Part shown: in pieces, positions 1 through 45,944 of the stretch
Position numbering within the stretch: position 1 is the first letter of the stretch
Layout of the letters: the number at the start of each line of letters is the position of its first letter
Source of the DNA: Desulforudis sp.
GTDB taxonomy: Bacteria; Bacillota; Desulfotomaculia; Desulfotomaculales; Desulforudaceae
Direction of reading: 5' to 3'
NCBI GenBank assembly: GCA_003604975.1
Contig: QZIR01000005.1
Span: 1 to 45,944 of the forward strand
Length of the DNA: 45,944 bases
Translations under genes and position numbers: made by a program
Notes under the pieces: model-generated
Told to the model about the DNA's origin: nothing
Seen by the model: only the letters and a program-made list of their open reading frames with translations
The model's database searches: none

Positions 1-44
1 TAAAGCCCAGGCCCGTCGTCGTGAACTTAAACAATGGAAGAGGG

Positions 45-356
45 TCAGGAGTTGCGTAGGGAACGAACCAACCTTCCCAGGTTCGACGAGGCCTGGCGGA
101 GATCGGTCGACAGGTTGGCTTCCAGCTTCTTCAGCTGCCCGATGGTATAGAGGCGCTCTTCCTGCCGGTCCGCAAGGTAAAACAGCAACCTGGGACTTAC
201 ACCGTCGGGCAGATCCTCAAGGTAGGGTTTAAAGTTGATCTCGTCCGCTTCGATTTCCCGGACAATGGCCTTGATGCTGGCCAGTTGACAGACAATGTTG
301 TGAATAACGGAGAACTCCTGGGTCAGACGATACTGAAGCATGTCCAAAGTTGTCAA
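45..356 (-). CDS. hypothetical protein, about 100 residues
   Basis: I do not recognise this protein. It is small, soluble and rich in charged and leucine residues. Its second half (LADRQEERLYTIGQLKKLEANLS and on) looks helical and could form a short coiled coil. No signal peptide, membrane segment or cysteine motif is visible. The 5' end is uncertain: a TTG at 356 follows a weak GGCAGGTG, while an ATG at 341 would remove five residues. It lies at the window edge and is divergent from the next gene, so no operon partner can be seen. Coding status is inferred from length and sensible composition only. Confidence 0.5.
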   Translation of the reverse strand: MTTLDMLQYRLTQEFSVIHNIVCQLASIKAIVREIEADEINFKPYLEDLPDGVSPRLLFYLADRQEERLYTIGQLKKLEANLSTDLRQASSNLGRLVRSLRNS

Positions 357-493
357 ACACCTGCCTTGTTAGGGCTTGTCCTTGGTATACTTATCGAAGG
401 CCGGTCCGGTTTCTGAAGTGCCGGCGGTCCTCCAATTTTTTTGTTATGTTCCCTGACATGCTATAATGGGACACAGAGTTCCGGAAGGAAGGG

Positions 494-997
494 GTGAAGG
501 CTGGGGTGCTGGACCGTCTGACCGCGATGCTGCCCGAGGAAATACTGGTGATGCTCATTGCGGCCATGCCGGTTTCCGAGCTGCGCGGAGCAATCCCCTT
601 TGCGCAGGGGGTCCTGGGGATGCCGTCTGAAACCGCTTTCCTCTGGGCCGTCCTGGGCAATATCCTGCCGGCCGTCCTGCTCCTGAAGTACCTCGGCCTC
701 TTTTCCGAGTTTCTCTCCCGGAACTGTGCCCGCTGTCGGGGCTTCTTTAATTGGCTTTTCGCCCGGACCCGGCGCAAGAGTGAGCCGATTCAGCGTTACG
801 GATACCTGGGCCTTCTGCTGATCGTGGCCATCCCCCTGCCCGCTACCGGGGCCTGGACCGGTTCGATTGCGGCCTGGCTCCTGGGTCTTCCCATCGGTAA
901 GTCGCTGGCCGCGGTGATCGGCGGTATCTTGATTGCCGGGGTACTTGTGAGCCTGGCCGTTAACGGAACCCTGTCGGTATTACGGACCCTTATTTAG
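494..997 (+). CDS. COG2426 'small multidrug export' family membrane protein
   Basis: A 167-residue integral membrane protein resembling the COG2426 / Sm_multidrug_ex family. Visible hallmarks are the early ELRGAIPFAQG motif (about residues 29-39), a loop rich in Arg and Cys (about 75-98), then QRYGYLGLLLIVAIPLPATGAW and a Gly-rich final pair of membrane segments. Four to five hydrophobic segments are apparent, so it should sit in the cytoplasmic membrane. The family name suggests drug export, but the function is poorly established. The start is GTG at 494 behind a GGAAGGAAGGGG Shine-Dalgarno. Its 3' end overlaps the converging GH18 gene by 8 bases. Confidence 0.75.
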   Translation: MKAGVLDRLTAMLPEEILVMLIAAMPVSELRGAIPFAQGVLGMPSETAFLWAVLGNILPAVLLLKYLGLFSEFLSRNCARCRGFFNWLFARTRRKSEPIQRYGYLGLLLIVAIPLPATGAWTGSIAAWLLGLPIGKSLAAVIGGILIAGVLVSLAVNGTLSVLRTLI

Positions 998-1814
998 GTG
1001 TAAGCAGGCGGCGCAGGACCGCCAGGCTCTCCTCTTTCAGAAAGGAGATCTTCCAGAGGGCGATCCCCCCGATCCGGTGCTTCTGGGCAATCCCGACCTT
1101 ATCCCCCAGCGTGTTCGGCGTTTCGTAGGGCTTGAGAGCCAGAATCCCGAGGATCAGTTTATCTCGTGGCACACCGGACGCCAGCGCCAGGGTGACGGAC
1201 TGTTCCACCGACGCAGATGGTTCCGGCGTTGGTCCGTAGTGGTAGGCCATCACGACCAGCCCATCGGTAAGACGGCCGATTTTCCGGTAGTCGTAACCGA
1301 GAAACCAACCGTTAAGCGGATGGAGGCAGACGTACAGTTTCTTGTTCTGTTTTTCGAGCTTGGCCCGAAGTCTGCCGAGGAACCGGTTGAAGTCCCGGCG
1401 AACCCGAACCCGTGATTCTTCCCCGTGGATACTCTTAGATCCCAGTCCCTCGAGGTCGATGTTCACCCCGTCAAACGGTGTGACCTCCCGTTGGATTCCC
1501 GCCACGATCCGGTCAGTGATCTTATCGTCGGCCAGGATGGCCTCCAGTTTGGGACCGTCCAGGTAGGCCACCGTCATATCGACCGCAATGCCGCGCCGGC
1601 GGCATTCATCGATTACCTTTTCCCACCCCTTGGGACGGTGGGCGTAAGGATTCTGCGTGGTCAGGTTTCCTTCCTCGTCAAAAGAAAACCAGACCACCGG
1701 TACGCGCGACAATAACGGGGCCACACCTGCTTGGTCCGTGGTCTGCGGAAACGAGGCCCCGAAAAGCCGTTCCCAGTTTCCCTGCCAGGCGTAAAAACCA
1801 AGACATTCCTGCAT
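990..1814 (-). CDS. glycoside hydrolase family 18 protein, YaaH/spore-germination type
   Basis: A 274-residue catalytic domain of glycoside hydrolase family 18. The active-site strand reads FDGVNIDLEG (about residues 114-123), with the Glu of DxE as the expected acid/base. Later landmarks are VMAYHYGP and the closing GGIALWKI strand of the TIM barrel. Relatives such as YaaH/SleL act on spore cortex peptidoglycan, usually with LysM domains; none is present here, and there is no clear signal peptide. The start is placed at ATG 1814, which follows GGAGGG at 6-base spacing, rather than the upstream ATG 1835. Substrate is inferred only from the family and the spore-former context. Confidence 0.8.
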   Translation of the reverse strand: MQECLGFYAWQGNWERLFGASFPQTTDQAGVAPLLSRVPVVWFSFDEEGNLTTQNPYAHRPKGWEKVIDECRRRGIAVDMTVAYLDGPKLEAILADDKITDRIVAGIQREVTPFDGVNIDLEGLGSKSIHGEESRVRVRRDFNRFLGRLRAKLEKQNKKLYVCLHPLNGWFLGYDYRKIGRLTDGLVVMAYHYGPTPEPSASVEQSVTLALASGVPRDKLILGILALKPYETPNTLGDKVGIAQKHRIGGIALWKISFLKEESLAVLRRLLTPK

Positions 1815-1861
1815 AAGAATCCCTCCGTGCTCCATCCTATGCAGCAGGCGCCCCCCGGGCC

Positions 1862-1892
1862 AATAAAAGAGGGGAACGTCTATACGTTCCCC
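1862..1892 (-). terminator. Rho-independent terminator of the nitronate monooxygenase-like gene
   Basis: Read on the minus strand, GGGGAACGT and ACGTTCCCC form a perfect 9-bp stem with a 4-base loop, followed by TCTTTTATT. It lies about 30 bases past the stop codon of the gene ending at 1925. Confidence 0.85.
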
Positions 1893-1924
1893 ATCTAGTT
1901 GCAGTTCAATTGTTTTGGGGCTGA

Positions 1925-2872
1925 CTAAGCCTCGCGGAATTCACCGATCAGCTTCTCAAAGATCTTGCGTACCGGCAGTATTTCCTTGATCTTAAATACG
2001 TTCTTTCCCGAGAAAACTACGCCTTCATCGATCTTGCCGAGGCGGCTGTTGTCCAGAGCCTGGATGATGCAGTACTCTTTGGAGCACACCTTCAGGCACT
2101 TGCGGCACTCAACCGGTTTTGGGGCCTCATCCCCGGCAATCCTTTCGGAGAAAAGGTTCCGGATTGCCCGGCCGGGCATCCCCACCGGACTCTTGATGAT
2201 TACCACGTCCTCCTCCCGGGCACTGAGGTAGTGTTGTTTGAAGGCGTCAGAGACAGTGCACTCCTCACTCAGCACGAACCGGGTGGCCATTTGCACCCCG
2301 TCGGCCCCGAGGCGTACCATCTCGGCAATATCCCGCCCGTCCACAATGCCACCGGCGGCGATCACCGGAATGTTAACAGTAGCCTTGATTTCCGGTACAA
2401 TCTCCTTAGTGGAGCGATCCGTTCCCAGGTGTCCCCCGGCCTCAAACCCCTCCGCCACAACCGCCGAGGCGCCCTGCTTTTCGGCTAGCTTAGCAAGGCG
2501 GGCGGAGGAGACGATCGTCACGATGGGCGTCCCGGCTTCCTTACCCCAGGCAAAAATATCCCGAGAGAAACCGGCGCCCGTAAAGATCACGTCGATTTTC
2601 TCCTGAATGGCGACGGCAACCATTTCCGCAAAATCGCGAATGGCAAACATGATATTCACACCAATAATCCCGTCCTTGGATAGCCGCTTGGCCTTTCGGA
2701 TTTCTTCACGCAGCTCGTCGTAGGGCAGGCCGGTGGCGCCGATAATCCCGATACCACCCGCATTGGCAACGGCGGCAGCCAGGGGGGCGGTGGAAACCCG
2801 CAGCGCCATGCCACCCTGGATAATCGGGTACTTCGGTTTCAGGTGTCCGATGCGTAGGTCTGGAAATTGCAA
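1925..2872 (-). CDS. nitronate monooxygenase / FabK-like flavin enzyme with C-terminal Cys cluster
   Basis: A 315-residue FMN-dependent TIM-barrel protein of the 2-nitropropane dioxygenase / enoyl-ACP reductase II (FabK) superfamily. Family signatures are PIIQGGMA (16-23), ANAGGIGIIG (36-45), AEGFEAGGHLG (140-150) and AAGGIVDGRDIA (172-183). The sequence alone does not separate nitronate oxidation from enoyl reduction. A C-terminal cluster, Cys256, Cys259, Cys263 and Cys268, is not part of the minimal fold and suggests a metal or iron-sulfur site (inference). The start is TTG 2872 after GGAAGGAG. The gene is monocistronic, with its own terminator. Confidence 0.8.
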   Translation of the reverse strand: MQFPDLRIGHLKPKYPIIQGGMALRVSTAPLAAAVANAGGIGIIGATGLPYDELREEIRKAKRLSKDGIIGVNIMFAIRDFAEMVAVAIQEKIDVIFTGAGFSRDIFAWGKEAGTPIVTIVSSARLAKLAEKQGASAVVAEGFEAGGHLGTDRSTKEIVPEIKATVNIPVIAAGGIVDGRDIAEMVRLGADGVQMATRFVLSEECTVSDAFKQHYLSAREEDVVIIKSPVGMPGRAIRNLFSERIAGDEAPKPVECRKCLKVCSKEYCIIQALDNSRLGKIDEGVVFSGKNVFKIKEILPVRKIFEKLIGEFREA

Positions 2873-3031
2873 TCCGTATGCTCCTTCCGGAATATGATCA
2901 TCTATCCTATTAAAGCAGATTATAGTTCGTTTTACAAATATCTTTTTCCAGAATGCGCAGAAATCAACGGTCTGTAAATCGATATGGTCTTATGGTAAAT
3001 TACTCTTAAGGGAAAGAGGAGGGGTGGTAGG

Positions 3032-3297
3032 GTGTACTTCAGCATCGTTCTGTTCATTCTGGCGATCGCTGGTTTGGTTGCCTCCTGGCGCCGGGACCGG
3101 AAAAGGACCCGTCAGGCCCTCAAGATTACCTACAAGGGATTGGGCAATATGCTCCCGCTCATGCTGGGGGTCATCTTCCTCCGATCATCATCACCGGTTA
3201 TTTGACCGAGTATCTGCTGGCTCGGAGCTCCGGACTGCCGCAGACGGACGATCAACCCCGGTCTGCGGATTCTCCCAACGCGGCCGACGTTTCTTAG
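3032..3297 (+). pseudogene. remnant of a permease (UPF0718/DUF318-like), frame broken
   Basis: A GTG at 3032 behind AGAGGAGGGG opens a frame reading as the N terminus of a small permease: a membrane segment (YFSIVLFILAIAGLVASW), a basic stretch RRDRKRTRQALK, then GLGNMLPLMLGVIFL. It stops at TGA 3203. From about 3178 a second frame reads LPPIIITGYLTEYLLA and continues to TAG 3297. The two pieces join naturally if a short internal segment is missing, so I read this as a deletion with frameshift. The remaining roughly 250 residues of such permeases are absent. The family assignment is from memory of the N-terminal pattern. Confidence 0.5.
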
Positions 3298-3304
3298 CCG
3301 GGAA

Positions 3305-4402
3305 TCAATCGGGTATGTTTCCGGAAGCCGGACCCCGAAACCGGCTGCTCCGGATGTACAAATCGCGCTGCGGGAAGGGGATCTCGATTCCTTCGCGGTC
3401 AAAGGCGTCGTTGATGTCCATGTTGATGCTGTCCGTGGCCCGTGTCCGGTCACGGGCGTCGTCAATCCAGCAGCGGATCAGCAGGTTCAGTGAGGACTCA
3501 CCGAAGTCGGTAAAGTAGACCACCGGAGGCGGATCCTGCAGCACATAGGAATTCTTCTCTAGGACATCGGACAGGATTGCCTTCACCCGGTGCAGGTCGC
3601 TGCCGTAGGCCACACCGACGGCAATGCGTAGGCGCATCCGGCTGTCGGTAAAAATGTGGTTAATCACCTGGCTGTTCGCCAGTTCCATATTCGGGATCAC
3701 CACCAGCAGGTTCTCGCGGGTCATGATCCTGGTGGACCGGATGCCAATCTGCAGCACGTCCCCCCGCACCCCCGAACTCAGTTCGATACGGTCGCCCTCC
3801 CGGAAGGGACGGTCAGCCAGCAGCATAAATCCGGCCAGCATGTTACTTAGGGTTTCCTTCGCGGCCAGGGCGATGGCCAGAGAGGCTACGCCGGCGGTGG
3901 CAATCAGGCCGGTGACCTCAACACCGAAATGCCCCAGGATGATGGTAACCGCCATAAAGTAGATGACCACGCTCAGTATCTTACGGATGAGCGGCAGGAA
4001 GACCTCGTCCATGTTGGACTCGGTGCGGTGGGCGATGTTGGTCATATACCAGTCGGTGATGGTGCTGACCACGGCGTTGAGCCAGAGCGCTGCGGCCAGG
4101 GCGCCGACCATAAAGCTAGCGTATTCGAACCAACTGAAGACCGGTGAGCCGACCCACTGGGGGAAGCGGGCAAGACGATCCGCGGCCACCTGCAGCGTCA
4201 GGATGAAAACCAGGAGCATGATCGGCTTGGTGGAGATGGTGACCAGTCGAGCGTTTAGGTCCCGCCCCGCCTTTTTCGCGATCCGGCCCAGGATAAAGGA
4301 CCAGGCTTGGCTGGCCAGCCAGGCTAGGAAACCCGCGGCCAGAATGTGTACTAATACGATAATTATTAGTTCTAACTCGATCTGGGTCATATTCAGGGTC
4401 AT
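3305..4402 (-). CDS. mechanosensitive ion channel, MscS family
   Basis: A 365-residue small-conductance mechanosensitive channel that should open under membrane tension to release solutes. Four to five hydrophobic segments occupy roughly residues 10-175. The pore helix and gate read GLIATAGVASLAIALAAKET (about 164-183), followed by the MscS beta-domain signature LLADRPFREGDRIE. The C-terminal cytosolic alpha/beta domain extends to about 345 (YFTDFGESSLNLLIRCWI). The start is ATG 4402; an ATG at 4390 is an alternative. It converges on the permease remnant, whose stop lies 7 bases away. Confidence 0.9.
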   Translation of the reverse strand: MTLNMTQIELELIIIVLVHILAAGFLAWLASQAWSFILGRIAKKAGRDLNARLVTISTKPIMLLVFILTLQVAADRLARFPQWVGSPVFSWFEYASFMVGALAAALWLNAVVSTITDWYMTNIAHRTESNMDEVFLPLIRKILSVVIYFMAVTIILGHFGVEVTGLIATAGVASLAIALAAKETLSNMLAGFMLLADRPFREGDRIELSSGVRGDVLQIGIRSTRIMTRENLLVVIPNMELANSQVINHIFTDSRMRLRIAVGVAYGSDLHRVKAILSDVLEKNSYVLQDPPPVVYFTDFGESSLNLLIRCWIDDARDRTRATDSINMDINDAFDREGIEIPFPQRDLYIRSSRFRGPASGNIPD

Positions 4403-4571
4403 TCATCCCGGCCTGTCGGCCTTACCCCCTTTCATCCATGTTTTCAACAAGTTCCGCAGAAGGCGGGGAAAACCCTCTTCGGGGTGTTCCTTTTGGTGGA
4501 AATTTACTGTGGTCGGGGCAGGAACGGAGCCATAAAATCGCGAATTAAGCCTGCGGAGGCGGATCGTCACG

Positions 4572-4811
4572 TTGAGGACGGAACACGTGGGACTGACCAG
4601 AATGGAGCGGCGCATGCTCCGGCAGAACCGGCGCATGCGCAAGCTGTTGGCGTATTTGTACATGTTCATGGCGATTATGCTGGTGTCCGGTCTTCTATGG
4701 TTTATCTACCCGCAGATACAGGAGGTACGGAACAGCCCACAGGGGGCTACAGGCTGTGTGCTCGTCGCCACACACATATCGCCCGGCTCCGATGTGATTC
4801 CGTTCACCTAG
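4572..4811 (+). CDS. small single-pass membrane protein, unknown function
   Basis: A small protein of up to 79 residues that I cannot assign. It has a strongly basic start (MERRMLRQNRRMRKL), one hydrophobic segment (LAYLYMFMAIMLVSGLLWFIY) and a short C-terminal tail, consistent with a single-pass protein with its N terminus inside. GGAGG lies 12 bases before the TTG at 4572; GTG 4587 and ATG 4602 are other possible starts. It ends immediately before the converging deacetylase gene (4812). Support is composition and topology only. Confidence 0.4.
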   Translation: MRTEHVGLTRMERRMLRQNRRMRKLLAYLYMFMAIMLVSGLLWFIYPQIQEVRNSPQGATGCVLVATHISPGSDVIPFT

Positions 4812-5756
4812 TTACCTCACGTCATCCAGACCGGCAAACCGGTAACCCTGTGCTTTTAAATCCTTGATGATTCGGTCGAGCGCTTCGGCGTTGGATGAAG
4901 AGACATTGTGCAACAGGATCACGGCCCCGTTGTGCACGTTGTCCAGTACGTGCCGGTAGGCGACCTCGGCCCCGGGCTGGTTGTCTACTTCCCAGTCCCG
5001 GTAGGCCATACTCCAGAATACCGTGGTGTAGCCCAGCTGTGACGCCAGCTCCAGCACCCGCCCGTTTAATTGGCCGTACGGCGGCCTGAAATGCCTCATT
5101 TCCTCTCCCGTCAGGTTCTTCACTAACTGGTGCACCCCAGTGATCTCCGTGCGTATCTTCTCGTTGCTGATCTTCGGCATGCTCGGGTGGTCCATCGAAT
5201 GGTTTCCGAGGACGTGTCCCTCCCGCGCCATCCGTGTCACCAGTTCCTGATTCTGCTGCACGTAGCCACCGGTCAGAAAGAAGGCCGCCGGAACACCGTT
5301 GTCCCGGAGGGTATCCAGGATGCCTGCCGTGAGCCCGTTCTCGTAGCCCGCGTCAAAAGTCAGATAGATCGCCTTTTGATCGGTCGATCCGAGGTAGTGG
5401 CCATGTCCTTCTAGCATTGCGACATACCGGGCGTCGGTCGAAGGCGGACGGTGTTCCTGGTTGCGGACGAAGTACCAATTGTAGACCGTTTCGTCCGGCC
5501 CCGGTTCCGTAGCGGGGGCGGACGGCGGCGTGAGAACCGGCTCACTTTCGGAACGCAGGCGGTGGAGCAGGTCGGCCCGCTGCTGTTCCAAGGCCGCGAT
5601 CGTGGCCTCCATCTGCTCAATCTGCGCTTGCAGCGCCTCCTCGTTCAGGGTCGGGTTAGTCGTGTTCGCGAATCCGCGATCCCAGATTAAAAACCCGCCC
5701 AGTACCAGGTTTGTGACCACTGATACGCACAGTAAAACTACCAAAAACCGGCGCAC
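4812..5756 (-). CDS. polysaccharide deacetylase, PdaA-like (delta-lactam type)
   Basis: A 314-residue exported carbohydrate esterase family 4 (NodB) deacetylase. An N-terminal membrane anchor (about residues 4-26) is followed by a coiled coil (about 40-70) and a Pro-rich linker. The segment WYFVRNQEHRPPSTD (about 93-107) is typical of PdaA, the enzyme that deacetylates muramic acid on the route to muramic delta-lactam in spore cortex. Catalytic motifs are LTFDAGYENG, GNHSMDHPSM (metal-binding histidines), RPPYGQLN and LLHNVSSSNAEAL. The second Asp usual in TFDDG is Ala here; PdaA enzymes also vary at this position. Start is ATG 5756. Confidence 0.85.
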   Translation of the reverse strand: MRRFLVVLLCVSVVTNLVLGGFLIWDRGFANTTNPTLNEEALQAQIEQMEATIAALEQQRADLLHRLRSESEPVLTPPSAPATEPGPDETVYNWYFVRNQEHRPPSTDARYVAMLEGHGHYLGSTDQKAIYLTFDAGYENGLTAGILDTLRDNGVPAAFFLTGGYVQQNQELVTRMAREGHVLGNHSMDHPSMPKISNEKIRTEITGVHQLVKNLTGEEMRHFRPPYGQLNGRVLELASQLGYTTVFWSMAYRDWEVDNQPGAEVAYRHVLDNVHNGAVILLHNVSSSNAEALDRIIKDLKAQGYRFAGLDDVR

Positions 5757-5863
5757 AGTTCTTCCTCCCTTGCTGATTCCCGCTCAGTCCGGTTGAATTG
5801 ACGTCAGTATAGCAAATAATTGTTGCGTCGTAATTAAAGAGATGTTCCAAATCAGTTAAAAAT

Positions 5864-6652
5864 CTAGGGGGAATCTGGCTCAGAACGGAAAAAGGCACAC
5901 TTCTCCCTGCGGCAGCCGTGCGGGTGCCGGTGGCTGTCCCGACAGATCACCCGGGATATGTCGGCGGGGATCTCAACGTACAGGTATTCGTGAGCAAGGG
6001 CGGCCGCTTCCTTCAGGGCTACCCGGAGGAAGTTTTTACAGCAGGACGGTCCGGCGTTGGAGGACATCGCGTCCGTTACCCGGGCGGTGATCCGCATTGT
6101 CACGGCCGTCTCTCGGTTCCGTGGACAGGACGCCCCGAGCAAAACACTGAAACAGGCCCCGATAGCCGGGGAGATCCCACATACGCCGGTTAGGCCGCAG
6201 AACGCGGCGATCGCCTGCCGTCTGGTGCGCACCATAGCCTCGTTTACCTTATCGTCGGTAACCGCCAGGGTGGCTTCGTTTCGAATCGCCACCATCAGGG
6301 CTGCCGCCGCCACCCAGGCGTGCTCGCAGCCCAGCATCGGCAGATCGAGTTCGCTCACAAGCATTTCCCCGAGGGCAACAACATCCTTTTCCGGGGACGC
6401 CAGAGCTAACTGGCGGATTCGGTCAAACAGTTCCTCACCGTGGCAGCGGTCGCAGATAAAGTGGCCCTTTGGGCAGACCACGTAAGCCTGTTCGGACTTG
6501 CCGCACCGGTCACACCGGATTTCCTGTCCGGTGCTGAGGTAGGTGAGGGGGGAACCGCAGACCTTGCAGTTCTCCCGGTGATCAACTGGTTCAGACCGTC
6601 CCGGCCCGTACGAAGACGGTCCTCAACCACGGCAGAAAGTACTCATATTCAC
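5864..6652 (-). CDS. DUF5714 cysteine-rich protein with an in-frame UGA (possible selenoprotein)
   Basis: The body matches the DUF5714 family, often linked to radical-SAM enzymes: CPKGHFICDRCH (60-71), GLTGVCGISPAIGACFS, GPSCCKN and a final cluster of Cys and His (CRDSHRHPHGCRREKCAF). The first standard start in a fully open frame is GTG 6481, but the frame upstream encodes a four-Cys zinc ribbon (Cys29, Cys32, Cys47, Cys50) that belongs to the family. Extending further, a GTG at 6652 sits 5 bases after a perfect AGGAGG. From there the frame reads MNMSTFCRG, then UGA (6623-6625), then GPSSYG into the ribbon. The UGA is the last position of a CxxU motif (Cys7, codon 10). Either it encodes selenocysteine or the gene carries a nonsense mutation. 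Coordinates assume read-through. Confidence 0.65.
6594..6621 (-). promoter_or_regulatory. hairpin just after the in-frame UGA (SECIS candidate)
   Basis: Reading the minus strand, one base after the UGA, GACCGTC and GACGGTC form a perfect 7-bp stem around a 14-base interior that can extend by U-G, C-G and G-C pairs with one unpaired U. Bacterial selenocysteine elements are hairpins immediately 3' of the UGA, so position and shape fit. The loop is closer to the UGA than is typical, and the region is GC-rich, so this is suggestive only. Confidence 0.35.
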
Positions 6653-7077
6653 TCTTGCCTCCTAAAGATTCAACTACATCTACAAGTCTATTTTACTAAA
6701 CCGTACGGGAATTGTGCGCGTCAATTGCAATTTTCGCCAGGAGACAACCTTCAGCAGGAATTGCACGAGAGTCGTAGAATTATAAAACCGAACCGTTTGC
6801 CAGCAAGGGCCAGATTATCGTCGCATCCATATCCACCGAGGCTCTAAAACCCGGTGTTACACAGGGTCTTACAGCACTTTCACCAAAAGGAAATCTCTTT
6901 TGCTTTTAGATTGCAGGAAAACCCATAACCCAGGTTGAATATATATTGTTTGTCTAATATGGGAGCATTCACGATTATTCGCGGATATGTAAACCAGGGT
7001 CGGGAGGTGGTTTGGACAGGTTTTCCGGGTGTTTCTACCTTAGAGAATTAATATGGAATTGAGGAGGGAAAAGACTA
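6653..7077. other. 425-base divergent intergenic region
   Basis: This lies between the DUF5714 gene (reverse) and livK (forward), so it must carry promoters for both. I see no credible gene, RNA or strong terminator. A TAATAT at 6955-6960 follows TTGAAT by only 14 bases, too short for a good sigma-A site. The only firm signals are the AGGAGG of the DUF5714 gene (6658-6663, minus) and the GAGGAGGG of livK (about 7060-7067). Confidence 0.5.
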
Positions 7078-8244
7078 GTGCGCGTATCCAAATGGGTGGC
7101 TCTTATAACCTTGATCCTGTTTTCCATGTCCATTATCGCCGGCTGCGGCGGTGGCAAAGATACCACGGGCGGCGCAGAGACTCCGGCCGGGGGCGAGGAG
7201 ATCAGAATCGGCTTGATTGCTCCGCTGACAGGTGATGTGAAGACTTTTGGCGAATCCGTCAAGAACGCGTTTGAAATGGCAATGGAAGAGGCCGACTATA
7301 AAGTTGGCGACTTCACGATCAAGGTCTTCGTTGAGGACGACCGGAACGTCGCTACCGAGGCCGTGAACGTCGCCGAGAAACTGATCACCCAGAACAAGGT
7401 TTCCGCGATTGTGGGTTCGGTAACCTCATCGAGCACGATTCCGATTTCCGAAGTGGCCCAGGCTCACGGCGTTGTGTTGGTTACCCCGACCGCGACCAAC
7501 CCCAAGGTTACCGTGGACGCAGCCCGTAAGGACTACGTCTTCCGGGCCTGCTTTATCGACCCCTTCCAGGGCACCGTAGCGGCCCGCTTCGCCCTCGATG
7601 AACTTGGCGCGAAGACCGCAGCGGTCCTGTTTGACCAGGGCAACGACTACACCATCGGCCTGAAGGACTACTTCAAACAGTCATTTGAAGCCGGCGGCGG
7701 CACGATCCTGGCTGAAGAAGCCTACACCAAGAACGACACCGACTTCTCAGCGGTACTCACCAATATCGCCAAGCAAAAACCCGACGTTTTGTTCCTGCCC
7801 GACTACTACCAGAAGGTCAGCCTGATCGGCAAGCAGGCTCGTGACAAGGGGATTACCGCAACCTTCCTCGGCGGTGACGGTTGGGACAGCCCCGAGCTCG
7901 ACTTTGCGGTGATGGACGGCGGTTACCAGACCAACCACTATTCACCGGATGACCCGCGCCCTGAAGTGACTGAGTGGGTGGAGAAGTACACTGCGAAGTA
8001 CGGTCAGACCCCGGATGCGCTCGGCACTCTGGCCTATGATGCGACCAAGCTCGTCCTTAAGGCGATTGAGGATGCCGGTTCCACCGATCCGGCCGCGATC
8101 CGTGACGCGATGGCGAAGATTCAGGGCTTCCAGGCCGTGAGCGGCAGCATCAGCTTCGACGAGAATGGCAATCCCATCAAGTCGGCCGCGATTCTCCAGA
8201 TCAAAGACGGCGCCCAGAAGTTCGTAACCGTTGTCAATCCTTAG
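7078..8244 (+). CDS. livK: branched-chain amino-acid ABC transporter, substrate-binding lipoprotein
   Basis: A 388-residue periplasmic-type binding protein (LivK/LivJ family) that captures Leu, Ile or Val, or a related ligand, outside the membrane. The signal peptide ends in a lipobox IIAGC (about residues 20-24), so it should be lipid-anchored. A Gly/Thr-rich linker follows. The mature domain starts EIRIGLIAPLTGDVKTFGESVKNAFEM, the classic type-I fold opening, and continues with GSVTSSSTIPISEVAQAHGVVLVTPTATNP, a ligand-site loop. The start is GTG 7078 after GAGGAGGG. It is first in livKHMGF, and a hairpin separates it from livH. Confidence 0.93.
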   Translation: MRVSKWVALITLILFSMSIIAGCGGGKDTTGGAETPAGGEEIRIGLIAPLTGDVKTFGESVKNAFEMAMEEADYKVGDFTIKVFVEDDRNVATEAVNVAEKLITQNKVSAIVGSVTSSSTIPISEVAQAHGVVLVTPTATNPKVTVDAARKDYVFRACFIDPFQGTVAARFALDELGAKTAAVLFDQGNDYTIGLKDYFKQSFEAGGGTILAEEAYTKNDTDFSAVLTNIAKQKPDVLFLPDYYQKVSLIGKQARDKGITATFLGGDGWDSPELDFAVMDGGYQTNHYSPDDPRPEVTEWVEKYTAKYGQTPDALGTLAYDATKLVLKAIEDAGSTDPAAIRDAMAKIQGFQAVSGSISFDENGNPIKSAAILQIKDGAQKFVTVVNP

Positions 8245-8258
8245 ATTCATCCAGGTAC

Positions 8259-8287
8259 GGGGGAAAGAGCCGACGGCTCTTTCCCCC
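8259..8287 (+). terminator. intercistronic hairpin between livK and livH
   Basis: GGGGGAAAGAGCC and GGCTCTTTCCCCC form a perfect 13-bp stem with a 3-base loop. No long T run follows (GATCCTTGTTTTC), so it is probably a partial terminator or 3' stabiliser. Such an element would let the binding protein be made in excess over the membrane subunits (inference). Confidence 0.75.
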
Positions 8288-8321
8288 GATCCTTGTTTTC
8301 CCGCAGGGGGTAGAGTTTAGA

Positions 8322-9206
8322 ATGGAGTATTTTCTGGAGCAGGTCATTAACGGGCTTCAGCTGGGCCTGGTTTACGCGTTGATTGCCCTCGGCTACACCA
8401 TGGTTTACGGGATCGTCAAACTGATCAATTTTGCCCACGGCGATGTATTCATGGTCGGTGCCTTCATCGGGTATTTTGGTTTTACAAACTGGGGGTTGCC
8501 CTGGCCGCTGGCCATCGTGGTGGCAGCGGTTCTTTGTGCCTGCCTCGGTGTGCTGATTGAGCGGATTGCCTACCGGCCGCTGCGTTACACGGCCCGGATT
8601 ATGGCGCTGATCAGTGCCATCGGTGTGTCCTTCTTTATCGAGTATTTCTGTAGCCTGAAGTTCATGTTCGGTCCCAACTACCGTGTGGTACAGCGACCCT
8701 TTGAAGAAATCTACTGGAGTATCGGCGGGGTGACCATCTCCAATATCCAGGTGCTCATATTTGTTACTGTGGTCTGCATGCTGGTCGGTCTGCAGTACTT
8801 GGTGCAGCGCACCAAGATCGGGGCGGCCATGCGTACAGTATCGTTCGACCACGATACGGCCCGCCTGATGGGTGTTAATGTGGACAAGACGATCTCCTTC
8901 ACGTTCGGGATCGGTGCGGCCCTCGCTGCGGTAGGCGGTGTACTTTTCGCGATTGCCTACCCGCAGATCTGGACCTTTATGGGAGTGATGCCCGGACTCA
9001 AAGCCTTTACCGCTGCCGTGCTAGGGGGTATCGGCCTGATTCCCGGAGCCATGCTCGGGGCCTTGATTATGGGCCAAGCCGAGGTGATGACGGCGGCGTT
9101 TATCTCTTCCCAATTGCGTGACGCCATTGCTTTTTCGATCCTGATCCTGGTGCTCTTGGTCAGGCCGTGCGGTATCCTTGGCAAGACTCAGCCGGAGAAG
9201 GTTTAA
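8322..9206 (+). CDS. livH: branched-chain amino-acid ABC transporter permease LivH
   Basis: A 294-residue inner-membrane permease of the LivH family. The N terminus QVINGLQLGLVYALIALGYTMVYGIVKLINFAHGD is the family signature. The conserved loop near the C terminus (FTAAVLGGIGLIPGAMLGALIMG) is where the ATPases dock. About eight hydrophobic segments are visible. With LivM it forms the membrane channel of the transporter. ATG 8322 is the start; GCAGGGGG lies about 15 bases upstream. Confidence 0.93.
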   Translation: MEYFLEQVINGLQLGLVYALIALGYTMVYGIVKLINFAHGDVFMVGAFIGYFGFTNWGLPWPLAIVVAAVLCACLGVLIERIAYRPLRYTARIMALISAIGVSFFIEYFCSLKFMFGPNYRVVQRPFEEIYWSIGGVTISNIQVLIFVTVVCMLVGLQYLVQRTKIGAAMRTVSFDHDTARLMGVNVDKTISFTFGIGAALAAVGGVLFAIAYPQIWTFMGVMPGLKAFTAAVLGGIGLIPGAMLGALIMGQAEVMTAAFISSQLRDAIAFSILILVLLVRPCGILGKTQPEKV

Positions 9207-9227
9207 GTTTAAGGAAGGATTCGAGAT

Positions 9228-10226
9228 ATGGCATTGAAAGACGGAAAAAGGGTACTGGTCTTTATCGCCGGGGTTATTGCCGTCTATGCCCTGGTTAAGC
9301 TCCTGGCGATGACCGGTTTTCTCAACCCCTATTGGCTACGGATACTTGACCAGGCTCTGATCATGACGATTGGCGCCCTAGGCCTCAGTGTCATCTTCGG
9401 TATTTCCGGCCAGTTTTCCATCGGTCACGCGGCCTTTTTCGGTATCGGCGCCTACAGTGCCGGTCTGGTTACCAAGTCGTTGGGCGGTGACCCGTTCACC
9501 TTTCTGCTTGCCCTGGCTACCGGCGCGTTTATGGCCGGCTTGGTGGCTTTCCTCATCGGTCTTCCCGTGCTGCGCCTGACCTCAGACTACCTGGGCATTG
9601 CCACGCTCGGCTTTGGCATTATCGTCAAGGTCGGTTTTGACAACGCCAACAAGGTGATTCCGGAGATGGGCGGGGCCACCGGCATGACCGGTATTCCCCA
9701 GGTGGCGAATTTTGAGTGGATCTTTATCTTTTGTATTTTGAGTATTGTCCTGGCACGCAACCTTGTCCAGTCCGGGCATGGCCGAGCCTGTACCGCCCTC
9801 CGGGAGGACGAGGTGGCCGCGAACGTGGTTGGTATCAACATTTTTCGGTACAAGATGTTGGCTTTTGTTTTCGGCTGTACCCTAGCTGGCTTGGCCGGCG
9901 CGCTGTACGCCCACCGTTATCCCTTCCTGCACCCGTCCAGTTTTGACTTCCTGCCCTCGATCGACTTCCTAATTATCGTGGTGCTTGGCGGGATGGGAAG
10001 CCTGACCGGTACCATTGTCACCGCCATTGGTTGGGTATTCCTACTGGAAGGACTGCGCACGGTACTCGGTTCAACCTTTGTAGACTACCGGGGTGTGATC
10101 TACGCCCTGCTCCTAATCATCGTGATCCTGGTTCGTCGCCAGGGAATTTTCGGGAACAAGGAATATGGGTTCCTTGCCCCGGTAGTCCGTCGTAAGGAGG
10201 GTCGAAATGCCACTATTGAAAGCTGA
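9228..10226 (+). CDS. livM: branched-chain amino-acid ABC transporter permease LivM
   Basis: A 332-residue LivM-family permease, partner of LivH. Signatures are LGLSVIFGISGQFSIGHAAFFGIGAYSAG (about 52-80), LPVLRLTSDYLGIATLGFG and the ATPase-docking region LIIVVLGGMGSLTGTIVTA near the C terminus. Start ATG 9228 follows AAGGAAGG. Its last 20 bases overlap the start of livG, suggesting translational coupling. Confidence 0.93.
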   Translation: MALKDGKRVLVFIAGVIAVYALVKLLAMTGFLNPYWLRILDQALIMTIGALGLSVIFGISGQFSIGHAAFFGIGAYSAGLVTKSLGGDPFTFLLALATGAFMAGLVAFLIGLPVLRLTSDYLGIATLGFGIIVKVGFDNANKVIPEMGGATGMTGIPQVANFEWIFIFCILSIVLARNLVQSGHGRACTALREDEVAANVVGINIFRYKMLAFVFGCTLAGLAGALYAHRYPFLHPSSFDFLPSIDFLIIVVLGGMGSLTGTIVTAIGWVFLLEGLRTVLGSTFVDYRGVIYALLLIIVILVRRQGIFGNKEYGFLAPVVRRKEGRNATIES

Positions 10227-10977
10227 AGACCTGGGCATTAATTTTGGTGGCCTAAAGGCAGTAAGCAATTTCAACCTACAGATCGAATCAGGGGAGATCG
10301 TGGGCCTCATCGGGCCTAACGGCGCCGGTAAGACCACGGTATTCAACCTTATTACCGGCTATTTCCCGCCTACCACCGGCACCATTACTTTTGACGGAAC
10401 CACCGTAAACGGGCGAAAGCCGTACCAGATATGCCAGCTTGGTATTGCCCGAACCTTTCAGAACATTCGGCTGTTTGGCCAAAACACCGTTCTGGACAAC
10501 GTGTTGGTAGCCTTTCACCCCCGCAGCCGTTACTGGCTGATCGACGCTTTCCTGCGTACGCCTCGCTTCATGGCCGAAGAAGCCCGGATTACCGAAGAGG
10601 CGGAGGAGCTGCTCGATACGCTGGGCCTCTTACCGCGTGCTTACGACCGGGCAGCTTCCCTGCCCTACGGTGCGCAGCGGCGGTTGGAAATAGCGCGGGC
10701 CCTGGCCTGCCGGCCGAAATTGCTTCTACTGGACGAGCCTGCGGCCGGTATGAACCCGTCGGAAGTACGTGACCTGGTGGAACTCGTCAAGTTTGTTAAA
10801 GAAAAGTTTGACCTCACGGTATTGCTCATCGAACACCAGATGGGTCTGGTAATGAACGTCTGCGAACGGCTGGTGGTCATGGACTTCGGGGTGACCATCG
10901 CTGAAGGCCTGCCGCACGAGGTACGCGAAGACCCGAAGGTCCTAAGCGCTTATCTCGGTAAGGGGGCAGTGGCCTGA
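10207..10977 (+). CDS. livG: branched-chain amino-acid ABC transporter ATPase LivG
   Basis: A 256-residue ABC ATPase. The Walker A motif is GPNGAGKTTVFN (about residues 37-48), Walker B is LLLLDEPAAGMNP, and the LivG-type insertion (FHPRSRYWLIDAFLRTPRF) is present. The signature loop reads LPYGAQRRLEIARAL, a common LivG variation on LSGGQ. It energises LivHM together with LivF. ATG 10207 follows AAGGAGGG and lies inside the end of livM. Confidence 0.93.
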   Translation: MPLLKAEDLGINFGGLKAVSNFNLQIESGEIVGLIGPNGAGKTTVFNLITGYFPPTTGTITFDGTTVNGRKPYQICQLGIARTFQNIRLFGQNTVLDNVLVAFHPRSRYWLIDAFLRTPRFMAEEARITEEAEELLDTLGLLPRAYDRAASLPYGAQRRLEIARALACRPKLLLLDEPAAGMNPSEVRDLVELVKFVKEKFDLTVLLIEHQMGLVMNVCERLVVMDFGVTIAEGLPHEVREDPKVLSAYLGKGAVA

Positions 10978-11687
10978 TGCTAACGGTTAGAAATCTCAGC
11001 GTTTACTACGGCGCCATCCAGGCCGTACAGGATATCTCCTTTGAAGTGAAGGAAGGCGAAGTCGTGACCCTGATCGGCGCCAACGGGGCCGGAAAGAGCA
11101 CGACCCTACGTACCATTTCCTCGTTGATTAAGCCCAAAAATGGGGAAATCACTTTCGAGGACAAGACCGTTACCAACCTCAAACCGCACCAGATCGTGGG
11201 GCTGGGCCTGATCCACGTGCCTGAGGGTCGTAAGATTATCGGTAACTTTACCGTGCGCGATAACCTCAAGATGGGAGCGTTCTTACGGAAGGACAAGGCC
11301 GGGATCATTGAGTCGATGGAGGAAGTGTTCGCCCGTTTCCCCCGCTTGAAAGAGCGGGAAAAACAGCTTGGCGGAACCCTTTCCGGCGGCGAACAGCAGA
11401 TGCTGGCCATCGGCCGGGGGCTGATGGCGAAACCGCGGCTCCTGTTACTGGATGAGCCTTCGATGGGACTGTCACCGATCCTTACGGAAGAGATCTTTGA
11501 GATTATCCGGACCATCAACCAGAAGGGCACCACGATTCTGCTCGTGGAACAGAACGCTTACATGGCGCTGCAGGTCGCCCACCGGGCCTATGTGCTCGAA
11601 ACCGGGCGGGTGGTAATGTCCGGCGATTCGCAGACCCTGCGGGATGATCAGAGGATACGGGCGGCGTATCTGGGCGAAATCGCTTGA
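10977..11687 (+). CDS. livF: branched-chain amino-acid ABC transporter ATPase LivF
   Basis: A 236-residue ABC ATPase, the usual partner of LivG. Walker A is GANGAGKSTTLRT (about 36-48), the LivF-specific segment is HVPEGRKIIGNFTVRDNL, the signature is LSGGEQQMLAIGRGL, and Walker B is LLLLDEPSMGLSP. The first base of its ATG is the last base of the livG stop codon, so the two are tightly coupled. It is the last gene of the operon and is followed by a terminator. Confidence 0.93.
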   Translation: MLTVRNLSVYYGAIQAVQDISFEVKEGEVVTLIGANGAGKSTTLRTISSLIKPKNGEITFEDKTVTNLKPHQIVGLGLIHVPEGRKIIGNFTVRDNLKMGAFLRKDKAGIIESMEEVFARFPRLKEREKQLGGTLSGGEQQMLAIGRGLMAKPRLLLLDEPSMGLSPILTEEIFEIIRTINQKGTTILLVEQNAYMALQVAHRAYVLETGRVVMSGDSQTLRDDQRIRAAYLGEIA

Positions 11688-11762
11688 GCGACCACCGCGT
11701 TCGCGCAGAGGGTTGATAAACTTCTATGAACCCTCGTAGAGGATTGATGATTATACAATCTG

Positions 11763-11797
11763 AGGCTTTCCCCTGGTTATCGGGGGAGAGCCTTTTT
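11763..11797 (+). terminator. Rho-independent terminator after livF
   Basis: AGGCTTTCCCC pairs with GGGGAGAGCCT (one G-T pair), followed by TTTTTCATT. A second, weaker hairpin (GAGGGTT / AACCCTC, 11708-11735) lies upstream. Confidence 0.88.
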
Positions 11798-11894
11798 CAT
11801 TGGTTTCCTACGAAGAATAGGGGATCCTGGCAGGATTTTGTAAGCCGCCGCACGAAATAACTGTCAGACAATTGGAACGGGTGGTGAGCTAACG

Positions 11895-12476
11895 TTGGGA
11901 CGGCGGGAGCAACTGGCGGTGCTGATGGTCATCGCCGTGATTGTGTTCGGACTGGGGTACAAGTATGCCGTGGTCAAAAGCCGGGCTGAGATGGTGCCGG
12001 CGGTCGAGAGGGCGGCGGATATTGTAGCCAGTGAGATCACGGTGCACGTCGCCGGTGCAGTGGAGAAACCCGGAGTGTACCGCTTGGAACGGGGCAGTCG
12101 TGTGGCCGATGCGGTCACCGTGGCCGATCCGCTGCCCACGTCTGAACTAAATGCCCTGAATCTGGCGGCTGTCCTTCAGGACGGGCAGAAGGTCTTTGTA
12201 CCGGAAAAACCGCCGCTGCCTGCCGGTACCGGAAATGAAGCCGATATGGCGCCACCTGCCCCACCGGGCACGGGCGTCGGCGGCAAGATCAACATTAATA
12301 CCGCGGACGTTGGCCAACTCCAGCACCTGCCCGGGATCGGTCCGGCTCTGGCCGACCGTATTGTACGCTATCGCCAGGAACACGGCCCGTTTTCGTCGGT
12401 CGAGGAGATCGTGAATGTGTCCGGGATCGGGGAAAAAAAGCTGGAGGGGTTACAGGACTACGCCACCACGTATTGA
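11895..12476 (+). CDS. comEA: competence protein ComEA (SLBB plus helix-hairpin-helix DNA-binding)
   Basis: A 193-residue membrane-anchored DNA receptor for transformation. One membrane segment (about 8-22) precedes an SLBB-like domain (ITVHVAGAVEKPGVYRLERGSRVADAV), a Pro/Gly linker, and a C-terminal helix-hairpin-helix pair with the ComEA hallmark ININTADVGQLQHLPGIGPALADRIVRYR and SGIGEKKLEGL. The start is taken as TTG 11895 after GGTGGTGAG. comEC follows within 90 bases, the usual partnership. Confidence 0.9.
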   Translation: MGRREQLAVLMVIAVIVFGLGYKYAVVKSRAEMVPAVERAADIVASEITVHVAGAVEKPGVYRLERGSRVADAVTVADPLPTSELNALNLAAVLQDGQKVFVPEKPPLPAGTGNEADMAPPAPPGTGVGGKININTADVGQLQHLPGIGPALADRIVRYRQEHGPFSSVEEIVNVSGIGEKKLEGLQDYATTY

Positions 12477-12565
12477 GAGGTGGGAAGTGAGAGGCGAGAG
12501 GCGGGATACTACCGAGCTTAGCGTTTCCTTATGCGTATTTGCCGTTTGGGTAAAAGGAGTATCTG

Positions 12566-15031
12566 ATGTTGTCGAGACCGCTCGTGCTGTTCATCTTTCT
12601 TTTCGCGCTGGGTATCCTCCTGGCCCCGTACATAACCCTACCCGTGGGGTCGACGCTTTTGGCCTCGATGACGGCCCTGGTTGTGGCCGGTCTGTTCTAC
12701 CTCTGGTCGAATAAGTCCACCCGCCTTCTTTTCTACGCCCTTTTTGTATTGCTGGGCGTGATCACCGCCCAGCTGGACCTCAAAGCGGCGGTTTCGCCCC
12801 TCGAGCGCTGGGTTGGCCAACCCGTGGTCGTGGAGGGGACGGTTGACCGTGACCCTGAGGTCAGGGAAGACCGGGCGATCTATACTCTGGCGGTGGAGAG
12901 GGCCACCATTGGGCCGGAAACACTGGATGAGCCGGGGGGGCGGGTTCTGGTCACCCACTACCAACCGGGTACGGTGTACGGCTATGGGGACGTCCTGGAG
13001 GTCCGCGGACTACTGCAAATACCCTCCGGGCCTGGAAACCCCGGCGCCTTCGACTACCGAGCCTATCTGGAACGGATGGGTATTGCCCTGGTCGTAACGG
13101 TCAGCGGGGATGAGGCGGTGGTCAAGACCGGGGTCGGTGGAAACCGCCTGGTGGCCCAGGCCCTGTGGGTTAAAGGGCGCTTGTGCAGCGGGCTCGACTG
13201 GGCGCTTGAACCGGCTGCCGCGGAAATAGTTAAGGGCATCACTCTGGGTATGCGCAGCGGTATCGACCCGCAGGTTCGGGAAGTATTCACCGCAACCGGG
13301 GTTGTACACATCCTGGCCGTCAGCGGCCTGCACGTCGGCTTCCTCCTGGGGCCGGTCGTGTTGCTCCTGAACGCCTTCCGTCTCAAACCGGCCTGGATTA
13401 TCGCTGTGGGGGCACTGGTGCTGTTCGCCTACATGCTGATGGTGGGCTTCAAGCCTTCCGTAGTGCGGGCCTCCACTATGGCGGTCATGCTCCTGGTCGC
13501 CTACCAGATCGGGCGTCCCCGTGACTGGCCAACCGTCCTGGCGGTGGCTGCTTTCGCCATCCTGCTCGCTAATCCCCTGTTGATCCACGACCCTGGATTC
13601 CAGCTGTCTTTCGCGGCCACCTGGGCTATTCTGTACCTCGGTCCGCTGGTAGTAAAAGCCCTCGACGCGGCGGCGGAGAAGACCGGACTGGGTTTCTGGC
13701 GCACATCGTTCAGTTGGGCAGTGGCCGTCCCGCTGGCCGCCCAGATCGGGACCGCGGCGCTTGTCGTCTACTACTACAACCTGGTTTCCCCGGTGGCCCT
13801 TTTGGCCAACCTGGTTGCCGTGCCGGTCGTAGCCCTGATCTTTGTTCTGGGTCTGGTGACGGCCCTGATGGGGGCGGTCGTTCCGGCGTTCGGCTGGCTT
13901 ACCGGCAGTGCCACCGGTGCTCTGGTTGACCTCTTTCTCTGGCTGGTAAACCTATTCGCGAGCCTTCCGGGGGCTTACTTTCACGTAGGCACCCCTGCTG
14001 CTGGCTCGATCGTAGCATATTTCCTGCTTCTGTTTGCCCTCGGACAGGCTTGCACCGAAAGCGGCTGGCGCGCGAGACTGGCCGACCTGAAGGAGACCGT
14101 GAGACTGTCCAGGCACACAGTTATGCTTATTGTCGCAATGCTGGTAGTGGGGGCGGTCTTCGTCTGGGTGATGATGCCAAGCGGGGGCGACCTTGAGGTC
14201 CACTTCATTGATGTTGGACAGGGAGACAGCTGCCTGATCCGAACACCGTCGGGGAAGACCCTGCTGATCGACGCCGGGGGCCGGGCGGGTGAACTGGAAA
14301 ACGCGGACTCGGGGGTGGGGAAAAAGGTGGTGGTACCTTACCTGCACCGGCTCGGGGTAAAAAAAATCGACGTGCTGGTTATGACCCATCCGCACGAAGA
14401 CCATATCGGCGGGGTACGGGCGGTCACGGAAGCCTTACCGGTGACCATGGCGGTCTTCCCGGCCCTCGATACCCGCTCCTACGGGGAACTGCCGGATTAC
14501 TACGTGACGCTGCTGAAGGAGATGCAGGACCGGGACATCGCCCTGCACGGGATCTCGGCCGGAGACCGGGTCCGACTAGATCCTCGGATCCGGATCGATG
14601 TCCTCGGCCCGATCCTGCCACCCATTATAGGGGGGCGTGCCGACCTCAACAACAACTCCCTGGTCCTACGGTTGACGTACGGACAGCATACCTTCCTCTT
14701 TACGGGCGATATCGAACAGGAGGCCCAGGCCCGGCTGATTATGTCGGGGGCGGACCTGCGCGCGCACATCCTGAAGGTTCCCCATCACGGCAGCGCTGCG
14801 TTTGTTCCTGCCTTTTTCGAAGCGGTTGATCCCGATATTGCAGTAATTCCGGTCGGGGCGAAAAACCGCTTCGGTCTGCCTAAGGAAGCCACCCTGGAAA
14901 AGCTCGAAGCCCTCGGTTCCCGTGTTTACCGTACCGACCTAGACGGGGCAGTGATTATCCGTAGTGACGGGTCGAAATTGGAGGCCCGGACGGGCCGCCT
15001 GAACGGGGACGCCCAAAAACCGGCCGCCTGA
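12566..15031 (+). CDS. comEC: DNA internalisation protein ComEC/Rec2
   Basis: An 821-residue membrane protein forming the DNA uptake channel. The N-terminal part (about 20-190) is the DUF4131/OB-like domain. The Competence domain with many membrane helices follows (ITLGMRSGIDPQVREVFTATGVVHILAVSGLHVGF onward). The C-terminal metallo-beta-lactamase-like domain starts near 545 (EVHFIDVGQGDSCLI) and carries MTHPHEDHIGG, the metal motif, and VPHHGS. Length and domain order are normal and intact. ATG 12566 follows AAAAGGAG. Confidence 0.93.
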   Translation: MLSRPLVLFIFLFALGILLAPYITLPVGSTLLASMTALVVAGLFYLWSNKSTRLLFYALFVLLGVITAQLDLKAAVSPLERWVGQPVVVEGTVDRDPEVREDRAIYTLAVERATIGPETLDEPGGRVLVTHYQPGTVYGYGDVLEVRGLLQIPSGPGNPGAFDYRAYLERMGIALVVTVSGDEAVVKTGVGGNRLVAQALWVKGRLCSGLDWALEPAAAEIVKGITLGMRSGIDPQVREVFTATGVVHILAVSGLHVGFLLGPVVLLLNAFRLKPAWIIAVGALVLFAYMLMVGFKPSVVRASTMAVMLLVAYQIGRPRDWPTVLAVAAFAILLANPLLIHDPGFQLSFAATWAILYLGPLVVKALDAAAEKTGLGFWRTSFSWAVAVPLAAQIGTAALVVYYYNLVSPVALLANLVAVPVVALIFVLGLVTALMGAVVPAFGWLTGSATGALVDLFLWLVNLFASLPGAYFHVGTPAAGSIVAYFLLLFALGQACTESGWRARLADLKETVRLSRHTVMLIVAMLVVGAVFVWVMMPSGGDLEVHFIDVGQGDSCLIRTPSGKTLLIDAGGRAGELENADSGVGKKVVVPYLHRLGVKKIDVLVMTHPHEDHIGGVRAVTEALPVTMAVFPALDTRSYGELPDYYVTLLKEMQDRDIALHGISAGDRVRLDPRIRIDVLGPILPPIIGGRADLNNNSLVLRLTYGQHTFLFTGDIEQEAQARLIMSGADLRAHILKVPHHGSAAFVPAFFEAVDPDIAVIPVGAKNRFGLPKEATLEKLEALGSRVYRTDLDGAVIIRSDGSKLEARTGRLNGDAQKPAA

Positions 15032-15191
15032 AAACGTGACCCTTTGGCTCGTCCGGCGTCGGTGGGGGCGTGTAAACCGGGAAGACGAGGCTTCCTCCTA
15101 AAATTTACTATGTGGTTTTTGCTAACCGCCGGAAAAAAATGCCGTCTACCGCCATAGGTTTGTAATAAAGCAGGCCTGGCAGGTGGTGTCT

Positions 15192-16010
15192 ATGTCCGGG
15201 GTGTTGCGAAGGGTGGCGGTCGTTGGACTCCTGGCGGCGGTGGTAACGATTGCCGGATGCGGTTACCAGTCCGCCCAAAGGGCGATTGTGCAAGAATACA
15301 TTCAGGCGGTCGCCGCCGGCGACTGGGAGAAGGCCTACGAACGGGCGTACACGGGCAGTGCCCCCGGGATGTATCCCAACCTGGACGGATACGTGTTGGC
15401 CGTAAAAAGCATCGGTCTGGATGAACTCTTCCGGGGCCGGGTGAAGTTGGGCCGGACGATCATCCGGGGGAACCAGGTAGAGGTACCGGCATTTTTCAGG
15501 CTGGCCGACGGGCGTGAGTATGAAGGAAGTTTCGTCCTGGATGACCGGATGGGATACTGGAGTCTCCGCTCCGGCTTCCCAGAGATCCGGGGTAAGGAAC
15601 CGAACGGGGTTACCGGCCAGGGTTACGGCCAGTTTTGGCATATTGAGGTTTCCTACCACATCAGACCGTGGGTGGAGAACCACCGGCTTACCGAACTGGG
15701 GACAGTGTACCGTATCTCAAGCCTGGAAGGGAGCATTCTCAGCTATTCGTGGCGGGGAACGTCGGTGCTGTCCAGTGCGTCCGGACAGTTCACGGCGGAC
15801 GGTGCGGTAAAGGTCTTGGAACCGATCCGCTCCGACCAGGCGGACGTGTCTTCTCGCCGCTTGACGTTTAAGGAACTGCGGGAGGCGCTGGCGACCACCG
15901 AAGTGACCATCGCCTGGCGCGGGTACGACGGTGTGGAACGTTACGAGCAGTTGAAGCTGGACCCGGGTTCATTCTGCGAAGGCTACATCAAACCCATCTC
16001 CGGATGGTAA
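15192..16010 (+). CDS. putative lipoprotein, unknown function
   Basis: I do not recognise the family. The protein is 272 residues from ATG 15192 (AGGTGG at 6-base spacing; a GTG at 15183 is an alternative). A basic start, a hydrophobic stretch and VTIAGC give a convincing lipoprotein signal, so it should be anchored outside the membrane. The segment after the Cys (IVQEYIQAVAAGDWEKAYERAY) resembles the opening helix of NTF2-like domains, which may repeat once. It sits between comEC and holA without obvious functional connection to either. Confidence 0.7.
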   Translation: MSGVLRRVAVVGLLAAVVTIAGCGYQSAQRAIVQEYIQAVAAGDWEKAYERAYTGSAPGMYPNLDGYVLAVKSIGLDELFRGRVKLGRTIIRGNQVEVPAFFRLADGREYEGSFVLDDRMGYWSLRSGFPEIRGKEPNGVTGQGYGQFWHIEVSYHIRPWVENHRLTELGTVYRISSLEGSILSYSWRGTSVLSSASGQFTADGAVKVLEPIRSDQADVSSRRLTFKELREALATTEVTIAWRGYDGVERYEQLKLDPGSFCEGYIKPISGW

Positions 16011-16017
16011 GGTGATC

Positions 16018-16026
16018 CGTGATATA
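16018..16026 (+). promoter_or_regulatory. candidate extended -10 promoter for holA
   Basis: TGATATAAT matches an extended -10 box (TGnTATAAT). No good -35 box lies 17 bases upstream. Transcription from here would give an untranslated leader containing GGGTT and AACCC arms (about 16040-16053) before holA. Confidence 0.45.
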
Positions 16027-16098
16027 ATTGGTTATTCGCCGGGTTATAAACCCAGACCGGCCAGCAATAAAAACTAAGAAGCACTTCGGAGGAAACCG

Positions 16099-17154
16099 TT
16101 GAAGTACTACCAGGATTTCGTGGATGCCTTGTCCCGGGATCGGGTGGCTCCGGTCTACCTGTTTTACGGGGACGAGGTTTTTCTGCACCGTAAGGCGCTG
16201 GAGCGCTTGAAAGACAAGCTCCTGGCTCCGGGTACGGCTGACTTTGATATGACTATACTGGACGGGGAAGAGGTGGCGCTGCCCGACATTGTGCGGGCCG
16301 CCCAGACCACTCCGGTACTGAATCCGGTACGCCTGGTGATCGTGCGCCCGGCGCCGTTCCTGGCCAGTGCCGGGAAGAAGCGGAACACAGAGGAAGACCG
16401 CCGGGAAACGGACACCGAACCAAAGGGTCAGGCACCGCTGGTACGCTACCTGGAGGCGCCGCTGTCTTCCACGTGCCTGGTCTTCTGTAATCCTGGGCCG
16501 GTTGACCGCCGGCGCAAGGCTTATAAGCTGATTGCTGATCACGGGGTCGCGATCGATTTTGAGTTGCTCAAGCGGCCGGATACGGCGAAGTGGCTCCAGC
16601 GGGAGGTGCGCCGCGCTGGGAAGCAGTTTACGCCGGCGGCGCTGGACAGACTGCAGGATTGGGCGCTGCCAGGCCTGGACGGGCTGTCCCGGGAACTGGA
16701 AAAGGTCCTTCTGCACGCCGGGGATTCCCACGTGGTGCAGTTGTCCGACGTGGAAGCGGTGGTCGTCCCCACCCGGGAAGAGACCATCTTCCAAGTCGTT
16801 GACGCGATCGGCGTGAAGAACGGTTCGGGGGCTCTGGAGGGGATTCGGAGCCTATTGGCCGCCAAGGAGCCCCCGCTGAAGATTTTGGCGATGCTCGCCA
16901 GGCAGTTCCGGTTAACCCTTTGTGTGCAGGAACTGGCCGCGTCCGGCCTGCGCGAGACCGAGATTGCCTCCGCGCTGCAGACCAGGCCTTTCGTGGTCCG
17001 TAAGATCCGGGAACAGTCCGGCATGTTCACCCGAGCCCAGGCGCTTTATGCGCTGGAAGGGTGCCTCGAGATCGACAGCGACATTAAATCAGGCCGCCGG
17101 GAATTTCTGCCCGCGGTGTCCGACCTGCTCCTCCGGGTCTGCCTTTCCAAATAA
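16099..17154 (+). CDS. holA: DNA polymerase III subunit delta
   Basis: A 351-residue HolA protein, the subunit of the clamp loader that opens the beta clamp. The N terminus YYQDFVDALSRDRVAPVYLFYGDEVFLHRKALERL is the family opening, with the GDE triad of the clamp-binding element. The middle domain contains FQVVDAIGVKNGSGAL and the C-terminal collar domain contains ILAMLARQFRLTL. Domain order and length are normal. It starts at TTG 16099 behind CGGAGGAAA. holA next to rpsT is a common Firmicutes arrangement. Confidence 0.93.
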   Translation: MKYYQDFVDALSRDRVAPVYLFYGDEVFLHRKALERLKDKLLAPGTADFDMTILDGEEVALPDIVRAAQTTPVLNPVRLVIVRPAPFLASAGKKRNTEEDRRETDTEPKGQAPLVRYLEAPLSSTCLVFCNPGPVDRRRKAYKLIADHGVAIDFELLKRPDTAKWLQREVRRAGKQFTPAALDRLQDWALPGLDGLSRELEKVLLHAGDSHVVQLSDVEAVVVPTREETIFQVVDAIGVKNGSGALEGIRSLLAAKEPPLKILAMLARQFRLTLCVQELAASGLRETEIASALQTRPFVVRKIREQSGMFTRAQALYALEGCLEIDSDIKSGRREFLPAVSDLLLRVCLSK

Positions 17155-17175
17155 AAAGCCCTTTCGAAAAGGGCC
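17152..17175 (-). terminator. Rho-independent terminator of rpsT
   Basis: On the minus strand GCCCTTT and AAAGGGC pair around a 3-base loop, followed by TTTTTATTT. Only the minus strand has the T run, so it serves rpsT. Confidence 0.85.
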
Positions 17176-17217
17176 GGACAAGGAACTTCTATAAGAACGA
17201 GAAAAACGCGATGCACC

Positions 17218-17475
17218 TTATGTGCTCGCGTTCATTCTTTTCGTCAGCCGTGACTTCTTACGGGCGGCTGTTTTCTTATGCATAATACCCTTGGTTACGG
17301 CTTTATCGATCTTGATCAGCGCGGTGCGGAGTTTGTCCTGGGTGTCCTCCCCGGTGGCCAGCGCTGTCTCGTACTTCTTGATCGTTGTTTTCAGCGCCGA
17401 CTTAATCCGCCGATTACGTTCCGTACGCTTCCGGGCGGTCTCGATGCGCTTCAAAGCAGAGCGACTGTGTGCCAA
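17218..17475 (-). CDS. rpsT: 30S ribosomal protein S20
   Basis: An 85-residue, highly basic protein matching S20, which binds 16S rRNA in the body of the small subunit. The typical pattern is visible: SALKRIETARKRTERNRRIKSALKT, then DKAVTKGIMHKKTAARKKSRLTKR. The start is TTG 17475 following GGGAGGTGATT. It is divergent from the following genes and has its own promoter and terminator. Confidence 0.95.
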   Translation of the reverse strand: MAHSRSALKRIETARKRTERNRRIKSALKTTIKKYETALATGEDTQDKLRTALIKIDKAVTKGIMHKKTAARKKSRLTKRMNAST

Positions 17476-17497
17476 GCTTAATCACCTCCCACAGGGC

Positions 17498-17526
17498 ATT
17501 TTACCATTCCAGTCTGTAAGATGCAA
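17498..17526 (-). promoter_or_regulatory. sigma-A promoter of rpsT
   Basis: On the minus strand TTGCAT and TAAAAT are separated by exactly 17 bases. Transcription would begin about 15 bases before the Shine-Dalgarno of rpsT. Confidence 0.75.
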
Positions 17527-17691
17527 GCAAAAGCTAGCAAAACTGCCGCAAAGAGTACTACATTACTCAAAAACCCGTTGGAAATAGGCTTCGCTGAGTC
17601 CAACTTCGGTTATCTGTTAACGGATGGTATAGCCGAGGCGTTTTTGGCAAAAGCTTATAGGTAGAATTTGAGAAAAGGAGGTGTATATGCT

Positions 17692-18051
17692 ATGGCTGAC
17701 GCTAACGTTAGACAGCAGTGGATTGGGGTAATCATCCGGTTTGTGGTCTCCGCCATCGTCCTGATGGTGGTCAGTTTCCTCTCGCCCGGTTTCGTCGTCC
17801 AGGGTGGGTTTATCGGTGCGCTGATTGCGGCCGCCGTTATTGCTATCCTGGGCTATCTGGTAGAAGCCCTGCTGGGTGACCGGATTTCGCCCCAGAGTCG
17901 CGGCCTGGTCGGTTTCATTACCGCCGCCGTCGTCATCTACCTGGCGCAGTTTATCATTCCGGGACTGTTAACGGTAAGCATCATTGGTGCTCTCATCGCG
18001 GCCTTTATTATTGGTCTTATTGATGCTTTCGTGCCTACCGTCCTGCGCTAG
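17692..18051 (+). CDS. phage-holin-4 family membrane protein (YvlD-like)
   Basis: A 119-residue protein made almost wholly of four hydrophobic segments, with short polar turns (GDRISPQSRG) and Gly/Ala-rich helices. The pattern matches the small membrane family annotated as phage holin family 4 / YvlD. Chromosomal members are not prophage genes and their function is unknown. Start ATG 17692 follows AAAGGAGGTG. It occupies the place where clostridial genomes usually carry gpr (spore protease) between rpsT and spoIIP. Confidence 0.65.
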   Translation: MADANVRQQWIGVIIRFVVSAIVLMVVSFLSPGFVVQGGFIGALIAAAVIAILGYLVEALLGDRISPQSRGLVGFITAAVVIYLAQFIIPGLLTVSIIGALIAAFIIGLIDAFVPTVLR

Positions 18052-18059
18052 GTCTAAAC

Positions 18060-18104
18060 AACCCCCCTCTGTGCGTAATAATGCCCGAGGGGGGTTTGTC
18101 TTTG
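18060..18104 (+). terminator. hairpin after the holin-like gene, overlapping the spoIIP ribosome-binding region
   Basis: AACCCCCCTC (18060-18069) pairs with GAGGGGGGTT (18087-18096) around a 17-base loop, followed by TGTCTTTG. The right arm also provides the only strong Shine-Dalgarno for spoIIP, so forming the hairpin would hide it. Confidence 0.65.
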
Positions 18105-19064
18105 CGTTTGACAGTGGCCGTTGCCGTGCTCCTAACCGTAATTCTCTCAGCGGGGGTTTTTTTGCCGGTTTCGCCGGAACTCGCTAGGGCGGGGACAAGC
18201 GTCGCTCTGGAATGGGGTGTCCGGGATCTCCACCGGATTGTGGACCTGGCCCTGCCCAGGGTGAGTGAACGGGAACTGCGTCCGGGTGAACTCCTGGTGA
18301 GGACGGTAAGTCGGGCCACGGGTGTGGATATTGGGGACAACCACCGCATGGTGGTCTCCCAGCTGCCGGTTCGTCCGTGTGACCCCGTGGTGACGCTGCC
18401 CGCCGTCCGCTACGAGCCGCAGATTGCGGATGTGCTGGACGACCGGCGGGAAGGGCGGGTCCTGGTCGGGATCTACCACACCCACACCGGAGAGACATAC
18501 AGCCTGACCGACGGGGTGGAGCGTTATGATGGTTGTCCCGGTGGGGTCGTTGAAGTGGGCCGGGTCTTGGAACAGACCCTGCGTGAGCGTCACGGTGTCG
18601 CCGTGGCCCACACCGAGAAGATCCACGACGTGCCTTATGCCACATCTTACTTGGAATCCTTCAAGACGGCGCAGGGATTGCTGGATGAGCACCGTTCCAT
18701 CCGCATCCTGATGGACATCCACCGGGACAGTAAAAAGGCGCGAGAACACAACACGGTGGAGATCGACGGGCAGGAATACGCCACGGTTCTGATCATCGTG
18801 GGTTCGGACGCCCGGCAGTTTTTCCCCGGCTGGCAGGATAACCTGGCGGTGGCAAAAAAGGTGTCGGCCGTGGCCCAGCGCATGTATCCCGGGCTAGTCA
18901 GCGGAGTCCGGGTACAGGAAGGACGCTACAACCAGTACCTGCACCCGGGGGCCTTGCTGTTGGAGGTCGGCGCCGTCAACAACCATACCGGGGAGGCGCT
19001 CCGTTCGGCGGAACTGCTGGCCGACGTTATTGCCGAAGTACTGGATAACAGGGAATCTGAATGA
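18102..19064 (+). CDS. spoIIP: stage II sporulation protein P (cell-wall hydrolase)
   Basis: SpoIIP is an amidase/endopeptidase that works with SpoIID and SpoIIM to thin septal peptidoglycan during engulfment. An N-terminal membrane anchor (LRLTVAVAVLLTVILSAGVF) precedes the catalytic domain. Motifs expected of the family are present: GIYHTHTGETYSL (metal His and Glu), LMDIHRDSKK (His, Asp) and LLLEVGAVNNHTGEAL. At about 320 residues it is slightly shorter than the Bacillus subtilis protein. The start is chosen at TTG 18102, 7 bases after GAGGGGGG; ATG 18081 and other TTGs are possible. Confidence 0.88.
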   Translation: MRLTVAVAVLLTVILSAGVFLPVSPELARAGTSVALEWGVRDLHRIVDLALPRVSERELRPGELLVRTVSRATGVDIGDNHRMVVSQLPVRPCDPVVTLPAVRYEPQIADVLDDRREGRVLVGIYHTHTGETYSLTDGVERYDGCPGGVVEVGRVLEQTLRERHGVAVAHTEKIHDVPYATSYLESFKTAQGLLDEHRSIRILMDIHRDSKKAREHNTVEIDGQEYATVLIIVGSDARQFFPGWQDNLAVAKKVSAVAQRMYPGLVSGVRVQEGRYNQYLHPGALLLEVGAVNNHTGEALRSAELLADVIAEVLDNRESE

Positions 19065-19082
19065 CTAAGGAGTATTCATACA

Positions 19083-19310
19083 ATGCGTGTCTATCCTTTG
19101 CTGGCCCTGACCATGCTTGGAGCCAGTGTCGTGTTTGGAACCCAAATCGTCTTAGACCATTTCAACCGGGCGGTGCTCCCGCGTGAACCGCTGCGGGCCG
19201 TGGTGGTCGAGCGCCTGGATGACCAGCTGGTGCGCTGTGACATCCTGGGGGCCAGCCTCACTCTGGCCGTTCCGGAAAACCTGGACAACCTGTGGACCGA
19301 ACTTGAGTAA
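19083..19310 (+). CDS. small membrane-anchored protein, unknown
   Basis: A 75-residue protein I cannot assign. It starts with a hydrophobic segment (YPLLALTMLGASVVFGTQIVL) and continues with a small polar domain (LRAVVVERLDDQLVRCDILGASLTLAVPENL) that looks like a short beta barrel, distantly reminiscent of DUF3006-type proteins. It begins 19 bases after spoIIP with AAGGAG upstream, so it is likely co-transcribed and could be sporulation-linked. Confidence 0.55.
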   Translation: MRVYPLLALTMLGASVVFGTQIVLDHFNRAVLPREPLRAVVVERLDDQLVRCDILGASLTLAVPENLDNLWTELE

Positions 19311-19332
19311 GCTCAAAAAGCCACATACCATC

Positions 19333-19359
19333 ACAGGCAGAACCCGGTAGACATATGAT
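19333..19359 (+). promoter_or_regulatory. candidate sigma-K promoter upstream of the cgeB-like gene
   Basis: ACA, 16 bases, then CATATGAT resembles the late mother-cell sigma-K consensus (AC, N16-17, CATAnnnTA). The consensus is short and could occur by chance; the support is that CgeB proteins belong to late sporulation. Confidence 0.25.
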
Positions 19360-19420
19360 GGAATAAGCTGATATTCCTTCCACTGGAACCAGCTGAATCT
19401 GGCCTGCGGGGTGCTGTCAC

Positions 19421-20359
19421 ATGCGCATTCTTTTTACCAATCCTCCCCCTATTATCAAATACGGTATGGAACTGGGTTTCCAAAAGCACGGCTGGGAAAC
19501 CGCCAGGATTGAAATCCCGGAGCAGAATGAACAGGCCGTTCTAAAGAAAGTGGAAGAGTTCAAACCCGATTACCTTTTCACCGAAGGCGGTGTGGAGACT
19601 AAGAGATTTGTATTCCCGGTTTTGGAAAAGACGGGGATCCCGCATATCTTCTGGGCGATTGAAGATCCCATTGCCAGCGGCCTGGGGATGGAATGGGCCG
19701 CCAGGTCCGTGCTTACCCTTACCCCGTGTATAGAGATGATTCCAGTCTACGAGAAAAGCAAGCACAAGGTGCTCTGTGTTCCGTTTGCCATGGACCCGGA
19801 CTACTACTACAAGAGGTCTCCGTCCGACAAATACCGGGAGCTGGATGCCATTCACATCGGCAACAACTACAATGTTTTCCCCAAACGTTGCGAGGCCTAC
19901 CAATACATTATCCAGCCCTTCATAGATATGGGGAAACGCATTGAGATCTACGGGTGGGACTGGACGAACCCGAGACACCAGTTTAACGTCGACCAAAAAC
20001 ATGTGAAAGGATACATGGCCCATGAGGAAAGCGTGGTCGCTTACTCGTCGGCGAAAATCGTACTCGGCGTCCACTCAATCGTGGATTCCGAAACCATGCA
20101 GTCCATGCGTACCTTTGAGGTGCTAGGTTGCGCCGGGTTTTTCCTGACCCAGCACACCAAGGCCGTTGAATCCATGTTTGAAAACCACAAGCATCTGGCT
20201 TGGTCCAGTAGTTACGAGGAAACAGTCGAGATCATGGACTTCTATTTAAACAATCAGGCAGCCAGGGAAAGGGTAGCGCTGGCGGGACAAAAATTGGTGC
20301 TGGAAAAACACACCTACCAACACCGAGTGGCCGATATTTTGCAGGCGTTGGACCTGTGA
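19421..20359 (+). CDS. CgeB-like glycosyltransferase (spore maturation family)
   Basis: A 312-residue protein with the two-part organisation of the CgeB / DUF3880 family. The N-terminal half opens MRILFTNPPPIIKYGMELGFQKHGW and contains FKPDYLFTEGGVETKRF and IPHIFWAIEDP. The C-terminal Rossmann half has AIHIGNNYNVFPKRCEAY and the donor-binding region SMRTFEVLGCAGFFLTQHTKAVESMF. Bacillus subtilis CgeB affects the spore outer layer; related proteins also decorate flagellins or capsules. Start ATG 19421. It is paired with another glycosyltransferase 146 bases downstream. Confidence 0.75.
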   Translation: MRILFTNPPPIIKYGMELGFQKHGWETARIEIPEQNEQAVLKKVEEFKPDYLFTEGGVETKRFVFPVLEKTGIPHIFWAIEDPIASGLGMEWAARSVLTLTPCIEMIPVYEKSKHKVLCVPFAMDPDYYYKRSPSDKYRELDAIHIGNNYNVFPKRCEAYQYIIQPFIDMGKRIEIYGWDWTNPRHQFNVDQKHVKGYMAHEESVVAYSSAKIVLGVHSIVDSETMQSMRTFEVLGCAGFFLTQHTKAVESMFENHKHLAWSSSYEETVEIMDFYLNNQAARERVALAGQKLVLEKHTYQHRVADILQALDL

Positions 20360-20505
20360 CTGGGGGAGCAGGCTTGACCGCTGGCGGCTGTAGGATAATC
20401 GGCCACCACTATGACCTTACGCAAAGCGTTGATCAACTGGAGAGAATGTATGAACAGTATCTTTAACAGAGTTAGCAAGGGATTGTGCCGGAGAGGAGCG
20501 ATAGC

Positions 20506-21684
20506 GTGACCAAACAGAATGAACAAGGTCTTTCCCGGGAGTACAACGACATCAGGCACCTGTTCTGGTCTCCCGCGGAGGTCGCACCAGTTGAAGTGGA
20601 TGCCGGCAAATCTCGCCTTGATATGCTGGGTATCAACCGTAGTTTGACCCGTGGTGACACAGGCGATACGGTCATTGTATACCCTCCAACCATTGACTGG
20701 CATTTTATGAAGCAGCGGCCCCAGCAGTTGATGCAGCAGTTTGCTTTACACGGGCATCAGGTATACTACTGCAACAAGATGCAGTCCAAGGATCGGAAGT
20801 ACACACAGGTAATTCCAAACCTGACTGTTGTTCACGACAACAAGGCGTTTATCCGCGAAGCCATCCCGTTCTTGAAGCGCCAGGGCAAGAGGATCCTGGT
20901 GTGGAGTTCGTGGTCGAAGCTGCATTTGTTCCTGGACCAGTATGCTCCTGACATCCTCGTGTACGACTATGTTGACGATTTTCCGGCCTGGGTACCGTAT
21001 CTAGAGAAAATGGTCCATATGGCGGATGTGGTCTGTACCACGGCTTCCTCGCTAAAGCAGCACATCGAGCGGGATTTTTCAGGCAAACCGTGCTACTTGA
21101 TCCCAAACGGATGCGATTTGGACCACTTTCAACAATACAAGCACGCACCACCGGAAAGGCCCGTCGAGTACCAGGACCACGATGGCCCGATCATTACGTA
21201 CATCGGCGCCTGGGCCCACTGGGTGGACCACGACCTTGTGGAGCAGGTGGCTGCGGCGTTTCCGGAGGCCTTGGTCTCCATCATTGGGGTGGAGTACGGG
21301 GCGAAGGTCAGCCAGTCCGTACCCAACCTGAAGTACCTGGGCTATAAGTTTCACGAGGTGCTGCCGCGCTACCTGTATTATACAGATGTTTGCCTGATCC
21401 CCTTCCGGCTGAACCAAATAACCCTGGCCACCAACCCGGTCAAGATGTATGAGTACCTGGCGGCGGGGAGACCCGTCGTGACCACGGATTTGCCTGAGGC
21501 ACGGAATGCCCCGGGAGTAAACATCGGAAAGGATCGGGATTCTTTTGTCTCCTGCGTCGGGCGGATCCTGTCGTCGTTGATAGCGTTCGACGCGGACGAG
21601 GTGAACCGCTGGCTTCGCTTGCACACCTGGGAAAACCGCTACAAGAGGATAGACGAGATACTGGAAGGTATTGCCCCGCGTTAG
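20506..21684 (+). CDS. GT4-type glycosyltransferase
   Basis: A roughly 392-residue GT-B glycosyltransferase. The N-terminal domain contains VIVYPPTIDWHFMKQRPQQLMQQFALHGHQVYYCN, a phrase common in family 1/4 enzymes that act with cell-surface sugars. The C-terminal donor domain has CYLIPNGCDLDHF, ITYIGAWAHWVDHDLV and PVKMYEYLAAGRPVVTTDLPEA (EX7E-like region). The acceptor cannot be predicted. The start is placed at GTG 20506 after GAGAGGAG; GTG 20485 would add seven residues. It may act with the CgeB-like protein before it. Confidence 0.8.
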   Translation: MTKQNEQGLSREYNDIRHLFWSPAEVAPVEVDAGKSRLDMLGINRSLTRGDTGDTVIVYPPTIDWHFMKQRPQQLMQQFALHGHQVYYCNKMQSKDRKYTQVIPNLTVVHDNKAFIREAIPFLKRQGKRILVWSSWSKLHLFLDQYAPDILVYDYVDDFPAWVPYLEKMVHMADVVCTTASSLKQHIERDFSGKPCYLIPNGCDLDHFQQYKHAPPERPVEYQDHDGPIITYIGAWAHWVDHDLVEQVAAAFPEALVSIIGVEYGAKVSQSVPNLKYLGYKFHEVLPRYLYYTDVCLIPFRLNQITLATNPVKMYEYLAAGRPVVTTDLPEARNAPGVNIGKDRDSFVSCVGRILSSLIAFDADEVNRWLRLHTWENRYKRIDEILEGIAPR

Positions 21685-21724
21685 AAAGAGAGGCCTTGTA
21701 CATTCCGGGGAACTCGAAAATGCT

Positions 21725-21753
21725 TTGCGCCGGTAACCAGTCCCTGCTATAAT
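21725..21753 (+). promoter_or_regulatory. sigma-A promoter of lepA
   Basis: TTGCGC and TATAAT are separated by exactly 17 bases. Initiation would fall near 21760, giving a very short or nearly leaderless start for lepA (ATG 21767/21773). Confidence 0.75.
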
Positions 21754-21766
21754 AACGTGGGGTGTT

Positions 21767-23584
21767 ATGCAGATGAGCAGGGAGCAGGATCGGATCCGGA
21801 ACTTTTGTATCATTGCGCACATCGACCACGGTAAGTCAACCCTGGCCGACCGGTTGCTTGAGCACACCGGTGCGCTTTCCGCACGCGAGATGCAGGACCA
21901 GGTGCTGGACACCATGGACCTGGAACGCGAACGCGGGATCACAATCAAGCTGCAGGCGGTCCGGATTCTTTATAAGGCCCGGGACGGTCAGGAGTACCAG
22001 TTAAACCTGATCGACACCCCCGGCCACGTTGACTTTTCCTACGAGGTCTCGCGGAGCCTCGCCGCCTGTGAGGGCGCGCTGCTCGTGATCGACGCCAGTC
22101 AGGGCATCGAGGCTCAGACCCTGGCCAACGTCTATTTGGCCCTGGACCACAACCTGGAGATCATTCCGGTAATCAACAAGATCGACCTGCCGTCCGCCGA
22201 GCCCGACCGGGTTTGCGCGGAACTGGAGGACGTCATTGGACTGGACGGTTCTACGGCCATCCGGGCCTCGGCCAAGACCGGCGAGGGTATTGAGGCCATT
22301 TTGGACCGCATCGTCTCGGATATCCCGGCGCCCGCCGGAGATCCCGAAGCCCCACTACGCGCCCTAATTTTCGATTCACACTATGATTCGTACCGCGGCG
22401 TCATCGCCTATGTCCGGGTTATGGAAGGAAGTATCCGCGAAGGCATGCCGATCCGGATGATGGCCGGTTCCAAGGAGTTTGAGGTCAGCGACCTGGGCAT
22501 CTTCCGCCCGGCACCGACCGCCGTCAAGGAACTAAGGGCTGGCGAGGTCGGTTTTGTCGCGGCGGCGGTCAAGAACGTTAAGGACTGCCGGGTGGGTGAC
22601 ACCATCACCGACGCCAGAAGGTCAGCAGCAGAGCCCCTGCCCGGCTACCGCAAGGCGAAGCCGATGGTATACTGCGGCCTCTACCCGGTGGAACCGGGCG
22701 ATTTTGACCGCCTGCGGGAGGCTCTGGACAAGCTTTCGCTGAACGACGCCTCCCTGGTCTGGGAGCCGGAGACCTCGATTGCCTTGGGGTTCGGTTTCCG
22801 GTGCGGCTTTCTCGGGCTATTACATATGGAAATTGTTCAGGAACGGTTGGAGCGGGAATACGGGCTGGAACTGGTGACCACCGCCCCCAGCGTGCTGTAC
22901 CGTGTGACCAAGACCGATGGTGAAATTGTAGAGATTCAGAACCCCTCCCAGATGCCGAGCTCCGGACTGATTGAACAGATGGAGGAGCCGTTCGTAAAGG
23001 CCTCGATAATGATGCCCAAGGACTTTGTCGGGCCGGTCATGGAACTCTGTCAGGACCGGCGCGGTGTCTTCATTAATATGGAGTATATCAGCACGCAGCG
23101 GGTACTGCTCACCTACGAGATGCCGCTGTCCGAGATCATCTTCGACTTCTTCGACCGGCTGAAGTCGTCCACGCGGGGGTACGCCTCCCTGGATTACGAG
23201 CTGGTCGGGAACCGCCAGGCCGACCTGGTGCGGGTGGACATCCTGGTCGCCGACGAGGCCATGGACGCCCTTTCGCTCATCGTGCACAAGGACCGCGCCT
23301 ACCACCGCGGGCGGGCGATTGTCGAGCGCCTGCGCGGGCTGATCCCCCGGCACATGTTCGAGATCCCGATCCAGGCCGCCATCGGCCAGCGTATCATCGC
23401 CCGGGAAAGCATCAAGGCCCTGCGTAAGAACGTTCTGGCGAAATGCTACGGCGGCGACGTCACCCGCAAACGGAAGCTGTTGGAGAAGCAAAAGGAAGGC
23501 AAGCGGCGGATGAAACAGGTCGGAAACGTGGAGATCCCGCAGGAAGCCTTTATGAGCGTACTTAGTATCGGAGACGAGAAATAG
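21767..23584 (+). CDS. lepA: elongation factor 4 (LepA), ribosomal back-translocase GTPase
   Basis: A 605-residue translational GTPase of normal length. G1 is [16 protein letters not shown] (18-33), G2 lies around RERGITIK, G3 is DTPGHVDF, G4 is [13 protein letters not shown], and the LepA-specific C-terminal domain ends with [33 protein letters not shown]. It acts on stalled or mistranslocated ribosomes. ATG 21767 and ATG 21773 are both possible. The stop codon overlaps the hemW start. Confidence 0.96.
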
Positions 23585-24720
23585 TGAGCTGGGGCCTGTA
23601 CCTGCATGTTCCCTTCTGTCTGGCCAAATGCGCCTACTGCGATTTTGTCTCCTACCCCTATACACAGGTGGAGGCCGGACGCTACCTGTGGGCGCTGCGG
23701 CGGGAGATACTACTGCACCTGGCCGCTGGGGAGTTGCCGCAAACGACTCCGGATACCGTCTTCATCGGCGGGGGAACTCCCACCATCCTGCCCGACCGAC
23801 AACTGACCGACCTGGTTCGCGAGTTGGCGGTACGGTTCCGCTGGCCGGAGTGGGCCGAGGTCACCGTCGAGGCTAACCCCGGAACCATCGACCGGCGCAA
23901 GCTTGCCGGGTTGCGCAAGGCCGGGGTGAACCGGCTCAGCATCGGGATGCAGGCCGCGCATCCGAAAAATCTGTCCACCCTGGGGCGCCGCCACACTTAC
24001 GAAGACGTGGTCGAGGCCGTACAGGCCGCCCGGGACACCGGTTTTACGAACCTCAACCTGGACCTGATCTTCGGCATGCCCGGCCAGACGGTGGACGAAT
24101 GGCGGGCCACGATCGCCCTGGCCTGTTCCCTGGAGCCCGAGCATATTGCCGCTTACAGCCTGGAAATCCCGGAGGGAACCAGGCTTTTTCGACTGGTGGA
24201 ACGAAACGAGCTGGAGCCTTGCCCGGAGGAAAGGGAGTTGGAGATGTACCAGTTGCTTCGGCAAAACTTGGCCCGGCACGGTTACCGACAGTACGAGATC
24301 TCCAACTTTGCGCGGGCCGGCTTTGAGTGCCGGCACAACATCCGCTATTGGCAGAACGGGAACTACCTCGGATTGGGACCGGCCGCCCATTCCCACTTCA
24401 ACGGACGCCGCTGGTCCAACTGTTGCCGGATTGAACGCTATGCGGCCGCTCTGGAGGCCGGCGAGCTCCCCCTGGCCGAAGACGAGCAGCTGGACCGGCG
24501 CACCCAGATGGGGGAGACGATGTTCATGGGGCTGCGGATGCGCTGGGGTGTTTACCTTCCGGCCTTTCGGGAACGTTTCGGCACGGACGCCAGGGTAGCC
24601 TACCGGGACGAAATCAGGCGCCTTTCGGAGCGGGGCCTGGTTGAACTCGCCGGACCTTACCTACGCCTGACCGAAACCGGCCTCCCCGTAGCGAACCTTG
24701 TGTTCATCGAGTTTCTCTAA
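23584..24720 (+). CDS. hemW: HemW, radical-SAM heme chaperone (formerly 'coproporphyrinogen III oxidase-like')
   Basis: A 378-residue radical-SAM protein. The cluster motif is CLAKCAYC (11-18: CxxxCxxC with the HemW-type tyrosine), preceded by LYLHVPF. GGGTPTIL, NPGTI and RLSIGMQA are typical of the family. The HemW-specific C-terminal domain (YWQNGNYLGLGPAAHSHFNGRRW) follows. Members lacking the extra Cys of HemN act as heme chaperones rather than oxidases. It starts at GTG 23584, sharing one base with the lepA stop. Confidence 0.92.
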   Translation: MSWGLYLHVPFCLAKCAYCDFVSYPYTQVEAGRYLWALRREILLHLAAGELPQTTPDTVFIGGGTPTILPDRQLTDLVRELAVRFRWPEWAEVTVEANPGTIDRRKLAGLRKAGVNRLSIGMQAAHPKNLSTLGRRHTYEDVVEAVQAARDTGFTNLNLDLIFGMPGQTVDEWRATIALACSLEPEHIAAYSLEIPEGTRLFRLVERNELEPCPEERELEMYQLLRQNLARHGYRQYEISNFARAGFECRHNIRYWQNGNYLGLGPAAHSHFNGRRWSNCCRIERYAAALEAGELPLAEDEQLDRRTQMGETMFMGLRMRWGVYLPAFRERFGTDARVAYRDEIRRLSERGLVELAGPYLRLTETGLPVANLVFIEFL

Positions 24721-24841
24721 CTCCCAAAACACTAACCGGGTTTTATCACCGGATACTACTCCGGACGTAAATACGGGGAATACTGTTACCGTAGACGGTG
24801 AGACCCGTGCGGCGGTTTCCAGTTCATAACCAAGATCAATG

Positions 24842-24870
24842 TTGACAAATACAGGGTGCGGTGCTATCGT
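24842..24870 (+). promoter_or_regulatory. sigma-A promoter of the hrcA heat-shock operon
   Basis: TTGACA and TATCGT are separated by 17 bases. The expected start (about 24877) is just upstream of the CIRCE operator. Confidence 0.75.
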
Positions 24871-24880
24871 ATTTTTTAGG

Positions 24881-24907
24881 TTAGCACTCACTTGAGGAGA
24901 GTGCTAA
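24881..24907 (+). promoter_or_regulatory. CIRCE operator, HrcA binding site
   Basis: TTAGCACTC, 9 bases, GAGTGCTAA: a perfect match to the CIRCE consensus. HrcA binds it and represses the operon until heat or unfolded protein titrates the chaperonin that keeps HrcA active. It is the only CIRCE I see in the window, so the whole hrcA-dnaJ operon, including the group III chaperonin, should be under it. Confidence 0.97.
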
Positions 24908-24925
24908 TAAGGGGGGCGAGACCCT

Positions 24926-25957
24926 GTGACTCTAGATGAACGCAAGAAGCGGATTCTATGGGCCATTATCCAGGATTTCATCGCCACCGCGGAGCCGGTT
25001 GGGTCGCGCACGCTGGCCCGTAAGTATAACCTGGGCGTGAGTCCGGCGACGGTCCGGAACGAAATGGCCGACCTTGAGGAGATGGGTTTTCTGGAGCAGC
25101 CCCACACTTCGGCGGGGCGCGTACCCTCTCACCACGGGTATCGCTACTATGTGGACCACCTGATGCAGCCCACCGAACTGGCCGAAAGCGAGAAGGAACT
25201 GGTCAGGGTCAGCTTTGAGACCAAGGTCAAGATGATCTCCGAGGTCATCCAGCGGACCGGCCAGCTGCTCTCCCAGTTGTCCAGCTATGCGGCCATGGTG
25301 GTGTCACCCTGTGCCAACCGTACACGGTTGCGCCACATCCAGCTGGTGTCGATGGGCCGGGGGCAGGCGATGCTGCTGGTCGTGCTGGAGCCCGGAATCG
25401 TCCAGCACCGGATGATGGAATTACCGCCCGATCTGACGTCGGCAGACCTGGAGACCATCTCTCAGGTGGTAAACGCAAAGATCTCGGGCTCGCAGATGTC
25501 CGAACTGAAGCTGACGATCATCCGGGAGATATACGCGGAATTGCTGCGCCACAAGAGCCTCGTGGCCATGATTATGGACCTCATTGAGGATAGCAGCCGG
25601 TCCAAAGAGGACAGAATTTACCTGGGGGGCATCTTTAATATTCTAAATGAACCGGAATTTAACAACGTGGAGAAGGTCAAGACCTTGCTCGGGCTCCTGG
25701 AACAGGAAGAGCTGATCTGTGGCATCCTGTCCGAGCAGGACCAGCCGGGGGTGAACGTCCGGATCGGTTCGGAGAATAGTTGTGACGACATCAAGGACTG
25801 CAGCATGATCAGCGCCAACTACGAGATCGACGGACAGCGGATCGGTTCGGTTGCGGTACTGGGACCGACGCGGATGCAGTACGCCAAGGCGATCAGCGTG
25901 GTAGAATACCTGACTGCGAATCTGTCCGAGGTCCTGGCGAAGATGTACCGTTCCTAA
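24926..25957 (+). CDS. hrcA: heat-inducible transcription repressor HrcA
   Basis: A 343-residue HrcA. The N-terminal winged helix contains LDERKKRILWAIIQDFIATAEPVGSRTLARKYNLGVSPATVRNEMADLEEMGFLEQPHTSAGRVPS, the family's most conserved part. The GAF-like dimer and effector domain follows, ending with IGSVAVLGPTRMQYAKAISVVEYL. Start GTG 24926 follows GGGGGGCG. It is first in the operon and sits 56 bases after the left end of CIRCE, so it is autoregulated. Confidence 0.96.
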   Translation: MTLDERKKRILWAIIQDFIATAEPVGSRTLARKYNLGVSPATVRNEMADLEEMGFLEQPHTSAGRVPSHHGYRYYVDHLMQPTELAESEKELVRVSFETKVKMISEVIQRTGQLLSQLSSYAAMVVSPCANRTRLRHIQLVSMGRGQAMLLVVLEPGIVQHRMMELPPDLTSADLETISQVVNAKISGSQMSELKLTIIREIYAELLRHKSLVAMIMDLIEDSSRSKEDRIYLGGIFNILNEPEFNNVEKVKTLLGLLEQEELICGILSEQDQPGVNVRIGSENSCDDIKDCSMISANYEIDGQRIGSVAVLGPTRMQYAKAISVVEYLTANLSEVLAKMYRS

Positions 25958-26026
25958 AGGGATTATATGATAGCAGCCCCGGCTTCCGGGTCGGGTAAGG
26001 ATCGAAAAAACAGGAGGCTACCGATT

Positions 26027-27595
26027 TTGAGTCTGAAACAACAGGCTGCGCACGGGTCGGATGTCAACGAGCAGATGGGGGCGCTGGTGACCAACGCCGC
26101 CGCCGTACGGGCGATCGCCTCAGCGGTGGAGGGTACCCTTGGCCCCAAGGGGCTCGACACCATGTTGGTGGACCGGTTCGGGGACGTGATCATCACGAAC
26201 GACGGGGTGACCATCCTGACGCGAATGGAGGCCACCCACCCGGCGGCCCGCATGGTCATTAACATCGCCAAGGCGCAGGAAGAGGAAGTCGGTGACGGCA
26301 CGACCACGGCCACGATCATGGCCGGGCAGATGGTCGGTACCGGAGTGGAACTGGTTGCCCGTGGGGTTCCGGTGTCGCGGGTCATCGAGGGGCTGCGCAT
26401 CGGGTTGCGCCACGCCCTGCAGTCGATGCGGGACGCGGCCCTGCCCGTGGATGGTCTGGACGACCCCAAGGTGGGCCAGGTCGCCCTGGTGGCCGGGCGT
26501 GAGCACGGTGACATCGCCGACCTGGTGGCGAAAGCCGCCACTCTGGTGGGCGAGGAAAAGCTGGCGGAACGCAACTTCAAGCTGGCGGATATCGTCACGG
26601 CGCAGGAAGGCGCCGAGAACGAAGTATTCCAGGGCGTCATCGTCAACAAGCAGCGCATGAACCGGCAGATGCCGGACCGCTTGGAAGAGGCGTCGGTCCT
26701 TGTTGTGGACGATGCCCTGGAGCCCGAAGAGGTCGAAGATGAGGCCCTGGGCACGGAATTGGGCTTTGCCCGCTACATTGAGCTGCAGGACGAATTCCGG
26801 TCCAACCTCCGCAAACTGGTTGACCTGAGGGTAAGTCTGGTATTGGTCGATCGCGGGGTCTCCGATATGGCAGAGGAGATCCTGACCGACGCCGGGGTAA
26901 TGGTGGTCCAGCGGGTCCTGAACAAGGAACTGCGCCGGGCGGCCGAGCACACCGGGGCACGGATGATCAAGCGTACCGGCCTGAAGAAGCCAACTGAGGA
27001 ATTGGCCGCCTGTCTGGGCCGGGTGCACCTGGTTGAGGACGATGAGAAGCTGGAGCAGGTCTGGCTCCGAGACGGCACGGGCAAACCGATGGCCACGATT
27101 GTGGTTGGCGCGGCTACCGAGGAGGTGGTCGGTGAGCGTGAACGCATTGCCAAGGATGCCGCGGGAGCGGTCCAGGCGGCGATCAGGGGCGGCGTGGTTC
27201 CGGGCGGGGGCGCCACGGAACTCTGGGTAGCCCAGCAGGTGGAACGGATGCGTCCCAGCGTCAAAGGGATGGCCGCCCACGGTGTGGATTGCGTTGTCGA
27301 GGCCCTGAAGCGGCCGCTGGCGCAGATTGTGGCCAACGCTGGATTCAATCCCCTGGAAAAGATCGGCGATGCCGTCTCCGCCCAGTCGGAAAGCGGACGC
27401 CCGTCGCTGGGCATCGATACCGACACCGGACAGGTGGTCGATATGTTAGAAGCGGGAGTGATCGATCCGACCCTGGTCAAGACGCACGCCCTGCGGGCGG
27501 CAGGAGAGATCGCCGAGGCCATCCTGCGAATCGATACGATTATCAAGAAACGTGAGGATTCTCAGAATGACAAGGGGATGATGGACAATGGGTAA
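26027..27595 (+). CDS. group III (archaeal-type) chaperonin in the hsp70 operon
   Basis: A 522-residue Cpn60/TCP-1 superfamily protein closer to thermosomes than to GroEL. ATP-site motifs are TNDGVTIL (about 57-64), GDGTTTATIMAG (89-100) and PGGGATE near the C terminus. Group III chaperonins were described in Carboxydothermus hydrogenoformans and a few other Firmicutes, where they also lie in the dnaK operon and need no GroES because the lid is built in. The start is placed at TTG 26027, which follows AGGAGG and gives MSLKQQAAHGSDVNEQMGAL; ATG 25967 would add 20 atypical residues. The 3' end overlaps grpE by 8 bases. Confidence 0.9.
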   Translation: MSLKQQAAHGSDVNEQMGALVTNAAAVRAIASAVEGTLGPKGLDTMLVDRFGDVIITNDGVTILTRMEATHPAARMVINIAKAQEEEVGDGTTTATIMAGQMVGTGVELVARGVPVSRVIEGLRIGLRHALQSMRDAALPVDGLDDPKVGQVALVAGREHGDIADLVAKAATLVGEEKLAERNFKLADIVTAQEGAENEVFQGVIVNKQRMNRQMPDRLEEASVLVVDDALEPEEVEDEALGTELGFARYIELQDEFRSNLRKLVDLRVSLVLVDRGVSDMAEEILTDAGVMVVQRVLNKELRRAAEHTGARMIKRTGLKKPTEELAACLGRVHLVEDDEKLEQVWLRDGTGKPMATIVVGAATEEVVGERERIAKDAAGAVQAAIRGGVVPGGGATELWVAQQVERMRPSVKGMAAHGVDCVVEALKRPLAQIVANAGFNPLEKIGDAVSAQSESGRPSLGIDTDTGQVVDMLEAGVIDPTLVKTHALRAAGEIAEAILRIDTIIKKREDSQNDKGMMDNG

Positions 27596-28190
27596 GAATA
27601 AGAAACATTGGCCGGACACCGGACAGACTGAAGATCCGGCTGGCGTAAACGTTAACGAAGAGTTTCCGGCAGCCGGGGAAAGGGAGACGGAGAACCCATC
27701 CAACCAGCCGGAGCCCCTTGTGGAGGATGAACCGACCCTGCGGGAGATGCTGGCCCGGGAGCAGGAGCAACTGGAGGAATGTCGCGGGCGCCTGGTGCGC
27801 CTGCAGGCCGACTTTGACAACTTCCGCCGGCGCACCCGGCAGGAGAAGGAACAGTGGTTCCGGCAGGCGTCCGAGGACCTGGTGAATGCGCTTCTGCCCG
27901 TGCTGGATAACTTTGAGCGGGCGATCAAGGCTCCCGGCGGCGACCTGCAGAACTTCACCACCGGTGTCCAGATGATCCGGCGGCAACTGGATGAGGTCCT
28001 GGCCGAACACGGGCTGGAGCCGATGGTCAGCGAGGGAGCTGATTTTGACCCCGAGTGCCACGAGTGCGTGGAACGGGTGACGGCCCCGGACCAGTCCGAC
28101 AACGCGGTGGTCGAAGAACTGCGGCGGGGTTACTATTACAGGGGCAAGGTTTTGCGCCCAGCAATGGTGCGCGTTAATCAAACCAATTAA
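27588..28190 (+). CDS. grpE: nucleotide exchange factor GrpE
   Basis: A 200-residue GrpE that releases ADP from DnaK. An acidic, poorly ordered N terminus (1-50) precedes the long dimerising coiled coil ([44 protein letters not shown], about 45-90) and the beta-wing domain ([16 protein letters not shown], then [15 protein letters not shown]). ATG 27588 lies within the end of the chaperonin gene, implying coupling. Confidence 0.95.
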
Positions 28191-28219
28191 GTATAGATAA
28201 GCGGGAGGTAACAAAAGCA

Positions 28220-30067
<1,848 letters not shown>

Positions 30068-30073
30068 AATGTA

Positions 30074-30097
30074 GCAGGGGAGGCGCGCCTCCCCTGC
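30074..30097 (+). terminator. 24-base perfect palindrome between dnaK and dnaJ
   Basis: GCAGGGGAGGCG is followed directly by its exact reverse complement. In RNA the centre must open to a loop, leaving about 10 bp. There is no T run, so it probably reduces read-through or stabilises the dnaK 3' end rather than terminating fully. Confidence 0.6.
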
Positions 30098-30128
30098 CAC
30101 TTCATAATATGGATAAGGTGATTTGTTC

Positions 30129-31289
30129 ATGAGCAAGCGGGACTACTACGAGGTTCTCGGAGTGTCTCGGGACGCCTCTGCGGAAGAAATAAAGAAGGCC
30201 TATCGCGCCATGGCGCGTAAACATCACCCCGACGCTAACCGTGAAGACCCCAACGCCGCCGACAAGTTTAAGGAAGTAGCCGAGGCCTACGCCGTGCTCA
30301 GCGATACCAACCGCCGTGCTCAGTACGACCGTTTCGGTCACGCCGGGCAGAATGGGCAGGGTTTTGACTTCGGTGATTTCGATTTTCGGAATGCCGGATT
30401 TGATGTGGGCGGTTTCGGTGATCTGTTTGAAATGTTCTTCGGGGGCGGGGGGCGTACCCGCCACAGCCCGGAGCGCGGCCAGGACCAGCGGTATAATATG
30501 GAACTGGAGTTCAACGAGGCCGTCTTCGGGGTCGAGAAGGTGATCCGTATCCCGCGCAGCGAGAACTGCGAGGAGTGTAACGGTTCCGGTGCCGCACCGG
30601 GAACCTCTCCGGTCACCTGCCCGCAGTGCCAGGGGCAGGGACAGATTAGTTATGCCCAGTCAACCCCCTTTGGCCGGATCGTCCAGACCCGGACCTGTGA
30701 CCGCTGCCGGGGACAAGGCAGGATCATTGAAAAACCGTGCCCGGAATGCCGCGGTGCGGGGCGGGTGCGCCGCGTGCGCGACGTGACCGTGAAGGTGCCT
30801 GCGGGGGTGGACAACGATTTCCGCCTGCGGCTGGTCGGTGAGGGTGAACCGGGAACACGGGGCGGCCCGCCGGGAGACCTGTACGTTTACATTTCCGTAC
30901 GGGCCCACGACGTTTTCCAGCGGGAAGGCAACAATATTATTATGGACCTGCCGATCACTTTTGTGCAGGCCGCTCTGGGTGACGAGGTCGAGGTTCCCAC
31001 CTTGGAGGGTAAGGCCAGTTTCAAGGTTCCGGAGGGAACCCAGACCGACACCGTATTCCGCATGCGCGGGCGGGGTGTCCCATACCTCAACGGCCGCGGC
31101 CGCGGGGATCAGATGGTACGGGTAAACGTGGTCACACCCACCAAGCTGAACGAGCAGCAGAAGGAGCTCCTGCGCGCCTTCGACCAGGCGACCAAGGGTA
31201 AGAAAGTTGCCGGTATTGAGCGGGGCAAGAAGGAAGAAAAGGGCTTTTTGGGTAAGGTAAAGAAGGTCAAAGACCAGATTATCGGATAA
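30129..31289 (+). CDS. dnaJ: chaperone protein DnaJ (Hsp40)
   Basis: A 386-residue type I DnaJ. The J domain (about 1-70) has the HPD motif ([10 protein letters not shown]). A Gly/Phe-rich stretch follows ([28 protein letters not shown]). Four zinc-binding repeats are present: [24 protein letters not shown] and CPECRGAG. Two C-terminal substrate domains complete it. ATG 30129 is preferred over TTG 30123. Confidence 0.96.
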
Positions 31290-31380
31290 AGCAGTCGTCG
31301 GTCGTCGGAACGGTCGGATGTATCGACTACGCCGATACTACAGCGACCAAGTTTTTGTTGATTCGGAGAGAAAAGAGTGA

Positions 31381-32247
31381 TTGTCTTTGCGGTGGACAAC
31401 GATCAGCGTCCGCGTGCCGGCTGAACACGCCGATGCCGTAAGTAATGTATTTTTTGAAGCGGGGAGCGGCGTCCAGTTAGACGAACCCGCTTCTTCGCAT
31501 TCTGTGAACGTAACCGTCAAGGGTTACCTGGCGCAGGAAGGCGACTACCAACAGACAATTGAGACCATTCGCCGGCGGATGGCCGCCACTGTCGGCAGCC
31601 TGGTGGACCTGGAACTCGACGAGATTGAAAACGAGGACTGGGCCGTTTCCTGGCGGGAGAGCTACAAGCCCTTCCGCGTGGGTCGGCGTCTGCTGGTCAA
31701 GCCCAGCTGGGAGCAGGTCAAGACCGCCCCGGACGACCTGATTATCGAACTGGACCCGGGGATGGCTTTCGGTTGCGGTACCCACCCGACCACGGCGACC
31801 TGTATGGTCTTCCTGGAAAAGTACCTGCGTCCCGGGATGCGGGTCTACGACGTCGGGACGGGCTCCGGGATCCTGGCGATCACTGCGTCCCGCCTCGGTG
31901 CGGCCGCCGTTTACGCCGTGGACGAGGACCCGATGGCGGTACGCGTGGCCCGCGAGAACATTGCGCAGAACGGTCTGGAGGATCAGATTCAGGTCGGACT
32001 GGGGGATCTCCTGGACCGGTTGGAACAGCCGGCCGACATCATTGTGGCAAACATCCTGGCCGAGGTGGTGATCCGGTTACTGCCGATGGCCAACGCCAGG
32101 CTGGTGCCGGGGGGCCTGCTCATCGCCGGCGGTATCAGCGCGCCGAAAGCGGCCGGGGTTTTAGAGGCCATGAAACGGGAAGGCTTTGAAGAGGTTGATC
32201 TGACAAACGTTGACGATTGGGTCTCCATCGTGGGGGTAAAACGGTGA
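31381..32247 (+). CDS. prmA: ribosomal protein L11 methyltransferase
   Basis: A 288-residue PrmA that trimethylates ribosomal protein L11 using S-adenosylmethionine. The N-terminal L11-recognition domain (about 1-100) ends before the linker ENEDWAVSWRESYKPFRVGRRLLVKPSW. The methyltransferase domain has GTHPTTATC, VYDVGTGSGILAI (motif I) and IIVANILAEV (motif IV). The start is uncertain between TTG 31381 and TTG 31387; the latter gives the more usual MRWTTISV. It overlaps rsmE by 4 bases. Confidence 0.93.
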   Translation: MSLRWTTISVRVPAEHADAVSNVFFEAGSGVQLDEPASSHSVNVTVKGYLAQEGDYQQTIETIRRRMAATVGSLVDLELDEIENEDWAVSWRESYKPFRVGRRLLVKPSWEQVKTAPDDLIIELDPGMAFGCGTHPTTATCMVFLEKYLRPGMRVYDVGTGSGILAITASRLGAAAVYAVDEDPMAVRVARENIAQNGLEDQIQVGLGDLLDRLEQPADIIVANILAEVVIRLLPMANARLVPGGLLIAGGISAPKAAGVLEAMKREGFEEVDLTNVDDWVSIVGVKR

Positions 32248-32993
32248 GAGTACCGCGCATATTCGTCAGGCCGGAGGAATGGCAGGGCCGGGAAACCGTC
32301 CGGGTAACCGGGACAAGCGCCCAGCATATCACCCGTGTACTACGCCTGGGAGCGGGAGCGGAGCTGGTGGTACTGGACGGGGAAGGCGGCGCCTACCGGG
32401 CCGAGATCCGGGAGCTGACCCGTGACGGGTTCACAGCGGCGATCACCGGGACGGCAAGCGTGACCGGTGAACCTGACTTGGCGATTACCCTGATCCAGGG
32501 TCTGCCCAAGGGCGACAAAATGGATTATGTCGTCCAGAAAGCGACCGAGGTCGGGGTTTCCCGGATCATCCCCCTCGCCTCGGAGCGGGCCGTGGTACGC
32601 GCTCGTGAGGAACGGACGGACAAGAAACGGGAGCGCTGGAAGAGAATCGCCACTTCCGCCGCCGAGCAGGCCTTCCGCCTGGTGGTGCCGGAGATCCTGC
32701 CGGTAATGACCCTGCCCCGGGTTCTGGACTTCACTCCGCCCGAGGCGTTTATCCTCTTCCCCTGGGAAGAAGAGCGGGAGAACCCGCTTAAAGCGGTGCT
32801 GCGCAGCCACCCGGCGGCACAGGACATTTACATCTTCATTGGACCGGAGGGAGGCTTCACCGAGGCCGAGGCCCGTGCCGCGGCCGACCGTGGCGCCCAC
32901 CGGGTTACCCTCGGACCGCGCATCCTGCGTACCGAGACCGCCGGCCCGCTGGTGACGGCGCTGGTGCTATATGAATGGGGCGACCACAGTTGA
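32244..32993 (+). CDS. rsmE: 16S rRNA (uracil-1498-N3)-methyltransferase
   Basis: A 249-residue SPOUT-class RNA methyltransferase. A PUA-like N-terminal domain (RIFVRPEEWQGRETVRVTGTSAQHITRVLRLGAG) precedes the trefoil-knot domain with IFIGPEGGFTEAEA and TLGPRILRTETAGPL, the SAM-binding knot. GTG 32244 overlaps the prmA stop, the expected coupling. It is part of the extended heat-shock operon. Confidence 0.93.
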   Translation: MRVPRIFVRPEEWQGRETVRVTGTSAQHITRVLRLGAGAELVVLDGEGGAYRAEIRELTRDGFTAAITGTASVTGEPDLAITLIQGLPKGDKMDYVVQKATEVGVSRIIPLASERAVVRAREERTDKKRERWKRIATSAAEQAFRLVVPEILPVMTLPRVLDFTPPEAFILFPWEEERENPLKAVLRSHPAAQDIYIFIGPEGGFTEAEARAAADRGAHRVTLGPRILRTETAGPLVTALVLYEWGDHS

Positions 32994-34288
32994 AGACGGT
33001 AGCTTTTCACACCCTCGGGTGCAAGGTGAACCAGTACGACTCGCAGAGCCTGGCCGGGATGTTTCTCGACCGGGGTTACCAGGTCGTGCCTTTTGAAGAT
33101 CCGGCCGACGTCTACGTGGTCAATACCTGCACCGTAACCAACATCGGCGACCGGAAATCGCGTCAGATGATCCGCCGGGCGGTCCGGACCAACCCAGACG
33201 GGATCGTGGTGGTTACCGGCTGCTACGCCCAGGTCGCCTGTGAAGAAGTCTCAGCGATTGAGGGCGTGGACCTGGTGGTCGGAACGGCCGGGCGTGAACG
33301 TCTGGTCGATATGGTGGAAGACCTGGCTGCCGAACGCGGGCTGCGGACCATGGTCGGCAACATCGAAGAGGTAAACCACTTTGAGGAGATCCCCGCTTCG
33401 GGGCAGGGCCGCACCCGCGCCTACATCAAGGTGCAGGAGGGCTGCCGCGATTTCTGCACGTACTGTATCGTGCCCTACGCCCGTGGTCCCCTGCGATCAC
33501 GTCCGGCCGCCGGCGTAATTGAACAGGCCCGCCGCCTCATTGACACCGGTTTTCGCGAGCTCATCCTGACCGGAACCCACCTCGGCGTCTACGGCCGTGA
33601 CTGTCCGGCGGAAGGTACACTGGCCGACCTGGTCGCGGGGCTCGCCGTGATACCCGGCCTGGTCCGTCTCCGTCTCAGTTCCGTGGAACCCGCGGACATC
33701 GAGCCGGAACTGATCGAAGTCCTGTCCAATTACGATACCGTCTGCCCACACTTGCATATCCCGCTGCAGAGCGGCAGCGACACGGTGCTGGAACGGATGG
33801 GCCGTCGCTATGACACCGCCGGGTTCGCCGTCCTCGTGGACGCGATCAGGCGCAGTGTTCCCGATGTATCCGTGACCACGGACGTGATGGTGGGCTTCCC
33901 GGGCGAGACCCCGGAGGAGTTTGCCGAAAGCCTGGCCTTTGTGGAGGAGACCGGGTTTGCCGGGTTGCACGTCTTCAAGTACTCTCCGCGCAAGGGCACC
34001 CCGGCCGCTGACTATCCGGACCAGATCCCGGGTAACGAAAAGGAAGCCCGCAGCCGGAAGATGATTGCACTTGGCAAGAGACTACGCACCGCGTTTGCGA
34101 GCCGTTACATCGGAGAGACCGTGGAAATAATGGCAGAAGAGACCGTCGGGGAAGGACTCTGGACCGGATATACGCCGAATTACTTGCGGACCGTGGGGAG
34201 CGGACGGGGTGAATATGAAGGCAAAATCATAAAAGTAGCCGTTAAACGTGTTGAACAGGGTGATTTGAAGGGAATAATTTATGATTAA
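32975..34288 (+). CDS. mtaB: tRNA t6A37 methylthiotransferase MtaB
   Basis: A radical-SAM methylthiotransferase of about 432-437 residues that makes ms2t6A at position 37 of tRNAs. The UPF0004 domain carries the auxiliary-cluster cysteines (TLGCKVNQYDS, VNTCTVTN, TGCYAQ). The radical-SAM motif is CRDFCTYC (CxxxCxxC), and a TRAM domain lies at the C terminus. TLGCKVNQ is typical of MtaB rather than MiaB or RimO. The start is ATG 32975, or TTG 32990, which would share bases with the rsmE stop. Confidence 0.92.
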   Translation: MGRPQLKTVAFHTLGCKVNQYDSQSLAGMFLDRGYQVVPFEDPADVYVVNTCTVTNIGDRKSRQMIRRAVRTNPDGIVVVTGCYAQVACEEVSAIEGVDLVVGTAGRERLVDMVEDLAAERGLRTMVGNIEEVNHFEEIPASGQGRTRAYIKVQEGCRDFCTYCIVPYARGPLRSRPAAGVIEQARRLIDTGFRELILTGTHLGVYGRDCPAEGTLADLVAGLAVIPGLVRLRLSSVEPADIEPELIEVLSNYDTVCPHLHIPLQSGSDTVLERMGRRYDTAGFAVLVDAIRRSVPDVSVTTDVMVGFPGETPEEFAESLAFVEETGFAGLHVFKYSPRKGTPAADYPDQIPGNEKEARSRKMIALGKRLRTAFASRYIGETVEIMAEETVGEGLWTGYTPNYLRTVGSGRGEYEGKIIKVAVKRVEQGDLKGIIYD

Positions 34289-34352
34289 GAAGGAATTATC
34301 CCCGTCTGTGTCAAATAGAATTTAGGCGGAAAACCCAAGGGGGGGTGGTCGC

Positions 34353-34697
34353 GTGCAGGACTGTATCTTCTGCAAGATAGTGAACAAGGAAGTTCCGGCA
34401 GATGTGGTGTATGAGGATGGGGACATTCTGGCCTTTAAGGACATCAATCCACAGGCGCCGTTTCATATTCTGCTGATTCCGAAGAAGCACATTCCCACTT
34501 TCTTTGATATGGAAGAGGGAGACGGACAGATCCTTGGGAAACTACACGAGGCGGCAGTGCAGGTTGCACGCGATTTCGGTTTAACCGAGTCGGGTTTCCG
34601 TCTGGTTTCCAATTGCCGGGCAGGCGCCGGTCAGGTAGTGTTCCACATTCACTATCATCTGCTCGCCGGACGCGAGCTAAACTGGCCTCCTGGCTAA
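34353..34697 (+). CDS. HIT family nucleotide hydrolase (HinT-like)
   Basis: A 114-residue histidine-triad protein. The triad reads HIHYHLLAG (HxHxH), preceded by FRLVSNCRAGAGQVVFH. The N terminus DCIFCKIVNKEVPADVVYEDGDILAFKDINPQAPFHILLIPKKHI is the HinT/PKCI pattern; such enzymes hydrolyse AMP-linked phosphoramidates. GTG 34353 follows AGGGGGGGTGG. The gene is the usual partner between mtaB and rpsU in Firmicutes. Confidence 0.93.
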   Translation: MQDCIFCKIVNKEVPADVVYEDGDILAFKDINPQAPFHILLIPKKHIPTFFDMEEGDGQILGKLHEAAVQVARDFGLTESGFRLVSNCRAGAGQVVFHIHYHLLAGRELNWPPG

Positions 34698-34726
34698 TTG
34701 ACATCTATTATTAGGGGTGCTATACT
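34698..34726 (+). promoter_or_regulatory. sigma-A promoter of rpsU
   Basis: TTGACA and TATACT are separated by exactly 17 bases, beginning directly after the stop codon of the HIT gene. Confidence 0.85.
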
Positions 34727-34776
34727 TTACAGCATGTTTTGCCTGAGACGTGGACTGGTGGAGGGAGGGATACAGG

Positions 34777-34959
34777 GTGGCGGAAGTCAAAGTTGGTAAG
34801 CACGAAACGCTGGACAGCGCCTTGCGTCGCTTTAAGCGCACCTGCCAGAAGGCAGGCGTTTTTGCCGAAGCCAGGAAGCACGAACACTATGAAAAACCAA
34901 GCGTGAAGCGTAAGAAGAAGTCGGAAGCAGCGCGAAAGAGAAAGACCAAGAAGTTCTAA
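34777..34959 (+). CDS. rpsU: 30S ribosomal protein S21
   Basis: A 60-residue basic protein with the S21 pattern ([25 protein letters not shown], then [11 protein letters not shown]). S21 helps mRNA binding near the anti-Shine-Dalgarno. The start is GTG 34777, 7 bases after GAGGGAGGG. Confidence 0.95.
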
Positions 34960-35001
34960 GGATAGTCCAAACAAATCCCCCTCCACAAAATAAAGACTGC
35001 A

Positions 35002-35023
35002 AAGCCCGGAGCAATCCGGGCTT
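35002..35023 (+). terminator. terminator-like hairpin after rpsU
   Basis: AAGCCCGGA and TCCGGGCTT form a perfect 9-bp stem with a GCAA loop. The following T run is weak (CAGTTTGCC). Confidence 0.65.
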
Positions 35024-35034
35024 CAGTTTGCCAT

Positions 35035-35064
35035 TTGATTTGCTCTGCAGATGACCACTATGGT
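35035..35064 (+). promoter_or_regulatory. candidate promoter of the orphan crRNA-like gene
   Basis: TTGATT and TATGGT are 18 bases apart. Initiation near 35071 would give about 30 bases of leader before the orphan repeat. Confidence 0.45.
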
Positions 35065-35100
35065 AAGCTTTTTGAGCAGTACAGAACCCGTCGACCTGTG

Positions 35101-35131
35101 CGTCCGGTTTGAACCGGACGAGGATTGAAAC
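35101..35131 (+). repeat. lone diverged CRISPR repeat
   Basis: CGTCCGGT, loop TTGA, ACCGGACG, then AGGATTGAAAC. The 3' 11 bases equal the array repeat exactly. The stem sequence differs from the array (which pairs CGCCCGGCC with GGTCGGGTG) yet is fully complementary, so it has changed by paired substitutions, evidence of selection on the hairpin. Confidence 0.85.
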
Positions 35132-35155
35132 ATAGTTAAGGTTCTTAAAGGGAAG

Positions 35156-35190
35156 GATGACCCCTGTGACAAACAGGGGTCATCTGCTTT
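35156..35190 (+). terminator. terminator of the orphan crRNA-like gene
   Basis: GATGACCCCTGT and ACAGGGGTCATC form a perfect 12-bp stem with a GACAA loop, followed by TGCTTTTGG. It separates the small RNA from the cas promoter. Confidence 0.75.
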
Positions 35191-35215
35191 TGGTACAATA
35201 CTTCCAAGGCAAGTA

Positions 35216-35244
35216 TTGACAAACACCAACACTAGACTTAAGAT
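35216..35244 (+). promoter_or_regulatory. sigma-A promoter of the cas operon
   Basis: TTGACA and TAAGAT are separated by exactly 17 bases, giving a start near 35251 and a leader of about 35 nt before cas3. Confidence 0.8.
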
Positions 35245-35245
35245 A

Positions 35246-35265
35246 CTTGTAAGCACCTTTACTAT
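35246..35265 (-). promoter_or_regulatory. predicted target site of the orphan crRNA-like RNA
   Basis: Read on the minus strand from 35265 the site begins ATAGTAAAGGTGCTTA, against spacer ATAGTTAAGGTTCTTA. It starts right after the -10 box and covers the expected transcription start, so bound Cascade should block initiation. The flanking bases are TCA (35268-35266), with the usual type I-C motif TTC shifted one base further out. Confidence 0.6.
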
Positions 35266-35285
35266 TGAAGAAGAGGTGTTTCCTA

Positions 35286-37442
35286 ATGCATATTGCGCAT
35301 TCAGGCAACCCAGATGGACGGGAACATGGACTGGTTGAACACCTAGAGGGTGTTGCCCGCCTATCAGCAGTTTTTGGAGATAAGATCGGTGCCAGGGAAC
35401 TTGCCTACTGGGCCGGGCGTCTACATGATAGCGGCAAGTCCGGTAAATTATTCCAAGAGTATATAAGAAATCCAGATCCCCAACGAAGAGTAGACCATTC
35501 TAGTGCAGGAGCTGTCTTGGTGAGTCCCATTTGGCTGGGATTGGCTTTCCTGGTTGCCGGACATCACGGCGGTTTAGCCGACATGACCGATCTTAAGCAC
35601 CGGCTAGAAACAAAGGGCGCTGATCCCAGGATCCGAGAGAGCATCGCAGCTGCTGAAGAGCTATTGCCCGAGCTAAAGACAATCCCCGCTCTAGCCAGTA
35701 CATTACCCACGCATTTAAGAAGTGTACCAGAGACCGAACTCTTCATCCGGCTCCTCTTTTCGGCCTTGGTGGACGCCGACTTCCTCGATACCGAAGCGTA
35801 CTTCAATAATGAGTTATCAGAACTCCGGGGCGCATCCTCAAGCCTCTCGGATCTTTGGCATCGACTGCAGGTAAATCACGAGTCCCTGACTGCCAATGCC
35901 TCCCACAGCTTACTCAATTCCCTCCGGCAAGAGATATTCGACGCCTGTTGCACTGCGGCTGACCAACCGCCTGGTGTGTTCCGCCTGACCGTACCAACCG
36001 GAGGCGGTAAAACCCGTTCGGGGATGGCTTTTGCCCTGCGGCATGCGCTTCAACACAGACTGGACAGGGTTATTGTGGCTATTCCATACACTTCGATTAT
36101 CGAGCAGAATGCGGACGAGTATCGGAAGATTTTCGGCCAGGAGGCAGTTCTTGAACACCACAGTGCCGTTGAATCGTTGGACGACGGCGACGAAGTGTCG
36201 TCCGACAGAGTGAAGATGCGTCTGGCCTCCGAGAACTGGGATGCCCCAATTGTGGTGACCACCACGGTACAGCTTTTTGAGAGCTTCTTTGCCAATCGTC
36301 CTTCCCGATGCCGCAAACTCCACAACATCGTCCGGAGTGTAATCATCCTGGATGAGGTGCAAACCCTCCCCATCGAGCTACTCACCCCCATCCTGGATGT
36401 CCTTCGTGAACTAACCACTCATTACGGTGTCTCGGTCGTCCTTTGTACAGCTACCCAGCCAGCTCTGGATGACAGCCCATACCTGCGGGGTTTTCGTAAT
36501 GTACGGGAAATCGTACCTAATCCGGAGAGATACTTTGCCCTACTTAAACGGGTTAACTACGAGATTCCCGTCAGCACTGAAAAATGGTCGTGGAGCCGGG
36601 TGGCATCGGTGATGCGTGAGAACCGGCAGTGCCTTACCGTTGTAAACACAAAAAAGGATGCTCTGGCCTTGATGAGTGTCCTGGAAGACCCTGATGCGTT
36701 GCACTTGTCGACCCTCCTTTGCGGTGCCCACAGGCGGGAAGTGATCGCCGAAGTAAAGCGAAGGCTGTCCTTGGGTGAGCCCTGCCGGTTGGTGTCCACG
36801 CAAGTGATTGAGGCCGGTGTAGACCTGGATTTCCCAATGGTACTTAGGACAGTTGGTCCGTTGGATCGTATAGTGCAGGCAGCAGGACGCTGTAACCGTG
36901 AGGGCCAGCTTACGGATGACCTTGGCCAGCCGGCGATGGGCAGAGTGATTGTGTTCTGCCCAGAGGAAGGTGGTATGCCTCCTGGTGGTTATAAGAGCGC
37001 AACCAGTCAGGCCGTCAGCTTGTTAAGTCGGGAAGGTCTCGATTTGCACGACCCGGGTTTATACACAAGGTACTTTCAGATGCTCTATCAGGTTGTTGAG
37101 ACTGGAGGCCGGGATGTCCAGTCCGCACGGGAAGCCCTACAGTTCGCCCAGGTTGCTGAACGGTTCCGCATGATCAAGGACAATACTGTTCCAGTTATCG
37201 TGCGCTATGCAGCCGAAGTGGACGGGCTTGTTGCCACTGTCCGGGCTGGTGGGGTCTCTCGGGGAATCGTACGGCGGCTACAACCCTACTTAGTCAACAT
37301 CTATGAACACCAGCTTCTCCGATTGAGAGACCAGGGGTTGATTGAGGAAATTGCTCCCGGGCTATATGAGTGGCTGGGACTTTACGATCCGGTATTGGGT
37401 ATAAGTGAACGGGCACGGGATCCCGAATCACTTGTTTTTTAA
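35286..37442 (+). CDS. cas3: Cas3 nuclease-helicase, type I-C
   Basis: A 718-residue fused HD nuclease and superfamily 2 helicase that degrades DNA marked by Cascade. The HD domain shows His19, His47-Asp48 (GRLHDSGK), His71 and His93-His94 (AGHHGG). The helicase has Walker A PTGGGKT (about 237-243), motif II LDEVQ (355-359), motif V STQVIEAGVDLDFP and motif VI QAAGRCNREG. The start is ATG 35286, 7 bases after AGAGGTG; a TTG at 35265 lies upstream without a Shine-Dalgarno. It is first in the operon. Confidence 0.95.
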   Translation: MHIAHSGNPDGREHGLVEHLEGVARLSAVFGDKIGARELAYWAGRLHDSGKSGKLFQEYIRNPDPQRRVDHSSAGAVLVSPIWLGLAFLVAGHHGGLADMTDLKHRLETKGADPRIRESIAAAEELLPELKTIPALASTLPTHLRSVPETELFIRLLFSALVDADFLDTEAYFNNELSELRGASSSLSDLWHRLQVNHESLTANASHSLLNSLRQEIFDACCTAADQPPGVFRLTVPTGGGKTRSGMAFALRHALQHRLDRVIVAIPYTSIIEQNADEYRKIFGQEAVLEHHSAVESLDDGDEVSSDRVKMRLASENWDAPIVVTTTVQLFESFFANRPSRCRKLHNIVRSVIILDEVQTLPIELLTPILDVLRELTTHYGVSVVLCTATQPALDDSPYLRGFRNVREIVPNPERYFALLKRVNYEIPVSTEKWSWSRVASVMRENRQCLTVVNTKKDALALMSVLEDPDALHLSTLLCGAHRREVIAEVKRRLSLGEPCRLVSTQVIEAGVDLDFPMVLRTVGPLDRIVQAAGRCNREGQLTDDLGQPAMGRVIVFCPEEGGMPPGGYKSATSQAVSLLSREGLDLHDPGLYTRYFQMLYQVVETGGRDVQSAREALQFAQVAERFRMIKDNTVPVIVRYAAEVDGLVATVRAGGVSRGIVRRLQPYLVNIYEHQLLRLRDQGLIEEIAPGLYEWLGLYDPVLGISERARDPESLVF

Positions 37443-37469
37443 GCTGTAAATAGAAAGGAGGTGTTCTTA

Positions 37470-38144
37470 TTGAAGAACTCGATACCATTGGAAATCAAGG
37501 TGTGGGGTGATTTTGCCTGTTTTACCCGGCCCGAAATGAAGGCGGAGCGCGTTACGTACCCGGTAATGACGCCATCCGCCGCCCGTGGCGTGCTTGAGGC
37601 GATATTCTGGCGTCCGGAGTTCTCTTGGCTAATCCGTGAGATCTGGGTATTGTCAGAGATTCGCCACATCTCCTGGCTGCGCAACGAGGTAAACAGTACC
37701 GCGGTGGTATCAACTGCCCGCAAATGGGCAACGAGCGGCGGTGGCTACTACGCCGAGGAAGATCGTGCCCAGCGCCACACGTTGGCTCTCCGGGATGTGG
37801 CCTACCTGATCAAGGCGGATGTCCACTTGCAGCAGCACGCCGATGCCCATGTTGCCAAGTACCGCGATATGTTTCGGAGACGTGTGCAGCGCGGCCAGTG
37901 TCATCACCAGCCGTATCTCGGCTGCCGTGAGTTCACTGGATTCTTCTCACCTCCTTCAGGGGATGAAAGGCCGATCACTCACACTGATGACCTGGGCCGG
38001 ATTCTTTTTGACCTGGAGTTTGCCCCAGATCGCTCGGGTAGTGCCGTACCCCGGTTTTTCAATGCGCGCCTGGAAAACGGCAAACTCAGAGTTCCCCCGG
38101 AACTCTATGAAAGGAGGGGTGCATCATCTTACTGCAACGATTAA
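37470..38144 (+). CDS. cas5c: Cas5c (Cas5d) pre-crRNA endoribonuclease and Cascade subunit
   Basis: A 224-residue Cas5 of type I-C, which replaces Cas6: it cuts the repeat at the base of the hairpin and keeps the 5' handle. The N terminus is KNSIPLEIKVWGDFACFTRPEMKAERVTYPVMTPSAARGVLEAIFWRPEF, typical of Cas5d, and HQPYLGCREFTGFF is the conserved central segment. TTG 37470 is chosen because AAAGGAGG is 8 bases upstream; GTG 37461 overlaps that element. It overlaps the start of cas8c. Confidence 0.92.
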   Translation: MKNSIPLEIKVWGDFACFTRPEMKAERVTYPVMTPSAARGVLEAIFWRPEFSWLIREIWVLSEIRHISWLRNEVNSTAVVSTARKWATSGGGYYAEEDRAQRHTLALRDVAYLIKADVHLQQHADAHVAKYRDMFRRRVQRGQCHHQPYLGCREFTGFFSPPSGDERPITHTDDLGRILFDLEFAPDRSGSAVPRFFNARLENGKLRVPPELYERRGASSYCND

Positions 38145-39790
38145 ATGAGTATGCCGAGCGGCTGGACGTACCTCCTGCAATGTACAAGTCCACAGCTGTA
38201 CCCTGGGTTATTGATCTGGATGCTACTGGGCAGCTTCTTGGTTTGGTTCGTACAACCGGAGAGGCTAAACGAGACCAGGGCAAGCTACTGACCGTGCCCT
38301 ATCCCGGTACTCGTACCGCGGGTATCAAAGCAAACTTGCTCGTTGACAAGGCCGAATACGTATTAGGTCTGGAACGTGACAACAAGTCTGTCAGCCGCCA
38401 CGAGGCTTTTTTGGGGCTAGTGCGGGAATGTGCCGAATCAACAGGGGAACGGGATGTCCAGGCCGTGCTCCACTTCCTTGAAACCCTGGACCTTACTACC
38501 GTTGATCTTCCTGCTGAGCTTACACCCGATCTCTGGATCACTTTTCGCGTGGCTGGGAGCTTCCCGACTGACCTACCTTCGGTTCAGGACTATTGGGCTT
38601 CACGGTTTAAAGAGGCTGGTGCTGCTAAGGAGCAGGACAAGATGAACTGCATCGTCTGTGGTGCAGGCTGCGTTCCAGTCAGTCCACATCCCGGCAACAT
38701 CAAGGGAATTCCCAATGGGCAGACATCGGGTATGGCTCTGATCTCGGCCAACAGCAAAGCCTTTGAGTCGTACGGGCTCGAACGCTCCGTAATTGCCCCC
38801 ACCTGTGGCACCTGTGCCGAAAAATACGTCATCGCTGCCAACACCCTTATCAAAGACGAGCACACCCACTTACGAGTGGGGCCTCTGATTTACCTCTTCT
38901 GGACGAGGGAAGACACAGGCTTTTCGGTTACCCTGCTATCGAAACCGGAGCCGGATGACGTAAAGGCCCTGATTGAATCCGCATGGAAGGGGCGTGAATA
39001 CTCGGCCGTTGACGAGACCGCCTTCTATGCTACTGCTTTCTCGGCTAGCGGGGCGCGGGTTGCTGTACGTGACTGGCTGGAGACCACCTTGGGCAGTGTT
39101 CGAAAGAACCTGGCTCGGTGGTTTGTGCTGCAACAGATCGTTGACTCATGGGGAGGAGAGGGGCATCCCTACGGGCTCTACCCGCTCTGTGCCTCTCTGT
39201 ATCGGGACGCCAATCGTGACATGGTCCCCAATGTTCCCAAAACTGTACTCCGGGCGGCGTTGCACGGTGGACCACTTCCTATGTGGTTACTCTATCAGGC
39301 CGTACGCCGCAATCGGGCAGAACAGGGAGTAACCCGACCCAGAATAGCCCTCATCAAGATGGTTTTACTCTCCGGAGTGGAGGGGAAGGAGGATACGATG
39401 AAGGAACTGGAAATCGAGAACACAAACCCCGCATACCTCTGCGGCCGTCTATTCGCGGAATTGGAAGCGGTTCAGAGGGCAGCCATGCCAAACGTGAACA
39501 CCACTATTGCGGATCGGTTTTTTGGTACCGCTTCTTCCGCACCGGCTTCCGTATTTGGTCGCCTGTTGCGCGGGGCACAGAACCACCTGGGCAAGCTACG
39601 CCGGGAAAGGCCTGGAACCTACCACGCTTTGCAGCAACGCCTTGAAGAGATTCAGTCAAAATTAAGTGTGTTCCCCACAGCCCTACCTCTAAAGGATCAA
39701 GGGATGTTTGCCCTCGGCTACTATCACCAGAGGGCCTCAGACCGGGCTGGCGCGAAGGCAGCGAAAGACAAGACACAGGTACAGGAATAA
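38126..39790 (+). CDS. cas8c: Cas8c (Csd1), large Cascade subunit, with unusual start
   Basis: The large subunit that recognises the PAM in type I-C Cascade, about 554 residues. CIVCGAG and CGTCAEKY carry paired cysteines, likely a zinc site. The first ATG in frame is 38180, but the codons before it read LLQRLNEYAERLDVPPA, which matches the expected Cas8c N terminus and follows AAGGAGG (38111-38117). There is no ATG, GTG or TTG there: ATC at 38126 has ideal spacing (8 bases). A GTG at 38119 would be in frame if one base were removed. So either a rare ATC start or a one-base insertion. The 3' part also encodes Cas11c. Confidence 0.9.
   Translation: MLLQRLNEYAERLDVPPAMYKSTAVPWVIDLDATGQLLGLVRTTGEAKRDQGKLLTVPYPGTRTAGIKANLLVDKAEYVLGLERDNKSVSRHEAFLGLVRECAESTGERDVQAVLHFLETLDLTTVDLPAELTPDLWITFRVAGSFPTDLPSVQDYWASRFKEAGAAKEQDKMNCIVCGAGCVPVSPHPGNIKGIPNGQTSGMALISANSKAFESYGLERSVIAPTCGTCAEKYVIAANTLIKDEHTHLRVGPLIYLFWTREDTGFSVTLLSKPEPDDVKALIESAWKGREYSAVDETAFYATAFSASGARVAVRDWLETTLGSVRKNLARWFVLQQIVDSWGGEGHPYGLYPLCASLYRDANRDMVPNVPKTVLRAALHGGPLPMWLLYQAVRRNRAEQGVTRPRIALIKMVLLSGVEGKEDTMKELEIENTNPAYLCGRLFAELEAVQRAAMPNVNTTIADRFFGTASSAPASVFGRLLRGAQNHLGKLRRERPGTYHALQQRLEEIQSKLSVFPTALPLKDQGMFALGYYHQRASDRAGAKAAKDKTQVQE
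39398..39790 (+). CDS. cas11c: Cas11c, small Cascade subunit from an internal start in cas8c
   Basis: Type I-C systems make their small subunit by internal initiation within cas8c. Here ATG 39398 is in frame with cas8c and follows a perfect AAGGAGG at 5-base spacing. It would give a 130-residue, mainly helical protein starting MKELEIENTNPAYLCGRLFAELEAVQRAA, the N terminus expected for Cas11c. Several copies would line the belly of Cascade and hold the displaced strand. Confidence 0.85.
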   Translation: MKELEIENTNPAYLCGRLFAELEAVQRAAMPNVNTTIADRFFGTASSAPASVFGRLLRGAQNHLGKLRRERPGTYHALQQRLEEIQSKLSVFPTALPLKDQGMFALGYYHQRASDRAGAKAAKDKTQVQE

Positions 39791-39820
39791 TTCCCATAAT
39801 GATTGAGGAGGATTTTGAAA

Positions 39821-40744
39821 ATGAGTAACAGTGTTATTGTCGATCCCAACCGGCGTCACGACTTTGTACTGCTGTTTGATGTGATGGATGGCAACCCCAA
39901 CGGCGACCCCGACGCAGGTAACCTTCCTCGGGTGGATCCCGAGACGATGCATGGTCTGGTTACGGATGTGTGTCTGAAGCGCAAGGTGCGCAACTACGTA
40001 GAGGCCGTGCGTGGGGCTGATGAGCGGTACAAAATATACGTACAGAACCGTGGCATCTTGGCTAACCAGCAGAAACGGGCGTATCAGGCCTTAGGTGTGG
40101 AACCGGGAAAGAGCGCGAACGCTTTGGCGCGCAAATGGATGTGTGACAACTTCTTTGACGTACGGGTGTTTGGTGCCGTCATGACGGTCGGTCGGACCAA
40201 GGATGAAAAGGACGGCAAGCAGCTACACTGGAATTGTGGACAAGTACGGGGACCGATCCAAATGACCTTCGCCCGCTCGATCGATCAGGTCGTGCCGCTA
40301 GACCTTTCAATAACCAGGGTGGCCCTGACCAACCCGGATGATACCGGTCGCGGCGAGGTGGATGACCAGCAAGCTGCCTCCGGCCAGATGGGACGGAAAT
40401 CGATTATTCCCTATGGTCTTTACCGTGGGTACGGCTTTGTCAGCTCTGCCCTGGGCGAGGATACTGGTCTCACAGAAGAAGACCTCGGTGTCTTTTGGCA
40501 AGCACTCCAGCAGATGTGGGATCTGGATCGGTCAGCGAGCCGTGGATTCATGGCGTGTCGAGGATTGTACGTGTTCTCCCATGAGAATGGTTTGGGGAAT
40601 GCGCCAGCCCATACGCTCTTAGATCGAATCCAACCCAGGATGAAAGATGACGTACAGACCCCGCGTCGGTTCGACGACTACACGATAGCGGTAGACGACG
40701 CCGATTTGCCCGAAGGCGTATCCCTTACAAGGCTTGTAGGATAG
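39821..40744 (+). CDS. cas7c: Cas7c (Csd2), backbone Cascade subunit
   Basis: A 307-residue Csd2/Cas7 that polymerises along the crRNA. The opening RHDFVLLFDVMDGNPNGDPDAGNLPRVDPETMHGLVTDVCLKRKVRNYV is the family signature; QMTFARSIDQVVPLDLSITRVAL and DDQQAASGQMGRKSIIPYGLYRGYGFVSS follow. Its thumb flips out every sixth base of the guide-target duplex, relevant to the orphan RNA. The start is ATG 39821 after GAGGAGG; an upstream TTG in frame is less likely. Confidence 0.94.
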   Translation: MSNSVIVDPNRRHDFVLLFDVMDGNPNGDPDAGNLPRVDPETMHGLVTDVCLKRKVRNYVEAVRGADERYKIYVQNRGILANQQKRAYQALGVEPGKSANALARKWMCDNFFDVRVFGAVMTVGRTKDEKDGKQLHWNCGQVRGPIQMTFARSIDQVVPLDLSITRVALTNPDDTGRGEVDDQQAASGQMGRKSIIPYGLYRGYGFVSSALGEDTGLTEEDLGVFWQALQQMWDLDRSASRGFMACRGLYVFSHENGLGNAPAHTLLDRIQPRMKDDVQTPRRFDDYTIAVDDADLPEGVSLTRLVG

Positions 40745-40749
40745 GCCTG

Positions 40750-41424
40750 GTGGCTGCCGCAGGATTGGGAGACTGGTCAGATACCGAGCTGGTGGCTATC
40801 TCTGCCATCCAGCACTACAGTTATTGCCCCCGGCAGTGTGCCCTGATCCACGTGGAACAGACCTTTGAGGAGAACCTTTACACCATGCGAGGTAGGAGGG
40901 TCCACGAAAGGGTTGACGAGCCCGATACGACCATCGAGGGTGGAGTGCGCGTAGAGCGTGCTCTACCCCTGTGGTCGGAAAAGTTGGGGTTGATCGGCAA
41001 GGCGGATGTGGTTGAGTTTCACGACGAGGTGCCGTACCCCGTTGAGTATAAACACGGATCTAAGCGGCCACGTTCCCACGACGACCTGCAGCTTTGCGCC
41101 CAGGCGATCTGTCTTGAAGAAATGACCGGGGAGCCCGTGCCCAGGGGTGCTGTGTTTCATCATTCATCTAGGCGCCGACGTGAAGTGGTGTTCACGGACG
41201 AACTACGCCGTGAAGTGGCCCGCATTACCGAGGCCATCCGGGGAATGCTTCAAGTCCACACCTTGCCGCCTCCGGCAAATGACGAGCGATGCCGTCATTG
41301 TTCCCTCGCTGATTCATGTATGCCCCAGGTGGTGGGTGAAAAGGGGCGATTGAAGAACCTCAGCCAGGAAGTCCTGTCAGGAGTGCAACTGATTGGGGGT
41401 GTACGGGATCCGGACACTACTTAA
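40750..41424 (+). CDS. cas4: Cas4, PAM-selecting exonuclease of adaptation
   Basis: A 224-residue Cas4 that trims prespacers and checks their PAM with Cas1-Cas2. Iron-sulfur cysteines are visible: one in YCPRQCALIH (about 28-32) and three in CRHCSLADSCMP near the C terminus. The nuclease core has GKADVVEFHDEVPYPVEYKHG (Asp and the ExK motif) and the QL.AQA helix (DLQLCAQAICLEE). GTG 40750 starts 5 bases after the cas7c stop. Its end overlaps cas1 by 32 bases. Confidence 0.93.
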   Translation: MAAAGLGDWSDTELVAISAIQHYSYCPRQCALIHVEQTFEENLYTMRGRRVHERVDEPDTTIEGGVRVERALPLWSEKLGLIGKADVVEFHDEVPYPVEYKHGSKRPRSHDDLQLCAQAICLEEMTGEPVPRGAVFHHSSRRRREVVFTDELRREVARITEAIRGMLQVHTLPPPANDERCRHCSLADSCMPQVVGEKGRLKNLSQEVLSGVQLIGGVRDPDTT

Positions 41425-42439
41425 CACTCTTTATGTCACTACCGAGCATTCCTATTTGCGTCTCGATCACGAAACGGTAAGGATCGATGTTGAGGGTGTG
41501 AACCGTTTCAGTATACCGTTACATCACCTGGGTGCCGTAGTGTGTTTTGGCAATGTTCTCATAAGCCCGGCACTAATGGCTAGATGTGCAGAGGATGGTC
41601 GGACAATGGTGCTCCTGGGACGGGATGGTCGTTTCAAGGCCAGGCTCGAAGGGCCTGTATCGGGCAATGTAATGCTTCGTCGGGCTCAGCACGAAGCATT
41701 GGCCAATCCCGTGACCACAGTGGGCATTGCACGCAGCATTGTAGCGGGAAAGATCAGGAATACACGTACAGTCGTACTTAGGGCTGCCCGGGAGGCGGAA
41801 AACGAAGAAGATGAACAAAGCCTGAGAAACACGGCCAAAACTCTCTCCAACGCGGGCTCACGGTTAGCTTCTGCCGGCGACTTGGACGAAATTAGGGGCA
41901 TGGAGGGCGAATCAGCTCGATGCTATTTCGGTTCCTTTCAGTGTATGGTGCGCCAGAACCGTGAGCATTTCAAAATGGACGGTCGCAACCGTCGACCTCC
42001 TCGCGACCCTATAAACGCACTAATCTCATTCCTCTATACCTTGCTGTTAAACGATTGTGCGGGAGCACTGGAGGGTGTCGGACTGGATCCACAGGTTGGA
42101 TATCTACATTGCCTTAGGCCCGGTCGTCCTTCTCTCGCCCTGGACCTCATAGAGGAATTTCGTGCTGTTTTAGCGGACAGGCTGGCGTTGACATTGATTA
42201 ACCGCCGTCAGGTAACCGCAGGAGACTTCGTTATACGGCCGGGTGGCGCGGTGTTTCTTGGAGACGATGGCCGCAAAGAAGTACTGGTCGCTTATCAAAA
42301 GAGAAAGCAGGAGGAAATTGTTCATCCTCTCCTCGACCGCAAGGTTCCTTTCGGCCTGGTACCACACGTCCAGGCCAGGTTGCTCGCGCGATACCTGAGA
42401 AACGACGTCGAAACCTACGTTCCCTTTATCTATCGGTAG
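41393..42439 (+). CDS. cas1: Cas1 integrase, type I-C
   Basis: A 348-residue Cas1, the endonuclease that integrates new spacers. Counting from TTG 41393, the metal-binding residues are Glu171 (GMEGESARCYF), His239 (GYLHC) and Asp251 (LALDLIEEFR). The N-terminal beta domain opens LLNTLYVTTEHSYLRLDHETV as in type I-C enzymes. TTG 41393 follows CAGGAG at 9 bases; GTG 41399 is an alternative. Confidence 0.95.
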   Translation: MGVYGIRTLLNTLYVTTEHSYLRLDHETVRIDVEGVNRFSIPLHHLGAVVCFGNVLISPALMARCAEDGRTMVLLGRDGRFKARLEGPVSGNVMLRRAQHEALANPVTTVGIARSIVAGKIRNTRTVVLRAAREAENEEDEQSLRNTAKTLSNAGSRLASAGDLDEIRGMEGESARCYFGSFQCMVRQNREHFKMDGRNRRPPRDPINALISFLYTLLLNDCAGALEGVGLDPQVGYLHCLRPGRPSLALDLIEEFRAVLADRLALTLINRRQVTAGDFVIRPGGAVFLGDDGRKEVLVAYQKRKQEEIVHPLLDRKVPFGLVPHVQARLLARYLRNDVETYVPFIYR

Positions 42440-42453
42440 CAGGATGTGATGAC

Positions 42454-42747
42454 GTGCAGATACTTGTTTGCTATGATGTGGCCACGGACACTGCGGCGGG
42501 TCGCAAACGGTTGCGAAAAGTCGCTAGAGTCTGCGTTGACCACGGCCAGCGGGTACAAAAATCGGTGTTCGAAATCTCGGTGAATCAGGTTCAATATGAG
42601 CAGATGTTGCACCGTTTACTAGAATTCATTGATCAGGAGGAAGACAGTTTAAGGGTGTACCGCCTTCGTGAACCCAAGGAGCGGTATCTCAAAGAATACG
42701 GGGTTAATGTCTCTGTGGACTATGACCATGATCTACTAATGGCGTAG
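42454..42747 (+). CDS. cas2: Cas2, adaptation subunit, type I-C
   Basis: A 97-residue Cas2 with the ferredoxin-like fold: ILVCYDVAT with the conserved Asp8, then RVQKSVFEISV. It dimerises at the centre of the Cas1-Cas2 integrase. Start GTG 42454. It is the last cas gene, followed by the leader. Confidence 0.95.
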   Translation: MQILVCYDVATDTAAGRKRLRKVARVCVDHGQRVQKSVFEISVNQVQYEQMLHRLLEFIDQEEDSLRVYRLREPKERYLKEYGVNVSVDYDHDLLMA

Positions 42748-42921
42748 CGCGAACCTGTAGCCGTTGCGTATCTGCCGGAGGGTTCACGAACGCCGAACAC
42801 CTTGCTACGAAAGAGGTAATCCGTTGTTTATTTGCATATGCCAGATAGGATCTCTGGAATCAAATTGGTTCGCGCAGGTGCGCTACCAAGACCAGGCATA
42901 TCAAGGATTCTGCGAAGCGCT
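42748..42921 (+). promoter_or_regulatory. CRISPR leader
   Basis: A 174-base non-coding stretch between cas2 and the first repeat, which should hold the array promoter and integration signals. A weak promoter candidate is TTGTTT (42824-42829), 16 bases, TAGGAT (42846-42851). Inverted pairs are present: GCGCGAACC (42747-42755) with GGTTCGCGC (42867-42875), and ATATGCC (about 42836-42842) with GGCATAT (about 42895-42901). Confidence 0.75.
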
Positions 42922-45900
42922 ATAGCGCCCGGCCTTCGGGTCGGGTGAGGATTGAAACCACTGTCCAACCATTAAAAATGAGGCAATATTTAAATAGCGC
43001 CCGGCCTTCGGGTCGGGTGAGGATTGAAACCGGTTATGAGGACCTGGCTGTTAAGGCCCAGGGCGATAGCGCCCGGCCTTCGGGTCGGGTGAGGATTGAA
43101 ACGGGTGGGCTTTTTCGGCTTTGGCGGTAAGAACAGATAGCGCCCGGCCTTCGGGTCGGGTGAGGATTGAAACCCTGATGAAGCCAGTCTTATGCGCCGG
43201 ATTAACCAAATAGCGCCCGGCCTTCGGGTCGGGTGAGGATTGAAACAAGGGAGTGCTTCAGCGGGGTCCGGGCGGAGAAGATAGCGCCCGGCCTTCGGGT
43301 CGGGTGAGGATTGAAACCAACAGGACGAGTGGAGCCGGGAAGACCAGAAGCATAGCGCCCGGCCTTCGGGTCGGGTGAGGATTGAAACCAAATTAATCCT
43401 TATTGGCGTTTCGACGGCAACCAATAGCGCCCGGCCTTCGGGTCGGGTGAGGATTGAAACTTCCAGCGCCTTTGTGGTGCCCCGGTGAGCGCTCATAGCG
43501 CCCGGCCTTCGGGTCGGGTGAGGATTGAAACTATAACCTGAATGTCAATCCGTGCCGCCCTGCTGATAGCGCCCGGCCTTCGGGTCGGGTGAGGATTGAA
43601 ACCCGGGCCCGCCGGCGGAATGGACTGCCGATCAGAATAGCGCCCGGCCTTCGGGTCGGGTGAGGATTGAAACATGGGTTGATTTCGTGGCAACAATATC
43701 TCAGCTGAATAGCGCCCGGCCTTCGGGTCGGGTGAGGATTGAAACAAATAACCGTCCACCTGGTCGCGCGTTTCAACGATAGCGCCCGGCCTTCGGGTCG
43801 GGTGAGGATTGAAACGATGCCTGGATCACGGCTGGAGACGAACGGGTGGCATAGCGCCCGGCCTTCGGGTCGGGTGAGGATTGAAACCCTGGCAATGCAA
43901 TACCGGTAACCGCGCTGACCCATAGCGCCCGGCCTTCGGGTCGGGTGAGGATTGAAACAAGGAAGGCCTGCTCCCCCAGTTTTTTCGTCCCGATAGCGCC
44001 CGGCCTTCGGGTCGGGTGAGGATTGAAACCTGGCCATGGCCGGCTATGAGGCAAGTGAAGTCAATAGCGCCCGGCCTTCGGGTCGGGTGAGGATTGAAAC
44101 GGAGACAAGATCGAGTCTGCCCGGGCTGCGGAGCATAGCGCCCGGCCTTCGGGTCGGGTGAGGATTGAAACTTCTGTCTGCGAATGCGGAAAGGGAGCGG
44201 ACGGCGATAGCGCCCGGCCTTCGGGTCGGGTGAGGATTGAAACCAGAGCGCTTATTCGCTGTATGGTTTTGCCGATAGCGCCCGGCCTTCGGGTCGGGTG
44301 AGGATTGAAACCTTCTTGGCCAGGGTATCAAGTGTCCGCTGCCTGATAGCGCCCGGCCTTCGGGTCGGGTGAGGATTGAAACAAGAGTGACGCCGGCTTC
44401 GAGATTCTTCCCCTCATAGCGCCCGGCCTTCGGGTCGGGTGAGGATTGAAACCTCAATCATCATGGCCCGGGCATAAGTGCTAATCACATAGCGCCCGGC
44501 CTTCGGGTCGGGTGAGGATTGAAACGGTGATGGCCTTTGCGTGATATTCATGGATTATCATAGCGCCCGGCCTTCGGGTCGGGTGAGGATTGAAACTGGA
44601 GGAACTGGCCAGGCTGCTGGGCCTGACTGGATAGCGCCCGGCCTTCGGGTCGGGTGAGGATTGAAACCGTGACCAGCTGGACGATGTCCGGAGCCGTCAG
44701 GAATAGCGCCCGGCCTTCGGGTCGGGTGAGGATTGAAACGTGTCACTCCATCGTTAATCTCTGCTCCGGCCACCATATAGCGCCCGGCCTTCGGGTCGGG
44801 TGAGGATTGAAACGAGCGCGGAGAGATTGACGCAGAGACGCTACAAATAGCGCCCGGCCTTCGGGTCGGGTGAGGATTGAAACATTATTCGAGCCGCCTG
44901 ATGGCGGTAGAGACCGCAATAGCGCCCGGCCTTCGGGTCGGGTGAGGATTGAAACTGGAGGATGTCGTCCCCGAGCTCGTCCGCTATGCTATAGCGCCCG
45001 GCCTTCGGGTCGGGTGAGGATTGAAACTTTGACAACTGAAGCTCGCAACCCTGCCGCCTCCATAGCGCCCGGCCTTCGGGTCGGGTGAGGATTGAAACCA
45101 TTATCGAGTGGGAGTAACAGCATAAAAGCCGAATAGCGCCCGGCCTTCGGGTCGGGTGAGGATTGAAACCCCAGTGGTACTTGATGTTCGTGGCTCCCAC
45201 CTCCATAGCGCCCGGCCTTCGGGTCGGGTGAGGATTGAAACGAGGACGCAATCGTAAAGGCGGCGAACCTCGGAGATAGCGCCCGGCCTTCGGGTCGGGT
45301 GAGGATTGAAACCCGGCATGAGGAGGTAAGCGGGAAGCTCTTTGAGCATAGCGCCCGGCCTTCGGGTCGGGTGAGGATTGAAACCATCGAAGGTTGCCCG
45401 TGTCGAGAAAACGCACCACATAGCGCCCGGCCTTCGGGTCGGGTGAGGATTGAAACAACCAGCCGCCGCCTATTATCTCGGTTACCCGCCCATAGCGCCC
45501 GGCCTTCGGGTCGGGTGAGGATTGAAACATATAAACCCGATCTTGATTTTACGATTGACGGCCATAGCGCCCGGCCTTCGGGTCGGGTGAGGATTGAAAC
45601 TCTTTCGGGTCATACTGCAGATCCTGTATACCCAATAGCGCCCGGCCTTCGGGTCGGGTGAGGATTGAAACATAGTGCAAATGGGGACCTGTTGCACGGC
45701 CTGTCGATAGCGCCCGGCCTTCGGGTCGGGTGAGGATTGAAACCACAAAGGAATAACCGCAGTGTTTATCCCTCCAATAGCGCCCGGCCTTCGGGTCGGG
45801 TGAGGATTGAAACCAGGGTGCCGTTGCGGTTTTCCTCGGCGACCGGAATAGCGCCCGGCCTTCGGGTCGGGTGAGGATTGAAACTATATTATCCGCTTCC

Positions 45901-45944
45901 CTCAATAATTCGGAGAGAATAGCGCCCGGCCTTCGGGTCGGGTG
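42922..45944 (+). CRISPR. type I-C CRISPR array, 42 full repeats plus one cut by the window edge
   Basis: The repeat is 37 bases; the first copy is 42922-42958 and the forty-third starts at 45919. Spacers are about 33-36 bases (the first two are both 35) and all look different. Every repeat I checked is identical. Each has a 9-bp stem, CGCCCGGCC with GGTCGGGTG (two G-U pairs), closed by a TTCG tetraloop, followed by the 11-base handle AGGATTGAAAC, consistent with Cas5c processing. Orientation follows the cas genes. No degenerate last repeat is seen, so the array continues past the window. Confidence 0.98.

Follow-up and report, generated by a model that had tools for sequence, protein, structure and literature searches.

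The analysed stretch, referred to below as the window, comprises 45,944 nt of contig QZIR01000005.1 from Desulforudis sp. It contains a type I-C CRISPR-Cas system with a complete operon (cas3-cas5c-cas8c-cas7-cas4-cas1-cas2) followed by an array. The features of this region are the following:

35036-35064, plus strand: possible weak promoter of the guide gene, TTGATT-17-TATGGT, 8/12 to consensus, assigned by eye
35101-35131, plus strand: orphan I-C repeat, consisting of a hairpin (35101-35120) and an 11-nt 5′ handle, AGGATTGAAAC (35121-35131)
35132-35147, plus strand: 16-nt guide segment matching the cas promoter at 14 positions, with mismatches at 6 and 12
35148-35154, plus strand: remaining guide before the terminator, without complementarity to the target
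35155-35192, plus strand: putative intrinsic terminator of the guide RNA, 13-bp stem and T-rich tail
35216-35244, plus strand: cas operon promoter, -35 box TTGACA (35216-35221), 17-nt spacer, -10 box TAAGAT (35239-35244), 10/12 to consensus
35250-35265, minus strand: target site, the minus strand being the guide-identical one
35266-35268, minus strand: PAM position, 5′-TCA-3′, with TTC one base further out
35286-37442, plus strand: cas3 (TIGR01587/TIGR01596, above cut-off)
37461-38144, plus strand: cas5c (TIGR01876)
38180-39790, plus strand: cas8c (TIGR01863)
39803-40744, plus strand: cas7c (TIGR02589)
40750-42747, plus strand: cas4, cas1c and cas2 (TIGR00372, TIGR03640, TIGR01573)
42922-45944, plus strand: CRISPR array with the 37-nt repeat ATAGCGCCCGGCCTTCGGGTCGGGTGAGGATTGAAAC and spacers mostly of 34-35 nt, extending past the window end

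Cas5c and Cas8c were identified in the I-C operon of the window, and no Cas6 gene was found there. In type I-C systems Cas5c doubles as the crRNA-processing nuclease.

A single ectopic repeat lies about 150 bases upstream of cas3. Its last 12 nt (GAGGATTGAAAC) are identical to those of the array repeat, and its stem differs from the array stem in sequence while retaining the pairing (8 bp, folding z of -3.4). An ectopic repeat with a crRNA handle near the cas genes, as expected of a CreR gene, is therefore present at 35101-35131. The sequence-only reading of this DNA had missed the end of the guide gene; a terminator scan (three found against 0.3 expected) adds the intrinsic terminator, placed there at 35155-35185, which would close the guide transcript. 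The promoter scan did not reveal a strong promoter ahead of the guide gene, and TTGATT-17-TATGGT scores below the threshold of that scan.

The window also contains a second, degenerate I-C repeat (25978-26008), which shares 26/31 positions with the array repeat, the next best segment of the window sharing 19/31. An apparent hrcA lies on one side of it and a TCP-1/cpn60-like chaperonin gene on the other, and the ribosome site of the chaperonin gene comes just after it. For the 16 nt following this repeat, one further match exists elsewhere in the genome, at C48:9323, and it leaves out positions 6 and 12.

The guide ATAGTTAAGGTTCTTA (35132-35147) and the minus-strand sequence ATAGTAAAGGTGCTTA (35265-35250) agree at 14 of 16 positions and differ only at 6 and 12, exactly as first read, in both coordinates and bases. 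The cas promoter with its -10 box, which had been placed ahead of the target, was also confirmed: the site starts six bases past the -10 box of the TTGACA-17-TAAGAT promoter, and the full 34-nt footprint (35232-35265) would take in this box and the predicted transcription start. Among 4000 dinucleotide shuffles of 35148-35300, a 14/16 match of any kind turned up in one, and agreement at all 14 positions other than 6 and 12 in none; the analytic expectation for the latter is 2.4e-6. In the whole 3.1-Mb genome the corresponding pattern ATAGTNAAGGTNCTTA occurs only in the guide and in the cas promoter, and no further sites were found there at 0-1 mismatch. A second copy of CGAGGATTGAAAC, at C16:20694, has apparent phage genes on the opposite strand and no evident hairpin, and was taken as a chance occurrence.

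A test for covariation of guide and target in homologous loci had been proposed earlier. Such covariation was found in Thermincola sp. (locus L002), the cas3 of which is 71% identical to that of the window. The layout is shared: the handle is identical, the hairpin is longer, and a guide, a terminator and a TTGACA promoter are likewise present. The Thermincola guide ATGATTGGTATATTAAC and its target ATGATAGGTGTCTTAAC are mismatched at positions 6, 10 and 12 (guide:target pattern |||||.|||.|.|||||.). Between the two loci, seven positions (3, 4, 7, 8, 9, 13 and 15) show concordant double changes of guide and target. Each guide fits its own promoter at 14/16 (window) or 13/16 (Thermincola) positions, against 9/16 and 10/16 on the promoter of the other. 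Guide and target have thus changed together between the window and Thermincola, as in the co-evolution ascribed to CreR RNAs.

To assess how widespread this arrangement is, loci with cas3 or Cas8c were taken from whole genomes, and the sequence surrounding the cas genes and lying upstream of them was read. The search rule accepted a non-array handle of the GGATTGAA type and sites within about 500 bases having one difference in the first 11 bases; guides swapped between loci served as the null. In the discovery set (133 loci, 494 guides), sites with the sole difference at position 6 (skip-6 sites) numbered 12 against 0.9 in the null, and those with the sole difference at any other position numbered 0-3 each. 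TTC adjoined 6/12 of these skip-6 sites (null 0.05). When the rule was applied afterwards to 61 further loci, 20 skip-6 sites were obtained against 1.0 in the null, with TTC at 16/20 (null 0.25).

Altogether, 31 pairs among the 194 sampled I-C loci were retained as strong candidates. In the pooled pairs, positions 1-5 match in 31/31, positions 7-11 in 28-31, positions 13-15 in 28 and position 16 in 25, while position 6 is matched in 3 and position 12 in 6, and positions 17-36 are near chance. The window, which matches at 14/16 and is unpaired at 6 and 12, thus shows the consensus pattern of the group, and the blindness of the pairing at every sixth base, noticed originally at one locus, recurs with both positions near chance. 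Positions 13-16, which played no part in selecting the later set, match there in 70/80 cells. A hairpin of at least 7 bp, mostly terminator-like, follows the guide in 27/31 pairs. It should be noted that the 31 pairs are not fully independent, several guides being related or AT-rich, and a few rows have near-identical guides or a common genus (L198/L199, L208/L215). The 20 later-set rows are TTC-flanked hits with a good handle, three of them not mismatched at 6 and two carrying a second mismatch. Loci L131/L132 and L141, where the seed fits and GTG/GTT stands at the PAM position, were left out of the 31. In the congeneric L131 (2369-2386) and L132 (2415-2432), the 1-5/7-11 match lies just 5′ of the cas3 start codon next to GTG/GTT, and the bases past 11 have diverged while this match has been kept.

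The element was absent at L006 (cas3 58% identical) and at the G001 locus of the same genus. In the plasmid cas3 regions of T. thermophilus HB27, N. vulgaris DP4, Z. mobilis, D. aetherius, T. saccharophilum, B. laterosporus and two Paenibacillus, no qualifying CreR was found. The guide element is consequently not universal in type I-C. On a Paenibacillus amylolyticus plasmid (L234, 4850-5430), an orphan repeat with a terminator-like hairpin lies antisense in a wide cas3-cas5 gap, and the rule finds no target for its guide. Orphan or two-repeat degenerate I-C elements occur between cas3 and cas5 in L007 and L009, and a repeat stands in the cas3 leader, near the start codon, in L007/L008; no promoter match was found for the elements of these three loci. 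In G001, a quite different I-C cas3 (38% identical) follows the same apparent rpsU and terminator (window 34780-34956, L022), which suggests that the spot after the apparent rpsU is a recurrent insertion site.

Across the surveyed loci the target sites lie mostly directly 5′ of cas3 or 5′ of cas5. Footprints overlap promoter-like sequence (at least 9/12) in 68% of cases, and control positions do so in 12% (p 6e-13). At the PAM position, most loci have TTC, the window has TCA, which the sequence-only reading had not remarked on, and Thermincola L002 has TTT. TTC is reported as the PAM of a type I-C system (PMC8406640). Either the lineage with TCA/TTT reads a different PAM, or a poor PAM belongs to the design; two spacer segments, searched against viral contigs in order to fix the PAM of the lineage, gave no exact match. 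In L090 (2326-2378) and L109 (2022-2095), the target apparently lies on the promoter of the guide gene itself, and these guides may repress themselves. The orphan I-C guide of L130 (1-560) is directed not at cas but at a promoter belonging to a small ORF nearby, with a skip-6 match and the PAM TTT; this locus could be a CreTA/CrePA-like module.

The precedent for interpreting these sites comes from type I-B. The CreA RNA pairs at positions 1-5 and 7-11, with 6 and 12 free and TTC as the PAM; mutating 6 or 12 is harmless, a change at any of the other ten positions abolishes function, and compensatory changes rescue it (PMC8501985). Repression by CreA requires the cascade genes and does not require cas1, cas2, cas3 or cas4 (PMC8501985). 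CreR RNAs autorepress cas genes in types I-B, I-E and V-A (PMC13131331). By the precedent of CreA and CreR, the RNA of the window is expected to bring I-C Cascade to the cas3 promoter, lowering expression of the operon.

The target strand also bears on whether the guide could work by ordinary antisense pairing with the cas3 mRNA leader. The guide had been read as complementary to this leader, which is true of the window (35250-35265) and does not hold generally: in 18/31 pairs the guide is the mRNA-sense sequence, so that antisense action on the mRNA is impossible there. Moreover, RNA-RNA pairing explains neither the free positions 6 and 12, nor the conserved crRNA handle, nor the adjoining TTC. 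The antisense model was rejected on the orientation of the 31 targets and is very unlikely to apply. A similarly small chance is given to the placing of Cascade at the cas promoter without repression, for example for adaptation priming or activation. The sense-identical guides of Bacilli, which land at the -35 box or just upstream of it, would suit such a role, but the experimentally studied CreA of type I-B and CreR of types I-B, I-E and V-A all repress.

That the element is an old-array leftover or a self-acquired spacer, matching the promoter by descent or chance, is less probable still. Arrays do give rise to orphan repeats, and the handle equals that of the array repeat. However, a spacer gained by acquisition should agree with its target for about 34 nt, with 6 and 12 among the matched positions, and the observed pairing ends at 16; chance is excluded by the shuffles and the genome scan, and guide and target changed together in Thermincola. 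Finally, a guide acting as antitoxin in a toxin module that depends on CRISPR, in place of a cas regulator, would share the pairing rule of CreA (PMC8501985) and has a possible parallel in the small-ORF promoter targeted in L130, but the toxin-gene promoter that is the target in CreTA has no counterpart in the window, where the sole genomic match is the cas3 promoter with cas3 directly following the site, and this explanation is hardly credible.

Judged from the sequences compared here, the lone repeat gene very probably makes a CreR-type guide RNA that sends I-C Cascade to its own cas promoter and represses it. Such Cascade-guided autorepression had been suggested for the window from the outset and gains support from the Thermincola covariation, the skip-6 excess in both sets, the promoter overlap and the I-B CreA precedent, which together point to repression. 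We propose the following scheme. The transcript of the CreR-type gene (35101-35192) would be a short RNA in which one repeat is followed by a guide of about 23 nt and then by a terminator. Cleavage by Cas5c at the repeat hairpin would leave the 11-nt handle, and Cas5c, Cas8c and Cas7 would assemble on the processed RNA. Guide nucleotides 1-5, 7-11 and 13-16 would then pair with the cas3 promoter over the transcription start, with positions 6 and 12 flipped out and not counted. The R-loop would halt at 16 nt, and Cascade would therefore block transcription instead of calling Cas3; presumably it is the 16-nt limit that keeps Cas3 out. When Cascade is abundant, the operon would be turned down, and when array crRNAs or anti-CRISPRs draw Cascade off, it would be released.

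A broader reading is offered only tentatively, at somewhat less than even confidence: I-C systems across the phylum may have a dedicated autorepressor RNA with tuned pairing, 14 pairs arranged as 5+5+4 in blocks of Cas7 size and ending at nucleotide 16, with position 6 mismatched beyond drift. The length would in that case be enough for stable binding of Cascade and short enough to avoid Cas3. Position 6 is matched in 3/31 pairs against about 8.4 expected (p ~0.02, a post hoc comparison), and active selection for a mismatch there is not claimed, since the later set matches at this position in 3/20.

If the proposed function is correct, RNA-guided cas autorepression extends to another common subtype, I-C. 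The search rule is simple and held in the later set. Which guide bases Cascade reads is recorded naturally in the sampled pairs: every sixth is free, and the pairing ends at 16. The pairs allow one to estimate how much pairing Cascade needs in vivo to bind without cleavage, which may be useful for I-C gene silencing, and the guide element suggests how I-C systems might sense anti-CRISPRs.

Among known systems, CreR of types I-B, I-E and V-A (PMC13131331, PMC12737573) is likewise a crRNA-like RNA encoded by an ectopic repeat next to cas, with a guide partly complementary to the cas promoter and autorepression proposed. The window differs in belonging to type I-C, in its single repeat closed by a terminator and in its 14/16 pairing as 5+5+4. 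CreA of the haloarchaeal I-B CreTA modules (PMC8501985, PMC9458426) has the same promoter pairing at 1-5 and 7-11 with 6 and 12 free, and it represses its own promoter with Cascade, a layout apparently repeated in L090 and L109. Unlike CreA, the element of the window is aimed at the cas promoter, is without a toxin RNA and continues its pairing through 13-16. In type II-A systems, Cas9 represses its own promoter through tracr-L, a short-matching guide; the effector, PAM and guide origin are different, and the likeness is one of analogy only. Cas9 autorepression is also mentioned in PMC13131331. No report of CreR in type I-C was found in a search that covered reviews, which give I-B, I-E, V-A or type I generally. 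The element of the window follows the CreA/CreR rule in type I-C, being of a known kind in an apparently new subtype.
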